A stretch of 61,899 nt of DNA from Planctomycetota bacterium (GTDB lineage: Bacteria > Planctomycetota > Phycisphaerae > Phycisphaerales > SM1A02). The notes beneath the pieces are model-generated. The model saw only the letters and a list, made by a program, of their open reading frames with translations, ran no database searches and was not told where the DNA came from. The stretch spans positions 1 through 61,899 of the forward strand of contig QWPT01000014.1 in assembly GCA_003671075.1 (NCBI GenBank), given 5' to 3'. Positions 1 to 61,899 of this stretch are shown piece after piece; position 1 is the first letter of the stretch, and each line of letters starts with the position of its first letter. A program made the position numbers and the translations under genes.

Positions 1-132
1 TCAGGCGGCAAGGGTGGCTCAAATGGTGGCGCGAAGGGCGGCAGCAGTGGTGGAGGCAAGAGCGGCGGCGGTTGGCCGAGCACGACCGGCAATCCCTCCG
101 GCGGCGACCGCGCCAACGGCGGCAAGAAGTAA
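1..132 (+). CDS. C-terminal end of a Gly/Ser/Lys-rich protein (partial)
   Basis: The frame is open from the first base to a TAA at 130-132. Its 43 residues are almost only Gly, Ser, Lys and Asn (SGGKGGSNGGAKGG...) and end in GGKK. This is a low-complexity, basic, disordered tail of a gene that begins upstream. No function can be read from it. A strong hairpin follows 35 bases later, which supports this as the true gene end. Confidence 0.6.
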   Translation, partial: SGGKGGSNGGAKGGSSGGGKSGGGWPSTTGNPSGGDRANGGKK

Positions 133-167
133 TCCCTCGCAAACTCACCCTCCACCTCCAAAAACAA

Positions 168-200
168 ACCACCGCGCCCTCACGGGCGCGGTGGTCGTTT
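168..200. terminator. Bidirectional intrinsic terminator
   Basis: A perfect 12-bp stem (168-179 with 184-195, arms accaccgcgccc and gggcgcggtggt) has a 4-base loop. It is flanked by an A-rich stretch on the left and CGTTT on the right. It lies between the convergent Gly-rich gene and hpd, so it can end transcription from both sides. Confidence 0.8.
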
Positions 201-223
201 GATCAGAAGTCATTCATCTCCGC

Positions 224-1420
224 TCACAGATTCCCACGCTTCTCCTGCTCAATCTCCAAACTCTCAAACAGCGCCTTGAAATTCCCCTTGCCAAAGCTCT
301 GCGATCCGCGCCGACAGATGATCTCGAAGAACAGCGTCGGCCGGTCCTGCAGCGGCTTGGTAAACAGCTGCAGCAGATACCCCTCGTCGTCGGCATCCAC
401 CAAGATCCCAAGGTCCTTCACGCGCGTGTGGTCTTCCTTCACGATCTGGTGGCCGTGCTCGGTGAGCATCTTGTTCACGCGGTTCCACACCGTCTGGTAG
501 TAGGCGTCGGGAATCGTGAGGAAGTCGACGCCGCGGCGGCGCAGCTCGGTGATCGAGTGCAACTCATCGTCGGTCCGCAAAGCCAAGTGCTGCACGCCGG
601 CGGTGTTGTCGTGCCAGTCGAGGTACTCCTGGATCTGGCTCTTCTTCTTGCCGGCGGCGGGCTCGTTGATCGGCATCTTGATCAGGTGATTGCCGCTGGC
701 CATCACCTTCGACATCAGCGCCGAGTATTCGGTGCCAATGTCCTTGTCATCGAAGTGCTTGAACATGGCGAAGCCGAGGACCTCCTCGTACCACTTCACC
801 CAGTAGTTCATCTTGCCTTCCTCAACATTGCCCACCGCATGATCGACATACTTCAGGCCGCACGGGTTCGCCTTGTTGTAGGCGTTGAGCGCGTAGCCCT
901 CGACCTTCTTGAAGCCGGGCATAAACATCCCGCCGTTCTTGAGGTTCGGCAGGCTGTACGCGCCCGTGCGTGACACGAAGGTGTGCTGGGCGCGGCCGTA
1001 GGTCTGGATGGTCGCGAAGGTGACCGAGCCGTTGGCGTCGGACCAGGTCTGCGGCTCGGCGGCGCTCTTGCCGCCATTGTTGACCGCCTGCTTCCACGCC
1101 TTCTCGGCGTCAAACACGGTCAGCGCAAGGTCCTTCACGCCGTCGCCGTATTGCGTGGCCTCGCGCGCGGCCTGGCCGTCCTTGGTGAGCGAGCTCTCGA
1201 GGATGATGCGGATGTTGCCCTGCGTGAGCAGATACATCGCACGGTCGCGCGAGCCGGTCGTGAGGTCGGCGATTTGCTCGACCTGGAAGCCAAACGCGCT
1301 CGCGTAGAAGAACGCGGCCTGCTTGGCGTTGCCGACATAGAAGCGCACATGGTCGACATCGATCAGTTGAAGCGGATCGGTCGCGGTCGAGGCAGCAGTG
1401 GACGAACTGAGCGTGGTCAT
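224..1420 (-). CDS. hpd: 4-hydroxyphenylpyruvate dioxygenase
   Basis: This 398-residue Fe(II) dioxygenase converts 4-hydroxyphenylpyruvate to homogentisate in tyrosine breakdown. Two vicinal-oxygen-chelate halves are visible. The N-terminal half starts at VDHVRFYVGNAKQAAFFY. The C-terminal half carries the expected iron ligands His194 (YVDHAVGNV), His278 (VQHLALRTDD) and Glu366 (FFEIICRRG), and the family-typical GYLLQLFTKP lies just before the last ligand. The frame is open to 1510, but the ATG at 1420 gives the usual family length and lies 8 bases after a good -10 (TAGAAT). No other tyrosine-catabolism gene is in the window. Confidence 0.95.
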   Translation of the reverse strand: MTTLSSSTAASTATDPLQLIDVDHVRFYVGNAKQAAFFYASAFGFQVEQIADLTTGSRDRAMYLLTQGNIRIILESSLTKDGQAAREATQYGDGVKDLALTVFDAEKAWKQAVNNGGKSAAEPQTWSDANGSVTFATIQTYGRAQHTFVSRTGAYSLPNLKNGGMFMPGFKKVEGYALNAYNKANPCGLKYVDHAVGNVEEGKMNYWVKWYEEVLGFAMFKHFDDKDIGTEYSALMSKVMASGNHLIKMPINEPAAGKKKSQIQEYLDWHDNTAGVQHLALRTDDELHSITELRRRGVDFLTIPDAYYQTVWNRVNKMLTEHGHQIVKEDHTRVKDLGILVDADDEGYLLQLFTKPLQDRPTLFFEIICRRGSQSFGKGNFKALFESLEIEQEKRGNL

Positions 1421-1485
1421 AGGGTCCGATTCTAGTGCGATTCCCGCCCGCTGCTCAAGCAAGTTCGCCGTGCTACCCTCCGACC
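1421..1485. promoter_or_regulatory. Divergent promoter region, hpd / small membrane protein
   Basis: On the minus strand a TAGAAT -10 (1429-1434) ends 8 bases before the hpd ATG. On the plus strand TACCCT (1474-1479) ends exactly 6 bases before the GTG at 1486. Both spacings would start transcription at or next to the start codon, so both mRNAs are probably leaderless or nearly so. Confidence 0.55.
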
Positions 1486-1683
1486 GTGCAGATTCCATCC
1501 GACCGACCAACCTACGCGCCCGAGAATCGCTCCGCCAACGCGGGGAAATTGGTGGCGATCATCGTCTTCACGCTCCTGCTCTTAGGGGCGGTCGCGTCAC
1601 TGGTGGTGGTCCTGACCCGAGGAAGCTCGGGCATCGTGCCGCCGGTGCAGGAAATTCCTTCGGCGCGCAATCAACGCAACTAA
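1486..1683 (+). CDS. Small single-pass membrane protein, unknown function
   Basis: This 65-residue protein starts at GTG (QIPSDRPTYAPENRS...). It has one clear transmembrane helix at about residues 22-45 (LVAIIVFTLLLLGAVASLVV) and a short Pro-containing tail after it. The GTG was chosen because a TACCCT -10 element ends 6 bases upstream. An in-frame ATG at 1435 lies upstream of that element. The gene is convergent with apt, with 11 bases between the stops. I do not recognise a family. Confidence 0.6.
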   Translation: MQIPSDRPTYAPENRSANAGKLVAIIVFTLLLLGAVASLVVVLTRGSSGIVPPVQEIPSARNQRN

Positions 1684-1694
1684 CTTCGCCGCGT

Positions 1695-2219
1695 TTAGTA
1701 GCGCAGGATCGACTCGGTGCGCAGGCCGCCGAGCTGGGCGCGACCCTTCAGAAACTCGAGTTCGATGAGCACGCTCGCTGCGATGATGTTTCCGCCGAGC
1801 CCGTCGGGCCCGAGCAGCTTCATGCTCGCCGCCAGCGTTCCGCCCGTGGCAAGTAGGTCGTCGACCAACAGCACGCGCATTCCCGGCTTCACCGCGTCGA
1901 CATGGACATGCAGTTGGTCGGTTCCGTACTCAAGCGCGTACTCCATGAATCGCGTCTGGTACGGGAGTTTTCCAGGCTTTCGCACCGGAACGAACCCCGC
2001 GCTCAACGCCGTCGCCACCGCGGTGCCGAAGATGAATCCTCGGCTTTCCGGCCCCACGACCACATCAATGCGCTCGTTGCGAAACGGGTTGGCCATGAGC
2101 TCGATGGCAAGCGCGAGGCCGGCGGGGCTGGCCAAAAGCGGCGTGACATCCTTGAAGACGATGCCCTTCTTGGGAAAGTCGGGCACATCGCGGATGAGGC
2201 TCGTCAGTTGCGCATGCAT
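1695..2219 (-). CDS. apt: Adenine phosphoribosyltransferase
   Basis: This 174-residue enzyme salvages adenine with PRPP to give AMP. The start MHAQLTSLIRDVPDFPKKGI, the VVGPESRGFIFG segment (residues 54-65) and the PRPP-binding loop VLLVDDLLATGGT (116-128) are all characteristic. The frame runs upstream to 2618, but the ATG at 2219 matches the family's usual N-terminus. It also lies 6 bases after a minus-strand TACCTT -10 element. It is transcribed divergently from the GroES-like gene. Confidence 0.95.
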   Translation of the reverse strand: MHAQLTSLIRDVPDFPKKGIVFKDVTPLLASPAGLALAIELMANPFRNERIDVVVGPESRGFIFGTAVATALSAGFVPVRKPGKLPYQTRFMEYALEYGTDQLHVHVDAVKPGMRVLLVDDLLATGGTLAASMKLLGPDGLGGNIIAASVLIELEFLKGRAQLGGLRTESILRY

Positions 2220-2279
2220 CGGCGAAAGGTAGCGCAAGCGGGCGGTGTCTGCGCCGTCGACGGCGGTTATGATCGCGCC
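2220..2279. promoter_or_regulatory. Divergent promoter region, apt / groES
   Basis: The minus-strand element TACCTT (2226-2231) ends 6 bases before the apt ATG. The plus-strand element TATGAT (2268-2273) ends 6 bases before the groES ATG at 2280. Identical 6-base spacers on both sides of a 60-base gap are a compact case of the leaderless-promoter pattern seen across the window. Confidence 0.6.
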
Positions 2280-2612
2280 ATGTCCGACTCGAGCGAAAGT
2301 AGCAAGCGCAAGAACTCCATCGAAGTGGTCGAACCGCTGGGCAAGCGGGTCCTGATCCGCAAGGACGAGGACAAGAAGATCACCAAGCACGGTTTGCACC
2401 TGCCCGACAAGATTGAGATCCCGACCCTCACCGGCCGCGTGGTGACCGTGAGCGCCGAGGTTGAACGTGACGAGAACTATCCGATCAAGCAGTACGACCG
2501 GGTGCTCTTCAACCCCAAGCACGCCATCCCCGTGGATTTCGAGGGCGACAATCGCCTGTTCGTGATTCCGGTTGAGGATGTGGTGGCGGTCTTTCGGCGG
2601 GAAAACGGTTGA
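2280..2612 (+). CDS. groES: GroES-like co-chaperonin (Cpn10 family)
   Basis: This 110-residue protein has the Cpn10 layout. It has VEPLGKRVLIRKDE near the start (GroES has RPLHDRVIVKR), a mobile-loop-like stretch around ITKHGLHLPDKIEIPTLTGRVVTVS, and the late YDRVLFNPKHAIPV and VIPVEDVVAVF strands. An extra Ser/Lys-rich tail of about 15 residues precedes the fold. No groEL is nearby, so this may be a second, divergent co-chaperonin rather than the main partner of GroEL. Its stop overlaps the aroA start by 4 bases (TTGA). Confidence 0.75.
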   Translation: MSDSSESSKRKNSIEVVEPLGKRVLIRKDEDKKITKHGLHLPDKIEIPTLTGRVVTVSAEVERDENYPIKQYDRVLFNPKHAIPVDFEGDNRLFVIPVEDVVAVFRRENG

Positions 2613-4051
2613 GCGCATCCGCAGCTCTGCCTGATCCGTTTGCGATTGAACCGATGGCGTTCACGAGCCAGGCGATTCGCGCGGCGGCGATCCGCGTTCC
2701 CGGGTCGAAGAGCCTTTCCAATCGGCACCTGATTCTGGCGGCGCTCGCGCGTGGTTCGACTCGGCTGCGTGGACTTCTGGCCTGCGACGATTGCGATCGT
2801 TTGCTCGCGGCGCTCGATGCCTGCGCGATCAGCCATCGCGTCGATGGCGGCGATCTCATCATCGATGGAGGCGCCGATCGATCGGAGCGCGACACGACGG
2901 TGAATCTCGGCGACGGCGGAACACCGACGCGCTTCATGCTTGCGTTCGCCGCAGCGCAACGGGGCGGCGCGTGCATCATCGACGCGAGCGCGCGCATGCG
3001 TGAACGACCAGTCGCCGAAGGTGTCGCCATGCTGCGCGCGCTTGGGGGGGAGATTCATGCGGAAAATCATGGGGAAAATCAGGGAATGGCTGAGTCCATG
3101 CGCCTCCCCATGCGCCTTCCCATGCGCGTCCGCGGCGGCAGCCTTCGCGGCGGGCGCATCGACATCGGCGCCACCGCATCGAGCCAGTTCGTCAGCGCGC
3201 TGATGCTCGTCGCGCCCGCGCTCGCCGACGGCATCGACATCCATTTCACCGACGAGCCGACCAGCGCGTCTTACCTCGAACTTTCGCTCGCCGCCCTCGC
3301 CGCCGCCGGCGTGAACTTCGAAGTCGTTCGCCGTCCCGTGCTGCTCAGCGCGGCGAGCGTTGGCGGCGGACTCGCGCGCATTACCATTGCGCCGCAACCG
3401 ATCGCCGGTGGCACCATCGACATCGAGCCCGATGCATCGAGCGCGGTGTATCCCGCTGCTGCGGCGGTTCTCTGCGGATCCACCGTGACGCTTGAGGGCC
3501 TTGCGCGTCACAGCGCGCAACCGGACATCGGATTCCTCGACGATCTTGCCATGCGCGGCGCGCGCGTCGAGGTCGTCGGGAACGCCACCCGCGTGAGCGC
3601 CGGCAAATCGCTGCGCGGCCACGATGCCAATTACGCCCGCATGCCCGACGCCGCCGTCATGGCCATGGTTCTCGCCGCTTGCGCCGATGGCCCGAGCCTG
3701 TTCACCGGTCTCGCCACGCTGCGGGTCAAGGAATCTGATCGCATCGCCGCCGTCGCCACCGGCCTGCGCGCCCTCGGCGCCACCGTCGAAACCGGCGACG
3801 ATTGGGCGCGCATTCATCCGCTTCCCGCGCGAAATTCCGCGATCAATACGCGCGAAAGTGCCAGCCTGACGGCCGCGATCAATCCCGCGATGAAGGTCGC
3901 GATCGACACCGTCAACGACCATCGCATCGCCATGGCCTTCGCCATCCTCGGTCTCGCGCGCGGCGGCGTGTCGATCGCCAATCCTGGATGCGTCGGCAAG
4001 AGTTGGCCAGGATTCTGGACTTCGCTCGACTTGCTTCGGAGCGGCACTTGA
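2609..4051 (+). CDS. aroA: 3-phosphoshikimate 1-carboxyvinyltransferase (EPSP synthase)
   Basis: EPSP synthase joins phosphoenolpyruvate to shikimate-3-phosphate on the way to chorismate. The family motifs are PGSKSLSNRHLILAALA, the PEP-binding LGDGGTPTRFM, ATASSQFVSALMLVAP, DASSAVYPAAAA and DHRIAMAFAILGL. In the PEP loop the Gly equivalent to E. coli Gly96 is kept, while the residue at the Pro101 position is Phe. The 480 residues include a small insert around 3050-3130 with a repeated Met-Arg-Leu-Pro. The TTG start overlaps the groES stop (TTGA); the next candidate is ATG at 2654. It supplies chorismate for pheA, which lies about 57 kb away. Confidence 0.92.
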   Translation: MSASAALPDPFAIEPMAFTSQAIRAAAIRVPGSKSLSNRHLILAALARGSTRLRGLLACDDCDRLLAALDACAISHRVDGGDLIIDGGADRSERDTTVNLGDGGTPTRFMLAFAAAQRGGACIIDASARMRERPVAEGVAMLRALGGEIHAENHGENQGMAESMRLPMRLPMRVRGGSLRGGRIDIGATASSQFVSALMLVAPALADGIDIHFTDEPTSASYLELSLAALAAAGVNFEVVRRPVLLSAASVGGGLARITIAPQPIAGGTIDIEPDASSAVYPAAAAVLCGSTVTLEGLARHSAQPDIGFLDDLAMRGARVEVVGNATRVSAGKSLRGHDANYARMPDAAVMAMVLAACADGPSLFTGLATLRVKESDRIAAVATGLRALGATVETGDDWARIHPLPARNSAINTRESASLTAAINPAMKVAIDTVNDHRIAMAFAILGLARGGVSIANPGCVGKSWPGFWTSLDLLRSGT

Positions 4052-4068
4052 CCCGACAATCGCCCCCA

Positions 4069-5913
4069 ATGAAAAACGGTCTGTTCTGGCATTTCGCAAA
4101 GCGCATGCTTCGTCGCCGCCGACTGGCTGTGGGAACCATCGTGTTCTCCATCATCTCCGCCGGTGGACTTGCGGCCGGACTCGTTGCCATCGGTCCGGTG
4201 ATGAGCCTCATCCTCGACAACGGCCCGAACTCGAACCTGCGCACCGCCGTCGAGGCGCAGGTCGCCAGCAACGGTTTTCTTTCCAGCCTTCTGCCCACGG
4301 TGCTCATCGAACTGCTGCCCACCGACCGCCTCGTTGGCGTTGCGCTCATTCTCGCCGCGCTCTGCGGACTCACCATCTTCGGCGCCGTCGCTAACTTTCT
4401 TCACCAGTACTGCTCACTCACGCTGTCGATGGTCACCGTCGCCGAGATTCGCCTCGAAGCCTTCCGCCACGCGTTGCGACTTCCGCTGGCGACGGTTCTG
4501 CGCCGCGGCCCGACCGAGATCGTCTCGCGCATCACCCGCGACGCCGCTGAACTCGAGCGCGGCTTTAGCGCGCTTTCATCGAAGGCACTCGCGCAGGTCA
4601 CCAAGGGCATCGCCGCATTCGCTGCCGCAGTCTGGTTCGATTGGCGTCTCACCATTGCCGCAATCGTCGCGGCACCCGTCATCGGATTCGTGCTGCGAAA
4701 GTTCGGCAAGCGCATCAGCCGCAGCAGTCGCAACACCCTCATCGCCTACGAAGAGCTTCTGCGCACCTCCAACGAATCCATGCAGGGATTGCGCGGAATT
4801 AAGACGGCGACGGCCGAGCGTGATGCGCGCAAGCGTTTCGGCCGCGCCAATCGTCGGGTTGTGCGCGAGGATCGCCGCGCCCGCGTTGCCCGCGCAATTT
4901 CGGCGCCGCTCGTCGAGGTGCTCGCGATCTTTCTCATCGCCGGCCTCGCGCTGTTGGCCGCTCACGAGATCATCGGCGGTCGCATGCAGTTCGATCGTTT
5001 TGTGCTCACACTCGGATCGCTTGCCGTTGCCGGCGGAAGCTTCCGTCCGCTCACGGGCTTGCTCAACGACATCCAATCGTCGAGCGCGCCTGCGGAGCGT
5101 CTTGCCGAAATTCTCTCGATTCCCGCTGAAGGCATGCGTGAACGCGACTTGCCCGCGCTTGATCGCCACACGCGATCGATCGAGTTTGACGCCGTGCGCT
5201 TTCGCTACGAAGGCGCCGAGCGCGATGCGGTGCGCGGCGTGAGCCTGACCATTCGTCACGGCGAGTTCATTGCCATCGTCGGTCCCAACGGCTGCGGCAA
5301 GACCACGCTCGCCAGCCTGCTCGTGCGCCTCTTCGATCCCTGCGAGGGTTCGGTGCGCGTCGACGGCGTTGATGTGCTGGGCACGAGCCTGACCTCGCTT
5401 CGTCGGCAAATCGGCGTAGTTCCGCAGGATCCGTTGCTTGTGCGCGGAACCATCCGCGAGAACATCACCCTCGGCCTCGATCCGATGCCCGCCGCGCAGG
5501 CCGATCCCGCCATCGCGCGCGCGCTGCGTTTGGCCCACGCTGCGCATTTTGTCGCCGCGCTTCCCAAGGGCCTCGACAACGAACTCGGTGAAGGTGGAAC
5601 CGGACTCTCCGGTGGTCAGCGCCAAAGGCTCGCCATCGCCCGCGCGCTCATGCGTGATCCCGCGGTGCTCATTCTCGACGAGGCCACCAGCCAGATCGAC
5701 GCCGAAAGCGAAGCGCAGATTTCCGCGGCAATCGACGAGTTCCGCCGAGGCCGCACCCTGATCGCCATCGCCCATCGCCTTTCCACCGTGCGCAGCGCCG
5801 ATCGCATCGTGGTGATGGAGGATGGTGCGGTTGCCGATGTCGGAACCCACGCCGAGTTGCTCGGCCGTTGCGATCTCTACCGACGGCTGGTGTCGACGCA
5901 GTTGGTCGCGTGA
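4069..5913 (+). CDS. ABC transporter, fused permease and ATPase (MsbA-like exporter half)
   Basis: This 614-residue half-transporter has an N-terminal ABC-exporter transmembrane domain (about residues 1-340) and a C-terminal nucleotide-binding domain. Visible motifs are Walker A GPNGCGKT (405-412), signature LSGGQ (513-517), Walker B VLILDE (533-538) and the H-loop His569. It should act as a homodimer in the inner membrane. Lipid A/phospholipid flippases of the MsbA type have this layout, but the substrate cannot be read. The ATG was chosen because it follows aroA by 17 bases with GACAAT ending 8 bases upstream. The longer in-frame extension to 3802 lies inside aroA. Confidence 0.85.
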   Translation: MKNGLFWHFAKRMLRRRRLAVGTIVFSIISAGGLAAGLVAIGPVMSLILDNGPNSNLRTAVEAQVASNGFLSSLLPTVLIELLPTDRLVGVALILAALCGLTIFGAVANFLHQYCSLTLSMVTVAEIRLEAFRHALRLPLATVLRRGPTEIVSRITRDAAELERGFSALSSKALAQVTKGIAAFAAAVWFDWRLTIAAIVAAPVIGFVLRKFGKRISRSSRNTLIAYEELLRTSNESMQGLRGIKTATAERDARKRFGRANRRVVREDRRARVARAISAPLVEVLAIFLIAGLALLAAHEIIGGRMQFDRFVLTLGSLAVAGGSFRPLTGLLNDIQSSSAPAERLAEILSIPAEGMRERDLPALDRHTRSIEFDAVRFRYEGAERDAVRGVSLTIRHGEFIAIVGPNGCGKTTLASLLVRLFDPCEGSVRVDGVDVLGTSLTSLRRQIGVVPQDPLLVRGTIRENITLGLDPMPAAQADPAIARALRLAHAAHFVAALPKGLDNELGEGGTGLSGGQRQRLAIARALMRDPAVLILDEATSQIDAESEAQISAAIDEFRRGRTLIAIAHRLSTVRSADRIVVMEDGAVADVGTHAELLGRCDLYRRLVSTQLVA

Positions 5914-5929
5914 GCGCAGTGGCACTTGC

Positions 5930-5956
5930 TACAGTGTCCGACGATCATTCAAGGGA
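5930..5956 (+). promoter_or_regulatory. Promoter -10 and Shine-Dalgarno for the tail-anchored coiled-coil protein
   Basis: A TACAGT -10 element lies at 5930-5935. A strong ribosome-binding site AAGGGA (5951-5956) lies 7 bases before the GTG start. This leadered arrangement contrasts with the leaderless spacing seen at many other starts here, and it decides the GTG at 5964. Confidence 0.5.
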
Positions 5957-5963
5957 GCCAACC

Positions 5964-6557
5964 GTGGGTTTCGCCGCATTTCTCCGCAACTTCATCGGTG
6001 CCGCGCCCCAAGCGGAAGTGGACTCCGCCCGCGCTGCGATGGCGGCGGCGGCGCAGGCGCAGAGCGCTGCTGTTGAAATGAAGGCGTTGGTCGCGCAGGT
6101 TCGCGACGGTCACATCAAGAGCGTCGAAGAGGTGCAGGCCGAACTCGCGCGACTCTCGCAGCGCGTTGAGTCGATGCCGGAAATGCGCGCGCAGTTAGAG
6201 AACTTCGTGCAGTCGCTCGGCCGAACCATGGTCGGAGTGGCCGACCGACTCGACACCGTTCATGATCGCATCGAGCGCGTCGAGCAGCAGGCGCGTTCGC
6301 AAACCGAGATCATCGCGCTTTCGCGTGCGGAGTTCGATCGGCAGGGGCGCGTGCTCGCCAACCTCGAGGTTCAGATGAAGTCGCTCGAGGACGCGATCAC
6401 TCGTCTCGTCGTCGTCGCCGATCGCTCGACAACCGTGCTGCAGGAGATCGACCAGCGCCGCGGCCGCGCCGATCACTCCGACCGCAACAATCGCATCATC
6501 ATCGGCATCCTGCTGCTTGTCCTCCTGCTCAACCTCGGGGTCGCCATCCTGCGATGA
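5964..6557 (+). CDS. Tail-anchored coiled-coil protein, unknown function
   Basis: This 197-residue protein starts GFAAFLRNFIGAAPQ. It continues as a long Ala/Gln/Glu-rich heptad region (about residues 20-160: VQAELARLSQRVESMPEMRAQ...). It ends in one hydrophobic helix, IIIGILLLVLLLNLGVAIL, with a single Arg after it. The layout predicts a cytoplasmic coiled coil held to the membrane by its C-terminus. Its last 4 bases overlap the start of the binding-protein gene (ATGA), so it is probably co-transcribed with the transporter cluster. I do not recognise a family. Confidence 0.7.
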   Translation: MGFAAFLRNFIGAAPQAEVDSARAAMAAAAQAQSAAVEMKALVAQVRDGHIKSVEEVQAELARLSQRVESMPEMRAQLENFVQSLGRTMVGVADRLDTVHDRIERVEQQARSQTEIIALSRAEFDRQGRVLANLEVQMKSLEDAITRLVVVADRSTTVLQEIDQRRGRADHSDRNNRIIIGILLLVLLLNLGVAILR

Positions 6558-7672
6558 GCGGCGATTCGCCCACCGATGGCCGCCCTGGTCCGCGTGGCAG
6601 CGGCCTGCGCTTGACTAGCCATGGGCGTCATGATCAAACTCATGATCAAACTCATGATTCGGATCATGATCCGAATCACGCGTCCGCCGACGATCAGCCC
6701 CTCGATGAACTCGAGCTCGCGCGTGCGCTTCAGCCTATGCCCGTCGATGCGCCGGTGAAACCCGCGCGCCGATTCGCCAGTCCGCTCCAGCAGTTGCTCG
6801 GGCTTTCGGTTTCGCTGGTTCTCATCTACATGATCTTCGGACGAGGCGCGGTGACGCCTCCTTCCACAACCGCCGTCGCGCCGATCACGCCGTCGCCGCG
6901 CGTGGCATCGACGAGCCCCGCGATCAGCGATTCGCTCATTGAACTCGGCCTTGGCGCTCATATCGTCGGACGCAGTCCTTACTGCACTGGCGTCGATGCG
7001 AGCGTTCCCGTTGTCGGCGATCTGCGCGACTTCGACGCTGAACGGCTCGCGCTTGTAAATCCCGATGTGCTCTTCGTGCAGCCGCCGCTGGCCGGAGTCG
7101 ATCCAGCGCTGCGCGAGTTTTGTGCGAAGAACTCAATTCGTCTTGTCGAGCGCAGGCTCGATGCGCTGCAAGACATCGCGCTGCTCGCCGATGACTTTCA
7201 GGAAGTCTTCGGCGCGCAACTCGCGCCCAAACTCGCCGACGCCCGCACATTTATCGCGACCAATCCAACCGCGCGCGCCGATGCTCCGCGCGTTCTCATC
7301 ATCGTTTCCGCCGATCCGTTCCTGGCCGTCGGCCGTGGCAACTACATCGATCAACTGTTGCAGCGATGCGGATTCATCAACGCCGTTGACGGCAGCGGTT
7401 GGGTTGAACTTTCGGTCGAGGCGATCATCGCGTTGCGTCCAGCGCGTATCGTCGGCATTGCGCAAACGCGCGCAACGGCGCTGGAAATCGAAGGTGTCAT
7501 CGAAGTGCTTCCTTGGCCCAACGGTCCGCCAGCGATCGCCTGCGACGCGATGCCCGAGTTGCTTTCGCCGAGTCTCGCCGCCATCGCCAAACGCGCTGCG
7601 TTCGCGCAGTTGCTCGGCTCGCCCGTTCCCACAACTGCCCCCGTTCCCGCAACTTCACCTGAGGCCCGCTGA
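6554..7672 (+). CDS. Membrane-anchored BtuF/FecB-like substrate-binding protein with His/Asp-rich N-tail
   Basis: This 372-residue protein has three parts. Residues about 1-75 form a cytoplasmic tail rich in His and Asp (HDQTHDQTHDSDHDPNH). One transmembrane helix follows (LLGLSVSLVLIYMIFG, about 85-100). A periplasmic binding domain comes last (SDSLIELGLGAHIVGRSPYC...VGDLRDFDAERLALVNPDVLFV), as in vitamin B12, heme and siderophore receptors. It overlaps both neighbours (ATGA; TGATG) and is followed by its permease and ATPase. The substrate is not certain; B12 is plausible because a cobalamin riboswitch lies 12 kb away. The His-rich tail on the cytoplasmic side is unusual and could bind metal. 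Confidence 0.8.
   Translation: MSGDSPTDGRPGPRGSGLRLTSHGRHDQTHDQTHDSDHDPNHASADDQPLDELELARALQPMPVDAPVKPARRFASPLQQLLGLSVSLVLIYMIFGRGAVTPPSTTAVAPITPSPRVASTSPAISDSLIELGLGAHIVGRSPYCTGVDASVPVVGDLRDFDAERLALVNPDVLFVQPPLAGVDPALREFCAKNSIRLVERRLDALQDIALLADDFQEVFGAQLAPKLADARTFIATNPTARADAPRVLIIVSADPFLAVGRGNYIDQLLQRCGFINAVDGSGWVELSVEAIIALRPARIVGIAQTRATALEIEGVIEVLPWPNGPPAIACDAMPELLSPSLAAIAKRAAFAQLLGSPVPTTAPVPATSPEAR
6655..6678. repeat. Perfect 24-bp palindrome next to a 12-base tandem repeat
   Basis: Positions 6655-6678 (TGATTCGGATCA then its reverse complement) are a perfect inverted repeat without a loop. It follows two copies of catgatcaaact (6629-6652). Both lie inside the His/Asp-rich coding stretch of the binding-protein gene and encode HDQT/HDSD. 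The palindrome could arise from codon choice, but it is long for chance. Confidence 0.6.
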
Positions 7673-8685
7673 TGCGCACGCGCGGATTCATCGTGCTTGG
7701 CGTCGCCATTGTGGTTTGCGCGTTGATGCGCAGCGCAATCGGTCCGGTCTCCGTCGACGGCGCCATCAAGCTCGCGTTGAGCATGCCCGCCGGCGAAATC
7801 CTTGCGTTTCGCCTGCAATCCGTGCTTTCCGCAGCCATGCTCGGCGCGGCGCTCGGACTCTCTGGACTAGCGCTGCAATCGCTCTTGCGTAATCCACTCG
7901 CGTCGCCATTCGTGCTCGGCGTTTCGAGCGGCGCCGGTTTCGGCGTTGCTGCAGTTCTCGCGGGCGCGTACTTGTTCGCACTTCCCGCCGTCACTTTCGG
8001 CGGTGAAGTCGGCGGCGCCATCGCGGGCGCGCTCATCACGCTCGCCATCGTTGCCTGGCTCGGTCGCGCGCGCGTGAGCGATGGGGGCGATCACGGTTCG
8101 GGCGCGAGCGATCCGACCGCGCTGGTACTTTCTGGCGTGATCGTCGGCGCGATCTTCAGCGCAGCCACCATGCTCCTCGAACAACTGGTTCCGCATGGAT
8201 TGCGCGGCGATCTTCTTTCCTGGATGGCGGGCCGGCTGCCCGAGATTCCTGCGCGCTCGGCGTTGGCAACTGTTTGCGTGAGCGTTGCCGTTGGATGGAT
8301 CGCGTTGGCCTCGCAAGCCGGCGCGCTCGATGTTGCGAGCCTTTCCGACGACGAGGCGCGCAGCAGTGGCGTTGACCTCGGCGCGTTGCGCAGAAAACTC
8401 TTTCTTGTGGGCGGCATACTGGCGGCGGTGGCGGTTGCCTACGCCGGACCAATCGGATTCATCGGGCTCATCGGTCCGCACATCGCGCGCAAACTCGTCG
8501 GTTCGCGTCACGGCGCGCTCGTGCCCGCATCGGCGCTCGCGGGGGCGGCGCTGTTGGTGAGCGCCGACGCGGTGCGCCAATGGATCGACCTCGGCACCGG
8601 CCGTCTTCCCGTCGGGGTCGTCACCGCGCTCGCTGGCGGCCCTGCGTTTCTCTGGCTTTTGCGGAGCGGCCGATGGAATCGCTGA
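7672..8685 (+). CDS. FecCD/BtuC-type ABC transporter permease
   Basis: This 337-residue, highly hydrophobic protein has about ten predicted membrane segments. It carries family marks such as LQSLLRNPLASPFVLGVSSGAG near residue 65-85, the ATPase-coupling region with EARSSGVDLGALRRKLFLVG, and the late IGFIGLIGPHIARKLVGS. It should form the inner-membrane channel that imports a chelated metal or cobalamin. Its ATG shares one base with the stop of the binding-protein gene, and its end overlaps the ATPase gene by 13 bases. Confidence 0.9.
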   Translation: MRTRGFIVLGVAIVVCALMRSAIGPVSVDGAIKLALSMPAGEILAFRLQSVLSAAMLGAALGLSGLALQSLLRNPLASPFVLGVSSGAGFGVAAVLAGAYLFALPAVTFGGEVGGAIAGALITLAIVAWLGRARVSDGGDHGSGASDPTALVLSGVIVGAIFSAATMLLEQLVPHGLRGDLLSWMAGRLPEIPARSALATVCVSVAVGWIALASQAGALDVASLSDDEARSSGVDLGALRRKLFLVGGILAAVAVAYAGPIGFIGLIGPHIARKLVGSRHGALVPASALAGAALLVSADAVRQWIDLGTGRLPVGVVTALAGGPAFLWLLRSGRWNR

Positions 8686-9557
8686 CCGCTCCTCCCGCAC
8701 GCGCGCCGCTCTTGATCGGTGAGAACCTCGGTCTTCGCTACGGCCTGCATGGCAGCTCTTACGGCGGTTCTCACGGCGGTTCTCGCGGCGGTTCTGCTGC
8801 ACAGGTGATCGACGCGGTCGTTGGTGTTTCGCTCACGCTCGCCGAGGGCGAGATCCTCGCCATTGTCGGCGCCAACGGTTGCGGCAAGAGCTCGCTGCTG
8901 CGCGTGCTTGCGTGTCTCGAAACCGCCCCGCGCGCGAGTGGTCGCGTTGAATATCGCGAGATTCGTACCTCTTCGCGCAGCGTCGCTCATCGTCTCGCGG
9001 CGGTGCGCGCGCTCGTTCCGCAGCGACCCGAGGCCACCGCCGCATTGACCGCGCGACAGGTGGTACGGCTCGGCCGTTTCAGCGTTGGACCCGATGAATC
9101 CGCAGTCGATCGTGCGCTCGGCGATGTTGGTTTGCTTGCCCGCGCCGAACTTCCGGTGAACACGCTTTCTGGTGGAGAACGCCAGCGCATCGCCATCGCC
9201 CGCGCTTTCGCGCAACTCGATCGAGGTGGAGTGGGGGGCGGCGTGCTGCTGCTCGACGAACCGTTCAGCGGCATCGACCCCGGCGAAGTCGCCCGCATCG
9301 TTACGGCACTGCGCATGCGCGCTCGAGCCGGCGCCGTCGTGCTGACTTCGCACGACCCCGGCCTCGCCCGCGCGATCGCCACCCACGCCATGGTGATGAA
9401 GGAAGGTCGCGCGATTGCCTTCGGAGCGGCGGGGGAGGTGCTCAGCGCGAAACTGCTGAGCGAGGCCTACCGATCGCCGATGCGAGAAGTGGGAGATTGG
9501 ATCGTGCCCGATCTCACCGCGTCGCAATCCACTGAGCGAGGTAGGATGCGTTCATGA
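8673..9557 (+). CDS. FecE/BtuD-type ABC transporter ATP-binding protein
   Basis: This 294-residue ATPase energises the upstream permease. Visible motifs are Walker A GANGCGKSS (about residues 66-74), signature LSGGERQR, Walker B VLLLDEPFSG and the switch His in LTSHDP. An unusual Gly/Ser insert (GSSYGGSHGGSRGGS, encoded by a 12-base tandem repeat at 8762-8797) sits between the first strand and Walker A. The ATG at 8673 lies inside the end of the permease gene. An in-frame ATG at 8580 would overlap it by over 100 bases and is less likely. Confidence 0.9.
   Translation: MESLTAPPARAPLLIGENLGLRYGLHGSSYGGSHGGSRGGSAAQVIDAVVGVSLTLAEGEILAIVGANGCGKSSLLRVLACLETAPRASGRVEYREIRTSSRSVAHRLAAVRALVPQRPEATAALTARQVVRLGRFSVGPDESAVDRALGDVGLLARAELPVNTLSGGERQRIAIARAFAQLDRGGVGGGVLLLDEPFSGIDPGEVARIVTALRMRARAGAVVLTSHDPGLARAIATHAMVMKEGRAIAFGAAGEVLSAKLLSEAYRSPMREVGDWIVPDLTASQSTERGRMRS
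9542..9547 (+). promoter_or_regulatory. -10 element TAGGAT, 6 bases before the 9554 start
   Basis: TAGGAT ends exactly 6 bases before the ATG at 9554, although that gene also overlaps the ATPase gene by 4 bases. It may therefore be read from the operon and from its own internal leaderless promoter. Confidence 0.45.
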
Positions 9558-10150
9558 AGTCGCTGCTCTGGATCATTGGAATCTTCGTCCTTCAAGCGGT
9601 TGTGGCCTTCCTCGCAAAGAAGGCGCAGGCTGCTGCTGCGTTGAAAGCGGCGGAGGCGGCCATGGGCGCTGCCGTGCCCGCAGCCAACGCCGGATCCGAT
9701 GCGCGATCCGATGCGCGATCCAAGCCCGGATCACGGCCAAACTCACGGCCCGCCCCGAATTCCAGTTCGAAGGCCAGTTCGAAATCAGGACCGATGTCAG
9801 GACCGAAGTCCGGACCGAAGGCAAGCCCGAAGCCCGCGATCAAGCCCGGATCTATCCGCCCCTCGGCTGCTCCGGCCGTCCGGGGTGGCGACTCCGCCGC
9901 CGCGTTCCTCAGCCGCCAGCATGTCGCCGACTCGGTCGCCCGCGTAAAGGCCGCCGAGTTGCGCGCCAGCAGCGGGCTTCCCTCGGTGGCCCCCCAATCT
10001 TCGTCCTCTCGCACTTGGGAAAGGTCTTCCGTTCCCTCGGTGGTCAATTTGAGAGACCTCGCCAACGCGCTGCGCAACCCCGCCCGCGTCCGTCAGGCGA
10101 TCGTCATGAACGAGGTCCTCGGCCGACCGCGCGTCGATCGACCTCTCTGA
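9554..10150 (+). CDS. Membrane-anchored low-complexity protein, unknown function
   Basis: This 198-residue protein starts with one hydrophobic helix (LLWIIGIFVLQAVVAFLA) and an Ala-rich stretch. A basic, Ser/Pro/Lys-rich disordered region follows, with repeated SDAR and SGPK units (encoded at about 9697-9840). A short, more ordered C-terminus comes last (VVNLRDLANALRNPARVRQAIVMNEVLGRPR). The final segment is the part most likely to be conserved, perhaps a protein-binding motif. Its ATG overlaps the ATPase stop (ATGA). No family is recognised. Confidence 0.6.
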   Translation: MKSLLWIIGIFVLQAVVAFLAKKAQAAAALKAAEAAMGAAVPAANAGSDARSDARSKPGSRPNSRPAPNSSSKASSKSGPMSGPKSGPKASPKPAIKPGSIRPSAAPAVRGGDSAAAFLSRQHVADSVARVKAAELRASSGLPSVAPQSSSSRTWERSSVPSVVNLRDLANALRNPARVRQAIVMNEVLGRPRVDRPL

Positions 10151-10314
10151 ACCGGGCTCCGACCCCGAGCGCAAGCCGCTTCGCTATGCAATTCTGTGAT
10201 CGGTGGTGATTTACACCGCTTCACCCCATGATCGGTCGCGATCCTCCTTGAATCCCAACCGTTCGTGGTTTCTGCTATTGTCCCGCCCCACGCGGCGTCG
10301 CCGCTCCAAACACC

Positions 10315-10791
10315 ATGATTGATATCCGAAAGCTCAAGGAACTCGTCCGCCTGATGGTTGAAAACGACCTGACCGAACTCGACATTCGAGACGAGCAGGA
10401 AACCGTCACCGTCAAGCGCCCCGGACTTCACGCCACCCCCCAGGTCTTCGCAGCTCCCGTGCTCGGAACTGCGATGGCACCGGCCATGGCACCGGCCATG
10501 GCACCGGCTATGGCAGCAGGCATGGCCGCCCCCGCGCCGGTCAAGGAAGTCCTCCCGGCCATCGAAAGCCCCATGGTCGGCACCTTCTACGCCGCCGCCG
10601 GCCCCGACAAGGCGCCCTTCATCTCGGTCGGTTCCCTCGTCGGTCCCGACACCACCGTCTGCCTGATCGAGGCCATGAAGATCTTCAACGAGATCAAGGC
10701 CGAGACCTCAGGCACCGTCGAAGAAGTGCTCGTCAAGGGCGGTCAGCCCGTCGAGTTTGGTCAGCCGTTGTTCCGCATCCGCCCGAGCTAA
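10315..10791 (+). CDS. accB: Biotin carboxyl carrier protein of acetyl-CoA carboxylase
   Basis: This 158-residue carrier holds biotin for acetyl-CoA carboxylase, the first step of fatty acid synthesis. It has the usual N-terminal dimerisation segment (MIDIRKLKELVRLMVENDLTEL), a flexible Ala/Pro/Met linker and a C-terminal biotinyl domain. The biotin-accepting lysine is Lys122 in EAMKIFNEI. The linker contains 12-base repeats (10471-10512) that encode APAM several times. A TATTGT -10-like element at 10276-10281 would give a leader of about 27 bases. accC follows after 69 bases. Confidence 0.95.
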   Translation: MIDIRKLKELVRLMVENDLTELDIRDEQETVTVKRPGLHATPQVFAAPVLGTAMAPAMAPAMAPAMAAGMAAPAPVKEVLPAIESPMVGTFYAAAGPDKAPFISVGSLVGPDTTVCLIEAMKIFNEIKAETSGTVEEVLVKGGQPVEFGQPLFRIRPS

Positions 10792-10860
10792 GCCGCGCCC
10801 GCGCCCGCGCTCAGGCCCAAGCCCGCGCCCGTGCATCCAAGCGCACCTTTCGGAACATCT

Positions 10861-12291
10861 ATGTTCAAGCGAATCCTGATTGCAAACCGCGGCGAGATCG
10901 CCTTGCGCGTCATCCGCGCCGCCAAGGCCCTCGGCATCGAGACCGTCTGTGTGTATTCGACCGCCGACAAGGACGGTCCATGGCTCGAGCAGGCCGATCA
11001 AGCCGTCTGCATCGGCCCCGGCCCGAGTCCGCAGAGCTATCTGCGCATCGACCGCATCATCGCCGCCGCCGAAGTCTCGCACGCCGACGCCATTCACCCC
11101 GGCTACGGCTTCCTTTCTGAGAACGCGCACTTCGCCGAAGTCTGTCGTGACAGCGGCTTCGAGTTCATCGGTCCGTCGCCCGAAGCGATGGCGTTGCTCG
11201 GCGACAAGGTCAGCTGCAAGAAGATGGCGCGCAGGGTCGGCACGCCCGTCTTTCCGGGCACCGAGGATGCGATCGAGGACATCGACGACGCGGTGAAGGT
11301 TGCTGCTGAAGTTGGCTACCCCGTCATCGTCAAGGCGACCGCCGGCGGTGGTGGACGCGGCATGCGGGTGGCTCGTGATGAAGCGCAACTGCGCGCTGGC
11401 ATCGAGAGCGCGCGCCAAGAAGCAACCGCCGCGTTCGGCAACGGCGCGGTGTACATCGAGAAATTCCTCGAGAATGCGCGCCATTTCGAGGTTCAGACCA
11501 TCGGCGACAAGCATGGCAACGCCGTGCATCTCTTCGAGCGCGACTGCTCGAGCCAGCGCCGCCACCAGAAGCTCGTTGAGGAGGCGCCTGCTCCGGGCGT
11601 CGATCCCGCCAAGCGCAAGCAAGTCTGCGAAAGCGCGGCCGCACTCATCGCCAGCGCGAAGTATTCCGGCGCGGCAACCGTCGAGTTTCTGATGGATGCC
11701 AAGCAGAACTTCTACATGCTCGAGGTGAACACCCGCGTGCAGGTCGAGCATCCGGTCACCGAAATGATCACGGGCATCGACATCGTGCGCGAGCAGATCA
11801 TGGTGGCGTCGGGCAAGCCGTTGTCGGTCAAGCAGGCCGACATCAAGGTGAACGGCCACGCGATCGAGTGCCGCATCAACGCCGAGGATCCTGATCGCGG
11901 ATTTATGCCGCAAGCTGGCCTCATCGAACAATTCTCCGCGCCGGGCGGTCTGGGCGTGCGCCTCGATTCGCACGCGCGCGCCGGCTACCGCATTCCGCCC
12001 AACTACGACTCGATGATCGGCAAGCTCATCGTGCACGGCCCAACGCGCGAGATCGCCATCGCCCGCATGAAGGTCGCGCTCAGCGAATTCAAGATCGGCC
12101 CCGTCAAGACGACGATTCCGATGCACCTGCGCCTGATGAACAACCCCGACTTCAACAACGCCACCTTCGACATCCACTATGTCGAGCGGCTGCTGAAAGC
12201 GGAAGAGGCCGCGCGCGAAGCGGCGAAGCAGGTCGGCGAGAAGGTTGGCGAGAAGGTCGGCGAGAAGGTCAGCAAGAAGGTCGGCGCATGA
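10861..12291 (+). CDS. accC: Acetyl-CoA carboxylase, biotin carboxylase subunit
   Basis: This 476-residue ATP-grasp enzyme carboxylates the biotin on AccB. It starts with MFKRILIANRGEIALRVIRA. It has the glycine-rich ATP loop KATAGGGGRGMR, the ERDCSSQRRHQKLVEEAPAP segment and the catalytic EVNTRVQVEHPVTE, all typical. It ends in an extra Lys/Glu tail made of four near-identical 12-base units (12233-12286; VGEKVGEKVGEKVSKK) that lies outside the normal fold. The stop overlaps the next gene (ATGA). Confidence 0.96.
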   Translation: MFKRILIANRGEIALRVIRAAKALGIETVCVYSTADKDGPWLEQADQAVCIGPGPSPQSYLRIDRIIAAAEVSHADAIHPGYGFLSENAHFAEVCRDSGFEFIGPSPEAMALLGDKVSCKKMARRVGTPVFPGTEDAIEDIDDAVKVAAEVGYPVIVKATAGGGGRGMRVARDEAQLRAGIESARQEATAAFGNGAVYIEKFLENARHFEVQTIGDKHGNAVHLFERDCSSQRRHQKLVEEAPAPGVDPAKRKQVCESAAALIASAKYSGAATVEFLMDAKQNFYMLEVNTRVQVEHPVTEMITGIDIVREQIMVASGKPLSVKQADIKVNGHAIECRINAEDPDRGFMPQAGLIEQFSAPGGLGVRLDSHARAGYRIPPNYDSMIGKLIVHGPTREIAIARMKVALSEFKIGPVKTTIPMHLRLMNNPDFNNATFDIHYVERLLKAEEAAREAAKQVGEKVGEKVGEKVSKKVGA

Positions 12292-13526
12292 TCGAAGATG
12301 TGACGCTCGCCGATATCGAAGCGGCGCGCGTGCGCATTGCCGGCGGCGTCGAGCGCACGCCTTGCATCATGTCGCCCGCGCTTTCGCGCATCACTGGTAG
12401 CGAGGTCTTCGTCAAGCTCGAATACCAGCAGCGCACCGGCAGTTTTAAGGAACGCGGCGCGCGCAACGCGCTTGTTCAACTTTCGCCCGACGCCCACCGC
12501 ATCGGTGTTGTGGCAGCGAGCGCCGGCAACCACGCCCTCGCGCTTGCTTGGCACGGCCGCGAGCTTGAGATTCCGATCACTGTCGTCATGCCCACGGTCG
12601 CGCCGCTGGTCAAGCAAGCGCGCTGCCGCGAGCTGGGCGCGCGCGTTCTGATTCACGGCGGCAACATCGCCGAGGCGAAGGAACTTGCCGACAAATTGGT
12701 CGCCGACGAAGGCCTCGCCTATGTGCACGGATTCAACGACGCCGCCATCATCGCCGGCGCCGGCACCGTCGCGCTCGAGGTGCTTGAGGAAGTCTCTGGA
12801 CTTGACGCGATCGTGGTGCCCGTTGGCGGCGGTGGACTCATCGCGGGCGTCGGCATCGCCATCAAGGCGAAGCAACCGTCCACTCTGGTGATCGGTGTCG
12901 AGGCCCGTCGCGCGGCGAGCTTTGCCCATGCGCTGCGTCACGGCGCTCCCACGCGCATCTCGATGGAACCGACGCTCGCCGACGGTCTGGCCGTTCCTGA
13001 GGTCGGTGCGCGCGCGTTTGCACTTGCGCGCAATCGCATCGATCAACTCATCAATGTCGACGAGGAGCTCATCTCCTTGGCGATCCTGCGCCTCGTTGAA
13101 ATGCAGCATGGCGTGGTCGAGGGCGCGGGCGCGACGGCTTTGGCCGCGCTGCTTTCTGGCGAACTTCCGCAGTTGCGCGGCAAGCGGGTTGCGCTGCTTC
13201 TGTGCGGCGGCAACATCGATCCACTGGTGCTTTCCCGCGTCATCGAGCATTCGCTCGCCGCCGACGGCCGGCTCATCCAGTTCTCCGCCACCATCAGCGA
13301 CCGCCCTGGAGGCCTCGCCGAACTTGCCGCCACCGTTGCCTCCACCGGCGCCAGCGTGCAGGACATTCGCCACGAGCGCATCTTCGGCGGGCCCGATGTT
13401 TCGCGGGTGCGCGTTTCCTGCATCGTCGAGGTGCGCGATGCGCGCCACGCCGATGAACTGCAGGAAGTGATGCGCGCCAAGGGTATTCGCATGCACGAGC
13501 GCGTTCGTCCACACACGCACGGTTAA
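12288..13526 (+). CDS. ilvA: Threonine dehydratase (PLP enzyme with C-terminal ACT domain)
   Basis: This 412-residue enzyme deaminates L-threonine to 2-oxobutanoate. The PLP lysine is Lys54 in TGSFKERGARNAL. SAGNHALALAW binds the substrate, and the PLP-phosphate loop is VPVGGGGLIAG. From about residue 325 an ACT domain follows (IQFSATISDRPGGLAELAATVASTGASV...), as in catabolic/single-ACT threonine dehydratases. Serine could also be a substrate. It overlaps accC by 4 bases, and the glycosyltransferase follows 3 bases after its stop. Confidence 0.92.
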   Translation: MIEDVTLADIEAARVRIAGGVERTPCIMSPALSRITGSEVFVKLEYQQRTGSFKERGARNALVQLSPDAHRIGVVAASAGNHALALAWHGRELEIPITVVMPTVAPLVKQARCRELGARVLIHGGNIAEAKELADKLVADEGLAYVHGFNDAAIIAGAGTVALEVLEEVSGLDAIVVPVGGGGLIAGVGIAIKAKQPSTLVIGVEARRAASFAHALRHGAPTRISMEPTLADGLAVPEVGARAFALARNRIDQLINVDEELISLAILRLVEMQHGVVEGAGATALAALLSGELPQLRGKRVALLLCGGNIDPLVLSRVIEHSLAADGRLIQFSATISDRPGGLAELAATVASTGASVQDIRHERIFGGPDVSRVRVSCIVEVRDARHADELQEVMRAKGIRMHERVRPHTHG

Positions 13527-13529
13527 CCG

Positions 13530-14405
13530 ATGCCTTCCATCGTGATTCCAGCCTACAACGAAGCGAACGGCATCGAGCGATGCCTGCGCGCGCTGCTGGT
13601 CGATGCCGTGGACAATCTGGTGGACAATCTCGTGATCGTGGTCGTTGCCAACGCGTGTAAGGACGACACCGCCGCGCGCGCCCGCGCCTTTGGCAACGGC
13701 GTGATCGTGATCGAGACCGAGCAAGGCGGCAAGACCAACGCAGTCAATCTCGGCGAGCGCACCTTGCGCGCGCGCGGGTTAGACCTTTATCCGCGCCTCT
13801 TTCTCGACGGCGACATCGAACTCTTGCCCGGTTCGTTGCCAGCAATGCTCGCGGCGGCGCAAGCGGGGGAGTCGCCGCGCATCGTCGCCGCTCGACCGCG
13901 CTTCGACGCCTCGCGCAGCAGCCTGCCCGTGCGGCTGTTCTATCAAGGCGAGGCGTTCAATCCTTACCACCGCTCGGGCGCGCCCAACGGGAGCGGGACC
14001 TTTATGGTCAACGCCGCCGGCCGCGCGCGCTGGGACGAGTTTCCCGCCATCCTCGCCGACGACAGCTTCGTCGAACGCCGATTCGCCCCGTCCGAGCGCG
14101 CCACCGTTGCCGGCGCCACCGCCATCGTCCGTGTTCCGCGGACCTTCACCGCCTTGCGCCGCATTTCCGCCCGCAAGCGCCTCGGCGCCTACGAACTCGA
14201 CAAAGTCGCGCCGCCACGCGCCGACGACCGCGGATCGGCGGGGACCTTCGGGGTTGTGGCGCGCGCCATGCTGCCCAATCCGCTGCATTGGCCTGCATTT
14301 GTCCTCTGGGCCGCAGTAAAAAGCGTCGAACGCTTCGAGTCGCGCGCGGCCGCCCGCAAGCAGGGCACCGATCGATGGCAGCACGACACCACCTCTCGAA
14401 CCTGA
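13530..14405 (+). CDS. Family 2 glycosyltransferase
   Basis: This 291-residue protein starts with the GT-A hallmark MPSIVIPAYNEANGIERCLRAL. It has the sugar-nucleotide strand ending VVVANACKDDTAARARAF and a metal-binding LDGDIEL in the DxD position. The acceptor region ends near ADDSFVERRF, which resembles the ED motif of processive or mannosyl-type GT2 enzymes. No membrane helices are obvious apart from a weak C-terminal hydrophobic segment. The sugar and acceptor are unknown. VDNLVDNL near residue 27 comes from a 12-base duplication. Confidence 0.85.
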   Translation: MPSIVIPAYNEANGIERCLRALLVDAVDNLVDNLVIVVVANACKDDTAARARAFGNGVIVIETEQGGKTNAVNLGERTLRARGLDLYPRLFLDGDIELLPGSLPAMLAAAQAGESPRIVAARPRFDASRSSLPVRLFYQGEAFNPYHRSGAPNGSGTFMVNAAGRARWDEFPAILADDSFVERRFAPSERATVAGATAIVRVPRTFTALRRISARKRLGAYELDKVAPPRADDRGSAGTFGVVARAMLPNPLHWPAFVLWAAVKSVERFESRAAARKQGTDRWQHDTTSRT

Positions 14406-14410
14406 CCCGC

Positions 14411-14444
14411 TCGGACAGACCTCCTGTTGCGCGCAATTGTCCGA
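14411..14444 (+). terminator. Hairpin after the glycosyltransferase gene, possible weak terminator
   Basis: TCGGACA (14411-14417) pairs with TGTCCGA (14438-14444), and the loop holds a second palindrome (TTGCGCGCAA, 14427-14436). No T-run follows, so termination is uncertain. The rest of the 222-base gap to 14628 shows only a possible -35/-10 near 14591-14611 and the Shine-Dalgarno AGGGAG at 14614-14619. Confidence 0.3.
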
Positions 14445-14627
14445 GAATGGCCCAATCGACGCGATCGGAGCCTCGGGCACAAGCCTGATGACCTGCAATT
14501 TATGAAACGGCGGCGCAATCCGCGCAGTTGGTTGAACTCCATCGTGGTGGCGGCCGATGCATGGGCATCAGGGTTCCTCGCGACAACTAGGGTTGCCGCG
14601 GGTTCGCTACTACAGGGAGTACGAAAC

Positions 14628-15221
14628 ATGCGTGAAGGTTTTAATTTCAACGAGAAGGACGTCCTGACCACCGGAGAGGTTGCGCGCATTTGCAATGTCG
14701 CCAGCCGGACGGTGAGCAAGTGGTTCGATTCGGGCCAGCTCGCTGGCTACCGCATTCCGGGCTCGAAGGATCGCCGGATCCCAGTCTCGAACCTCATGCA
14801 ATTCATGAAGAAGCACAGCATTCCGATGGATGGGCTTCGCAGCGGCGCGCCGCGCGTGCTCATCGTCGATAGCGACCCCGCCACGGCGGAAACGCTCCGC
14901 AAGGTGCTCGCCGAGCAGACCCGTTACGACGTGCATGTTGCGTCGGGCGCGTTCGCCGCCGGCGCCGAGTGCGAGAAGTTCCGTCCCCATGTCATGCTCC
15001 TCGATGTCCACATGCCTGAGGCCGAGAGCGGCGCGTTCTGCGCGTTCGTTCGCGGCTCGGATGAGCTTCAGATGACGAAGATCATCGGCATGTCGAATCG
15101 TCTCACCGAAGGTCAGATCGCCCAGCTCGTCGGCCGCGGATACGACACTGTCCTCCGCAAGCCGTTTACGGTGCGCCAGGTGATCGAGTCCATCGAACAC
15201 GCACACGCGCTCGTCGCCTAA
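14628..15221 (+). CDS. HTH DNA-binding protein with C-terminal response-regulator receiver domain
   Basis: This 197-residue protein joins an excisionase/MerR-type helix-turn-helix (LTTGEVARICNVASRTVSKWFDSGQLAGYRIPGSKDRRIP, about residues 14-55) to a receiver domain (about 75-195). The receiver shows the acidic pair in VLIVDSDP, the phospho-accepting Asp in VMLLDVHMPE and the conserved Lys in LRKPF. DNA-binding before receiver is the reverse of the usual order. Shine-Dalgarno AGGGAG lies 8 bases before the ATG. No histidine kinase is near, so the phosphodonor is unknown. A strong terminator follows. Confidence 0.85.
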   Translation: MREGFNFNEKDVLTTGEVARICNVASRTVSKWFDSGQLAGYRIPGSKDRRIPVSNLMQFMKKHSIPMDGLRSGAPRVLIVDSDPATAETLRKVLAEQTRYDVHVASGAFAAGAECEKFRPHVMLLDVHMPEAESGAFCAFVRGSDELQMTKIIGMSNRLTEGQIAQLVGRGYDTVLRKPFTVRQVIESIEHAHALVA

Positions 15222-15244
15222 GTCCGAACAAGGGCACGAGCCGA

Positions 15245-15284
15245 AGCGCAACGCTCCATGGAGGCATGGGGCGTTGTGCTTTTT
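15245..15284 (+). terminator. Intrinsic terminator of the HTH-receiver gene
   Basis: Arm agcgcaacgc (15245-15254) pairs with gcgttgtgct (15271-15280), a 10-bp stem with one G-U pair. The loop contains tccatgga, and a run of Ts follows. The right arm is also the start of the tandem array described next. Confidence 0.8.
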
Positions 15285-15390
15285 GCATGGGGACCTTGTG
15301 CTTTTTGCACGGGGACCTTCTGCTTTTTGCACGGTAGCTTGTGCTTTTTGCATGGGGACCTTGTGCTCCTGCACGGGGCCCGTGTTTTTG
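15264..15390 (+). repeat. Tandem array of about six 21-22-base terminator-like units
   Basis: The units start at 15264, 15285, 15307, 15329, 15350 and 15371 (the last is degenerate). The consensus is GCAYGGGGACCTTGTGC followed by TTTTT. Within a unit GCAC/GTGC and further G-U/G-C pairs can form a 7-bp hairpin with a 3-base loop ahead of five Ts, so each unit looks like a small intrinsic terminator. There are no spacers, so it is not a CRISPR array. It lies between the HTH-receiver gene and crcB. Confidence 0.8.
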
Positions 15391-15433
15391 TCCATCGTCT
15401 GCACGCGCCGCGATTCTCCGCCACAATGGGCGG

Positions 15434-15838
15434 ATGCTTCTCGCCGCCGGCGACATCCTCGGCATGGACATCGTGCTGCTGAGGATGGTCGTGCTTGCCG
15501 CGCTCGGCGGCGCGCTTGGTTCGGTGGTGCGCGATCGCGTTGTGAGCGTGTTGCGCACTCGCGCGGGCCGCGCTGACCTCGGCGTTCTCGCGGTGAATCT
15601 GGCGGCGTGCGTGATCGTCGGCCTCGGAGCGGGCTTTGCTGGAGCGGACCCGATCGCGCACTTCATGGTTCTGGGCTTTGCTGGCGGGCTCTCCACCTGG
15701 AGCAGTCTTGCGGTCGAGGTCGCTGGCGAGATTCGTGCGCGGCGCTGGGCGCGTATTGCGTTGCATGTCCCCGGAGCCTTCGCGCTCGCACTCGCGTTGT
15801 TTCTCGCCGCGCGGGCCCTCGCCGGAGATCACCCATGA
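15434..15838 (+). CDS. crcB: CrcB/Fluc fluoride channel subunit 1
   Basis: This 134-residue protein has four membrane helices and exports fluoride. Family marks are AALGGALGSVVRDRV near the start, the NLAACVIVG helix, and GFAGGLSTWSSLAVEV, which matches the Fluc GFxGGxTTFSTF pore segment with Trp at one aromatic position. The ATG at 15434 lies 6 bases after CACAAT. No fluoride riboswitch was recognised upstream. It overlaps the second crcB by 4 bases (ATGA), so the two subunits probably form a hetero-dimeric channel. Confidence 0.88.
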   Translation: MLLAAGDILGMDIVLLRMVVLAALGGALGSVVRDRVVSVLRTRAGRADLGVLAVNLAACVIVGLGAGFAGADPIAHFMVLGFAGGLSTWSSLAVEVAGEIRARRWARIALHVPGAFALALALFLAARALAGDHP

Positions 15839-16314
15839 CCGTGCTGCGCCGGACGATGTTTGTCGCAGCGGGCGGCGCGGGCGGCGCCACGGCGCGCGTG
15901 CTGTTGGCGACGCTTCTGCCGATGGCCATCGATCGGCCGCACTGGTCGATCGCGGCGTTGCTGCTGGTGAACCTCTCCGGATCACTGATGGCGGGATTCC
16001 TACGCGGCGTGCTCGAGGCCAAGCAGCAGCGGGGAGGCGCTAGAGTGGGCGTGGGCGATGGCGTGGGCGTGGGCGATGGCGTGGGCGTGGGCGATGGCGT
16101 GGGCGGTAGCGGCGGCGAATGGCTCGACGCGTTTCTCATCGTCGGATTCTGCGGCGGCTACACGAGTTACTCAGGATTCATCGCCATGGTGCCGGCCGGT
16201 TCCGCGCTGATTGCGGCGGCAACGCTCTGCCTCTGCCCGCTCGTTGCGCTCCTCGGCATGCTCTTGGGCATCCGCCTTTCGGGCGGCTATCCTGCGCGAC
16301 CCGCGTCCCTTTGA
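15835..16314 (+). CDS. crcB: CrcB/Fluc fluoride channel subunit 2 with Gly/Val/Asp repeat loop
   Basis: This 159-residue second subunit has a Gly-rich N-terminal start (AAGGAGGATARVLL), the NLSGSLMAGFLRG helix and pore motif GFCGGYTSYSGF. Between the second and third helices it has an insert of about 22 residues (repeats of GVGD), encoded by three perfect 18-base copies. The usual family length is about 125, so the insert explains the excess. Its stop overlaps a possible TTG start for nadE (TTGA at 16311). Confidence 0.85.
   Translation: MTVLRRTMFVAAGGAGGATARVLLATLLPMAIDRPHWSIAALLLVNLSGSLMAGFLRGVLEAKQQRGGARVGVGDGVGVGDGVGVGDGVGGSGGEWLDAFLIVGFCGGYTSYSGFIAMVPAGSALIAAATLCLCPLVALLGMLLGIRLSGGYPARPASL
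16045..16098 (+). repeat. Three perfect 18-base tandem repeats inside crcB2
   Basis: The unit gtgggcgtgggcgatggc occurs at 16045, 16063 and 16081, and a degenerate fourth copy follows. It encodes VGVGDG units in the loop between helices 2 and 3. Identical copies at DNA level point to recent slippage or unequal exchange. Confidence 0.9.
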
Positions 16315-16340
16315 GCGCGCGCATCGTAGGAACCCGCCCG

Positions 16341-17990
16341 TTGAAGATCGCACTGGCCCAGATCAACTCGAAAGTCGGCGATCTCGCCGCCAACGAAATC
16401 CAACACGCCGATGCAATCGCCCGCGCGGTCGCGTCGAGTGCGCAACTCCTGGTGTTTCCTGAGATGTCGGTCCTCGGCTATCCGCCGCGCGATCTCGTCG
16501 AGCGCCATGGTGTGGTGGAGGCGTGCGAGGCGGCGGTGGCGCGGCTCGCCAAGTTGGTTCCCGCGTCGATGCTTGCTCTCGTTGGCCTGCCCATCAAGTC
16601 GCGCGGTCGTCCCTTTGCCAACGCGCTCGCGATGCTGCGTGGTGGTCGAGTCGAAGGCTACGCCACCAAGCAGCTGCTTCCGAGCTACGACGTCTTCGAC
16701 GAAGACCGCCACTTCACGCCCGGCCCGCACTCGGTGGTGATCGACCACGCGGGCGAGCGCATTGCGGCGTTGCTGTGCGAGGATTTCTGGCAGGCCGGTG
16801 ATGCGCGCGCCGTGCGTTGCTATCCGCGCGACCCGATCGCCGACGCCAAGGCCAACGGCGCCACCATGATCGCCGTTGCGAGCGCAAGTCCGTTTGTCGC
16901 CGGGAAAGATGCGCAACACGCCGCGCTTCTGGTTACACGCGCGCGAAAGATCGGTTTGCCGATCGTCAGTTGCAACGCCGTCGGCGGGCAGGATGATCTG
17001 GTCTTTGACGGCGGATCGCGTGTAGTTTCGGCCGAAGGCGTTGTGCTCGGCGGTTGCGCGCGTTTCACCGCCGACATGGTCATCGTCGACACGCGCGCTT
17101 CCATCGTTCACGCGCCGGCTCCTTTGAGCCTCGACAGCGAGCGCTTTCACGCCTGCGTGCTCGGCACCCGCGACTACATCGCCAAAACCGGACACGCGTC
17201 GGTTGTCATCGGCCTCTCGGGCGGAATCGATTCTGCGCTTGTCGGCGCCATCGCCGCGGCGGCGGTTGGTCCGGCGAAGGTGACGGGACTGCTCATGCCC
17301 TCGCGATATTCTTCGCAGGGTTCGCTCGACGACGCACGCGAAACCGCGCGCCTCCTCGGCCTCGGCCGCATCGAAACCCTGCCGATCGACGCAATGCATC
17401 TCTCGATCGAATCGATCGTGGCCAACAAGTTCGCCGTCACCGGACTCGCCGGCGAGAACCTGCAGTCGCGCGCGCGCGGTTTGCTCCTCATGCTCGCATC
17501 CAACGCAACGGGCGCGTTGGTGCTCACCACGGGAAACAAGAGCGAGTACGCCACTGGTTACGCCACTCTGTATGGCGACATGAACGGCGGCCTTGCTCCG
17601 ATCGGCGATCTGTACAAGACCGAGGTGTACGCGATGGCGCGTATGCTCAACGCACGCCACGCCGATCATGGATTCGCGATGCCGCCGATTCCCGCGGCCA
17701 GCATTGATAAAGCGCCGAGCGCCGAATTGCGCCCCGATCAGACCGATCAGGACTCCTTGCCGCCGTACGAGGTGCTTGACGCAGTGTTGCGCGTGCTCGT
17801 TGATGGCGAAGGCTCGGTGAACGAAGCGATGGAGAAATCAGGCGCGCCGCGAGAAGTCGTGCAGCGCATTGCCACCATGCTCGATCGCGCGCAGTTCAAG
17901 CGCGATCAGGCCGCGATCATCCTCAAGCTTTCGCCACGCGCGTTTGGTCGCGGCCGACGCTACCCGATCGTTTCGGGCTGGAGCTGGTGA
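16341..17990 (+). CDS. nadE: Glutamine-dependent NAD+ synthetase
   Basis: This 549-residue enzyme makes NAD+ from deamido-NAD+ with ammonia from glutamine. The N-terminal nitrilase-like domain holds catalytic Glu41 (FPEMS), a Lys in YATKQLLPSYDVFDEDRHF and Cys146 (LLCEDFW). The C-terminal synthetase has the P-loop SGGIDS (293-298), then LTTGNKSEYATGYATLYGDMNGG. The TTG at 16341 gives the standard start MKIALAQINSKVGDL. A TTG at 16311, overlapping the crcB stop, would add ten residues. mutL follows one base after the stop. Confidence 0.93.
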   Translation: MKIALAQINSKVGDLAANEIQHADAIARAVASSAQLLVFPEMSVLGYPPRDLVERHGVVEACEAAVARLAKLVPASMLALVGLPIKSRGRPFANALAMLRGGRVEGYATKQLLPSYDVFDEDRHFTPGPHSVVIDHAGERIAALLCEDFWQAGDARAVRCYPRDPIADAKANGATMIAVASASPFVAGKDAQHAALLVTRARKIGLPIVSCNAVGGQDDLVFDGGSRVVSAEGVVLGGCARFTADMVIVDTRASIVHAPAPLSLDSERFHACVLGTRDYIAKTGHASVVIGLSGGIDSALVGAIAAAAVGPAKVTGLLMPSRYSSQGSLDDARETARLLGLGRIETLPIDAMHLSIESIVANKFAVTGLAGENLQSRARGLLLMLASNATGALVLTTGNKSEYATGYATLYGDMNGGLAPIGDLYKTEVYAMARMLNARHADHGFAMPPIPAASIDKAPSAELRPDQTDQDSLPPYEVLDAVLRVLVDGEGSVNEAMEKSGAPREVVQRIATMLDRAQFKRDQAAIILKLSPRAFGRGRRYPIVSGWSW

Positions 17991-17991
17991 C

Positions 17992-19764
17992 ATGCCCATT
18001 CGCGTGCTCGCTCCCGAGTTGGTGAACCAGATCGCTGCAGGCGAAGTGGTCGAGCGTCCCGCGAGCGTGGTCAAGGAACTCGTGGAGAACTCGCTTGACG
18101 CGGGCGCGCGCAGGATTCTTGTCGAGGTCGAGGGCGGTGGCGCGGATCTCGTGCGCGTAACCGACGACGGCGCGGGAATCGCTGCCGATGAAATGTTGTT
18201 GGCGGTGGCGGCGCACGCGACGAGCAAGGTCTCGACCAGCGATGATTTGGCCGCCATTCACACCTTCGGATTTCGCGGCGAGGCGTTGGCGTCGATCGCA
18301 AGCGTGTCGCGATTTCGCATGGTTTCCTGCACGCGCGCGAGCGATGTTGGCACTGAGATCGAGGTTGAGGGCACCACGCTGCGCGGACCTCGCCCCGCGC
18401 CCGCGCGTCCGGGCACGATGATCGAAGTGCGCACGCTCTTTTTCAATGTGCCGGCGCGACGCAAGTTTCTCAAGAGCGATTCGGCGGAAACCTCGCGGGT
18501 GAGCGATGCGATCGAATCGATCGCGATGGCCCATCCTCATGTTGCGTTTGAGTTGCGTTCAAGCGGGCGCAAGTTGCTCGACCTCGCAGCAACCGACGAG
18601 CCCGCCAAGCGCACGCTCGATGTGCTTGGCAAGGAACTCGGCCCCGAACTTCTTGAATTCGAGGAACACTTTCCCGAGCTCGGTGGCCTCATTGTGCGCG
18701 GATTTGCTGGGCGTCCGTCGATCGCGCGTCCGACTGCGCGCGCGATCCGCATTCATCTCAACGGCCGGCCGATCATGGATCGCTCCGTTCTTCATGCGGT
18801 GCGCGAGGCCTATCGCGGGCTCGTCGATTCGGCGCGCACTCCGACGGTTGCGCTCATTCTGGAGATCGATCCGCGCGAGGTCGATGTCAATGTTCATCCG
18901 GCCAAAACCGAGGTGCGCTTCCGTTCGCAGCAGGGCATTCACTCCGCCGTGCGCAAGTCGATCGAGCGCGCGCTGCGGGCGGCCAACTTGGTTGCGCATT
19001 TCGTGCCCGATGCGTTCAAGTCCAATCCAGTTGAGATTCCCGCGCCGCGCGCACCGCTGTTCGGCAGCGGACTCGCGCCTTCGACACATCGCGTTGGACC
19101 GAGCGCCGACTTCTCCGCATTCGCCGCGCTCGCGCTGGAATCTGCGGCAAAAATCGACAGCGACGACGACACGGCAGCGCTGCAAGCCGAATTTCCCTAC
19201 ATCCAGTTGCTCAATGGTTTTCTGGTGACCGAAGACGCCGACGGCGTGGTCATCGTCGATCAGCACGCGCTGCACGAGCGCGCGATGTTCTCGATGTTCA
19301 TGGATCGTCTGCAATCCGGCGCGCTTGAATCGCAGCGTCTGCTCGTGCCCATCATTCTTGAGCGCAGCGCGCGCGAAGTCGAGATCCTCGGCGAGATCGC
19401 GCCGCTGCTCGATCGCCTGGGCATTGTGGCGCGCGCGTTTGGTCCGCGATCGATCGCCATCGACGGCGTTCCCACGCTGCTGCATTCACGCAACGCCGAC
19501 GCGGGAGAGTTTGTCGGCGATGTTCTTGAGAAGGCCGTCGAGCACGGATCGCTACTTTCGTTGGAAGCGGCGCTGCACGAAATCGTCGACATGATGTCGT
19601 GCAAGGCCGCGGTGAAGGCGGGCGATGCGCTTGGCGACGCCGAGATACGCGAACTCTTGCGCATGCGTGCATCGATCGAGCGATCGAGCGCGTGTCCGCA
19701 CGGTCGCCCAACTTCAATGCGCATTGCGCGCAGCGAACTCGATCGACGATTCGGCCGCAGCTAA
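17992..19764 (+). CDS. mutL: DNA mismatch repair protein MutL
   Basis: This 590-residue protein links mismatch recognition to strand removal. The GHKL ATPase start is textbook (IRVLAPELVNQIAAGEVVERPASVVKELVENSLDAG, then TDDGAGI and TFGFRGEALASI). The C-terminal domain carries endonuclease-type motifs: DQHALHE (Asp423, His425, Glu429), SCKAAVKAGD (536-545) and CPHGRP (568-573). However, the second acidic residue expected five positions after Glu429 is Ser434. No mutS is in the window. It appears co-transcribed with nadE. Confidence 0.95.
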   Translation: MPIRVLAPELVNQIAAGEVVERPASVVKELVENSLDAGARRILVEVEGGGADLVRVTDDGAGIAADEMLLAVAAHATSKVSTSDDLAAIHTFGFRGEALASIASVSRFRMVSCTRASDVGTEIEVEGTTLRGPRPAPARPGTMIEVRTLFFNVPARRKFLKSDSAETSRVSDAIESIAMAHPHVAFELRSSGRKLLDLAATDEPAKRTLDVLGKELGPELLEFEEHFPELGGLIVRGFAGRPSIARPTARAIRIHLNGRPIMDRSVLHAVREAYRGLVDSARTPTVALILEIDPREVDVNVHPAKTEVRFRSQQGIHSAVRKSIERALRAANLVAHFVPDAFKSNPVEIPAPRAPLFGSGLAPSTHRVGPSADFSAFAALALESAAKIDSDDDTAALQAEFPYIQLLNGFLVTEDADGVVIVDQHALHERAMFSMFMDRLQSGALESQRLLVPIILERSAREVEILGEIAPLLDRLGIVARAFGPRSIAIDGVPTLLHSRNADAGEFVGDVLEKAVEHGSLLSLEAALHEIVDMMSCKAAVKAGDALGDAEIRELLRMRASIERSSACPHGRPTSMRIARSELDRRFGRS

Positions 19765-19798
19765 ATCGAGGCGTCTTGCCCAAAAACTTGCGCCAGTC

Positions 19799-20026
19799 TC
19801 ACTCACGACTTTTCGGCGGGCGCGCAAGCAGAACTTGGTGAAACACCGTCTCGCCCGTCTCGAGCATGCGCTCGAGATAGGGCCGGCACAAACCGCAATC
19901 TCCACCGCAACCAAATCGCTTGGTGACATCTTCAAGCAACACGCGCTCACCACCGATGGCGTGCTTGAGGTCCGCGAAAGTGCGGTCGAAGCAGGTGCAG
20001 CGGTCGATGTGAATTCCAGCTTTCAC
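19799..20026 (-). CDS. BFD-like [2Fe-2S]-binding protein
   Basis: This 75-residue protein has the cysteine pattern of bacterioferritin-associated-ferredoxin domains: CTC at residues 10-12 and CGGDCGLC about 30 residues later (RFGCGGDCGLCRPYLERML). It should bind a [2Fe-2S] cluster in the cytoplasm. The GTG start overlaps the pseudopilin stop (GTGA), so it is the last gene of the riboswitch-controlled operon. Its tail ends ARPPKSRE. A redox step in handling the imported ligand is only a guess. Confidence 0.75.
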   Translation of the reverse strand: MKAGIHIDRCTCFDRTFADLKHAIGGERVLLEDVTKRFGCGGDCGLCRPYLERMLETGETVFHQVLLARPPKSRE

Positions 20027-20823
20027 GAGCGAGGATCGTACGGTGCGTCGTCCGGGGCGAGAAATCCGTTGAGGGGAAATCCCGTCGTCGCGTCCAGAAG
20101 TTCATCGGTCGCATGCGCGCCTTCATGGCATGCGCAGGAACCAGACACATGCCCATCGAGGTAGCAGACGTGGGTGCAGCCTTGATGGCGAAACGCCTGT
20201 GTTCCTGCATAGACCGTGTAGAGATCGTTCTCGACGGCGTTGGCGGGCGCGCGCATGAACTTGTTCGCACCGCCGCGCCAACCTCCGTCGCCGAACATGG
20301 CGGTGGTGCTGGTTTGGCGCAATTGCCCGGATGCGAGGCCAAGTCGCGCCACCTTCCATCCGTCGATCCAACGGCCTTGTCCGTCGATCTCAGGAAATCT
20401 GCCTTCTGCACCGATGTAACTGGTGTTGTAGTTGTAGCCCGTGTACGGGTCGTTACCGAAAGTCGACGCGCCCTCGAACTCCGGGCATTGCTGCACTTGA
20501 TGAGGCCCGGAGATATACGCCCACAACGCGCCCGCGCGCACGCTGCCGTCGGGCTGCTGCTCGAAGTCCCACGCCTTGGTGACTAGGCCCGCGCCAGAGA
20601 TTTCATACAGAATCGCCGCAGGAAACCGATCGCGGTTTTGCAGCGCGTAGCTGGTTGCCGCAACACCGAGTTGGCGAAGATTCGACTGGCAACGACCCGC
20701 TCGAGCCGAGGTGCGCACGGTCGAGATCACAGGAAGCGTGATCGAAAGCAGCACCGCCAGGACGCCGATGACCGTCAGAACCTCGACGATGGTGAAGCCG
20801 CGCGCGTGAGGTGAACGGGTCAT
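20023..20823 (-). CDS. Type II pseudopilin-like protein with H-x9-DG motif
   Basis: This 266-residue protein starts with a prepilin signal: ARGFTIVEVLTVIGVLAVLL, where cleavage would fall after Gly. An ectodomain with SNLRQLGVAATSYALQNRDRFP follows. Near the end is a perfect H-x9-DG motif (HQGCTHVCYLDGHV), the mark of the planctomycete/verrucomicrobial prepilin-processing-associated family. The C-terminus is Cys/His-rich (SGSCACHEGAH). It overlaps both operon neighbours by 4 bases. It is probably membrane-held with the ectodomain outside. The role is unknown, but it is controlled by a cobalamin riboswitch. Confidence 0.82.
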   Translation of the reverse strand: MTRSPHARGFTIVEVLTVIGVLAVLLSITLPVISTVRTSARAGRCQSNLRQLGVAATSYALQNRDRFPAAILYEISGAGLVTKAWDFEQQPDGSVRAGALWAYISGPHQVQQCPEFEGASTFGNDPYTGYNYNTSYIGAEGRFPEIDGQGRWIDGWKVARLGLASGQLRQTSTTAMFGDGGWRGGANKFMRAPANAVENDLYTVYAGTQAFRHQGCTHVCYLDGHVSGSCACHEGAHATDELLDATTGFPLNGFLAPDDAPYDPRS

Positions 20824-21824
20824 GGAGTTGCGCCCATGGTCCACGCCGAAAGAATGAAGGCGAGATCGGTCGATCCCACCATTCCGCTTCCATCGAGATC
20901 CGCCGCTGGATCGCTGGTTCCCCAAGCCGACAGCAGCATCGCCAAATCGCCCGCGCCAACCACTCCGTTGCCATCGAGATCGGCTTGGGGAGGAAGCGCC
21001 GCGACATCAGAGAATGCGTCGACCTCCGGCGAAAATCCAGAGACCGTCGGCCCAGAGATGCGCACGAAGCGGATCGCCGACAGACCGAGCGCGCCGATGT
21101 CAATACCGACGCCGCCGCCCGAGCCGTCGTACTTGTCGAGCAAAGCTTCGTAGCCCAATCCCACCAGACTGCTGAAGGAGATCGTCGGATTCATCGGACG
21201 GAGAAAGTCCGTGGGCACCTGGCCAGCGGTGGTGGAGTAGGGCCCGACATCTTGGTAGCCGAGTGTGGGAAAGAGTCCGTCGGCGGCGAGTCCGCGCACC
21301 GTGGTCCACGCCACCGCGTCGGCGCTCACCGCAATGGTGCCGCCTTCGGTCGCCAGTCCCGCGACCACGCCGACGCCGAACGAACTATCGGTGAAGAACG
21401 CGTTGCCGAAGACGATGAGGTCGATGCCGAAGGGGTTGCGCGGATCGTCGGTGACATCGTGATCGAAGGTCACCACCAGCGATCCGCCGACGCCGAGCGA
21501 CACAATCTCGTCGGGCCGAAAGGCGGGCTGAAACGGCGTGACTGCTCCGGGAATCAAGCCCTCGCCGCTGAAGCGTTCGGGCGAGCCGAGGGTCGACGCG
21601 GCATTGGTGAAGCCAGTGGCCGCGCCAGTTCCTGCGACATACGAAATCACCGCCGAGGCAAAGGGGCTATCAGCGGAGGCCGATGAGCTCATTGCCAAGC
21701 ACGCTGCCAAATGGCCCGCGGATGCCGCGACCAAGAAGAAACGACTAGGACGCAAGCGGGACGGACACAAGCGGGACGGACAGAAGCGGGACTGACGCGA
21801 AATCGCGCGACGAATCGTGCGCAT
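20820..21824 (-). CDS. Secreted protein with C-terminal dockerin-like repeats, cobalamin-riboswitch controlled
   Basis: This 334-residue protein has an N-terminal signal (FFLVAASAGHLAACLAMSSS) preceded by a basic, repeated stretch (PSRLCPSRLRPSR). The body is a beta-rich domain with SLVVTFDHDV, NPFGIDLIVFGNAFF and IRFVRISGP. Two dockerin-type calcium loops end it (DLDGNGVVGAGDLAMLLSAW and DLDGSGMVGSTDLAFILSAW). It is the first gene after the riboswitch and overlaps the pseudopilin gene (ATGA). A surface-exposed B12-binding or capture role is an inference from the riboswitch. GGAGGA lies 11 bases before the ATG. Confidence 0.8.
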   Translation of the reverse strand: MRTIRRAISRQSRFCPSRLCPSRLRPSRFFLVAASAGHLAACLAMSSSASADSPFASAVISYVAGTGAATGFTNAASTLGSPERFSGEGLIPGAVTPFQPAFRPDEIVSLGVGGSLVVTFDHDVTDDPRNPFGIDLIVFGNAFFTDSSFGVGVVAGLATEGGTIAVSADAVAWTTVRGLAADGLFPTLGYQDVGPYSTTAGQVPTDFLRPMNPTISFSSLVGLGYEALLDKYDGSGGGVGIDIGALGLSAIRFVRISGPTVSGFSPEVDAFSDVAALPPQADLDGNGVVGAGDLAMLLSAWGTSDPAADLDGSGMVGSTDLAFILSAWTMGATP

Positions 21825-21919
21825 AGAACCTGCACTCCTCCGGGAGCTCGCGCCCGGTGGCTGAATGCGCTCCAAACCGGGAGCGCGCAGCGGCATCCGA
21901 CGGATGCCGATGGTGCTTA

Positions 21920-22230
21920 GGCAGGTTTTCCGACTTCAGGCTCCGCTGGTCCCGAGGGTCCAAACGGATCGATCGACGCCTTCCCAGCCGCACATGGCGA
22001 CCAGTGGCTGCCCGTCGAAACGGGCCATCTCTCGCGGGATGCGGGGCTTCGGCGGGCACGGCTTTCGTGAAGTTCTCGCGGACTTCTCGCGGAACTCTGG
22101 CGAAACTCACTTGAGGGTGCGCGTGCGGCGCGTCAACTTTGTATCCCACCTGTCACGGCGGCGCGACCACGGCGGAATTTCACCGCCTTCCCTCACTGCC
22201 TCGCAGCACATCGCGGGGCAGCGCCGAAGA
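21920..22230 (-). promoter_or_regulatory. Cobalamin (adenosylcobalamin-type) riboswitch
   Basis: Read on the minus strand, the conserved landmarks appear in order. A P2-like helix (CTGCC...GGCAG) precedes GAGGGAA. The core AAGGCGGTGAAATTCCGCC follows (22171-22189), then CGCCGCCGTGACAG (22150-22163; family CCCGCCACTGT). A long variable arm comes next. After it are GCCACTGG (22001-22008), CTGGGAAGGCG (21977-21987) and the 3-prime landmark GGAGCCTGAAG...AAAACCTGCC (21920-21944). It sits 96 bases upstream of the dockerin-like gene. Such elements normally switch the downstream operon off when cobalamin is abundant. Confidence 0.92.
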
Positions 22231-22257
22231 TACTCTTCGAGCGCCTAAGCAGCGGCG

Positions 22258-22263
22258 AGTATA
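22258..22263 (-). promoter_or_regulatory. -10 element of the riboswitch operon
   Basis: TATACT on the minus strand lies about 28 bases upstream of the riboswitch 5-prime end, which suits its promoter. No strong -35 is seen. Confidence 0.5.
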
Positions 22264-22325
22264 CGGACTTCGGCGGTTGACGGCTTCCGCATGGAGCCGA
22301 TACATTGCGCGGCTCGCGCGCCGCG

Positions 22326-22377
22326 ACTCACGAGGAGGACTCACGAGGTGAACTCATGAGGAGAACTCATGAGGAGC
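22326..22377 (+). repeat. Four 13-base tandem repeats in the leader of the HEAT-like gene
   Basis: The unit actcaygaggagr starts at 22326, 22339, 22352 and 22365. Each copy contains a GAGGAG- or GAGGTG-like Shine-Dalgarno sequence and a CTCATGAG-like palindrome. No open frame of note follows the copies. Confidence 0.85.
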
Positions 22378-22420
22378 GGTGCGAGTGTGATGCGCCGTCA
22401 GCCTTCGCTGTTCGGTTCGT

Positions 22421-22476
22421 CTGTTGCCTGACTGTTGTCAAGGCTGTTGTCAGGCTGTTGTCAGACTGTTGTGTCT
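22421..22476 (+). repeat. Five 11-12-base tandem repeats just upstream of the HEAT-like gene
   Basis: The unit ctgttgtcagg starts at 22421, 22432, 22444, 22455 and 22466, with small changes. The array ends 27 bases before the ATG at 22504 and so lies in the probable 5-prime leader or promoter. Confidence 0.85.
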
Positions 22477-22503
22477 AGCCGGTCGTCATCATTGGAGCCC
22501 CCG

Positions 22504-24714
22504 ATGTCCCTGAATGCGTCTCTCGTTTCCCGCGTCCGCCTTCCGCTCTCTGCGATGCTTGTCGCCACCGCTGTTCTCGCGGCCGCACCAACGCTGCTTG
22601 CGGCTTCGAGCGCGCGCGTAGGTGCTCAGGACGGTGGCACGCCCGAAGCGCAGGCGAAGGACCTGTCGGGAGTCGCCAAGAGCGTTCAGGATTTCATCCA
22701 CTATGTGCTGATCGGCAAGGCTGATCTCGCGCAGGCCGCTGGCGAGGCGGTGCTTGGCGCATCGATCTCCGACGCTGATCTTGCCGAGGCCGTTGACGGC
22801 GGCGATTCGGCCGAGCGCCTTTCGCGCGCCATTTCCCGCAGCCGCGCCATGGGTGGAGTTTCCGATCTCGCCACTCGCATCGAGAATCGTGTCGAGTCGG
22901 GTCGTCGCGATCTCGCTCGTGATCCCCAGCGCATCGCGCAGGCGATCGCCATGCTTTCGAAGTCTCAGCGCGAGCAGCATCTCGGCGAAGAGCGCCTTGC
23001 CGCCGCCGGAGAGCACGCTGTTCCCCAACTGCTCAAGTTCCTCGTCGATGCGAAGGATCCGGCGGTTGAACTCGCCGTGACCAAGAATCTCATCGCCATC
23101 AAGCGTTTGGCCGTTGCTCCGCTCGGACTGGCGTTGAACTCGCTCGACCCAATGTCGCAGCGCAAGATCGTTGGCGTTCTGGCTGAGATCGGTTGGCCGA
23201 CCGCGCTGCCGTTCATCGTCGATCTCGCTGCGCGACCGTCGACCACCGTCGAGGTCAAGGCTGCTTGCGAGGCTGCGTACATGCAGCTCGGCGGCAAGAC
23301 CCGCGATGTCACCGCGCAGTACACCGCGCTGGCCCGCAAGTATTTCGATCGCGAGAGCTCGCTGCTGCCGTACGCCAGCGATGCGGTCAACAACATCTGG
23401 AGCCACGACGACGCGTCGGGCTTCGGACATCTCGTTGGCGCGCAGGTCGCCACTGGCGTCTACTGCGATGTCATGGCAATGGCGCTTGCCCGTCGCGCGC
23501 TCGGCGCCGACGCAACCAACACCGGCGCACTGGCGATCTATGTTGCCGCCGACCTGCGTCGCGAGAACACTCTCGCCAGCGACGCGCAGCCCGGCCGCTA
23601 TAGCCCGCAGTTCTTCGCGACCGCGAGCGGCCCGTCGATCTGCTCCGAAGTTCTCTCCATGGCCATGGATGCCAAGGACACCGCCCTCGTCCGTGACGCC
23701 ATCAGCGTGCTCGCGCAGACGGCCGGCGGCAACGCGCTGGTTGCAACGGGCGGACGCACCCCGATTCTCGAGGCGCTTGCCTACAGCGATCGCCGCGTGC
23801 GCATCGACGCCGCTCTTGCGCTTGCGGCCAGCAGCCCCAAGCAGAGCTTCGCCGGCGACTTCCGCATCGTTCCCATCTTGGCCAACGCCATCACCGACAA
23901 CGGCACCACCCGTGCAGCGGTGTTGGGCGGAACCAACGACGACCGTCGCGCGATTTCCGATCAACTCACCGCGGCCGGCTTCATGCCCGTCGCCTCGGGC
24001 GGTCGTTTCGAGGATCTCGAGAACGATGTGGTCAAGGCTGAAGGCGTGGACATCATGATTGTTCGCGGTTCGCTCGAGGACCTCAAGGCATCGGTTGCCC
24101 GCGTGCACGCCAGTGGCCTGACTGCCGCCAGCCCGATCATCGCCATCGCAGGCGCGCTCGAAGAAACCGCCGTCCGTCGCGCCTTCGAAGGCGACCGCGG
24201 AGTCGTCGTTTGGACCGAAGGCTCGCCCAGCGAGACCTTCCGCAACGCCGCGACTCTCGCGATGACCATGATGAGCGGAAGCGCGATGGATGACACCGAA
24301 GCCGCTTCGTACGCCGCCGCGGCTGCGTATGCGTTGCGCGAAATCTCCGTTGGTCAGAGCAAGGTCCTCGCCATCGCCGATGCCGAACCCGCTCTGCTGC
24401 GCGCGCTGGCAACCAAGCAGGGCGACCTGCGCCTGCTGGTTGCCGATGTGCTCGCGCACTCTGGATCCGACCAGGCCCAGCGCGCGCTCATCGACGCCGC
24501 GCTGGCCGCCGATGGCACGGAGCAAGTCGCCCTTTGCGACTTCGCGGCCCACGCTGCCCGTTCAACTGGCGCCAAGGCCGACGACCGTCAACTGACTGCG
24601 CTGCGCCAACTCATCGCCACCAGCGAAGGCGCAAACGCCGACTCAGCGGGCCGCCTCTACGGCGCACTCGACGCCGGCACGGCGCAAGCGGTTCAGCTGA
24701 TTACGGGGCCGTAA
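22504..24714 (+). CDS. Secreted alpha-helical (HEAT-like repeat) protein
   Basis: This 736-residue protein has a signal peptide (VRLPLSAMLVATAVLAAAPTLLAASS). Long runs of paired amphipathic helices follow (VPQLLKFLVDAKDPAVELAVTKNLIAIKRLAVAPL..., ILEALAYSDRRVRIDAALALAA), typical of HEAT/armadillo-like solenoids. A segment near 24000-24200 (AEGVDIMIVRGSLEDLKASVARVHAS) resembles a receiver-like alpha/beta fold. It is probably periplasmic and binds other proteins. Codon use is ordinary, and it stands alone between the riboswitch operon and tRNA-Thr. The start follows GGAG by 9 bases. Confidence 0.75.
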   Translation: MSLNASLVSRVRLPLSAMLVATAVLAAAPTLLAASSARVGAQDGGTPEAQAKDLSGVAKSVQDFIHYVLIGKADLAQAAGEAVLGASISDADLAEAVDGGDSAERLSRAISRSRAMGGVSDLATRIENRVESGRRDLARDPQRIAQAIAMLSKSQREQHLGEERLAAAGEHAVPQLLKFLVDAKDPAVELAVTKNLIAIKRLAVAPLGLALNSLDPMSQRKIVGVLAEIGWPTALPFIVDLAARPSTTVEVKAACEAAYMQLGGKTRDVTAQYTALARKYFDRESSLLPYASDAVNNIWSHDDASGFGHLVGAQVATGVYCDVMAMALARRALGADATNTGALAIYVAADLRRENTLASDAQPGRYSPQFFATASGPSICSEVLSMAMDAKDTALVRDAISVLAQTAGGNALVATGGRTPILEALAYSDRRVRIDAALALAASSPKQSFAGDFRIVPILANAITDNGTTRAAVLGGTNDDRRAISDQLTAAGFMPVASGGRFEDLENDVVKAEGVDIMIVRGSLEDLKASVARVHASGLTAASPIIAIAGALEETAVRRAFEGDRGVVVWTEGSPSETFRNAATLAMTMMSGSAMDDTEAASYAAAAAYALREISVGQSKVLAIADAEPALLRALATKQGDLRLLVADVLAHSGSDQAQRALIDAALAADGTEQVALCDFAAHAARSTGAKADDRQLTALRQLIATSEGANADSAGRLYGALDAGTAQAVQLITGP

Positions 24715-24720
24715 CTGCCC

Positions 24721-24885
24721 TGTTTGAGCGGTCGGCGCTGCGGCGCCTTACTCTGGTGGAGATACGGGCTTTGGTGGAGATATGGGCTCTGGTGGGGATG
24801 CGCCGTGTTTGAGCGGTCGGCGCTGCGGCGCCCTTTGGTGGAGATATGGGCTTTGGTGGGGATACGGGCTTTGGTGTGATGCAAC
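24721..24885 (+). repeat. Duplicated 85-base block containing short tandem units
   Basis: A 27-base block (tgtttgagcggtcggcgctg then cggcgcc) occurs at 24721 and again at 24806. It includes a GGCGC-TGCG-GCGCC hairpin. Each block is followed by two to three copies of an 18-base unit, ctttggtggagatatggg. The region lies in the 3-prime end of the HEAT-like transcript and is not coding. Confidence 0.85.
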
Positions 24886-24893
24886 GAAACAAT

Positions 24894-24928
24894 CCGCCCC
24901 GCGGCTGCGCGGGGCGGTTTCGTTTTTG
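24894..24928. terminator. Strong intrinsic terminator between the HEAT-like gene and tRNA-Thr
   Basis: ccgccccgcg (24894-24903) pairs perfectly with cgcggggcgg (24908-24917) around a 4-base loop, and TTTCGTTTTTGTTTT follows. The opposite side also carries a T-rich stretch (TTGTTTCG), so it can also stop minus-strand transcripts from the tRNA. Confidence 0.9.
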
Positions 24929-24973
24929 TTTTGCCTCGCGTTTGGCTTGGCTGCGAGCAGCGAAACCGGCGAA

Positions 24974-25045
24974 AGCCACCCATGAGATTTGAACTCACGA
25001 CCTACGCTTTACGAAAGCGTTGCTCTACCGCTGAGCTAGGGTGGC
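24974..25045 (-). tRNA. tRNA-Thr (anticodon CGU)
   Basis: The minus strand folds as a cloverleaf. The acceptor GCCACCC pairs with GGGTGGC. The D-arm is GCTCAGCGGTAGAGC, the anticodon arm is ACGCT-TTCGTAA-AGCGT with anticodon CGT, and the T-arm contains GTTCAAATC. CCA is not encoded. A TATGAT -10 on the minus strand at 25056-25061 lies just upstream. Confidence 0.95.
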
Positions 25046-25376
25046 AGGGGCGGAAATCATACACCAAACCACGGTAGTCGTCGGCGATCTCGACGCGGAA
25101 ACACCGATGGGCAAGGAGTTGCGTCTCACAACCCGTCGAGTTGCTGCAGATGGAACTTGAGGGCAGATTTCCGCGGCGGACAGTTGGTTATCGCGGCAAA
25201 GACCCGAAAGCTGCGGAGAGATTTGGCGGACTCGCGGGTTGACTGCCGAAGAGAAGAGTGCGAATTGGAGGCGGGTTTCCTGCCCGTTTTCGAACAAAGC
25301 CGCCGTCAAGCCGTTCACTGTCTCAAGTCTGTCGTGGGTTCATGTTTCCCGCGACATCGTCATCTCTGGTGCCGCC
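25046..25376. other. 331-base intergenic stretch before metallopeptidase 1
   Basis: This stretch holds the tRNA-Thr -10 element at its left edge (25056-25061, minus strand). A TTGACT hexamer at 25240 may be a -35, but no matching -10 is clear. An open frame continues upstream of the metallopeptidase ATG to 25239 but has no signal-like or conserved sequence. No RNA fold was recognised. Confidence 0.4.
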
Positions 25377-27632
25377 ATGCTCCATTTCTCCGCAGCGATT
25401 TCCGCCCTGTTGGTTTCCTTGCTGGCGCCCGCCCCAGCGACATCGAGCGTCGTGGGGACGCAGCCCGTCGTTGGCAAGCCGATGCTGTCGGCGAGCCTGG
25501 TGCGCCGAAGCGCCGAAGTGAAGTCCATCCCGCGGGCGGTTCGTCCGTGGACATCGATCATCGAGGTTGATCGCGCTGGTTTGGAGAAGTTCGCCAACGC
25601 GGGCGGCGGCCTGCTCGCGGACTTTCCGCTGGGCCGTTCGCTCGACGCCACGCTTTCACTCGTTCCCATCGATCCCTTCGACGACGGCGCTGTTCTAGAA
25701 ATCGCCCGTCGCGGCCCCGTGCCATTCGAGCGGCGACCGCTGCGGGCCACCGGCGCGTTTCTTCGCGGCTCGGTCGCAGGCGTGGCCGACTCGCAGGCGT
25801 TTCTCGCCGTGACCGACGCGGGCACCTTCGGCTTCGTCCAATGGAACGGCCACACCTACATCATTTCCAGCGGGCCAAAGTCGCGCAGGCTGCCCACGGT
25901 GTCGTTTGATTTCACGGCGCTGCCCGCGGGCTTCATCGAAACACCCGCGTGGATCTGCTCCACCGTCGACGGCGATGTTCCCAAGGGCGGCAACGCGTTC
26001 GCCGAGGGCGGCGTTGCCGGCGTGCCTTGTCGCCAGGTGCGGGTTGCCTTCGACACCGACTTCGAATTCTTCCAGCTTTTCGGCAGCGACATTCCCGCCG
26101 CCACCAACTATGTCGCCACGCTGACTTCGGCGTTGAACACGATTTACAGCCGAGACCTCGGCGTTCGCGTCAGTGCCTCTTATCTCCGGCTTTGGCCTGA
26201 GGTCGACGATGTGTGGACATCGACGAGCACACCCGCACAGCTCGTGCAGTTTCGCAGCGTCTGGGCGACCCAAGGCGCGATCATTCGTGACACCGCGCAC
26301 ATGCTTTCGGGGCGAAGCCTCGGCGGCGGTATCGCCTACGCGCCCGGACTTTGCTCGAACTTCGGCTACGGAGTTTCGGCGAATCTCGCGGGGTTCTTCC
26401 CAACGCCGCTTGCCAACAACTCCTCGCAGAACTGGGACATCTTTGTGGTTGCTCATGAGCTCGGCCACAACTTCAGCATGCCGCACACCCACTCGATGAC
26501 GCCGCCCGTGGACGGTTGCGGCAACGCTCCGCCCGATTGCGCCGCGGCCGATCTCGATCAAGGCACGCTGATGTCTTACTGCCATCAATGTGCGGGCGGA
26601 CTCACCAACATTCGGCTCGAGTTTCATCCCGCGAGCATCGCGTTGGCGCTGAATTACCTGAACGGCCTCGGCTGCGACTTCACCGGCGCCACTCGTCCGC
26701 CCGTCGCCGCCGCCGACGCTTGCGATGCGTTTCTCGGGCTTCCCGCGCGCATCGATGTTCTTGCCAACGACGAGGAGTTCAACTGCGAATCCGTGACCAT
26801 CTCGTCGTTCAGCGCCACCAGCCTGCACGGCGCGACCATCTCGCGCAGCGTTGCCACGGGCAGCAACGGACGCGATGAACTGATCTACAGCATGCCGCTC
26901 GCGGGATTCGTTGGCGCGGATTCATTTACGTACACCGTGCGCGATGCGAGCGGATTGACGGCGACTGCCACCGTGGCAATCGCGGTCGCGTCGCTGCGCA
27001 CGCCCGAAAATCCCGTTGGAACCAGCAGCCAGATCGACGCTGCTTATTACGCGATCCTCAACGAAGTCGTGATTCCCGACTTCAGCCTGCGCACGCCCTT
27101 TGCCATTGGCACTGTGGGCGCGGTCAACTTCGCACTCACCTTCGGCAACTTCGCCACCAGCGACCGCAGCGATCTCGTTGGCGCGCGATTTTCAGGATGG
27201 CTCTCCGTTCCCACCAGTGGCAATTGGCGGCTCTACGCCGCCAGCGACGAAGGCTCGCGCATTTCCATCGGCGCCAGCGTGGTGGTGGACAACGACGGCG
27301 TACACGGCTACTCCGAGCGTTCGGGCGTGATTGCGCTTGCGGCGGGAATGCACGCGATCACCATCGACTACTTCGAACGCACGGGCAGCGCAGGTCTGGT
27401 CGCAAGCTGGCAGGGGCCCGATGGCGTGAAGCAGGCCATTCCTTCCACGCAGTACTTTCGCGGTGGATCGAACACGCCCGCTGATCTCACCAACGACGGC
27501 GTGGTCAATGCGCAAGATATGGCGGTGCTGCTTTCCAATTGGGGACAGCTCAACTCGCCCTACGACCTGTCCGGCGACGGCTTGATCGGCGGAGCGGATC
27601 TCACCATGGTCCTCTTTGCATGGACCGAGTGA
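25377..27632 (+). CDS. Secreted reprolysin-type zinc metallopeptidase 1 with PA14 and dockerin-like domains
   Basis: This 751-residue protein has a signal peptide (LHFSAAISALLVSLLAPAPA), a pro-region, and a metzincin catalytic domain. The zinc motif is HELGHNFSMPH (His360, Glu361, His364, His370), with Met-turn TLMSYC. A cadherin/Ig-like strand-rich part (RIDVLANDEEF..., GADSFTYTVRD) follows, then a PA14-like domain (FSGWLSVPTSGNWRLYAASDEGSRISI). Two dockerin-like loops end it (DLTNDGVVNAQDMAVLLSNW, DLSGDGLIGGADLTMVLFAW). It is the paralogue of the next gene and probably acts outside the cell. The ATG was chosen to give the signal peptide. Confidence 0.88.
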   Translation: MLHFSAAISALLVSLLAPAPATSSVVGTQPVVGKPMLSASLVRRSAEVKSIPRAVRPWTSIIEVDRAGLEKFANAGGGLLADFPLGRSLDATLSLVPIDPFDDGAVLEIARRGPVPFERRPLRATGAFLRGSVAGVADSQAFLAVTDAGTFGFVQWNGHTYIISSGPKSRRLPTVSFDFTALPAGFIETPAWICSTVDGDVPKGGNAFAEGGVAGVPCRQVRVAFDTDFEFFQLFGSDIPAATNYVATLTSALNTIYSRDLGVRVSASYLRLWPEVDDVWTSTSTPAQLVQFRSVWATQGAIIRDTAHMLSGRSLGGGIAYAPGLCSNFGYGVSANLAGFFPTPLANNSSQNWDIFVVAHELGHNFSMPHTHSMTPPVDGCGNAPPDCAAADLDQGTLMSYCHQCAGGLTNIRLEFHPASIALALNYLNGLGCDFTGATRPPVAAADACDAFLGLPARIDVLANDEEFNCESVTISSFSATSLHGATISRSVATGSNGRDELIYSMPLAGFVGADSFTYTVRDASGLTATATVAIAVASLRTPENPVGTSSQIDAAYYAILNEVVIPDFSLRTPFAIGTVGAVNFALTFGNFATSDRSDLVGARFSGWLSVPTSGNWRLYAASDEGSRISIGASVVVDNDGVHGYSERSGVIALAAGMHAITIDYFERTGSAGLVASWQGPDGVKQAIPSTQYFRGGSNTPADLTNDGVVNAQDMAVLLSNWGQLNSPYDLSGDGLIGGADLTMVLFAWTE

Positions 27633-27700
27633 CGGCGCTGCGATTTCAGCCATAAATCCGAGTCGTTCGCGGCAATTCTCCGCGAGTTGGTGTTGCATGG

Positions 27701-27728
27701 TTGACTTTGACCAATGCGGGCGTAGACC
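27701..27728 (+). promoter_or_regulatory. Candidate promoter for metallopeptidase 2
   Basis: TTGACT (27701-27706) and TAGACC (27723-27728) are separated by 16 bases and lie about 70 bases before the ATG at 27799. The match is moderate. Confidence 0.35.
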
Positions 27729-27798
27729 ATGCGAGAGTCTGAGTTTTTTTGCCCGAGCGGCGTCTTCGCTTCGCCGCGCTCTCTGGCCAATAGTTCGC

Positions 27799-29997
27799 AT
27801 GCCATTGCCCACCATCATCATCGCCGCGCTGCTTGCAGTTGCTCCTCCAGCCGTTCGCACTGATCCGATCATGCGCCGACCCGATGCGCCGATGCGTCTT
27901 CCTGCGGTGGCGCGTGCGCATACCGCGGTGATTTCGGTGGATCGTGCGCGCGTCGAGCGTTTCGCTCGCGAAGGCGGCGGCCTGCTCGCCATGCCGCTGG
28001 CCAACACGCGCGTCGCCATGCTCAAGCTTCATCCCTCGGATTCGTTCACCGCCGATGCGCGCATCGAAGTGGTGCGCGCCCAAGCCGATGGAACGCTGAA
28101 GACTTCGCCGGTTGAGTTGCGCGGTGCGTTCCTCGCGGGCTCGATCGTTGATGAACCAGGAACGCACGCGTTTCTCGCCGTGAGCGACGCGGGAACCTTT
28201 GGCTATGTCGAGACGGCGACGAACACCTACATCATTTCCAGCGGTCCAACTGGCGCGGGGCTGGCGACGGTGTCGTTCGATCTCACATCGTTGCCTCCAG
28301 GAATCATCGAGACTCCGGCGTGGACTTGCGCCACCGCCGATCTCGCGCAGCCGCCGAGCGCGCCGGGCGATGGTGGAATTGCTGGCACGCAGCCTTGTCG
28401 ACAAGTGCGGGTCGCGTTCGAGACCGACTACGAATTCCTACAACTCTTCGGCGCCAACACCTCGGCGGCCACCGGCTACATCGCCACGCTCTCATCGGCG
28501 CTCACCGCGATCTACAGCCGCGATGTGAATGTGCGCATCGCCAGCGTCTACGCGCGACTCTGGCAAACGCCGAGCGATCCGTGGAACGCCACCAGCACTT
28601 CAACCGAACTCGATGAGTTCGTGAGCTACTGGTCGGTCAACATGACATCGGTTGCGCGCGACCTTGCCCACTTCATCTCTGGCCGTGGTTTGGGTGGCGG
28701 AGTCGCGTATCTGCCCGGACTTTGCAACGGAACGCCGTATGGCGTCTCGGCAAATCTCGGCGGGTTCTTCCCCACGCCGCTCGCCGACAACAACGGACAG
28801 AACTGGGACATCTATGTGGTTGCCCATGAAATCGGCCACAACTTCGGCGCGCCCCACACCCACAACTACGCGCCGCCACTGGATGGTTGCGGAAGTTCGC
28901 CGCAGGATTGCACGGCGGCGGGCGCGGGCACGATCATGTCGTACTGCCACATTTGTTCGGGCGGCGTGCAGAACATCCAACTGCGCTTTCATCCGGGCAA
29001 CATCGCCACCATCGAGCAGCATCTTTCCAGCGTCGGTTGCCAGTACACCGGTCCAGCGCGGCCGCCCATTGCGTTCTCCGATCGCGTCGATGCCGTGGCC
29101 ACCGTGGCGCAGTTGATCGATGTGCTCGCCAACGAAATCGAGTTCAACTGCGAAGCGGTCACCATCGAGTTTCCCACCAATCCCACCAACAACGGTGGCG
29201 AACTTTCAGTGAGCGCTGGTACTGGGCCGGGTGGACGCGACCAAGTGCTTTATCGCATGCCGACCGCGGGATTCACTGGGACCGACACCTTTGTCTATCG
29301 CCTGCGCGACAGCAGCGCTTCCACCGCAATCGCCAGTGTGATTCCCACCATCACATCGCTGCGCCTTCCCGACAATCCCGTCGGTTCAACGGCGCAAATC
29401 GCGGCCGCCTACTACGCGCTCACCACTCCCAGCGTGCTTCCCGATTTCAGCGTGCTCACGCCGATCCAATCGACGACGGTGGCGCAAGTCAACTTCGTTT
29501 CAACCAACGGCGTGTTTGCCAGCAGCGGGCGCGCCGATGATGTTGGCGCGGTTTACAGCGGTTGGCTCGATGTGCCCGCGAGCGGAGTGTGGACGCTCTT
29601 CATCAGCTCCGATGATGGATCGCGCATCAAGATCGGCTCGACGATTGTTGCCAACAACGACGGCCTGCACGGTATGACCGAGGTTTCGGGCACGATTGCG
29701 TTGGCCGCGGGTCGCCACGCTTTGCGCATCGAGTTTTTTGAGCGCACTGGCGGCGCGGGCGTGATCGCTTCGTGGCAGGGGCCGGGCGTTGCGAAGGAAG
29801 TCATTCCTGCCTCGCGCCTGTTCCACGGCGGCGCGCGCTCCGCAGCAGACATCGACAGCAGCGGCTCGGTCAACGGGTCCGATCTCAGCATTCTGCTGGC
29901 GGCGTGGGGAACGGCCGGTGGTTCGGCCGACATCAATCGCGACGGTTTAGTGGGCGGGGGCGACCTCGCCATCCTGCTCAGCGCTTGGACCGGCTGA
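27799..29997 (+). CDS. Secreted reprolysin-type zinc metallopeptidase 2 with PA14 and dockerin-like domains
   Basis: This 732-residue protein has the same architecture as the upstream gene. It starts with signal peptide MPLPTIIIAALLAVAPPAV. The zinc motif is HEIGHNFGAPH (His343, Glu344, His347, His353) and the Met-turn is TIMSYC. Conserved blocks FLAVSDAGTFGYVE, YIISSGP, ANLGGFFPTPLADN and CRQVRVAFETDYEFLQLFG are shared with metallopeptidase 1. PA14-like and dockerin-like parts follow (DIDSSGSVNGSDLSILLAAW, DINRDGLVGGGDLAILLSAW). The pair arose by tandem duplication and has diverged well. The stop is 2 bases from the convergent penicillin-acylase gene. Confidence 0.88.
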   Translation: MPLPTIIIAALLAVAPPAVRTDPIMRRPDAPMRLPAVARAHTAVISVDRARVERFAREGGGLLAMPLANTRVAMLKLHPSDSFTADARIEVVRAQADGTLKTSPVELRGAFLAGSIVDEPGTHAFLAVSDAGTFGYVETATNTYIISSGPTGAGLATVSFDLTSLPPGIIETPAWTCATADLAQPPSAPGDGGIAGTQPCRQVRVAFETDYEFLQLFGANTSAATGYIATLSSALTAIYSRDVNVRIASVYARLWQTPSDPWNATSTSTELDEFVSYWSVNMTSVARDLAHFISGRGLGGGVAYLPGLCNGTPYGVSANLGGFFPTPLADNNGQNWDIYVVAHEIGHNFGAPHTHNYAPPLDGCGSSPQDCTAAGAGTIMSYCHICSGGVQNIQLRFHPGNIATIEQHLSSVGCQYTGPARPPIAFSDRVDAVATVAQLIDVLANEIEFNCEAVTIEFPTNPTNNGGELSVSAGTGPGGRDQVLYRMPTAGFTGTDTFVYRLRDSSASTAIASVIPTITSLRLPDNPVGSTAQIAAAYYALTTPSVLPDFSVLTPIQSTTVAQVNFVSTNGVFASSGRADDVGAVYSGWLDVPASGVWTLFISSDDGSRIKIGSTIVANNDGLHGMTEVSGTIALAAGRHALRIEFFERTGGAGVIASWQGPGVAKEVIPASRLFHGGARSAADIDSSGSVNGSDLSILLAAWGTAGGSADINRDGLVGGGDLAILLSAWTG

Positions 29998-29999
29998 CT

Positions 30000-32501
30000 T
30001 CAGCGGCTCTCGGGTTCTACCTTTGGCGGCGCTAGTGCACTGGTGAGTTCCACCCGACGCTTGGTCGCGCCTGGAAGCAGCGGATACGGCTCGCCCCGTT
30101 GCCAGAACGGATGAAGATCGCGGAAGTGCGGCGAAGTGGGCATGCCCGCTTGTCCGCAGGGCGTGACCAACACGCCATCGCTCAGATGCGCGGGTGAAAT
30201 GTTCGAGCGCTCGCTGGCGCCGAAGGTCGGCGTCTGCACGCGCACGCAGGTCGGATGACCAGGCAGTTGCGCGCGCGGCATCTCGGCCAACTTGGCGGCG
30301 GGGCCGAAGGCGTCGGCGGCCGGATGGCGAATCGCGCAGATGTTCGACGCGCCACGGGTGCGAAACTGAATGGGGACGAGCGGCGCATCGGCGGATGAAG
30401 CCGGGCTCGCGCCATTTTTTGCGACCACCTTTGCGGCCGACTTTGCGGCCGCCTTCGTGTCCACATGGGGCAGACGAGTTGCCGTAGCGGCGCTCGCGAG
30501 GACTCGAGCGATGAACGCGCTCCAGCCGCCCGTCGGCGCGGGCAGAAGATGCGGCGCGCGCGACTCGAGCATGCGCAACAGCGCCTCGTCGTCGATGCCG
30601 TCGGCGGCGCCTGAACCAATGGCGCCACCCATCGCGGCGCGCACTTCACGGCGGCAGGCATCGATGATTTCCGGCGCGGCGGCATCGGTGTCGACCTGCC
30701 CGTTCCAACTGACCAGCAGCGCACGAGCGGCATGCGCGGCGTCGTTGGCGTGTGGAGAGTCTTGCGGAGGATCTTGCGCGAGACTTGGCGCAAGCGCGGG
30801 CGTCGTCGGTAACGCCGCCAGCAGCGCGTCCCGCCAGCGCACCAGTCGTGCCGAGTAGACATCAAGTTGCACCTTGTGCAGTTCGAGCTCGGTCCAATCA
30901 CTGCGCGCCGTGATCAGCGTGCGCAGGCGCGAGGCGCGATCGCCCGGGGCTTCGTTGGAGCCGAGCACGCTTGCCAGCGCGCCTTCAGGCACGATCGACA
31001 ATTGATTGGCGCTCGTGAGCACTCCTGATGCGGGGTCGACCAAAATCGGTTTCTTCTCGCTGGCGAGGACGCCGTGCCACGCGGGCGCGTCACGCCAAGA
31101 CACCGGCGTCGGCGTTGCGGCATCGCGCGCAGGAAGCGACCCCGCGATGGTCCAACCGATCCGACCATCTTTCGAAGCCACCAGCGTGTTCTGCGGCGGC
31201 CCGTGCCAGCCGCGCGCCGCTTTCAGCGCGTCGTCGAGGGTCTGCGCGGCGGCGATGTCGAAGAGCCCGACATCGAGCGCGTGAGGCTCAAAGAACACCC
31301 AATGCAGCGCGATCGGATTGCCGTTGGCCTGCTCGTCAACGATCGGCCCGTAGCGGGTGGAGCGAATGGTGAGCGCCTCGTCGCCCGGCGGAGCGCCGAT
31401 GCGGACTTCCTCAACAATGAACGGCTCGCTGCCGCCAGGTACGAGGTAGCGGTTGGGATCAGCGGGGTCGCGCTCGAGGAGCACCAAATCAGAGAGGTCG
31501 GCGGTGAGGTTGGTGAAGGCCCAAGCAATATGGCCGTTGCTTCCCTGGGCAATGAGCGGCACGCCGGGCAGCGAAAGGCCGACGAGCGTTCCGCCCGGCC
31601 ACTCAAGTGCGATGCGGTACCAGATGCCTGGGGCGCTGAGGGCGAGGTGCATGTCGTTGCCGACGATGGCGCGGCCGTCTTTGGTGCGGGTTCCCGCGAC
31701 GGCGAAGGCGTTGGAGCCAGGCGTGGTTTCGTTGGGCGGGCGAACGATGGCGGGGGTGGAAACCGTGGGATTGGAAACCGTGGGATTGGAAACCGCGGGG
31801 GTGGACACGGCGGCGCGGGTGTGGATGTCGAGGATTGCGGCGCTGGGAATCGCAAACGGAGCGGGCAGCGGCGAGCCGTCGATCGACATCGACAGCGGCC
31901 CCGCGCTGCTGCTCAGAAACGCCGCGGCTTGCGCGGGCACGCGGGCGTACAGCGCCGCGCGGGCGCGGTCGGTATCGGCGGAACTATCGAGGTAACTCGC
32001 CATTCCCAACTGCACCAGCAGCGAGTCCTCAGGCTTCCACGGCTCCGGCGTCTGGCGCAACATGCGGTACTCGAGCGGCGCGCCGCTTGCCAGTTGCGCA
32101 TTGACTCCCTCGGCGTAGCGCTCGAGCAGCGCGCGATGTCCGGGCTCGAGTTCGCCGAGCGCACGCTGCGCAATCGCGCGTAGGCCCAGCGGCCGCGTTG
32201 CGCGATCGCTGGCGATGGCTTGCGGAAAGATGCGCGCCAACTCGCCCGCGCTCTGACGGCGCGCAAGATCCATTTGCAGAAACCGCTCGCGCGCGTGCGT
32301 CCAACCTTCGGCGCGCACCGCGTCTTCGAGCGACCCCGCGTGGATGGTCGGGATGTCCACGGCATCGAAGTCGATCGAAACCGGCGCGGCAAGCTCAGGC
32401 AGTGCGGCGTTGGTGCTCGCGATCTCCAGCCGCGACTCTTCAGCGGTCGGGCATGGTGCGTTGGTCAGCGCGAGTATGGTGAAGAGGGCGGAGCAGAGCA
32501 T
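30000..32501 (-). CDS. Penicillin acylase family (Ntn-hydrolase) protein
   Basis: This 833-residue protein is exported (signal LCSALFTILALTNAPCPT) and should self-cleave into two chains. The alpha part has VDIPTIHAGSLEDAVRAEGWTHARERFLQMDLARR. The predicted autocatalytic nucleophile is Ser263 in PGSNAFAVAGTRT, and GNDMHLALSAPGIWY then PGVPLIAQGSNGHIAWAFTN follow, as in penicillin/cephalosporin/acyl-homoserine-lactone acylases. Natural substrates of such enzymes are often quorum signals or peptides; this one is unknown. An internal 15-base repeat (about 31750-31800) encodes NPTVS. ATG 32501 lies 6 bases after TACACT. Confidence 0.88.
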   Translation of the reverse strand: MLCSALFTILALTNAPCPTAEESRLEIASTNAALPELAAPVSIDFDAVDIPTIHAGSLEDAVRAEGWTHARERFLQMDLARRQSAGELARIFPQAIASDRATRPLGLRAIAQRALGELEPGHRALLERYAEGVNAQLASGAPLEYRMLRQTPEPWKPEDSLLVQLGMASYLDSSADTDRARAALYARVPAQAAAFLSSSAGPLSMSIDGSPLPAPFAIPSAAILDIHTRAAVSTPAVSNPTVSNPTVSTPAIVRPPNETTPGSNAFAVAGTRTKDGRAIVGNDMHLALSAPGIWYRIALEWPGGTLVGLSLPGVPLIAQGSNGHIAWAFTNLTADLSDLVLLERDPADPNRYLVPGGSEPFIVEEVRIGAPPGDEALTIRSTRYGPIVDEQANGNPIALHWVFFEPHALDVGLFDIAAAQTLDDALKAARGWHGPPQNTLVASKDGRIGWTIAGSLPARDAATPTPVSWRDAPAWHGVLASEKKPILVDPASGVLTSANQLSIVPEGALASVLGSNEAPGDRASRLRTLITARSDWTELELHKVQLDVYSARLVRWRDALLAALPTTPALAPSLAQDPPQDSPHANDAAHAARALLVSWNGQVDTDAAAPEIIDACRREVRAAMGGAIGSGAADGIDDEALLRMLESRAPHLLPAPTGGWSAFIARVLASAATATRLPHVDTKAAAKSAAKVVAKNGASPASSADAPLVPIQFRTRGASNICAIRHPAADAFGPAAKLAEMPRAQLPGHPTCVRVQTPTFGASERSNISPAHLSDGVLVTPCGQAGMPTSPHFRDLHPFWQRGEPYPLLPGATKRRVELTSALAPPKVEPESR

Positions 32502-32507
32502 CGCCGC

Positions 32508-32513
32508 AGTGTA
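32508..32513 (-). promoter_or_regulatory. -10 element of the penicillin-acylase gene (leaderless spacing)
   Basis: TACACT on the minus strand ends exactly 6 bases before the ATG at 32501. This decides that start over the upstream in-frame ATG at 32597 and predicts a leaderless transcript. Confidence 0.55.
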
Positions 32514-32573
32514 GGTTTCCCTACAGAATGTCGTCGCAAGCAAAGGGTTTGCGGTAGCGTGCGCTTCATCTCC

Positions 32574-33521
32574 ATGAATCGCCGCGACGCACTTCAACTC
32601 CTCGGCCTTGCCTCGATCGCCTCGCTCGCGCCCAATTCACTCGCGGCGCTCGCGTCGGCCGGGGCGCAGCAAGCCAAACCTTCGCCAACCATGAATCCAA
32701 TCTCGCTTGCCCAATGGTCGCTCCATCGGCGCTTTGGCCTTTGCAAAGCGTCAGAAATGCCGACCACCGTCGCCGATGCGATGGACTTTCCCAAGTTCGC
32801 CAAGTCCGAGTTCGGCATCTCCCGAGTGGAGTATGTGAACGCGTTCTATCGGGCGCGCATCGGCGAGAAGACTCTCGGCGCGGAGCTGAAGAAGCGTTGC
32901 GACGACCTCGGCGTGAGTAGCGTTCTGATCATGTGCGACGGTGAAGGTATTTGCGGCGCAGCTGAGGAGAAGTCGCGCGAGGAGTTCGCCGCCAATCATG
33001 AGAAGTGGCTTGCGCTTGCCAAGACGCTCGGTTGCCATTCGATTCGAGTGAACGCCATCGGCGAGGGCACTGCCGAGGAGCAGACCAAGCGTTGCGCCGA
33101 TGGCCTTACCAAATTGCTCGCGCGCGCCAAACCGTACGGGCTCGGCGTGATCGTTGAGAATCACGGCGGGCTTTCATCCGACGGCGCGTGGGTGGTTGGC
33201 GTGATGAAGGCGGTGAACGATCCGATGTGCGGAACGCTCCCTGACTTCGGCAACTGGCGCGATGGGTCGGGCGTGCTGCACGATCCCGTGCGTAATGTCG
33301 GACTGGTCACGCCATACGCCAAGGGCATGTCGGCGAAGAGTTACGACTTCAACGCCGCGGGCGACGAGACCGTTCTCGACTATCCGAAGATCATGGAGCA
33401 GGTTCGCGCGGCGAAGTACACCGGCGCCATCGGCATCGAGTACGAAGGCAAGCGCCTCGGCGAGGCCGAGGGAATCGTCGCGACCAAGAAGTTGCTTGAG
33501 CGCCTCGGCTGCGTTGCCTGA
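32574..33521 (+). CDS. Tat-exported xylose-isomerase-like TIM-barrel protein
   Basis: This 315-residue protein starts MNRRDALQLLGLASIASLAP, a twin-arginine signal. A sugar-phosphate isomerase/epimerase-like barrel follows: SLAQWSLHRRFG, SEFGISRVEYVN, LGCHSIRVNAIG, GLGVIVENHGGLSSDG, CGTLPDFGNW and TGAIGIEYEGKRLGE. The Glu in VENHGG and the Asp in PDFGNW fit the metal-binding positions of this fold. Planctomycetes have many such secreted copies. The substrate is unknown, probably a sugar or inositol derivative. A GTG at 32559 in frame is a weaker alternative start. Confidence 0.85.
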   Translation: MNRRDALQLLGLASIASLAPNSLAALASAGAQQAKPSPTMNPISLAQWSLHRRFGLCKASEMPTTVADAMDFPKFAKSEFGISRVEYVNAFYRARIGEKTLGAELKKRCDDLGVSSVLIMCDGEGICGAAEEKSREEFAANHEKWLALAKTLGCHSIRVNAIGEGTAEEQTKRCADGLTKLLARAKPYGLGVIVENHGGLSSDGAWVVGVMKAVNDPMCGTLPDFGNWRDGSGVLHDPVRNVGLVTPYAKGMSAKSYDFNAAGDETVLDYPKIMEQVRAAKYTGAIGIEYEGKRLGEAEGIVATKKLLERLGCVA

Positions 33522-33529
33522 TCGGCGTT

Positions 33530-34003
33530 TCAGCACTCGCGCGCGTTGATGGCGGGGTCGAAGCCGTGCTCCGCCAATTCAAAGCGAGAGAATTCGAACG
33601 CGGGGCAAACCGTGCATCCGATCAGCGTCCACGGTCCGAGCGATCGGGCGCGCTGCCACGAATTGGGCGGAACTTCGATTTGCGGACGCTCACCGTCGAA
33701 GATCGACCCTCCGAGGATGAACTTTCCCAGTGGGCGATCGGGCGGTGCGATCGACAGTTCGAGCGGCGATCCGGCGTAGAAATGCCAGTGCTCGGTCGCG
33801 TCGATGCGATGCCAGCGATTCACGACATTTCCAGGCAACAGAAAGTAGACCGCCGTGCCCCGGCCTCGACTTGCGTCCGCAGTGGGGTCGCGCCAAGTTT
33901 CTCGGTAGAAGCCGCCTTCGATGTGTGGTTTGAGGTCAAGGAGTCGAACGACATCCTCCGCCGATTCGGCTCGCGGAGGAAGGGGAATGCTGTGTGAAGC
34001 CAT
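33530..34003 (-). CDS. Cupin (DUF985 family) protein
   Basis: This 157-residue single-domain cupin has the DUF985 pattern: VVRLLDLKPHIEGGFYRETWRD, AVYFLLPGNVVNRWHRIDATEHWHFYAGSPLEL and the late VPPNSWQRARSLGPWTLIGCTVCPAFEFSRFEL. The metal-ligand-like His and Glu residues lie in HRIDATEHWHFY. It probably binds a metal and a small sugar-like ligand, but the function is unproven. The start lies 6 bases after a minus-strand TAGGTT -10. It is divergent from tdh. Confidence 0.88.
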   Translation of the reverse strand: MASHSIPLPPRAESAEDVVRLLDLKPHIEGGFYRETWRDPTADASRGRGTAVYFLLPGNVVNRWHRIDATEHWHFYAGSPLELSIAPPDRPLGKFILGGSIFDGERPQIEVPPNSWQRARSLGPWTLIGCTVCPAFEFSRFELAEHGFDPAINAREC

Positions 34004-34009
34004 GCGCGC

Positions 34010-34019
34010 AACCTATACT
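34010..34019. promoter_or_regulatory. Overlapping divergent -10 elements, cupin / tdh
   Basis: TAGGTT (minus strand, 34010-34015) ends 6 bases before the cupin ATG. TATACT (plus strand, 34014-34019) drives tdh with a leader of about 55 bases. The two hexamers share two bases, so polymerase cannot occupy both at once. Confidence 0.5.
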
Positions 34020-34078
34020 CTGCGTTCCTGAATTGCATCCCTGATTTCGAACTTTGAAGCCGAACGAACGCACGCACT

Positions 34079-35152
34079 ATGAGCCACGCAACGATGACAG
34101 AGCCGAAGTCGAGTCCGTCCACCTCCTCCGAGACCGGCGCCATTCTCGTGACCGGAGCTGGTGGCGAGATGGGTCACGCGTTGCTTGCAGCCCTCGCGGC
34201 CCGATTTGGCGGTCGTCGCGAAATCATCGCAATGGATGTGCGCGAACTACCGAAGGAGCGCGCGGTGCATGCGACCGACGCCTACGCGTGCGATGTTGCC
34301 GATAGCGCCGCGATCGATGATCTCGGCGTCAAGCACGACATTTCGGAAATCTGGCATCTCGCGGCGCTGCTGTCAACGCGCGGAGAGAAGAATCCCGAGC
34401 TCGCGCTCAAGGTCAATGTGATGGGCAGCGCGAACCTTCTCAAGCTCGCCGCTGACTGCGCCGCCCGTCGTGGCAGCTCGGTGAAGTTCATGTTCCCTTC
34501 GACGATCGCCGTGTATGGCGTACCGACCCTTGCGCTCAAGCGCGCGGCGGGAAGCGTGACCGAGGATGAGTGCCTCGAACCGATCACGATGTACGGAGTC
34601 AACAAGCATGCCGTCGAGGAGATGGGCCGCTACTACGCGCGTCACTACCGATTGCTCGCGGCCGATCGCCTCGACTGCGCGGTCGACTTCCGCTCGATCC
34701 GCTTTCCCGGGATCATCTCTGCCGACACCGTTCCCACCGGCGGAACCAGCGACTACGGACCAGAAATGCTGCACGCCGCCGCGCAAGGCAAGCCCTACGC
34801 CTGCTTCGTGCGCCCCGATGCGCGCATTCCATTCATGACCATGCCCGACGCGGTGCGCTCGCTCATCGAACTCTCCGAGGTTGCGCGCGCGCAGCTTTCC
34901 CGCATCGTTTACAACGCCAGCGCGTTTGCGCCGAGCGCCGAGGAAATCGCCGCCAAGGTGCGCGAGTTCTTCCCCAAGGCCGAGATCACCTACGCGCCCA
35001 CGCTCGAGCGCCAGCGCATCATCGACAGTTGGCCGGAGAATTGCGACGACTCCGCCGCTCGCCGCGACTGGGGTTGGAAGCCGAAGCACGACTTCGACCG
35101 CGCGTTCGCTGAGTACATCATTCCGAAGATCAAGGCGCGCTATGGCTGCTGA
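34079..35152 (+). CDS. tdh: L-threonine 3-dehydrogenase, SDR/epimerase type
   Basis: This 357-residue NAD-dependent enzyme oxidises L-threonine to 2-amino-3-oxobutanoate. The Rossmann loop is VTGAGGEMGHALL (about residues 24-36). The catalytic YxxxK is in YGVNKHAVEEMG. The diagnostic block is SIRFPGIISADTVPTGGTSDYGPEMLHAA followed by PFMTMPDAVRSLIEL, as in the short-chain type rather than the zinc type. kbl, two genes downstream, catalyses the next step, which strongly supports the call. Its stop shares a base with the next ATG (TGATG). Confidence 0.9.
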   Translation: MSHATMTEPKSSPSTSSETGAILVTGAGGEMGHALLAALAARFGGRREIIAMDVRELPKERAVHATDAYACDVADSAAIDDLGVKHDISEIWHLAALLSTRGEKNPELALKVNVMGSANLLKLAADCAARRGSSVKFMFPSTIAVYGVPTLALKRAAGSVTEDECLEPITMYGVNKHAVEEMGRYYARHYRLLAADRLDCAVDFRSIRFPGIISADTVPTGGTSDYGPEMLHAAAQGKPYACFVRPDARIPFMTMPDAVRSLIELSEVARAQLSRIVYNASAFAPSAEEIAAKVREFFPKAEITYAPTLERQRIIDSWPENCDDSAARRDWGWKPKHDFDRAFAEYIIPKIKARYGC

Positions 35153-36507
35153 TGCACGGCGGTGGGGCTGACATGCCCAACGCGCCTGCTCTGTCGGCGG
35201 CGTTGATTTCGGTCATAAGCGGTTGTATCGGCATCGCGTGCAGTTACGCCTCGATGCGTGCCGCCCGCGTGCGTCGCTCGCTTCTTGACACGCCAACATC
35301 CAAGGCCCAAGGCGTGTTCATCGGCGATGTTGAGGTGAAGGGCACCGCCGAGTTGCAGAAGCCGCTGAGGAGCTTTCTGACCGAGAGCGCGTGCGTGTAC
35401 TACACATGGTCGGTCGCGGAGCACTGGAGCCGCATCGTCGTTGAGACCTATCGCGACGAGAAGGGCAACAGCCGCACCCGCACCCGCACCGAGGCCGGCA
35501 CCACCACCATCGCCAGCGGCGGCGAGATGACGCCGTTCTTCGTGAAGGACGACACGGGCTTCGTGCTCGTTCGTCCCGACGGCGCGCGCCTCGAGCCTTC
35601 CACGACGCTTTCGACATCTTGCGGCGCCGACCATCCGCTTTATTACGTCAAAGGCCCTGCAAACGCGGTGGTCGACTCGACCCATGTGCGCACTTTCAGC
35701 GAGACCGCCATCGGGCTGCATCAAGAGGTCTTTGTGGTTGGCCGCGCCCGCGAGCGCGCGGACACCGTGGCGGCGGAGATCGCCTTCGACCCCGATGCGC
35801 GGCTGTTCATCGTCTCGGTGCGCGACGAAGCATCGATCGGCGGCGGCTACCGCGTGGCTGCGTGGGTGTGGAGCATCTTCGGCCTCTTGATCTCGGTGGC
35901 TGGCTTCACGCTCTACGCAAGTGGCGTGAACCTCACGCAGACGCAGACGGTGTTTGGCTACGCGATGAGCGTGGCGGCGTACTTCATCGGCCTGGCGCTG
36001 GTGTGGTCGTGGATGACCTTGAACACGTTGCTGGTTCTGCGCGAGCGCGTGCGCCGCGCGTGGTCGAACATTGATGTTCAGCTGCGCCGCCGCCATGATT
36101 TGCTTCCAAATCTGGTCGAAGTGGTCAAGGGCATCCGCGGCCACGAGGCGGAAACCCAGCGCGTGATCGCGTTTCTGCGTAGCCAGTCTGGAGTGTCGCC
36201 CGAGATGGCGCGGGGGTCGCAGGCGCGAGTCGTTGGCGTTGCGCCGCTGATCTTTGCGCTGGCTGAGAGTTATCCCGCGCTCAAGGCGCAGTCAAACTTT
36301 CTCGCGCTTCAGGTTGAGTTGTCGCAGACCGAGTCGCGCATCGCTCTCGCGCGCAGCTATTACAACGCGATCGCCACCGCGTACAACGCGCGCATCGTGG
36401 TGATGCCCGTGAACGGGCTCGCTGCGATCGGCGGTCTGCGCGCGGCGCCGTTTTTCGAGGCGACCAACCTCGAGCGCGAGGTTGAGCGCATAAGTTTCGC
36501 GCAGTAG
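35152..36507 (+). CDS. GIDE-domain and LemA-family fusion membrane protein
   Basis: This 451-residue protein has an N-terminal membrane helix (SAALISVISGCIGIACSYASM). A domain like that of E3 ligase MUL1/GIDE follows (QGVFIGDVEVKGTAELQKPLRSFLTESACVYYTWSVAEHWSR). Two membrane helices lie near residues 235-290, and a LemA domain ends it (ERVRRAWSNIDVQLRRRHDLLPNLVEVVKG...). LemA proteins are membrane-associated helical proteins of unclear role. It lies between tdh and kbl with a 1-base overlap to tdh, though a threonine role is doubtful. An ATG at 35173 is an alternative start. Confidence 0.85.
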   Translation: MHGGGADMPNAPALSAALISVISGCIGIACSYASMRAARVRRSLLDTPTSKAQGVFIGDVEVKGTAELQKPLRSFLTESACVYYTWSVAEHWSRIVVETYRDEKGNSRTRTRTEAGTTTIASGGEMTPFFVKDDTGFVLVRPDGARLEPSTTLSTSCGADHPLYYVKGPANAVVDSTHVRTFSETAIGLHQEVFVVGRARERADTVAAEIAFDPDARLFIVSVRDEASIGGGYRVAAWVWSIFGLLISVAGFTLYASGVNLTQTQTVFGYAMSVAAYFIGLALVWSWMTLNTLLVLRERVRRAWSNIDVQLRRRHDLLPNLVEVVKGIRGHEAETQRVIAFLRSQSGVSPEMARGSQARVVGVAPLIFALAESYPALKAQSNFLALQVELSQTESRIALARSYYNAIATAYNARIVVMPVNGLAAIGGLRAAPFFEATNLEREVERISFAQ

Positions 36508-36535
36508 CCGTGTTTATGGAGGTCGCGTCCTTCGG

Positions 36536-36541
36536 TAGTAT
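36536..36541 (+). promoter_or_regulatory. -10 element TAGTAT of kbl (leaderless spacing)
   Basis: TAGTAT ends exactly 6 bases before the kbl ATG at 36548. No Shine-Dalgarno fits between them, so kbl may be translated from a leaderless mRNA as well as from read-through. Confidence 0.55.
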
Positions 36542-36547
36542 CTCCGC

Positions 36548-37786
36548 ATGACCACCCAGATGCCCACGACGCTTGCAGCACCGACCTTTCCCTCGCGCAC
36601 CCAGCAGATTCTCGACACGCTGCGCCAGAACGGTCAGTTGAAGCACTTGCAGACCATCGAGGGGCCGATGGACGCAACCGTTCGGATCAAGGGCTACGGC
36701 GAGGTCGCCTGCTTCTGCTCGAACAACTATCTCGGCCTCGCCAATCATCCTGAGGTCGTCGAAGCCGGCATCGCCGGGCTTCGTCGCTACGGCGCGGGCA
36801 CAGCGAGCGTCCGCTTTATCTGCGGAACCTTCGAGTGCCACCAGACCCTCGAGGCGCGCATCGCCGAGTTCTACGGCGTCGAGGCGTCGTACACCTTCAC
36901 CAGCTGCTGGAACGCCAACGAGGCGATCTTTCCCACCCTCTGCGAACCGGGCGACATCATCATTTCTGATGAGCTCAACCATGCTTCGATCATCGATGGC
37001 ATTCGACTTGCCGCGGTGATTAAGAAGGGCTTGCTTAAGACGGTTTATCGCCACAACAACATCGATTCGCTGCGCACTAAGTTGGTTGAGGCGCGCGCCA
37101 ATCCCGAGATGACGGGAACCATCTGGGTCGTTACCGACGGCGTCTTCTCGATGGAGGGCGACATTGCCGACCTTCCTGCGATGCGCAAGCTCTGCGACAG
37201 CTTCGGCGCTTATCTCGTCGTCGATGATTCGCACGGTACTGGCGTGATGGGTCGGACTGGTCGCGGCACTCATGAGCATCAGGGGCTCGCGGGTACGCAG
37301 ATCGACTACATCACCGGCACGCTGGGGAAGGCGCTCGGCGGTGGCGCGGGCGGCTACATCGCCGGCTCGCGGCGTGCGATCGATCTTCTGCTGCAACGCG
37401 GACGCCCGACCCTGTTCTCCAACGCGCTTCCTTGCACCATCGCCTGCAGCGCCGAGAAGGCCATCGAGGTGCTCATGCGCGAGCCTCAGCGGGTGGCCAA
37501 GTTGCGCGCCAATGTCGACGCCGCCCGCGCGGGCATCCGCGAGTCCGGCTTCGAGGTGCTTGAAAGCCCGACGGCGATTTGCCCGATTATCGTGCACGAC
37601 ACTGCCAAGGCGATCGCGATGTCCAAGCGGCTGCTCGAACTAGGCGTGTTTGCTATCGGCTTTGGGTTCCCCGTGGTTGCCGAAGGTCACGCGCGGCTGC
37701 GGGTACAGATCTCTGCAGCTCACGAGGCAAATCACATCAAGCAGCTGGTGGACGGCCTCAAAATTCTGCGCGGCGAGTTCGCTTAA
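36548..37786 (+). CDS. kbl: 2-amino-3-ketobutyrate CoA ligase (glycine C-acetyltransferase)
   Basis: This 412-residue PLP enzyme splits 2-amino-3-oxobutanoate with CoA into glycine and acetyl-CoA, completing threonine breakdown started by Tdh. Family blocks are FCSNNYLGLANHPEV, GAGTASVRFICGTFECHQTLEARIAEF, DELNHASIIDGIRL, VVDDSHGTGVMGRTGRGTHEH and the PLP lysine Lys261 in ITGTLGKALGGGAGGYIAG. The length is slightly above the usual 398 because of an N-terminal extension. The start is set by the 6-base -10 spacing. Confidence 0.95.
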   Translation: MTTQMPTTLAAPTFPSRTQQILDTLRQNGQLKHLQTIEGPMDATVRIKGYGEVACFCSNNYLGLANHPEVVEAGIAGLRRYGAGTASVRFICGTFECHQTLEARIAEFYGVEASYTFTSCWNANEAIFPTLCEPGDIIISDELNHASIIDGIRLAAVIKKGLLKTVYRHNNIDSLRTKLVEARANPEMTGTIWVVTDGVFSMEGDIADLPAMRKLCDSFGAYLVVDDSHGTGVMGRTGRGTHEHQGLAGTQIDYITGTLGKALGGGAGGYIAGSRRAIDLLLQRGRPTLFSNALPCTIACSAEKAIEVLMREPQRVAKLRANVDAARAGIRESGFEVLESPTAICPIIVHDTAKAIAMSKRLLELGVFAIGFGFPVVAEGHARLRVQISAAHEANHIKQLVDGLKILRGEFA

Positions 37787-38113
37787 GTCCAGCAAGAGCG
37801 ATAATTTAGATCGCTGCTTGCCCGCGGCGCCCCACAAAAATTTTTGCCGCAGGTCTGAACACCGTATGACAACGCAGATTTGTTTTACGCGTTTGCGGCG
37901 GTAGGTTCATCGCGTTCGACAGAAGTGTCACCCGCACTCCCGCTGGTCCCTCGGTTGAGAGTGCAGATCATGCTTTTCTTTACTTGTTCCGCCAAGGCCT
38001 GATCACGGGCTGATGGCGTAACGCGGCGGTTGGATGGCTTCGACCCCATAGACGGCGCCTGCGCGCCTGAATGTTGTATCGCTGGTCTTCGACCTGCGTA
38101 CCAAATCTTGTTT
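37787..38113. other. Gene-free region after kbl, AT-richer than its surroundings
   Basis: No convincing coding frame is present. An imperfect hairpin at 37791-37820 (gcaagagcgat / atcgctgcttgc) may end kbl but lacks a T-run, and a palindrome aaaaattttt lies near 37834. The region ends in a strong terminator (38114-38159), so it could be a long 3-prime UTR or contain a small RNA. I recognise no known RNA family. Confidence 0.4.
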
Positions 38114-38159
38114 GCCGCGCCACCCGAGCGAAATCGGTTGGCGCGGCATTCTTGTTTTT
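38114..38159 (+). terminator. Strong intrinsic terminator
   Basis: gccgcgcca (38114-38122) pairs with tggcgcggc (38139-38147), extended by CCGA/TCGG around the loop. ATTCTTGTTTTT follows. It closes the gene-free region downstream of kbl. Confidence 0.8.
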
Positions 38160-38286
38160 GGCATGGCACATACGAGCGATAACTCGCGCCAAAAAATCTG
38201 TTGTAAACCCATTAAATAAATGGAGTTAAAACTTTCGACCAATTGCAGTTCCTGCGCGCAAAGCCTAAAGCACTTTTGTCTATTCA

Positions 38287-38364
38287 CTGGACACGATCCC
38301 GCTCCCATGAGGTGCGGGTGAGTAAGTCGTCCAGTTTCGGTTCGAGGGTTCGTCACCCTCCGGA
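38287..38364 (+). promoter_or_regulatory. Structured 5-prime leader of the PEP-CTERM-like gene
   Basis: Two nested helices are visible: actgga/tccagt as the outer stem and CCCGC/GCGGG inside it. A third hairpin, gagggt-tcgtc-accctc, sits immediately before the Shine-Dalgarno GGAG. ATG 38374 follows 9 bases after the GGAG. It does not match a riboswitch class I know. The hairpin next to the ribosome-binding site could control translation. Confidence 0.45.
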
Positions 38365-38373
38365 GACAAACAT

Positions 38374-39099
38374 ATGCGCAGCTCTTATACCCTTGCCACC
38401 GTGGCGATCTCGACCGCAATCGCTGCGAGTTCGGCCTCTGCCAACTTTAGCGCCACCTACCTCGGTTACGGTGAATTTCAGACTGGCGGCGTTGGTTACT
38501 CGACGGCGCTCGCCTGGAATTCCAGCGCAGCGGTCACGATGTTTAACTTGAAGCTCGCTGAGCACAAGTGGGATGTCGGTGGCACGACGGTCTACGCTTG
38601 GTGCGCGCAGGTCTATCAAGGCGTGACCGCCGGGCTCACCTACGACTACAGCGCCGTAGCGCTCGAGTTGGCGCCGAGCACCCCGCCTGCGCCCGGACCG
38701 ATGGGCGCGGCCAAGGCCTCTATCCTCCGCGACACCATGTCGCGCTGGCTCGGCGCTGATGGTCGCGTGATCGCGTCGGCTGGCAGCGCGCCGGCGGCTA
38801 CCGCAGCATTCGCCGCGTTGGCCTGGGAAATCATCCACGAGAATCTGGCGACCCAGGATGTCGAGATTGCCCGCAGCCGAATCTCGGCACAGACGGGCGC
38901 GTTTCGCATCGCGCTGACCGGCGAAGCGGCCCAGATCTTTGCAAACATGGTGAGCGCAATCGGCCAGGGCGGATTCCAGTTCAGCCAAGCCGAGGGTTGG
39001 AACAGCCCAAGCGCTCAGGACCAGTTCCGCTTCGTCCCATCGCCGGGCGCGCTGGCACTGCTCGGACTTGCCGGCTTCGTTGCTCGTCGTCGCCGCTAA
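38374..39099 (+). CDS. Secreted PEP-CTERM-like protein
   Basis: This 241-residue protein has a signal peptide (LATVAISTAIAASSASA). Its body has a beta-rich start (FSATYLGYGEFQTGGVGYST), the segment TTVYAWCAQVYQGVTAG and the helical MGAAKASILRDTMSRWLG. The C-terminus is VPSPGALALLGLAGFVARRRR: a short motif, a membrane helix and an Arg cluster, the tripartite sorting signal of PEP-CTERM/exosortase systems with Ser-Pro instead of Pro-Glu-Pro. It is probably exported and processed at the outer surface. The body resembles a thioester/ice-binding-unrelated PEP-CTERM group, but no family is certain. Confidence 0.82.
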   Translation: MRSSYTLATVAISTAIAASSASANFSATYLGYGEFQTGGVGYSTALAWNSSAAVTMFNLKLAEHKWDVGGTTVYAWCAQVYQGVTAGLTYDYSAVALELAPSTPPAPGPMGAAKASILRDTMSRWLGADGRVIASAGSAPAATAAFAALAWEIIHENLATQDVEIARSRISAQTGAFRIALTGEAAQIFANMVSAIGQGGFQFSQAEGWNSPSAQDQFRFVPSPGALALLGLAGFVARRRR

Positions 39100-39124
39100 T
39101 CACCACCGCACTCTTCTACACTCG

Positions 39125-39162
39125 CCGCGACTGCGCCAACGCGCCGTCGCGGTGTTGTTTTT
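39125..39162 (+). terminator. Intrinsic terminator of the PEP-CTERM-like gene
   Basis: ccgcgac (39125-39131) pairs with gtcgcgg (39146-39152) with partial inner pairing, then TGTTGTTTTT. Confidence 0.75.
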
Positions 39163-39255
39163 GGAGAATTGTGAGGAGATGCCCCTGTTTTTTGCGAGAA
39201 CATTGTTCATTCCCCCGAATCACGAGCGCGTCGTGTTGCGGATTGGAGGCCGCGA

Positions 39256-41073
39256 GTGACAATGATCGCCATGAATGCCAATCCCATTCGACGCACCCCT
39301 GTAGCGATCGCTCGTCCGAGATCGCCGTGGATGCGCGTGTTGCTCGACGGCCCGATGCGCGTTGCCGAGCGTGCATTGGGGCTCGATCGCATTGAAGCGA
39401 TGGCGAGCGCCGTGGAGCAGGGCGATCCTTCGGTGCCGGTCATGGAGCGTGTGCTCCAGGCGACCGGGCTCAGGCCCAAGATTGCGGCGGGCGAGCTCGA
39501 GCGCGTTCCTTCGAAGGGCGCGGTGGTGGTGTGCTCCAACCATCCTTACGGCGGCGCCGATGGCACCGTCATGTTGGCCTCGCTGCTTCGTCGCCGGCCC
39601 GATGTCAAGTTGCTGACCAACGGCATCATGGCTCAGTTTCCCTTCCTCGCTGAACACTGTCTGTTTGTCGATCCGTTTGGTGGTGGCGACGCCGCCCGCC
39701 GCAACGCCATTGCTCTGCGCGACGCGCTTGCATGGTTGAAGGCCGGGCATGTATTGGCCTGCTTTCCTGCGGGCGAGGTGAGTTCCTCGCAGTGGGGAAC
39801 TTGGCAGCCCCACGATCCGCCGTGGTCGACCATCCCGGCGCGGTTGGCGTTGTCGGCGAAGGCGCGCGTGGTTCCCGCGTGGTTCGATGGCTGCAATCGT
39901 CGCGTGTTTCACGCCGCTGGCCTGATTCATCCGCGCTTGCGCACCGCAATGCTGCCCAACGAGTTCGTCGCGCGCTGCGGTCGAGAGATGGAGTTTCGCA
40001 TCGGGCGACCGGTGGACGTTGCTGATGCGTCGATGGACGCTGAGTCACTGACTCGCCTTCTGCGTGGACGATCGGAACTTCTGCGACGAAATGCGCACAC
40101 GACGCGTGCAGCGCAAGTGCTCGAGCCGATCGCGCCTTCAGCATCGTCGGGCGATCAACTCGCGGCGGAACTTGCGGCGCTTTCGAGCGGCGCGCTGCTG
40201 TTTCGCGAGGCGCAATACGATGTTTTTGTCACCCGCGCCGCGGCGATCCCGAGGTCGATGCACGAGATCGGCCGCTTACGCGAGATTGCCTTCCGCGATG
40301 TTGGCGAAGGTTCGGGGAAGTCGATTGATCTCGATCGATTTGACGAAACCTACATGCAGATCATCGTGTGGAACCGAGAGGCCAAGGAAATCGTTGGGGC
40401 CTATCGCGCCGGCGTGGTGAGAGTTGTGACCAAGGACATTGGCACAGACGGGCTCTACACCAGCACCCTTTTCAACTACTCGCCGTCCATGCTCGATGCG
40501 CTCGGCGATGCGGTGGAACTCGGGCGTTCCTTCGTGCGACCGGAGTACCAGCGCCAGCCGCTTCCGCTTGCACTGCTGTGGAAGGGCATCGGACGCTTCA
40601 TGATTGCCGGGGGCCATCGGCGAATGTTCGGCCCGATCAGCATTTCCAACGACTATCAATCGATGTCGAAGGAACTCATCATGGAGTTTCTCGAGCGGCA
40701 TCGGCTGGCGGCGCCGTTTGCCAAGTTGGTGTCGCCGCGCAATCCGCCGACCCGCAGGAATATTGCTGGTTGGACCGATCGCGAGCGCGCCGAAGCCGTC
40801 AGCGACATCACGCATGTCGAGCGGCTTATCGAGGAAATCGAACGCGGTCAGCGCGCGGTTCCCGTGTTGCTGCGGCAATATCTGCGACTCAACGCCAAAC
40901 TGCTCGCATTCAATGTCGACGCCGATTTTGGCGAAGTGATCGATGCGCTCATGCTCTTTGACATGATGCAGATCGACGAGCGCATCCTCGGCCACTATGT
41001 GGGCGAGGAAGGCATGCAGATCTTGCGCGCGCGGTTTGGGAAAGCTCAGCCCGAGCACGATCAGCGCGTTTAG
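39256..41073 (+). CDS. olsF: Bifunctional ornithine lipid synthase (OlsF-like): acyltransferase plus GNAT-like domain
   Basis: This 605-residue protein joins two acyltransferases. The N-terminal half is PlsC/OlsA-like with the catalytic NHPYGGADG (NHx4-5D type) and FPAGEVSSSQWG. The C-terminal half is OlsB-like (AQYDVFVTRAAAIPRSMHEIGRLREIAFRDVGEG..., VELGRSFVRPEYQRQPLPLALLWKGIGRFM, FGPISISNDYQSMSKELIMEFL). OlsF-type fusions make ornithine lipids, which are phosphorus-free membrane lipids. The GTG start lies 6 bases after GGAGG; ATGs at 39262 and 39271 are alternatives. The stop overlaps the convergent mrp stop. Confidence 0.82.
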   Translation: MTMIAMNANPIRRTPVAIARPRSPWMRVLLDGPMRVAERALGLDRIEAMASAVEQGDPSVPVMERVLQATGLRPKIAAGELERVPSKGAVVVCSNHPYGGADGTVMLASLLRRRPDVKLLTNGIMAQFPFLAEHCLFVDPFGGGDAARRNAIALRDALAWLKAGHVLACFPAGEVSSSQWGTWQPHDPPWSTIPARLALSAKARVVPAWFDGCNRRVFHAAGLIHPRLRTAMLPNEFVARCGREMEFRIGRPVDVADASMDAESLTRLLRGRSELLRRNAHTTRAAQVLEPIAPSASSGDQLAAELAALSSGALLFREAQYDVFVTRAAAIPRSMHEIGRLREIAFRDVGEGSGKSIDLDRFDETYMQIIVWNREAKEIVGAYRAGVVRVVTKDIGTDGLYTSTLFNYSPSMLDALGDAVELGRSFVRPEYQRQPLPLALLWKGIGRFMIAGGHRRMFGPISISNDYQSMSKELIMEFLERHRLAAPFAKLVSPRNPPTRRNIAGWTDRERAEAVSDITHVERLIEEIERGQRAVPVLLRQYLRLNAKLLAFNVDADFGEVIDALMLFDMMQIDERILGHYVGEEGMQILRARFGKAQPEHDQRV

Positions 41074-42167
41074 CGCACGCTGATCGTCGGCTGCACAAAC
41101 TGACCGAGCATCGAGAGGGTGGAGACGCGCGCGGCCACGCTACGGGCGACGGCGTCGAGTTCGGCGCCGAGCGCGGCATCGTTCCAGTTGGCCAGCGGCG
41201 TGCCGCGGTCGCTGTTGATGCGCAGCGCAGTGCGGATCGCCACCGCGCCCAGGAAATGCAGCCCCATCGTCTGCGCCATGATCTCCGCGCCGCCTCGGCC
41301 GAAGAGGTCGTGTTCGCGGCCGGTGTCGTCGATGAAGTAACTCATGTTCTCGACGACGCCCAGGACGGGCACGCCCAGTTGCTCGAACATTTTTGCGGCG
41401 CGGCGGGCATCGTCTTGCGCCACTTGTTGCGGCGTGCACACAATCACCGCGCCCGAAACGGGCAGCAGCTGCGTGAGCGTCAGCGGCACATCGCCGGTTC
41501 CGGGCGGCAGGTCAACAATGAGGTAGTCGAGTTCGCCCCATTCGGTTTGCGTTGCCAGTTGCTTGAAGGCTCCGTGAGCCATCGGGCCGCGCCAAATGAG
41601 CGGCTTGTCGGCCTCGACGAGCTTGCCGATGGTCATGGCGCGGATGCCGTGGACTTCAAAGGGCAGCAGCATGTTGCCGCGGGCCTGAGTCGCTTCGTCC
41701 TCGAGGCCGAGCATGGTCGGCGCGCTCGGGCCGTAGATGTCGCCGTCGAGCAGGCCAGTCTTGGCGCCCATGCGGGCGAGCGACACCGCCAAATTCACCG
41801 CGATGGTCGACTTGCCGACGCCGCCCTTGCCCGCACCAACCGCGATCACCTGACGCACGCCCGGGAGCGGATTGGCGCCGTCGCGAGTCTTCTCGTTGGC
41901 CCTGCGCACATCGGCGGTAAAGGTGAGATCAACGCCCGCGCATACCACGCCGAGTTCGGCGGCCTTCACGCGCACCGCTTCCTCGATGTCGCCGCGAATC
42001 TTGTCCTTCATGGGGCAAGCGGGGGTGGTCAGTTCGACGGTGATGGCGGCTCGGTCGCCGACCATGCGCGTTTCCTTGACCATGCCGAGCGTGACCAAGT
42101 CCTTGCGGATGTCTGGGTCGAGAACGGTGCGAAGGGCGGCGGTGAGATCGGCGGGAGTGAGTGGCAT
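41070..42167 (-). CDS. mrp: Iron-sulfur cluster carrier Mrp/ApbC
   Basis: This 365-residue P-loop ATPase carries and delivers Fe-S clusters. It has an N-terminal MIP18/DUF59 domain (LRTVLDPDIRKDLVTLGMV...) and the deviant Walker A GKGGVGKST (113-121). LLDGDIYGPSAPTMLGL, YLIVDLPPGTGDVPLTL and VVENMSYFIDD follow. The usual C-terminal CPxC is not obvious here: the region reads VENMSYFIDDTGREHDLFGRGG, without the CxxC seen in many bacterial Mrp proteins. The ATG at 42167 matches the family start; the longer frame to 42284 lacks support. Confidence 0.9.
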   Translation of the reverse strand: MPLTPADLTAALRTVLDPDIRKDLVTLGMVKETRMVGDRAAITVELTTPACPMKDKIRGDIEEAVRVKAAELGVVCAGVDLTFTADVRRANEKTRDGANPLPGVRQVIAVGAGKGGVGKSTIAVNLAVSLARMGAKTGLLDGDIYGPSAPTMLGLEDEATQARGNMLLPFEVHGIRAMTIGKLVEADKPLIWRGPMAHGAFKQLATQTEWGELDYLIVDLPPGTGDVPLTLTQLLPVSGAVIVCTPQQVAQDDARRAAKMFEQLGVPVLGVVENMSYFIDDTGREHDLFGRGGAEIMAQTMGLHFLGAVAIRTALRINSDRGTPLANWNDAALGAELDAVARSVAARVSTLSMLGQFVQPTISVR

Positions 42168-42286
42168 GGAGAACCTCGAAGGGGGAGCGATGGTAGCGGG
42201 ATTCTCCGTGGTAAACCGCAGCGAAACGCCGAAACACGCGGTACCAGTTCGGCCTCCTTCACGCGCACGGACACAGAAAGCCAACC

Positions 42287-42973
42287 ATGTTTACTTCGAC
42301 CATCCTCGCCCTGACCGCACTTCTCTCCGCCACGCCTGCCACCGTCAGCCTCGGCGCGCCGCCTCCGACGGGCGACATCCTCCGCGGCCCCGATGTTCCG
42401 CAGGACGCACTCAAGCCTGATCGCGCGCGAAAGCCCGACGGCGCAACTGCCATCGAGAAGGTCTCGAGGCCGGTGCTCGAGCAGCGCGTGTTCTCGATTG
42501 CGCTCGACAAGCTCGCACTCGACGATGCAACGCGCAAGTCGGTCAACGCGATGCGCGATGAGTTCGTCGCCTCGGTCGCCGCGTATGAGAAGGTCGCCAG
42601 CGTCAAGCGCAAGGAAATCTTCGATGAGCGCAAGAAAGCGCCGACCGGAACAGGCAAGCCGCCGAGTGACGAGTTTAAGAAGGCCATGGAGGAACTCGAG
42701 GCCAAGCGCCCGAAGCTCGCCAGTCTGAGAGCGAAGATCGAGACCGCGCTGACCAAGGAGCAGAACGAGCAACTGCGCGCGAACTTCGACGAGGCGATGA
42801 AGCGCGCGCGCGAAGAAATGACACGCCGCGCCGAAGAGGAGCGCAAGCAGAAGGGCGACGCGAAGCGCAAGACGCCAGCGCCGGCGCAGCCTGAGATGGA
42901 GACGCCCGCTACCGAGAAGCCCGCAACTGAGAAGCCCGCAACTGAAAAGCCCGCAACTGAAAAGATGGGCTGA
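42287..42973 (+). CDS. Secreted charged helical protein, unknown function
   Basis: This 228-residue protein starts with a short signal (MFTSTILALTALLSATPA). A Lys/Glu/Arg-rich helical region follows (about residues 60-190: LDDATRKSVNAMRDEFVASVAAYEKVASVKRKEI...). It resembles Spy/CpxP-like periplasmic proteins in helical layout only. The C-terminus is four copies of EKPAT, encoded by a 15-base tandem repeat at about 42910-42963. A perfect terminator follows. No family is assigned. Confidence 0.7.
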   Translation: MFTSTILALTALLSATPATVSLGAPPPTGDILRGPDVPQDALKPDRARKPDGATAIEKVSRPVLEQRVFSIALDKLALDDATRKSVNAMRDEFVASVAAYEKVASVKRKEIFDERKKAPTGTGKPPSDEFKKAMEELEAKRPKLASLRAKIETALTKEQNEQLRANFDEAMKRAREEMTRRAEEERKQKGDAKRKTPAPAQPEMETPATEKPATEKPATEKPATEKMG

Positions 42974-42996
42974 TCACACGCGGAATCATGGAACTC

Positions 42997-43039
42997 AAAA
43001 CGAACACGGGCTGCGCATTGCGCAGCCCGTGTTCGTTTT
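42997..43039. terminator. Perfect 20-bp bidirectional terminator
   Basis: The arm 42997-43016 (aaaacgaacacgggctgcgc) is exactly complementary to 43020-43039 around a 3-base loop, with A-run and T-run ends on both strands. It separates the convergent secreted-protein and pseudopilin genes. Confidence 0.95.
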
Positions 43040-43084
43040 AATCTGAGTTTGCTGGACCCCGCACTTCGAGGTCGTCGTGCTTGA

Positions 43085-44089
43085 TCAGCCTCCGCCGAAC
43101 ACGCGCACATCGTCGTACTCGCTGACGACGTACGGTCCGGTCTGGTTGGCGGTGCTCACGATGTCGGTCTGCGCGAGGCCAGGAGAGCCGCGGCCGTCGA
43201 ACTTCGAGAAGTAGATGCCATCGCGGCCAGCGGAGATCGCGACCACTGCGCCACGCGGTGCGCCTTGCATCGGCTGCTCCGGCTTTCCGTAGCTCACATT
43301 TCGGATGATCTGCGCGAGCGTCGCGTTCTGATTCGCGGGAGCCGATGCGCGCAGGATGCTGTCGGCCTGCGACGCGCCGAGATCGCCGAGCGCGTTTGAA
43401 TTGAGGTACGGCTTGATGCCCTGGAAGGCGAACATGCAGTCGTTCATGACATCGCCGGTCTGCGCGCCCATCACCAAGTTCGTCGCCGCTGGACGCAGCT
43501 GACGCAGATAGAGCACGGGCTGACCCCACGAATCAACGAGGTCGGGAATGCGCAGCGGATCCGACGCATACGGATCTTCCGATGGCACCGCTGTCAGGTT
43601 CTGTCCTTGCGCGGCGATCAGGTCGCTGGCCTTGGGCGAGAAGAACGACTTGTACTGCACGCCGCGCACGCGCGGACCTTCGCCGACCTTGGCAGCATTC
43701 ACCTTGATCTTGAAGGTGTTGGTTCCGGAGCCGAAGGTGAGTTCAGTCCAGCTCGAGTAGGGCGCAACGCCGTAGCTCGGATCGTCCTCAGGAATCGCGC
43801 CGCCGCAAAGTTGCAGGATCGCGTTCTCCATCGAAGTGAGCTGCGGATTTGCCGTCGACGCCAGAATGGCCTCGGGCACGATGCCGGGATAGAAACCGAA
43901 CTGCTGCTGGAAGGTCTCGCAGGCCTTGATGAACTCCTGAAGGAGGCTCTCGGTTTGCGTCTTGCGGGCGCGCTCCTGCACTCGGCTGAGCGCGGGAAGC
44001 AGGATCCCGATGAGCAGGGCGATGATGCCGATGACGACGAGCATCTCGGTGAGCGTGAAGGCGCGGCGGGCGGTCGGCTGTTCAGTCAT
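43085..44089 (-). CDS. Type II secretion/pilin-like pseudopilin
   Basis: This 334-residue protein has a classic prepilin start: ARRAFTLTEMLVVIGIIALLIGILLPALSRVQERARKTQ, with cleavage expected before Phe and Glu at position +5. The ectodomain contains TFQQQFGFYPGIVPEAI, a DPLRIPDLVDSWGQPVLYL block as in type II secretion GspG/GspH-like proteins, and AVVAISAGRDGIYFSKF near the end. It lacks the H-x9-DG motif of the 20023 gene. It stands alone between terminators, so assembly partners are elsewhere. Confidence 0.85.
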   Translation of the reverse strand: MTEQPTARRAFTLTEMLVVIGIIALLIGILLPALSRVQERARKTQTESLLQEFIKACETFQQQFGFYPGIVPEAILASTANPQLTSMENAILQLCGGAIPEDDPSYGVAPYSSWTELTFGSGTNTFKIKVNAAKVGEGPRVRGVQYKSFFSPKASDLIAAQGQNLTAVPSEDPYASDPLRIPDLVDSWGQPVLYLRQLRPAATNLVMGAQTGDVMNDCMFAFQGIKPYLNSNALGDLGASQADSILRASAPANQNATLAQIIRNVSYGKPEQPMQGAPRGAVVAISAGRDGIYFSKFDGRGSPGLAQTDIVSTANQTGPYVVSEYDDVRVFGGG

Positions 44090-44245
44090 GGTTTGGATCC
44101 TACCTTGCGGAGCGCGGTCGCGAACCGAGCGGCCGTTCGTCGACATGATTACGCATTCGGGTCGAGCGCGTACGCGGTTCGAGGCGACTCTGGACTTTGG
44201 ACTCGTTGGTTTGCTCGGGTTGTCCGCTCCGCTGAGCCGAGCGAT

Positions 44246-44722
44246 TCAGCCAGTTGCCGTGGTCTGGCGCAGACCTTCGTAGGCGGCGATGGCAACGGCG
44301 GTGGCTAGGTTCAGGCTGCGGACGCCGTCGGTCGCCGGCATGGGAATATGCACATTGTGCCCCGCGCCGAAGGTGTTCTCGACCCACGCCACCGTCTCAG
44401 GACCGACGCCCGCCGACTCCTTGCCAAACAGAAGGTAGTCGCCACGACGCAGGTCGGCCGAGAAGTACGACGCCGAACCGCGCGCGCTGAACAACCAAAG
44501 TCGTTGGGGACGCTCGCTGGCGAGGAACGCGTCCCACGACGCATGTTCGCGGCAGTCCACCAGATGCCAGTAGTCGAGCCCGGCGCGGCGGCGCGCCTTC
44601 TCATCCATGTCAAAGCCGATGGGATGAATGATGTGCAGCGTGCAGCCGAGCGCGGCGGCGGTTCGCCCGATATTGCCCGTGTTGTTGGGGATCTCGGGGT
44701 TGAGGAGCACAAGATGAAACAT
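44246..44722 (-). CDS. trmL: tRNA (cytidine/uridine-34 2'-O)-methyltransferase TrmL
   Basis: This 158-residue SPOUT methyltransferase 2'-O-methylates the wobble base of tRNA-Leu. It shows the family start MFHLVLLNPEIPNNTGNIGRTAAALGCTLHIIHPIGFDM, YLLFGKESAGVGPETV, and the SAM-binding knot HIPMPATDGVRSLNLATAVAIAAYE. The ATG at 44722 matches the family; a GTG at 44728 would add two residues. The 47-residue membrane protein lies 35 bases upstream on the same strand. Confidence 0.93.
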   Translation of the reverse strand: MFHLVLLNPEIPNNTGNIGRTAAALGCTLHIIHPIGFDMDEKARRRAGLDYWHLVDCREHASWDAFLASERPQRLWLFSARGSASYFSADLRRGDYLLFGKESAGVGPETVAWVENTFGAGHNVHIPMPATDGVRSLNLATAVAIAAYEGLRQTTATG

Positions 44723-44757
44723 GTTCACCAGGACCGGAAATCCGGTCTGCCGTCAAC

Positions 44758-44901
44758 TCAGCGCTCGAGCTCTTCCTTCGAAAGCGGTCGCTGAAAGCCA
44801 GTGCCCTTGGCACGATCATGCTTGGCTTGGCCAACAAGCAGCAGGCAGTAGACGGTGCAGGCGGTGATCCAGAGGGCGTTGGAGAAGAGGACGGGGATCA
44901 T
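44758..44901 (-). CDS. Small membrane protein of 47 residues, unknown function
   Basis: The frame reads MIPVLFSNALWITACTVYCL, then LLVGQAKHDRAKGTGFQRPL and SKEELER. One transmembrane helix covers about residues 4-25, and a short charged cytoplasmic tail follows. AGGA lies 7 bases before the ATG. It lies just upstream of trmL on the same strand and may share its transcript. It is too short for most gene finders. Confidence 0.6.
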   Translation of the reverse strand: MIPVLFSNALWITACTVYCLLLVGQAKHDRAKGTGFQRPLSKEELER

Positions 44902-44994
44902 GGCGATTTCCTAAGGGAGTTCCTGCGTTGGTTTCTGGCGCGCTTACGACTTGCGGGCACTCGATCTGTCTGAAGTCTATCGGCACGCTGGTAG

Positions 44995-45068
44995 CGCCCC
45001 CCGCGGGATTCGAACCTGCGACCTGCGCTTTAGGAAAGCGCTGCTCTATCCATCTGAGCTAGGAGGGC
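44995..45068 (-). tRNA. tRNA-Arg (anticodon CCU)
   Basis: The minus strand gives acceptor GCCCTCC paired with GGGGGGC, D-arm GCTCAGATGGATAGAGC, anticodon arm GCGCT-TTCCTAA-AGCGC with anticodon CCT, and T-arm with GTTCGAATC. CCA is not encoded. Confidence 0.95.
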
Positions 45069-45091
45069 AAGAAGCGCGGCAGTATACGGTC

Positions 45092-45493
45092 TTAGCGGAG
45101 CGCGTCGCGCAGCGTCATGATCGAGCCGTAACCGTTCCAGGCGATGAAGAGGACGAGCAGGATGGGGCTGAATGCCACGGAATAGTTGGTGTCGATTTGG
45201 TCCCAGACCAGGATGGCGGCGAGGCCTGCGGTGGCGATGAGGCCGGCGCCACCGTAGAGGAGGTTGGTCCGACGGTCGCCACGCAAAGCGAGGAGCGCGC
45301 TTAGGAGAAAGAGCACGGCGGCGGCGCGAAGGATCCACAGGGTTCCGAGCCAGAGGCCGATGGAAACTCCCGCCCCGTCGGTGGTGTTGAGGCCAGCGAG
45401 AAATCCGTAGTAGCCAAAGATTGCGGTCGAAAGCAGGGGACCAAAGAGATCAGGCGCCCGATCGGTGGCGAAAGCGGGATTCGGTTCGTGCAT
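45092..45493 (-). CDS. Four-helix membrane protein, unknown function
   Basis: This 133-residue protein has about four hydrophobic segments (PLLSTAIFGYYGFLAGL, GLWLGTLWILRAAAVLFLLSALLAL, LLYGGAGLIATAGLAAILVW and FSPILLVLFIAWNGYGSI). No family motif is recognised. The ATG lies 6 bases after a minus-strand TACTCT -10. It is divergent from cardiolipin synthase. Confidence 0.75.
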   Translation of the reverse strand: MHEPNPAFATDRAPDLFGPLLSTAIFGYYGFLAGLNTTDGAGVSIGLWLGTLWILRAAAVLFLLSALLALRGDRRTNLLYGGAGLIATAGLAAILVWDQIDTNYSVAFSPILLVLFIAWNGYGSIMTLRDALR

Positions 45494-45526
45494 GTGGGGA
45501 GAGTAGCCGCCCGTAGACTGCGCGCA
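45494..45526. promoter_or_regulatory. Divergent leaderless-type promoters, membrane protein / cls
   Basis: The minus-strand TACTCT (45500-45505) ends 6 bases before the ATG at 45493. The plus-strand TAGACT (45514-45519) ends 7 bases before the GTG at 45527. Two promoters fit in a 33-base gap, so their polymerases must exclude each other. Confidence 0.55.
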
Positions 45527-47026
45527 GTGCTGCCGATCCTCAAGGACCTTTTCTCCGACTGGCCGATCTCAGCGCCGATCTTGGTTGGACTGGCGTTCGC
45601 CATGTCGCTCGGAACGGTGCTCGCCGTTCTGCTCGACCGACGCAGCCAGTCGCAGAGCGCGATTTCGTGGGTGTTGCTCGTGATCGTCGCGCCGTTGGCT
45701 GGCCCGATGCTTTACTGGATATTCGGAAGGGCATGGCTTTCAGCCAAGCGGGAAGCGAGTTACCGCGCGGTCATCGATGAGCGGCGCGAGAGTCGATTGC
45801 GCGACGAAGCGGGGGGCGCGGGGTTGGCGGGGCGCGAGTCGCGCGAGGCAGTTCTTTCCGTGCTCAACGAGGGGCAACGCCACCTCGCCGTGCAGGCCGC
45901 ATCCATCTCCGGCGACTTTCCCGTCGGTGGAAATGACATCGAGATCTTCGAGGATGCCGATGCGCTCTTCGAACGCCTCGCCACCGACATCGATGCCGCC
46001 GTCCAACGCGTACACATCGAGGTCTACATCGCGCTCGATGATCCGACCAGCGCGCGGGTCTTTGCGGCGCTCGAGCGGGCGGCGTTGCGTGGCCTCGACT
46101 GCCGCCTGATGCTCGACGGAGTCGGATCGCGCCGGTTTCTTCAGAGCGATCGCCCTGCGCGATTGCGTGCGGCGGGCGTGAGCGTGGTTGAGGCGCTGCC
46201 CGTTGGAATCGTGCGTCGCCGCTTTGGCCGAATCGACCTGCGCAATCATCGCAAGATCGTCGTGATCGATCGCTCTATCGGATACATCGGCAGTCACAAC
46301 CTCGCGGCCAAGGACTTCAAGGTCAAGGAGCGTTACGCCCCGTGGGTTGATGCGACGATGCGCGTTTCGGGCGCGGCGGTGAATGACCTGCAGAAGATCT
46401 TCGTTGAAGACTGGCATCTTGAGACCGACGAACAACTCTGGCACCTGATTGGTCAAGGCGTTCACGACGGGAACTCGAGTGCTATTGCGCAGGTGCTTGG
46501 TACGGGGCCGGCCACTTACGAAAGCGCGATGCCGCAGTTGGTGCTGTCGATCGTCCATCTTGCCGAGGACGAAGTGGTGCTGACGACGCCGTACTTCGTG
46601 CCCGATGAGCCGTCGTTGGCGTCCCTGCTGACGGCGGCGCGGCGCGGGGTACGCACGGTCCTCGTGGTACCCGAGCACAATGACTCGTGGTTGGTCAAGA
46701 TCGCGAGTCGAAAGTTCTATCAGCGTCTCCTCGACGCTGGTGTTGAGATTTGGCATTACCGCGGCGGGCTTCTGCACGCCAAGACCATTGTGGTCGACGC
46801 TCAGACCTGCCTGATGACGAGCGCAAACCTCGATCGGCGCAGCTTCGAGTTGAACCTCGAGGTAAGTCTGGTGGTCTATGACCAGAAGACCAGCCGCGCG
46901 TTGCGAAAGATCCAAGAGGGATACATCGCCAAGTCGAGGCGTGTTGATCCACGCGAGTGGTATGCGCGACCGGCCTGGAAACGGCTCGTCGAGAACGCGG
47001 TCGGACTGCTGTCGGCGCTGCTCTGA
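45527..47026 (+). CDS. cls: Cardiolipin synthase (phospholipase D family)
   Basis: This 499-residue membrane enzyme joins two phosphatidylglycerols into cardiolipin. Two N-terminal membrane helices (PILVGLAFAMSLGTVLAVLL, AISWVLLVIVAPLAGPMLYWIFG) precede two PLD HKD motifs. The first is NHRKIVVIDRSIGYIGSHN with His241, and the second is LHAKTIVVDAQTCLMTSANLD with His417. The GTG start is set by TAGACT 7 bases upstream and by the position of the first helix. The tail ARPAWKRLVENAVGLLSALL is typical of Cls. Confidence 0.93.
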   Translation: MLPILKDLFSDWPISAPILVGLAFAMSLGTVLAVLLDRRSQSQSAISWVLLVIVAPLAGPMLYWIFGRAWLSAKREASYRAVIDERRESRLRDEAGGAGLAGRESREAVLSVLNEGQRHLAVQAASISGDFPVGGNDIEIFEDADALFERLATDIDAAVQRVHIEVYIALDDPTSARVFAALERAALRGLDCRLMLDGVGSRRFLQSDRPARLRAAGVSVVEALPVGIVRRRFGRIDLRNHRKIVVIDRSIGYIGSHNLAAKDFKVKERYAPWVDATMRVSGAAVNDLQKIFVEDWHLETDEQLWHLIGQGVHDGNSSAIAQVLGTGPATYESAMPQLVLSIVHLAEDEVVLTTPYFVPDEPSLASLLTAARRGVRTVLVVPEHNDSWLVKIASRKFYQRLLDAGVEIWHYRGGLLHAKTIVVDAQTCLMTSANLDRRSFELNLEVSLVVYDQKTSRALRKIQEGYIAKSRRVDPREWYARPAWKRLVENAVGLLSALL

Positions 47027-47064
47027 CGGGGAAACCCGCGGGGCGCTGCTTGTTTCTTCGTGGC

Positions 47065-47092
47065 TTGAGCCGAGTCGGACTTTGGGTATACT
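47065..47092 (+). promoter_or_regulatory. Promoter of tRNA-Met
   Basis: TTGAGC (47065-47070) and TATACT (47087-47092) are separated by 16 bases. The predicted start lies a few bases before the tRNA at 47105. It is the most consensus-like promoter in the window. Confidence 0.65.
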
Positions 47093-47104
47093 CTCCGACC
47101 CTCT

Positions 47105-47179
47105 GCCGATGTAGCTCAGCTGGTTTAGAGCGCTGGATTCATAACCCGGAGGTCGGTGGTTCGAGTCCACCCATCGGCA
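47105..47179 (+). tRNA. tRNA-Met (anticodon CAU)
   Basis: Acceptor GCCGATG pairs with CATCGGC. The D-arm has GCTCAGCTGGTTTAGAGC, the loop TTCATAA carries anticodon CAT, and the T-arm has GTTCGAGTC. CCA is not encoded. The lack of initiator marks suggests elongator Met; a lysidine-modified tRNA-Ile cannot be excluded. Confidence 0.9.
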
Positions 47180-47451
47180 CTTTGAATGGACGAGGCATGC
47201 AGGATGGAACGCGCGCGGCGGCGTTTCATCCGGGGCGTTGGAGCCTCGTGACGGGTGATGCGCGAGCACTCACCGTCGCTGCGCAGCGCGCACTCCAACG
47301 CCATCAGCACCTGCCAGAATTTGCGGAGAGCGTGGTTTCAATTTAGGGGTTTCAATTTAGGGGTTTCAGTTGAGTGCCTTCAGTTTGGGGCGTTCAGGCG
47401 AAAGCAAAGTCTCGCGCGCGGCAGACATCGTATTTCCATCGAGGAAACAGC
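47180..47451. other. Intergenic region with a 14-base tandem repeat
   Basis: The only structure seen is ggtttcaatttagg at 47334 and 47348 (perfect copies) followed by a degenerate third copy at 47362. A GAGGA Shine-Dalgarno sequence for the next small frame lies near the right edge (47439-47443). Confidence 0.5.
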
Positions 47452-47715
47452 ATGCAACGCAACGCATGCAAGGCGATGATTCGAAATGCGGACGGCTCGA
47501 CGAAGTCGGTCATGAGCATGGCGCAAGCATCGGCGCAAGGCGAAGCAGACGCCGTGCGGAAACTTGAGGGCATCGGACTTGTTGTTGTGATGATCGATGC
47601 GCGACAACGCGCGCTGATCACGCCCGCACTGGCTTGGACGCGCCGCGCACCCAGCGGCGACCGACATCAGTCGCTGCGAACTCGGGCTCGCGGCTGGCGA
47701 TTGCGGCGGCGATGA
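47452..47715 (+). CDS. Possible small protein overlapping the 3-prime end of pyrG
   Basis: This 87-residue frame starts at an ATG with GAGGA 8 bases upstream (MQRNACKAMIRNADGSTKSV...). Its first half has a plausible alpha/beta pattern (EADAVRKLEGIGLVVVMIDARQRAL). The last third lies antisense to pyrG and is Arg-rich (RTRARGWRLRRR), as spurious frames often are. No family is recognised, so it is a candidate only. Confidence 0.4.
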   Translation: MQRNACKAMIRNADGSTKSVMSMAQASAQGEADAVRKLEGIGLVVVMIDARQRALITPALAWTRRAPSGDRHQSLRTRARGWRLRRR

Positions 47716-49468
47716 GGCCCATGAACATGGGGTTTGGCGCGAGCGGACGGCTGGTGAGTTCGGGGTGGAACTGTCCGCCGGTGAAGTACGGATGCAGCGA
47801 CTGCGGGAGCTCAAGCATCTGCATGATGGGGTACTTGGGATGGCGTCCGCTGAAGCGCAATCCCGCCGCTTGCAGTTGAGCGACATACGCAGGCTCGACC
47901 TCGAAGCGGTGACGGAAGCGCTCGCGCATTTCCGTCTTGCCGCCGTAGAGGAAGCTCGAGAGCGAACCGCTTTCGAGCGCGACTTCTTGACCGCCTAGGC
48001 GCATGGTTGCGCCCATGATGCCCTCGAGCTTCTTCTGGTTCGGAAGCTCGGCGATGAGCGGATGCGCGCAGTTGGGTTCGAACTCGGTGGAATTTGCGCC
48101 GGCGAGTCCGAGCACATTGCGGCCGTACTCGATCACCGCCATCTGGAATCCGAGGCAGATGCCCAGGAACGGCACCTTGTTGGTGCGCGCCCACTTGACG
48201 CAACGGATCTTGCCCTCGACGCCGCGCTGGCCGAAGCCGCCGGGAACGATCACCGCGCTCACGCCGTCGAGCGCCTTGGCGGTGAGGGAGTCGTCGGTGA
48301 GGTCGCTGGTGTCGATCCAGCGGGTGCGGATCTCGCAGTTGAGCGCGATCGAGCAGTGCTCAATCGCCTTGTCGATCGACGCGTAGGCATCGCGCAACGC
48401 CGCGTACTTGCCGGTGAGCGCGAGCTCGACGCGGTGCTTCTTGGTTGCGTAGATCTTGCGGGAGAAGTCGAGCCAGGTCGCGCGGGCGATGTCTTCCTTG
48501 GCCGGGCTGGTGCGGTCGTGGAGATCCAGCAGGGTGAGGATTTCGCGGTCGAGTCCGGCGGCGCGCATTTCTTCGGGAATCGCGTAGACGCTCTCGCGAT
48601 CGTGCATGGAAAAGATGCGCTTGAGCGGGACATTGGAGAACATCGCGATCTTCTCCATCACTTTGTCGGTGACGGGGTTCTTCGCGCGGCAGGCGACGAT
48701 GTGCGGCTGAACGCCCGCTTCCATGAGTCGCTTGATGCCGAGTTGCGCGGCCTTGGACTTCTGTTCGCCGAGGATCGATGGCTCGAGGATGTAGGTCAAC
48801 GCGACGAAGCAGGTCGACTCGGGACCTTCTTCGAATGCGAGTTCGCGCAGCGCTTCGATGTAAAAACCGTTCTCGTAATCGCCGGCGGTTCCTCCGACCT
48901 CGACGAAGACCACATCGGTCTGCTTGCCGTTGTTGCCCGTCATCGCCAGTTCGCGCAGGCGCATCTTCACAATGCCAGTCACATGCGGAATCATCTGCAC
49001 ATCGCGGCCGAGATATCCGCCGCGACGCTCGCGCTCGAGCACCTCGGTGTAGATCTGGCCTGCGGTGACGAAGTTCTTGCGCGTGAGCTCCTGGTTCAGA
49101 ATGCGTTCATAGGTGCCGAGATCCATGTCGGTTTCGCAACCATCGGCAAGCACGAACACTTCGCCGTGGCGATACGGATTCAGCGTTCCCGAGTCGATGT
49201 TGAGGTAGCCCTCCATCTTGATGGGAGCGACCGACAGACCCTTGTCCTTGATGAGCTTGGCAAGCGAACTCGCGAAGATGCCCTTGCCCAGTCCGCTCAT
49301 CACCGTGCCGATGACGACGACGAATTTCGTTCGGCCGCGTTGATATCCAACGGGTGCGGGCGAGTGCCACTCGGTGCTGTCTTCGCTCTTTCCAAATTGT
49401 GAAAGGAACCCACAGCTGTCAGGAGTTTCGTGAGCGTCGGAGCGGGGATCAGGATCCGAGTGGGGCAT
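47618..49468 (-). CDS. pyrG: CTP synthase, divergent and with an N-terminal extension
   Basis: This enzyme makes CTP from UTP and glutamine. It has 616 residues against about 540 normally. Residues 1-46 form a polar extension before TKFVVVIGTVMSGLGKGIFA. The synthetase core is recognisable (GEVFVLADGCETDMDLGTYERIL, HVTGIVKMRLRELA, FVEVGGTAGDYEN), but the usual KxDPYxNxDPGTM reads KMEGYLNIDSGTL. The glutaminase has nucleophile PFLGICLGFQMAVIEYGRNV and FHPEL. A TACATT -10 ends 5 bases before ATG 49468, which supports the extension being translated. Confidence 0.92.
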   Translation of the reverse strand: MPHSDPDPRSDAHETPDSCGFLSQFGKSEDSTEWHSPAPVGYQRGRTKFVVVIGTVMSGLGKGIFASSLAKLIKDKGLSVAPIKMEGYLNIDSGTLNPYRHGEVFVLADGCETDMDLGTYERILNQELTRKNFVTAGQIYTEVLERERRGGYLGRDVQMIPHVTGIVKMRLRELAMTGNNGKQTDVVFVEVGGTAGDYENGFYIEALRELAFEEGPESTCFVALTYILEPSILGEQKSKAAQLGIKRLMEAGVQPHIVACRAKNPVTDKVMEKIAMFSNVPLKRIFSMHDRESVYAIPEEMRAAGLDREILTLLDLHDRTSPAKEDIARATWLDFSRKIYATKKHRVELALTGKYAALRDAYASIDKAIEHCSIALNCEIRTRWIDTSDLTDDSLTAKALDGVSAVIVPGGFGQRGVEGKIRCVKWARTNKVPFLGICLGFQMAVIEYGRNVLGLAGANSTEFEPNCAHPLIAELPNQKKLEGIMGATMRLGGQEVALESGSLSSFLYGGKTEMRERFRHRFEVEPAYVAQLQAAGLRFSGRHPKYPIMQMLELPQSLHPYFTGGQFHPELTSRPLAPNPMFMGLIAAAIASREPEFAATDVGRRWVRGASKPVRA

Positions 49469-49509
49469 TCCCGAATGTAGTCAGGAATGGCATGTAAATG
49501 CAAGCGGGA

Positions 49510-50295
49510 TTATCGGTTTCGGTGCCGATGGACGAACGCCGCGTACTGCTCGGGTGTGTCGATTCCTTGGCTGGTCACGGTGCGGATGGCGACGGCGATC
49601 CCGCGACCATGCTCGAGCACGCGCAGTTGCTCGAGGCTCTCAGTCTCCTCGAGCGCCGCGGGCGGCCAGGACACGAAGGTCGGCAGGAACGAGGCGCGGT
49701 AGACATAGAGCCCGACATGGCGCAGGGGTGTTGCGCGCGGAACTCCGCCGGCGCCGACGACTTTGCCCGCGTCGCGATGGAACGGGATTGCGGCGCGGGA
49801 GAAATAGAGCGCTCGCCCACCGTGACCGAGGACGACTTTGACCAGGTTCGGGTCGTTGGGATTCTCGCCAGCGGCAAAGGGCGTCGCCACCGTCGCCACA
49901 TCGGCCCACGGGGAGGCGTGGAGGAGCTCGACGGCGGCGTCGATGATGTCAGGCTCGATCTCGGGCTCGTCGCCCTGGATGTTTACGATGACATCGGCCG
50001 CGGGCAGACCGATGTCGGCCAACTTGGCGGCGACCTCAGCAAGGCGGCTCGTGCCGTTGGGATGGTCTTCACGGGTGAGGATCGCGGTGCCGCCGGCGGC
50101 CTCGACGGCGGCGACGATGCGCGGGTGGTCCGCAGCCACCACGATGGCATCGAGCGAACGGGCTTTGCGCGCCTGTTCGAGGACATGCACAATCAACGCC
50201 TTGCCAGTCTCGGCGGCGAGAACTTTCTCAGGGAAGCGGCTGGAAGCGAGGCGCGCCGGAATGACGCCCACCGTGCGCATACCCGTCGCGTTCAC
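49510..50295 (-). CDS. kdsB: 3-deoxy-manno-octulosonate cytidylyltransferase
   Basis: This 261-residue enzyme activates KDO as CMP-KDO for lipopolysaccharide core synthesis. It has GVIPARLASSRFPEKVL at the nucleotide site. VVAADHPRIVAAVEAAGGTAILTREDHPNGTSRLAE, VNIQGDEPEIEPDIIDAAVELL and the late LEQLRVLEHGRGIAV are all typical. The GTG start overlaps the stop of the upstream TPR gene (GTGA) with AGGA before it; an ATG at 50280 is the shorter option. It implies a Gram-negative outer membrane with KDO. Confidence 0.93.
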   Translation of the reverse strand: MNATGMRTVGVIPARLASSRFPEKVLAAETGKALIVHVLEQARKARSLDAIVVAADHPRIVAAVEAAGGTAILTREDHPNGTSRLAEVAAKLADIGLPAADVIVNIQGDEPEIEPDIIDAAVELLHASPWADVATVATPFAAGENPNDPNLVKVVLGHGGRALYFSRAAIPFHRDAGKVVGAGGVPRATPLRHVGLYVYRASFLPTFVSWPPAALEETESLEQLRVLEHGRGIAVAIRTVTSQGIDTPEQYAAFVHRHRNR

Positions 50296-51806
50296 GTGGG
50301 CAGTTCCTTCATGAGCAGGTCGATTTCCTTGCGACGGGCTCGGATGTCGCGATAGGAAATGTCGCGGCGCACGATCGCTGAGCAGATCTCGCCAGCTTCG
50401 CGCGAATAAGCGCCGTTCTTCTCCGCGCGCGCCAGTTCCATCAGGGCGACCATCAGGTCGTACTTGATGGGAAGTTCGCGTTCGCTCTCGCCCGTGCCCA
50501 GACCCTGCAGGGCCTCGCGATACTCGCCGACCGCCTCGCCGTACCAGCGTTCGGCGGCGAAGCACTTGCCCAACATGTGGGTGGCGAAGATGCGCAGCTT
50601 GACCTCGTCCTTGCAGGACTGGAAGGCGGCCATTGCGTCTTCGAAGTTGCCGAGGTCATATTCGATGCGGCCGAGTTCGGCCTTGATCGAACGGTCGGTC
50701 GGATAGTTCTTCTGGCGCTCGCGCAGTTCGCGCGCCTCGAAATCAAGCAGGGCGGCGCGGACCTCGGTGTAGGCGGCCTTCGCCTCGGCGTTGTCGGGGT
50801 TTGCGTCGGAGAACTTCAAGGCTGCCGCCATCTTGCGACGGAGTTGGTTGAGTCGAATCTCACCCGCCGCCATCTTGAATCGGTATTCCTTGGTCCGCTC
50901 GAAGCCGGTGGTGAACACCGCGATCGCCTCTTCCTCGGAGGCCGCGGTTCCCTGCTTGCGAAGCAGTCCGCCGAGCTTCTGCACCGCGTCGCCCGACATC
51001 GGGTTGTCGGCGAAATCCTTGAGGGCCGCTTCGAAGATGCGGGCTTCGGTTTCCTCGCTCTGCACGATCGAGTTGGCGTCGGAAAGCTGCTGGACCTTGG
51101 CTGAGTCGCGGACATTGGCGCGGAAGCCGCCGGACTGGCCCGAGTCGGCCTTGTCGTAACCGCCTTGGCGCAGCGCGTGGCGCGCGGTGGTTTCCTTGAG
51201 GTCAGCGGCGAGCTGCGAGTCGCTCGGATCGGCGTTGACCGCCTCTTGAACACAGATGAGCGCCTCGCCAGTTGCCTCGACGGCCGCCAGCAAAACCTTC
51301 GCCTTCATCCAAACCGACTTGGACTGCTTCTTCTGGCGGCGGAGGATCTCAAGGGACTTGGGGGCGAGGAACGCGCCGAAATCGAAGAGGCCGGCTTTGG
51401 CGGTCGCATCGAGCACGCGGAACAGGTTGTCCGCGTTCAGGAGATCGCGCATCCACATGAATTCAGCGAGCGCGAACTTATCGATCGGCCCTGGCCCGTC
51501 GAGTTCTTTCATTTGGTCGCGGCCAGCGGGCTTGCCACCGGCCTGGTTGAAATTCAGCGCGCACTGATACATCGCCTTGTGGTGTTCAATCGAACTTGGG
51601 TCGAAGCGGAAGCCCTTGGCGTAGAGCATCAACGCGTATTCGTAATTGCCGGTCGCAGCGATGGTGCGGGCGTGCTCGAAGAACTTGCGGGCCTTCTCAG
51701 GCGAAGGTGAGAAGCCGCCACTGGTCGAACCAGCAGCTGGCGCGGAACTGAGCGCGTCGGTCGCGTTGTCAGCTGGCTTCTTTTTGCCGAATGAAAAAAG
51801 GCCCAA
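50292..51806 (-). CDS. TPR-like repeat protein
   Basis: This 504-residue cytoplasmic protein starts with a basic GLFSFGKKKPAD and a Ser/Ala linker. Helical repeats of TPR type follow (KARKFFEHARTIAATGNYEYALMLYAKGFRFDP, and near the C-terminus IKAELGRIEYDLGNFEDAMAAFQSCKDE and AERWYGEAVGEYREAL). The start codon is TTG with GGAG 8 bases upstream. It is translationally coupled to kdsB (GTGA overlap), but no lipopolysaccharide role can be read. It is probably a scaffold. Confidence 0.75.
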   Translation of the reverse strand: MGLFSFGKKKPADNATDALSSAPAAGSTSGGFSPSPEKARKFFEHARTIAATGNYEYALMLYAKGFRFDPSSIEHHKAMYQCALNFNQAGGKPAGRDQMKELDGPGPIDKFALAEFMWMRDLLNADNLFRVLDATAKAGLFDFGAFLAPKSLEILRRQKKQSKSVWMKAKVLLAAVEATGEALICVQEAVNADPSDSQLAADLKETTARHALRQGGYDKADSGQSGGFRANVRDSAKVQQLSDANSIVQSEETEARIFEAALKDFADNPMSGDAVQKLGGLLRKQGTAASEEEAIAVFTTGFERTKEYRFKMAAGEIRLNQLRRKMAAALKFSDANPDNAEAKAAYTEVRAALLDFEARELRERQKNYPTDRSIKAELGRIEYDLGNFEDAMAAFQSCKDEVKLRIFATHMLGKCFAAERWYGEAVGEYREALQGLGTGESERELPIKYDLMVALMELARAEKNGAYSREAGEICSAIVRRDISYRDIRARRKEIDLLMKELPT

Positions 51807-51959
51807 TATCCTGGCTCCTGCACTTCGAGGGTGATCCGATCATGTCCCAACCAGTTCGGGGGGGCAGGAGCGGAGGAACCTCGCAGGGTACATCCTCAGC
51901 CGCCTTTCGGTCAAACTTTTTGGTTGGGTCGCAAAGGTCGCCGAGGGCTCGGCGGCGTG

Positions 51960-51965
51960 TACTAT
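51960..51965 (+). promoter_or_regulatory. -10 element TACTAT of def
   Basis: TACTAT ends 7 bases before the def ATG at 51973. No Shine-Dalgarno fits between, so the def-fmt transcript is probably leaderless. Confidence 0.55.
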
Positions 51966-51972
51966 TCGCGGA

Positions 51973-52521
51973 ATGTCGAGCGGACGAGGCATCGTTTTTC
52001 ATCCTGATCCGATTTTGCGCCAGAAGGCTAGGCCGGTGGCGAAGATCGACGGGTCCATCGTTGAGTTGGTCCGCGATATGCATCGGCTGGCGCTGGAGTA
52101 CGAGGGGATCGGCCTTGCCGCCCCACAGGTCGGCGCGAGCCTTCGAATTTTCGTGACTTGTCCGCTGTATGGCGAGCCGCCACGGGTCTTCATCAATCCA
52201 AAATTGGTTCTGACTGGCGAGATCGTCGGCGATGAGGAAGGTTGTCTGAGCCTGCCCGACATCCGCGCCGAGATCGTGCGGCCTCCGCAGGCCAAGATCA
52301 CCGCGCTCGATCTCGAAGGAACTGAGTTCACCCTCGAGCAGAGTGGACTTTGGGCGCGGGTCTGGCAGCACGAGTACGACCACCTCGAAGGGATCATGAT
52401 CATTGATCGCATGAGGCCGTTAGACAAGCTGGCCAACCGACGAGCGCTGCGCGACCTCGAACGAGGCCCCAGCCGCAGCACGCATCACGGTCTTCCCCAT
52501 TTGCGCGACAAGGATCTCTGA
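51973..52521 (+). CDS. def: Peptide deformylase
   Basis: This 182-residue metalloenzyme removes formyl from the first Met of new proteins. All three motifs are present: GIGLAAPQVG (about residue 36-45), EGCLSLP with metal ligand Cys91, and QHEYDHLEG with ligands His133 and His137. It is followed 5 bases later by fmt, which makes the formylated initiator tRNA, the usual def-fmt pair. The tail GPSRSTHHGLPHLRDKDL is an extra basic end. Confidence 0.96.
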   Translation: MSSGRGIVFHPDPILRQKARPVAKIDGSIVELVRDMHRLALEYEGIGLAAPQVGASLRIFVTCPLYGEPPRVFINPKLVLTGEIVGDEEGCLSLPDIRAEIVRPPQAKITALDLEGTEFTLEQSGLWARVWQHEYDHLEGIMIIDRMRPLDKLANRRALRDLERGPSRSTHHGLPHLRDKDL

Positions 52522-52526
52522 TCGCA

Positions 52527-53489
52527 ATGCGCATCGTCTTCCTCGGCTCGGGCGCGTTCGGGATTCCCACATTGGATGCACTGTCGGCGCGGCACGAAGT
52601 CGTGGCGGTGGTGTCGCAGCCTGACAAGCCGGCCGGACGGGGCAAGGTGCTCACGCCTACGCCGCTGGCGGTGCGTGCGGCCGAGTTGGGGATTCCCCTC
52701 ACCACGCCGATCGATATCAATGAGCCGAGCGTGTGCGCGGCGGTGCGCGCGCATCAGGCCGACGCTTGGGTGATCATCGCCTTCGGCCAGAAACTTTCGC
52801 GCGAGTTGATCGACGGCGTGTTCGCGGTGAATTTGCACGGTTCGTTGCTGCCGGCTTATCGCGGTGCGGCGCCGATCCAGCGTGCGGTCATGGACGGTTG
52901 CGCGCAAACGGGCGTGAGCGTGATTTCAATTGCTGAACGAATGGACGCGGGCTTGGTGTATGCCACGCGGTCGCGCGCGATCGGAGCGAGCGAGACATCG
53001 GATGATGTGCACGACGCGCTCGCGTTGCTCGGCCCCGAGGTCATCGATGATGTGCTGGTTCGTCGCAACGCGGGGGTATTGGTGGGCGCGGTGCAGGACG
53101 AGTCGAGGGCGACGCGCGCACGCAAGCTCGCCAAGTCCGATGGAACGGTGGACTTCGCCGCCCGCGACGCGCACTCGGCCGCCGCCTGGATCAACGGGCT
53201 GAACTCGTGGCCGGGATGCACGGTCTTGATCGGCGGCCTGCAGGTGAAACTGCTGCGGGTGCGCGAAGTCGTCGGAGGCGAGCAGGGGATTGAGCATGGG
53301 ATTGAGCCTGCCGTCGAGCCGAGGGCATCGGCGACGCTCGGTCAAGACGGGCGCGTGCGCGCGAAGGCAGGGGTGGTTGAAATCATGGAAGTGCAGCCGC
53401 TGGGCGGCAGGCGGATGGCATTCGAGGAGTTCATTCGCGGACGCCAGCAGTTGGTTGGTTCACCGATCGTGCCCGTCGCGGGCGCTTGA
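52527..53489 (+). CDS. fmt: Methionyl-tRNA formyltransferase
   Basis: This 320-residue enzyme formylates Met-tRNA(fMet) with 10-formyl-THF. MRIVFLGSGAFGIPTLDAL, the SQPDKPAGRGKVLTPTPLA block, and the catalytic region AFGQKLSRELID...NLHGSLLPAYRGAAPIQRAVMDG are typical. The C-terminal tRNA-binding domain starts near INGLNSWPGC and contains a small duplicated insert (GIEHGIEP, encoded near 53285). It is co-transcribed with def. Confidence 0.95.
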   Translation: MRIVFLGSGAFGIPTLDALSARHEVVAVVSQPDKPAGRGKVLTPTPLAVRAAELGIPLTTPIDINEPSVCAAVRAHQADAWVIIAFGQKLSRELIDGVFAVNLHGSLLPAYRGAAPIQRAVMDGCAQTGVSVISIAERMDAGLVYATRSRAIGASETSDDVHDALALLGPEVIDDVLVRRNAGVLVGAVQDESRATRARKLAKSDGTVDFAARDAHSAAAWINGLNSWPGCTVLIGGLQVKLLRVREVVGGEQGIEHGIEPAVEPRASATLGQDGRVRAKAGVVEIMEVQPLGGRRMAFEEFIRGRQQLVGSPIVPVAGA

Positions 53490-53560
53490 GTGCGGCGGAT
53501 GGATGGCGCGCGGGTGAAGCAGTCGAGTTGGTCGGGAGGAATCGCCGATAGATCGCAGCG

Positions 53561-54193
53561 ATGCGATTCGTCCAGCTTCTCTTCGACTTCGTAAGTCCGT
53601 TGGTGCGGGAGAAGCCGCGTGCGCGCGGCGTTCGCGCCCGGCCGGCGAGCCCCAAGCGTGAGCGGGCCCAGCCCAAGAGCGAGCGGGTTGAGCCCGAGCG
53701 CGTGAAGCCGCAAATGCCCCGCGTGAAACCCGTTCCGCCCCGCGTCAAACCTAGGGCGCCGCGCGGAATCGATCATTCGCGCCGTGCCCAGCAACGCTAC
53801 GACGCCATCGTCGAGGACTCACTCGCCCAACATGGTCTGCGCGTGCGTCGTTGGCGCAACTCGCTCTCCGGCCTGGCAACGCTGCGTATCTATCGCGATG
53901 GGAGTCAGGATCGCACCATCGAGTCGCCGTATCCCACCAGCCCCTTGCGGTTGGCGATCTTTCTGCACGAGGTCGGGCATCATGTGATCGGGCTCGGTGT
54001 GTTTCGACCGCGCTGCCTCGAGGAGTTTCATGCTTGGCGTTACGCCATCGACCGCATGAACGAGATGGGATTGCCCACCGAAGGCACGGTGCAGCGGCGC
54101 TTCGAGCGGTCGATGCAATACGCGGTGGCGAAGTCGGTGCGACGAGGAATTCGCGCGCTGCCCGTTGAAGTCGCCGCGTTCTCGCCAGCGTGA
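53561..54193 (+). CDS. Protein with basic Pro-rich tail and HExxH motif, putative zinc peptidase-like
   Basis: This 210-residue protein has residues 15-70 rich in Arg, Pro and Lys (RVKPQMPRVKPVPPRVKP). A compact domain follows with FLHEVGHHVIGLGVFRPRCLEEFHAWRYAIDRM. HEVGHH fits a zinc HExxH, and the Glu about 15 residues on fits a third ligand, as in ImmA/IrrE-type peptidases. No DNA-binding domain is present. The ATG lies 6 bases after TAGATC. The function is not assigned. Confidence 0.65.
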   Translation: MRFVQLLFDFVSPLVREKPRARGVRARPASPKRERAQPKSERVEPERVKPQMPRVKPVPPRVKPRAPRGIDHSRRAQQRYDAIVEDSLAQHGLRVRRWRNSLSGLATLRIYRDGSQDRTIESPYPTSPLRLAIFLHEVGHHVIGLGVFRPRCLEEFHAWRYAIDRMNEMGLPTEGTVQRRFERSMQYAVAKSVRRGIRALPVEVAAFSPA

Positions 54194-54202
54194 ATCAACC
54201 CG

Positions 54203-55303
54203 CTAGAGCACAAGCATCGCATCGCCGTAGGAATAGAAGCGATAGCGCTCGCGCACCGCGGTGGCGTATGTCTCGCGCATGAGTTCCATTCCCATGAACG
54301 CGCCGACGAGTGCGAGCAGCGTCGAGCGCGGCAGATGGAAATTGGTCAGCAGCGCGTCGGTAAATCGGAAGGAAAATCCGGGAGCGATCAGAATGTCGGT
54401 GCTGGCGTTGACGGCATCGGTGCGCGTGAGCGCGTCGGCGGGCAGGCTCTCGAGGGCGCGAACCGTGGTGGTTCCGACGGCGACGATGCGCGCGCTGGCG
54501 GCGGCGCGAAGTGGCGCGAGACGGCGCAGCGACGCGAGCGCATCGGTTGAAACGGTGTAGGACTCGCGGTGCATCGCGTGATCGGCGAGGTCATCGACAT
54601 CGACGGGCTTGAAGGTTCCTGCGCCGACATGCAGTGTGATGGCGGTGGCGCCGATGGCGCGGTCGGCGAGTTTTTGTAGCAATTTCTCGGTGAAATGCAG
54701 GCCTGCCGTCGGCGCCGCCACCGAAGCGCGCGCGCTTTCCTGAGCGTAGACCGTTTGGTACTCGGCGCGGTCGAGGTCGTCGTCGAAGCTCTGTTGCCGA
54801 TCCTTGCGCGCCTTGAGAATGTAGGGCGGCAGCGGCGTGTGGCCGGAGCGCTCGAGCAGGGTTGCGATGCCGCCGCCCGACGGACCAGTCGAGAAGCGGG
54901 CGATCCATGCCTCAGCGTCGCGGCGGATGAGTTGAAGTTGGTCGCCGTGATCGTGCCCGTGCGCGTCGCGCAAGCTGAGAAGGTCGCCGTCGTGAAACTT
55001 CTTCGCGTGGCGAACCAGCACGCGCCAGGTGTGCGCATCGACGCCGGGCTCGAGCAACAAACCTTCGGTGCTGCGATCGCGGGCCGTGTCGAACAGCGCA
55101 AGTCGCGCGCGCAGAACGCTGGTTTCATTGACAAAGAGTTGATCGTTGGCGCGAAGAATTTCGGTGAGGTCGCGCACGGTGCGATGCTCGATCGAGCCGC
55201 GCGCACGGTCGACCACGAGCAGGCGCGCCGCATCACGCGGCTCCGCAGGCGCGGTTGCCACCAGCGTGGGATCGAAGTCGTAGTCAAGTTCGGCGGTGCG
55301 CAT
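54203..55303 (-). CDS. queA: tRNA preQ1(34) S-adenosylmethionine ribosyltransferase-isomerase
   Basis: This 366-residue enzyme transfers and isomerises ribose from SAM to preQ1 in tRNA, making epoxyqueuosine. MRTAELDYDFDPTLVATAPAEPRDAARLLVVDR opens it. ANDQLFVNETSVLRARL, the YQTVYAQESARASVAAPTAGLHFTEKLL block and LLTNFHLPRSTLLALVGAFMG are all typical. It follows ffh by 9 bases on the same strand, so the two are likely co-transcribed. Confidence 0.95.
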   Translation of the reverse strand: MRTAELDYDFDPTLVATAPAEPRDAARLLVVDRARGSIEHRTVRDLTEILRANDQLFVNETSVLRARLALFDTARDRSTEGLLLEPGVDAHTWRVLVRHAKKFHDGDLLSLRDAHGHDHGDQLQLIRRDAEAWIARFSTGPSGGGIATLLERSGHTPLPPYILKARKDRQQSFDDDLDRAEYQTVYAQESARASVAAPTAGLHFTEKLLQKLADRAIGATAITLHVGAGTFKPVDVDDLADHAMHRESYTVSTDALASLRRLAPLRAAASARIVAVGTTTVRALESLPADALTRTDAVNASTDILIAPGFSFRFTDALLTNFHLPRSTLLALVGAFMGMELMRETYATAVRERYRFYSYGDAMLVL

Positions 55304-55312
55304 GGAGCGCGA

Positions 55313-56791
55313 TCACTTCTTGCGCTGCTTGAAACGCGCCTTGACCGATTGGGTCGCGCTGCTGCCCTTGAAGTTCATCCCAGGAAGCGCGGGCATTCCC
55401 GGCATCGCCCCCGACTGGGACATCTGCTTCGCCGCCTGCATGCGGCTGGCCATGCTGCCCGAAGCGAGGTTCGCCGTCATCTTCTGCACCATTTCGAACT
55501 GAGTGGTGAGGCGATTGACTTCGTTGGCGGTGGTGCCCGATCCGGTGGCGATGCGGCGCACGCGGCTCTTGTTGAAGAGCTTGGTGTTCTTCCGTTCGGC
55601 GCTGGTCATCGAGTTGACCATGCCCTCGATGCGGTCGAACTGCTTGTCGTCGATGTTCACATCCTTGAGCGCGCTGCCGACGCCAGGCAGCAGCCCAAGC
55701 AACTGCTTCATCGGGCCCATGCGGCGCAGCGACTTCATCTGCGAGAGGAAGTCGTCCATGGTGAGCTGCCCCTTTGAGAGCTTCTCCGCCATGCGCTCCG
55801 CTTCTTCGTCGCTGACTTCTTCGCGCGCTTTCTCAACGAGCGCGAGCACATCGCCCATTCCCAGAATGCGTCCGGCCATGCGCTTGGCGCTGAACTCATC
55901 GAGTGCGTCGAATTTCTCGCCGGTTCCGATGAACTTAATCGGCGCGCCCGTGACCTTCTTCACCGTGAGCGCAGCGCCTCCACGGGTGTCGCTGTCGAGT
56001 TTGGTGATGATCACGCCGTCGACCTTGAGTCGATCGTGGAACGCCTTGGCGCTGCGCACCGCGTCCTGACCAGTCATGGCGTCAACCACGAGCATGATCT
56101 GGTGCGGCTGCACGGTCATGCGCACGCTCTCGAGTTCCTTCATCAGGTCGTCGTTGACATGCAGGCGGCCGGCGGTGTCGAGGATCACAACATCGAAGCG
56201 TTCGGCGCGCGCCTTCTCAACGGCGCGGCGGCAGACGCCAACCGCGGCATTCACGGCCTTGCCGTACTCGGCGCACTTGTCAGGCTCGCCGTAGAAACCG
56301 ATCTTGGCGCTTCCCTTGGCATTGGCCTCGACGCCTTCGACGACCTGTTGCAACTGCTCGACGGCGGCGGGGCGCTGGAGGTCGGCGGCGGCGACGAGCA
56401 CCGAACGGCCGGCCTTCTTGAAGTACGCAGCGAGCTTGCCGCAGGTGGTGGTCTTGCCCGAGCCTTGCAGGCCGCACATCATGATGATGGTCGGACCGGG
56501 CTCAACGAGGAAGATCTTCGAGTCCTCGGGGCCCATGAGCGCGACGAGTTCGTCGTGGACGATGGCGACGAGTTCCTGGCCGGGCTTGAGGCTCTTGGTG
56601 ACATCGCGACCGACCGCTTTGGTCATCACCTCGGCGCAAAAATCATTGGCCACACTCTGTTCGACATCGGCCTCGAGCAGCGCGGTTCGAATTTCGCTGA
56701 GCGCGTCGCGAACATTTGATTCGGTGATCGCGCCGCGGCCCGAGAGCGAGCGGAAGGCGGTGGAGAGGCGTTCGGACAGATTTTCGAACAT
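55313..56791 (-). CDS. ffh: Signal recognition particle protein Ffh (SRP54)
   Basis: This 492-residue GTPase targets nascent membrane proteins. The N domain is MFENLSERLSTAFRSLSGRGAITESNVRDALSEIRTALLEADV. The G domain has G1 GLQGSGKT (107-114), DTAGRLHVNDDLM and TKLDSDTRGGAAL. The Met-rich M domain (SRMQAAKQMSQSGAMPGMPALPGMN) binds 4.5S RNA. The RNA gene itself was not seen here. A TATACT -10 lies 10 bases before the ATG, so its leader is at most a few bases. Confidence 0.96.
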   Translation of the reverse strand: MFENLSERLSTAFRSLSGRGAITESNVRDALSEIRTALLEADVEQSVANDFCAEVMTKAVGRDVTKSLKPGQELVAIVHDELVALMGPEDSKIFLVEPGPTIIMMCGLQGSGKTTTCGKLAAYFKKAGRSVLVAAADLQRPAAVEQLQQVVEGVEANAKGSAKIGFYGEPDKCAEYGKAVNAAVGVCRRAVEKARAERFDVVILDTAGRLHVNDDLMKELESVRMTVQPHQIMLVVDAMTGQDAVRSAKAFHDRLKVDGVIITKLDSDTRGGAALTVKKVTGAPIKFIGTGEKFDALDEFSAKRMAGRILGMGDVLALVEKAREEVSDEEAERMAEKLSKGQLTMDDFLSQMKSLRRMGPMKQLLGLLPGVGSALKDVNIDDKQFDRIEGMVNSMTSAERKNTKLFNKSRVRRIATGSGTTANEVNRLTTQFEMVQKMTANLASGSMASRMQAAKQMSQSGAMPGMPALPGMNFKGSSATQSVKARFKQRKK

Positions 56792-56801
56792 AGGGGCGGT
56801 G

Positions 56802-56807
56802 AGTATA
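56802..56807 (-). promoter_or_regulatory. -10 element TATACT of ffh
   Basis: TATACT on the minus strand ends 10 bases before the ffh ATG. The transcript would have a leader of about 3-4 bases, too short for a Shine-Dalgarno. Confidence 0.55.
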
Positions 56808-56833
56808 CGGCAGGCAACGCTGCAAAAATCCCG

Positions 56834-57331
56834 TCAGAGCGGGCGCACCGCGCGCATGTCGTGCTTGGCCTCGAGCACGCTGCGCAGGTTGCACAGGTAC
56901 CAACGCCAGCTCTCGGCGCTATCGGCGACGGTCAGCGCCGTTTCGGGATCGTCGTGAAATGGACCGTGGCGCACGATCACGCGCGCGCCGCCGGAATTGG
57001 CGCCTCGGTCGGCGAGCGGAGACACGGTGATTTCCACTGGAACCGGGGTTTCGTCGAGCGGCGAGGGGAACCACTCCCACTTCACCCGCGCGCGGCCGTC
57101 GAGGGCGTGGTCGCAGTCATAGGCGAGGATGCGCAGGTCGGTCGAGCGCGTCCACTCGCGATCCCAGGCCAGCGCGAGGGTGGCGCCGGGTTCGCCGGGA
57201 TATTCGGCAAGCACCGAAAGCCAGCGGCAAAGGCCGTTGGCGCTGGCAACGCAAGAGGCGACCTCGGCGGGCGCGGCGTGGATGACTTCCTTGAGCGTGA
57301 TCCAGATTCCATCATTCTCGCGACCGACCAT
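56834..57331 (-). CDS. SRPBCC/START-like domain protein
   Basis: This 165-residue protein has the AHSA1/SRPBCC pattern. It starts WITLKEVIHAAPAEVASCVASANGLCRWL. Strands with RVKWEWFPSP and VEITVSPLADRG follow, and the long C-terminal helix is ESWRWYLCNLRSVLEAKHDMR. It should form a hydrophobic ligand-binding cup. The function is unknown. It is the last of three overlapping minus-strand genes (lysA, 57331 gene, this one); its ATG shares one base with the preceding TAA. Confidence 0.75.
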   Translation of the reverse strand: MVGRENDGIWITLKEVIHAAPAEVASCVASANGLCRWLSVLAEYPGEPGATLALAWDREWTRSTDLRILAYDCDHALDGRARVKWEWFPSPLDETPVPVEITVSPLADRGANSGGARVIVRHGPFHDDPETALTVADSAESWRWYLCNLRSVLEAKHDMRAVRPL

Positions 57332-57738
57332 TAGGAGGATCCTCCCGCGGCCGGGACGACAGGAGCGACAGGAACGGCGGGAACGACGGGCGGCAGAATG
57401 GCAACGAGCCGCGTTGAAAGCGATCCGCGCGAATGCACTTCGTGTTTGGCGCCGAACGGGGCGATCTTCGCCTGTGCCGCCCGCAGTCGGTCGGCCTGCA
57501 GATGGCCGGCGAAGGCAAAGACGCGCATGTGCGGATGACCGAGCGCCGCGTCGAGCAACTCCTCGGGCGACTCGCCTTCGGTCAGCTCGGTTTCGAGATC
57601 AAGAAAGAAGTGCGACGCGCCCGGTGCGTGTTGCGCCAATGACGCTCGATTGCGAATGCCTTGTCCGCGAAGTCCGGCGAACTTGGCTGCGCCGAGGACC
57701 TTGCTCCCAAACATGAGGTCGCTGGTGAAAAGAATCAT
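57331..57738 (-). CDS. Hypothetical protein in the lysA cluster
   Basis: This 135-residue protein starts MILFTSDLMFGSKVLGAAKFAGL and has alternating strands and helices (ASHFFLDLETELTEG, HPHMRVFAFAGHLQADRLRAAQ). It resembles a response-regulator-like alpha/beta fold without the phosphorylation site. The tail is Pro/Val/Ala-rich (PPVVPAVPVAPVVPAAGGSS). It overlaps lysA by 4 bases (ATGA) and the SRPBCC gene by 1 base. Family and role are unknown. Confidence 0.7.
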   Translation of the reverse strand: MILFTSDLMFGSKVLGAAKFAGLRGQGIRNRASLAQHAPGASHFFLDLETELTEGESPEELLDAALGHPHMRVFAFAGHLQADRLRAAQAKIAPFGAKHEVHSRGSLSTRLVAILPPVVPAVPVAPVVPAAGGSS

Positions 57739-59093
57739 TCGATGGATCCTGTCGCGGCCGAGCCGGCGAGATGGAGTGCGGTCGGTTTGAGCTCGTGCTC
57801 GACGAGCGTGGCGAAGGTCTCTCGAGCGCGCACGATCTGCGCATGGTTTCCCGACACCAGAATTTCCGCGGGAAGCGGCGAGGAGTTGTAGCGACTGGCC
57901 ATGCTCATGCCGTAGGCGCCGGCGGTGAAGAGGGCGATGAGATCGCCGCGCTTGATGGAAGCGGGAAGCATCCGATCAAGTGCGAGGAAATCTCCCGATT
58001 CGCACAGCGGACCGACAACATCCTGAACGACAGTCCCCGGCAACTGCGGGTCGAGGGTGCGCCGAGCCGGCGTCATGTCGACGCCGGGGGCGACGGGCCA
58101 AATGAATTGGAAACTGCCGTAGTGCGAGGGACGGAGCATGGCGTTCATGCCCGCATCGCAGATGACAAAGCGCTTCTCGCCCGAGGTCTTGGTGTAGAGA
58201 ACCTTGAGCAGGAGAATGCCGGCGTTGGCGACGATGGTGCGGCCGGGCTCGAGGATGAAGCGGATTCCGCGGTCGTAGAGCGGCTTGGCCAGCGGCATGA
58301 TCGCCGCCGCGTACTCCTTGAGCAGCGGCGATTGCGAGCTTTCGTAGTCGGCGCCGAAGCCGCCGCCGAGGTCGATGGAGCGAATCGAGAAGCCATCGCT
58401 GGCGAGTTCGTCCACCAGGGTGGCGGTCTTGGTCATCGCCTCGCGGTAGGGATCGACGGTGTAGATCGGCGAGCCGATGTGGAGGTGCAGGCCTTCGAGC
58501 TTGGCGTAAGCGTCGTGGCCATAGGTGGCGAAGAAGCGGCGGGCGCGCTCGAGGTCAACGCCGAACTTCGTTTCCTTCTTGCCAGTCGAGGTGTAGCGGT
58601 GCGTCTTAGGGTCGACATCGGGATTGATGCGCAGCGCCACGCGAATGGTCGCGCGCATGTCGCGGGCGATGGCGGCGAGGTTCTCGAACTCCTCTTCGCT
58701 TTCGCAGTTGAAGAGGCCGAGGCCGTTGGTGGCGCCGAGCCCTTCGCTTATGGCGTAGCGAATTTCGGTGTCGGTCTTGCCGACGCCTGCGTACACGCAC
58801 TTCGAGAGCGGAACGCCCGCGATTTTGGCGCGGTAGAGCTCGCCGCCCGACACCACATCCATTCCCGCGCCGCGCTCAGCGAGCACGCGCAGAACACCGA
58901 GGTTGCCTGAACTCTTGACCGAGTAGCAGACGAGCGGATCGATCTCCTTGAACGCATCAACCAGGCGGTCGTAGTGGTCCTCAATGGTGAAGCGCGAGTA
59001 GACATAGCAGGGCGTTCCCGCGCTGTCGGCGATGTCGCGCACGCGCACGCCTTCTGCGTAGAGTTCACCGTTGCGATAGGAAAAACTGTCCAT
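57735..59093 (-). CDS. lysA: Diaminopimelate decarboxylase
   Basis: This 452-residue PLP enzyme makes L-lysine from meso-diaminopimelate. The PLP lysine is Lys60 in VCYSVKSSGNLGVL. GAGMDVVSGGELYRA, GLHLHIGSPI, SIDLGGGFGADY, ILEPGRTIVANAG and the substrate block DVVGPLCESGDFLA are typical. The start lies 6 bases after TAGGAT, a clear leaderless-type promoter. Two small genes of unknown role follow in an overlapping operon. Confidence 0.95.
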   Translation of the reverse strand: MDSFSYRNGELYAEGVRVRDIADSAGTPCYVYSRFTIEDHYDRLVDAFKEIDPLVCYSVKSSGNLGVLRVLAERGAGMDVVSGGELYRAKIAGVPLSKCVYAGVGKTDTEIRYAISEGLGATNGLGLFNCESEEEFENLAAIARDMRATIRVALRINPDVDPKTHRYTSTGKKETKFGVDLERARRFFATYGHDAYAKLEGLHLHIGSPIYTVDPYREAMTKTATLVDELASDGFSIRSIDLGGGFGADYESSQSPLLKEYAAAIMPLAKPLYDRGIRFILEPGRTIVANAGILLLKVLYTKTSGEKRFVICDAGMNAMLRPSHYGSFQFIWPVAPGVDMTPARRTLDPQLPGTVVQDVVGPLCESGDFLALDRMLPASIKRGDLIALFTAGAYGMSMASRYNSSPLPAEILVSGNHAQIVRARETFATLVEHELKPTALHLAGSAATGSIE

Positions 59094-59099
59094 CCCGCG

Positions 59100-59105
59100 A
59101 TCCTA
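59100..59105 (-). promoter_or_regulatory. -10 element TAGGAT of lysA (leaderless spacing)
   Basis: TAGGAT on the minus strand ends exactly 6 bases before the lysA ATG. No Shine-Dalgarno is present. Confidence 0.6.
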
Positions 59106-59133
59106 ACAGGTCGCGGACCGACGCTCGGGTTGG

Positions 59134-59985
59134 TCACGCGCGCGCGGGCTTGGATGCATGGTCGGTTTCGTCGCCGCGCCAGGTTTGGAACAGCCATCCC
59201 GCGATCGACAACGCCAGCCAAAGCAGCAGCCATCCGACGGGATGCACGCCCTGCGCCGCGCGATCGGAATAGCGCGCGAGGAAAGGCATCGCGCCCACAA
59301 GCATAAAGATCGAGCCAGCCATGCTCGTGAGCAACGCCGCCGATGACGCCGTGAGCCACGCGCCAAGAACAAAGCCAATGAAGCCGCCGCCTATCGCAGC
59401 CGCACCAAGCAGCGTGCGCACCTGAGGCGCTTCGGCAAACCAGCGCGCATCAGCCCAATGCACCAGCGGATGCACGATGGCGGGCGCGCGATCGATGATG
59501 ACAGCGTGTGCATCGACGGCGAGAGCAGGCGGCGTGTCCACGGGGCTGCGAGCGTCGATCAGGCCCGCATCGACCGCGAGCATCGCCAACAGCGCGCAGG
59601 CGAATGCGGCGATCACGCCGGTTGCCGCGCCAAGCACGAGTCGCCACGCGATGGCAACAAAGATCAGTCCGCTGAGTCCGCCGAGAAACGCAAGAAACAC
59701 GCTACCGAAGCGGGGGAGAACTCCGCCGAGGATCGACGGCCCGAGCATGGCGCCGAAGAGCACGGTCATCACCACGAGTACAGGGCGCAGAAAGTGACGG
59801 CCAGCGATCAGCAGCAGCGCTCCGCCCAGAACGAGCACAAGCGCGGGCGCGAGGCTGGCCACGGGCAACTGCTGAAATTGCTGCGCGAGCGAATCGAGCG
59901 TCTCGGATGCCGATCCAGGGATGATTTGGCCAGGGGTGATTTGGCCAAGGGTGATCTGGCCAGGGGTGATTTGGCTTGCGTCCAT
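59134..59985 (-). CDS. Multi-pass membrane protein with repeated N-terminal TPGQI units
   Basis: This 283-residue protein starts with four ITPGQ-type pentapeptides encoded by a 15-base tandem repeat (about 59920-59980). About seven hydrophobic segments follow (LAPALVLVLGGALLLIAG, FLRPVLVVMTVLFGAMLGPSILGG, VFLAFLGGLSGLIFVAIAW and others). The layout recalls DUF4203/TMEM198-like proteins, but I cannot confirm this. A periplasmic or cytoplasmic loop lies around residues 150-185. It is transcribed away from pheA. Confidence 0.7.
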   Translation of the reverse strand: MDASQITPGQITLGQITPGQIIPGSASETLDSLAQQFQQLPVASLAPALVLVLGGALLLIAGRHFLRPVLVVMTVLFGAMLGPSILGGVLPRFGSVFLAFLGGLSGLIFVAIAWRLVLGAATGVIAAFACALLAMLAVDAGLIDARSPVDTPPALAVDAHAVIIDRAPAIVHPLVHWADARWFAEAPQVRTLLGAAAIGGGFIGFVLGAWLTASSAALLTSMAGSIFMLVGAMPFLARYSDRAAQGVHPVGWLLLWLALSIAGWLFQTWRGDETDHASKPARA

Positions 59986-60101
59986 GTTGGGCGACCATCG
60001 TGCGCGAACCGGAGTCCGTTGATCAGCAGCGGAAAGGCCTGATGGCCAGTGGCTTCCTTGCCGATAGCAGCCTACCCCATTCCTGAAACAAAGGCGAAAC
60101 C

Positions 60102-61193
60102 GTGACCGACGAGCATGCCCCTCGGCAACTTTCCGAACTCCGTCAGCTCATCGATTCGGTCGATGAAAAGCTGGTGTTTCTTTTGGCCGAGCGGGCGCAC
60201 TTGGTGGTTGAGGTCGGTCAGGCCAAGCGTCACGAGCAGGTGCCGATCTATGCGCCCAACCGCGAGCGCGCAGTTATCGAGCGCGCGGTTGCCCGCAATC
60301 CTGGCCCACTGGGTGCGCGGACCATCGAGGCGATCTTTCGCGAGATCATGTCGGGCTCGTTTGCGCTCGAGCGGCCGCTGCGAGTTGCCGCGCTCGGGCC
60401 AGCGGGGAGTTTCAGCCATCTCGCCACCGTGCGCCACTTTGGCTCGAGCGTTGAAACGGCGTTCGTCGGCACCATTGAGGATGTCGTGGTCGAGGTTGCC
60501 GCTGGTCGTTGCGACCACGGCTTGATTCCGTACGAGAATTCGTCGGCGGGTTCGATCCACGAGACGCTGGACGCGCTGATGGCGCACAAGGTTTCGATTC
60601 GCGCGGAGTCGCTGGTGGCGGTGCGGCTTGCGCTGCTTTCCAACAGCGCGCCCGATGCGATTCGCCGGGTGTATTCGAAGCCGCAGGCGTTTCTCCAATG
60701 TCGGCAGTGGTGCGCGCGCGTGCTGCCCAAGGCACAGTTGATCGCTGATTCAAGCACGAGCGCCGCCGTCATGCGCGCGTGCGAGGAAGAGGGAAGCGCT
60801 GCGGTGGCGTCCGAGTTCGCTGGACAATTGCATGGCGTGCGCACGCTGTACGACGGCATCGAAGACCGCGCGGGAAATGTCACTCGATTTCTGGTGATCG
60901 GCCGTGAGCCCGTTCCACAAACCGGCAACGACAAGTCGACGATCTGGTTTGCGCTTTCCGACCGACCGGGCGCGCTGGTGAGCGTGCTCGATGCGTTTCG
61001 CTGCGAGGGAATCAATCTTTCCCACATCGAGAAGCGCCCGAGCGGCGATGCGCATTGGGACTATGTCTTCTTTATCGATGCGGTCGCACACGAGCTCGAC
61101 GAAACCATGAAGCGCGCGCTTGCCCAAGCGCGTTCACACTGCGCTCGACTTTCAGTGCTGGGCAGCTATCCGCGCGCCGAACGCGTGCTCTGA
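60102..61193 (+). CDS. pheA: Chorismate mutase / prephenate dehydratase (P-protein)
   Basis: This 363-residue bifunctional enzyme makes phenylpyruvate for phenylalanine. The AroQ chorismate mutase covers residues about 8-90 ([30 protein letters not shown]). The dehydratase starts [20 protein letters not shown] and contains [18 protein letters not shown] and [20 protein letters not shown]. An ACT regulatory domain ends it ([21 protein letters not shown]...), with ESRP-like region HIEKRPSGD. The start is GTG. With aroA it covers two steps of the aromatic pathway, and phenylpyruvate-type products relate to hpd. Confidence 0.95.
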
Positions 61194-61198
61194 CGCGC

Positions 61199-61204
61199 TA
61201 CCCT
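61199..61204 (+). promoter_or_regulatory. -10 element TACCCT of the DUF255 gene (leaderless spacing)
   Basis: TACCCT ends exactly 6 bases before the ATG at 61211 and lies 6 bases after the pheA stop codon. Confidence 0.5.
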
Positions 61205-61210
61205 GCGTCG

Positions 61211-61899
61211 ATGACGACCAACCGCCTCGCGCGTGAGACCAGCCCGTATCTGCGCCAACACGCGCACAATCCCGTGGATTGGTTTGCGTGGGGCGACGAA
61301 GCGATTGCCAAAGCGCGCGCCGAGAACAAGCCGCTCTTTGTGTCGGTGGGTTACTCGACTTGCTACTGGTGCCATGTGATGGAACGCGAGAGTTTCGAGA
61401 GCGAGGAAATCGCGGCGTTGCTCGCGCGCGAATTTGTGTCGGTGAAGGTCGATCGAGAGGAACGGCCCGACATCGATGATGTGATGATGTCCGCATGTCA
61501 GGTCTACACATCGATGACCGAAGGACGCGCAAGCGGTGGTTGGCCGCTCACGGTTTTTCTTGCGCCCGACACGCTGCGGCCGTTCTTCGCGGGAACCTAC
61601 TTTCCGCCTTCGCCCGGACATGGACGCATGTCGTTTGCCCAGTTGCTCGAGGCGATCGCCGACGCGTGGCGTGAGCGCAACAGCGCAGTGCGCAAGCAGG
61701 GCGACGCGGTTTTTGCGGCGGTGCAATCGGCGGTCGACGCAAGTTCAGCCGCCAGCAATTCCGAGGTGACGCTCAACGAGATCGCTGCGCGCACCGCTTT
61801 GGCGCTGCAGCAATACGAAGACAAGGAGAACGGCGGCTTTGGCGGCGCGCCGAAGTTTCCCCAGCCAGCATGGCTCGAACTGATGCATGCGTTTGCCGG
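61211..61899 (+). CDS. DUF255 thioredoxin-like protein (YyaL/SPATA20 family), 5-prime part
   Basis: The frame is open to the window end (229 residues so far; the family is about 650-700). It starts [40 protein letters not shown]. The thioredoxin-like site is [15 protein letters not shown], then [11 protein letters not shown] and [12 protein letters not shown]...FAGTYFPP. Family members join this domain to a six-hairpin glycosidase-like part, which lies beyond the window. The function is poorly known, possibly redox-dependent protein handling. Confidence 0.93.

Follow-up and report, generated by a model that had tools for sequence, protein, structure and literature searches.

A cobalamin riboswitch-controlled operon of a planctomycete encodes a BtuH-like protein next to a type IV pilin-like protein and probably serves the surface capture of vitamin B12

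The closest described counterparts of the operon presented here are the surface lipoproteins BtuH and BtuGH (BtuG1) of Bacteroides (PMC8941943; PDB 7biz and 8blw). BtuH2 binds B12 through its C-terminal domain (PMC8941943). The proteins of the DUF4465 (BtuJ) family have also been shown to bind B12 (PMC12751083, PMC13398666). The family was reported to be linked to TonB receptors, in a paper whose text makes no mention of planctomycetes, PEP-CTERM or pilins. A literature search, with subscription journals mostly outside its coverage, returned nothing that connects cobalamin riboswitches with pilins or planctomycetes in the way described below, and nothing relevant on pilins and B12 uptake or on H-X9-DG. 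The planctomycete operon resembles the Bacteroides systems in that a riboswitch precedes a secreted protein with a BtuH2-related main domain, and differs from them in its dockerin-like or PEP-CTERM tail, in its type IV pilin, and in the lack of BtuB. The operon would work in the manner of surface B12 capture by BtuH, BtuG and BtuJ, and is set apart by the absence of BtuB and the constant presence of a pilin.

The window, i.e., the whole analysed stretch of 61,899 nucleotides (contig QWPT01000014.1, assembly GCA_003671075.1), carries the operon on its minus strand. A first-pass annotation of this DNA had read a cobalamin riboswitch ahead of three genes coupled by ATGA and GTGA overlaps, and this was borne out by the covariance match to RF00174 at 22243–21903 (−) and by the frames 21824–20820, 20823–20023 and 20026–19799 (−), of which the first two are joined by ATGA, and the second and third by GTGA. 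The pilin-like and BFD-type identities that it had proposed also hold. The gene 2 product passes the N-terminal methylation motif models PF07963 and TIGR02532, the gene 3 product passes Fer2_BFD, and the H-x9-DG motif was seen by eye. The operon consists of the following features:

21903–22243, minus strand: cobalamin riboswitch aptamer RF00174 (cmscan, 32.8 bits; gathering score, 31.5), with no second copy detected in the genome
20820–21824, minus strand: gene 1, secreted BtuH-like protein, 334 aa (358 aa from 21896), with a conserved ATG and BtuH2 matches
20023–20823, minus strand: gene 2, type IV pilin-like protein with an H-x9-DG motif (score/cut-off: PF07963, 21.6/21.2; TIGR02532, 20.3/16.3)
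19799–20026, minus strand: gene 3, BFD-like [2Fe-2S] protein, 75 aa (PF04324, 32.0 versus a cut-off of 26)

The covariance check proposed in the first-pass annotation came out just above the cut-off: the match covers the whole 189-position model, exceeds the gathering score by 1.3 bits and has an E-value of 1.4 × 10−4 for the window. The aptamer contains a long insertion, which accounts for the weak score, and a poor P1 stem. The landmarks AGCCACTGGT (22009–22000, −) and AACCTGCC (21927–21920, −) lie where they had been read before. No other RF00174 copy was detected in this 3.35 Mb genome (98% complete).

Cobalamin riboswitches control translation by an L5–L13 kissing loop, the gene being off when B12 is present. 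The elements that could form such an expression platform were located downstream of, and within, the aptamer:

22160–22166, minus strand: aptamer loop TCGCGCC, candidate L5, a perfect complement of GGCGCGA at 21854–21848
21840–21857, minus strand: hairpin CCGGG-CGCGAGCT-CCCGG with an L13-type loop, conserved in the genus, its 3' arm running into the ribosome-binding site
21837–21841, minus strand: GGAGG ribosome-binding site of gene 1, partly within the hairpin

The seven-base TCGCGCC/GGCGCGA pairing, judged by complementarity, is kept in most of the congeners checked, and in two congeners the hairpin stem reads CTGGG/CCCAG instead of CCGGG/CCCGG. The platform is consistent with L5–L13 kissing-loop control of translation, in which B12 would act as the off signal. 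The ATG at 21824, located after GGAGG, is the likely start of gene 1 because it is conserved among congeners, and the start of the open reading frame at 21896 lies too far upstream. Another pairing just before the ATG (AACCTGC/GCAGGTT), suggested by RNA folding of 21930–21800, is absent in congeners and was not used. With a score just above gathering, the riboswitch might be regarded as degenerate in the window organism, and the function of the operon there as unrelated to B12. Such degeneration is highly improbable, since the conserved core, the AGCCACTG element, the 3' AACCTGCC end and the L5–L13 pairing are all kept, congeners carry RF00174 copies of up to 68.5 bits upstream of the same genes, and gene 1 is intact and BtuH-like.

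The gene neighbourhood was counted at 58 RF00174 sites in relatives, taking genes on the same strand, downstream and within 6 kb. The pilin was found at 52 of these sites, a gene 1 homologue at 48, and the [2Fe-2S] gene at 21; the counts are descriptive because these loci contributed to the profiles. The single window pilin as a query already recovered nearly all of the pilin sites, and in 533 kb matches to the module pilin hardly occur outside the modules. Of the six sites without a pilin, three are contig ends, two are second riboswitches, and one belongs to a genome (G066) that is described below. The gene order expected in the first-pass annotation is therefore conserved behind riboswitches in relatives as regards the pair of BtuH-like protein and pilin, whereas the [2Fe-2S] protein of the proposed trio is optional. 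The most constant partner in the operon is the pilin, and the binder beside it varies (DUF4465, BtuH-like, beta-propellers and unknowns). RF00174 is also present at the majority of the far loci found by gene 1, one of them in an Armatimonadota genome at 117.8 bits. The operon was also seen, at 75% identity to the window, on a contig labelled Candidatus Kuenenia stuttgartiensis (L002), which was probably mis-binned and would come from a relative of the window organism.

Two regions can be distinguished in the gene 1 product:

20997–21668, minus strand: BtuH-like domain of the B12-binding type (7biz; PDB sequence E-value, 1.2 × 10−4; fold Z, 9.5)
20838–20984, minus strand: dockerin-like tail (PF00404, 20.2 of 22.9; NF041540, 25 of 29)

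Pfam and NCBIfam searches of gene 1 gave nothing beyond this sub-threshold tail, which corresponds to the last ~50 residues only and is called no more than dockerin-like because both scores are below the curated cut-offs of Pfam and NCBIfam. The core of the protein forms a domain with strong conservation. A profile built from 16 cores, which replaced an earlier PDB profile search dominated by EF-hand/dockerin matches, was compared with all of the PDB sequences at E-values up to 10. Exactly one match was obtained, namely 7biz, BtuH2 of B. thetaiotaomicron, and it rests on the N-terminal half; no carbohydrate-binding module was found among the PDB sequence matches at this threshold. The AlphaFold2 model of gene 1 (six sequences) is of low confidence and has to be read with care because of its mean pLDDT of 56.5. 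Its top fold match is again 7biz (residues 316–593; Z, 9.5; 139 aligned residues; 29% identity), with a Z not far over the level that is common by chance, and BtuG1 (8blw, residues 391–660) is matched with a Z of 9.0. The remaining fold matches, dockerins matching the tail aside, have Z values of 7.5 or less and 6–15% identity. The residue numbering of BtuH2 was taken as chain position + 100, because the reported Gln333 and Asn399 then get the right letters. With this numbering, the phosphate contact Asn399 appears to coincide with the Asn that is invariant in the GNAF motif of the gene 1 family; it is the only contact on an invariant residue, Gln333 is not retained in gene 1 of the window, and four contacts are unplaced.

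Judged by sequence homology and the modelled fold, the main domain of gene 1 is related to the B12-binding domain of BtuH2, and the protein belongs with BtuH. The name "dockerin-like protein" used in the first-pass annotation thus fits the tail and not the main domain, and its statement that none of the three products belongs to a known B12 class has to be withdrawn for gene 1. The fold search also matched carbohydrate-binding CBM32/discoidin-type domains, and type IV pilins commonly serve adhesion, so that the operon could be imagined as an attachment response, in which low B12 would lead a pilin adhesin and a surface protein to bind B12 producers or particles, with uptake by other means. We regard this as improbable, since the PDB sequence match of gene 1 is BtuH2 rather than a carbohydrate-binding module, and in the class sample described below the operon also contains B12 binders of the DUF4465 family.

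LAAC, a candidate lipoprotein anchor motif, is present in the signal peptide of gene 1, as seen by eye, and is not found in the relatives looked at; the gene 1 tails of relatives are either dockerin-like or of the PEP-CTERM type. A 15-base tandem repeat (21748–21796; 3.3 copies) codes for CPSRL-type repeats in the n-region of the signal peptide. In some relatives, a beta-propeller protein, of the PQQ type or another, is inserted in the operon, and in several of them it lies beside gene 1, similar to Bacteroides, where BtuG domains adjoin BtuH; compared with the PDB, these beta-propeller neighbours gave no BtuG match by sequence. A PEP-CTERM beta-propeller-like family adjoins gene 1 at loci L136 (6022–7098), L146, L084, L086, L072, L075 and L006 (7326–8294).

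PF14717 (DUF4465/BtuJ) has no match in the genome of the window organism and is present in the operons of relatives. As an independent test, loci were picked by DUF4465 alone in the class sample, where 25 genomes have this family. These loci showed a riboswitch in 16 of 20 cases, a pilin within short flanks in 21 of 25, and a gene 1 relative in 23 of 25. Together with the 58-site counts, this rules out chance co-occurrence of the operon parts. Gene 1 and DUF4465 at first seemed to exclude each other (Fisher p, 1.6 × 10−4), but this was an artefact of the single-sequence search, which is weaker than the profile; the latter places both in 23 of the 25 loci. The operon is thus like the DUF4465/BtuJ systems in that the family shares its riboswitch, gene 1 relatives and pilin in most of these genomes, and is unlike them in that the window genome lacks DUF4465 and that the published family is linked to TonB receptors. 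At one locus (L093, 3201–5357; genome G072), a single open frame combines DUF4465 with a gene 1-like domain and a dockerin-like part; it also has a segment resembling PEP-CTERM and a second stretch that looks like a signal, and represents either a fusion or a missed stop.

The structure model of gene 2 (pLDDT, 37.7) was unusable, and the pilin would be tied to B12 by its conserved neighbourhood only. A PilT-type ATPase and a secretin are encoded in all 61 genomes. Elsewhere in the window, 43085–44146 (−) encodes another pilin-like protein with an N-terminal methylation motif, which has a weak match to the module pilin profile (8.9 × 10−21).

CbiC, the single marker from which de novo B12 synthesis was judged, is absent from all of the 61 genomes, and the control genomes were positive. 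The window planctomycete probably cannot make B12. The B12 domain of methionine synthase (MetH), which is B12-dependent, is present in 55 of the 61 genomes, PduO adenosyltransferase in 57, and a FecCD permease in 60. The best FecCD copy of the window organism itself is located in the window, in a separate operon (6554–9557, +) about 12 kb from the riboswitch operon, which resembles BtuF/BtuC/BtuD and whose substrate assignment is putative:

6554–7672, plus strand: BtuF-like periplasmic binding protein, a possible partner (NF038402 TroA_like, 26 of 30 bits)
7672–8685, plus strand: FecCD/BtuC-type permease, a possible partner (PF01032, E-value 2.5 × 10−63; best NCBIfam model BtuC, 151 of 334 bits)
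8580–9557, plus strand: ABC ATPase of the same type, a possible partner (heme/BtuD-type ATPase models, below cut-offs)

Several congeners also have a FecCD gene on the riboswitch contig, at a distance of ~13–16 kb from the riboswitch.

TonB receptors were found in 37 of the 61 genomes and in 30 of the 48 of good quality, leaving 18 good-quality relatives with no TonB receptor whatever. The genome of the window organism encodes one TonB receptor (best model, TIGR01782), for which no B12-type model is listed, and none is encoded in the window operon. Compared with BtuB–TonB transport, the riboswitch position is the same; in G066, a receptor with TonB-B12 as the best model (270 of 599.7 bits) stands behind the riboswitch, and no pilin operon is found there. 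The operon differs from this kind of transport in the lack of a TonB receptor, both in the window operon and throughout those 18 relatives. The set of BtuH-like protein and pilin behind the riboswitch is found repeatedly within the class, and many of the genomes that carry it have no outer-membrane B12 transporter of the usual kind.

The aptamer, a gene order that is conserved in relatives, and the relationship between gene 1 and BtuH2 are established computationally, and the operon probably serves surface B12 capture under a B12-responsive off-switch and stands in for BtuB. The riboswitch-controlled surface B12-acquisition operon envisaged in the first-pass annotation is thus supported by the covariance match and the conserved gene order. 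When B12 is scarce, the L5–L13 contact would be lost, the ribosome-binding site would become free and the three coupled genes would be translated. The gene 1 protein would be secreted, held at the surface by its tail (dockerin-like here, PEP-CTERM in many relatives) and capture cobamides. The pilin may join a type IV pilus or pseudopilus and carry either the binder or what it has bound over the outer membrane, which is the task of BtuB elsewhere, and a BtuF/BtuCD-type transporter, such as the one 12 kb away, would complete the uptake. In the weakest step of this scheme, the [2Fe-2S] protein may give electrons for cytoplasmic cobalt reduction before adenosylation.

How the captured vitamin would cross the outer membrane can be pictured in two ways. 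We tentatively propose a TonB-independent uptake, in which a retractable fibre of the type IV pilus type with a dedicated pilin would carry cobamide-loaded BtuH/BtuJ-type binders through a secretin to the periplasm, taking the place of BtuB across a large share of planctomycetes. DNA uptake by type IV pili uses ComP-type minor pilins. The planctomycete system would be similar in having a ligand binder borne or moved by a pilin, and PilT-type ATPases and secretins are present; it would differ in that the ligand is a cobamide, and both retraction and ligand contact are putative here. It is also possible, if somewhat doubtful, that the pilin is a pseudopilin and a secretion aid which helps to export or display the B12-capturing BtuH-like protein, with entry of B12 itself through a porin or a transporter that has escaped recognition. 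Pseudopilins are general components of type II secretion, surface-sorting tails are carried by the binders, and the ubiquity of secretins in these genomes agrees with such a role. Against it, the pilin stays constant while the binder changes, and no dedicated pilin is known to be needed by the rest of the dockerin and PEP-CTERM proteins that these genomes encode.

Under the proposed pilin-mediated uptake, a pilin of unknown role gains a likely ligand, and a testable answer is offered to the question of how so large a vitamin is acquired by B12-dependent Gram-negative bacteria that have no TonB receptor. With the gene 1 family, the range of BtuH-type capture of B12 would grow beyond Bacteroidetes and a few Firmicutes to include planctomycetes and one Armatimonadota genome.

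Small secreted proteins with no Pfam function were seen behind cobalamin riboswitches at loci L133 (6672–7346), L073 (5422–6012) and L101 (3342–4013), those of L133 and L073 behind the second riboswitch of their genomes; it is possible that they are further B12 binders. In the window itself, an 82-base tandem repeat (24717–24876; 1.9 copies, 88% matches) adjoins a tRNA gene at 25045–24974, and 25239–27632 (+) encodes a large secreted protein with the metalloprotease motif HELGHNFSMPHTHS and a dockerin-like tail.
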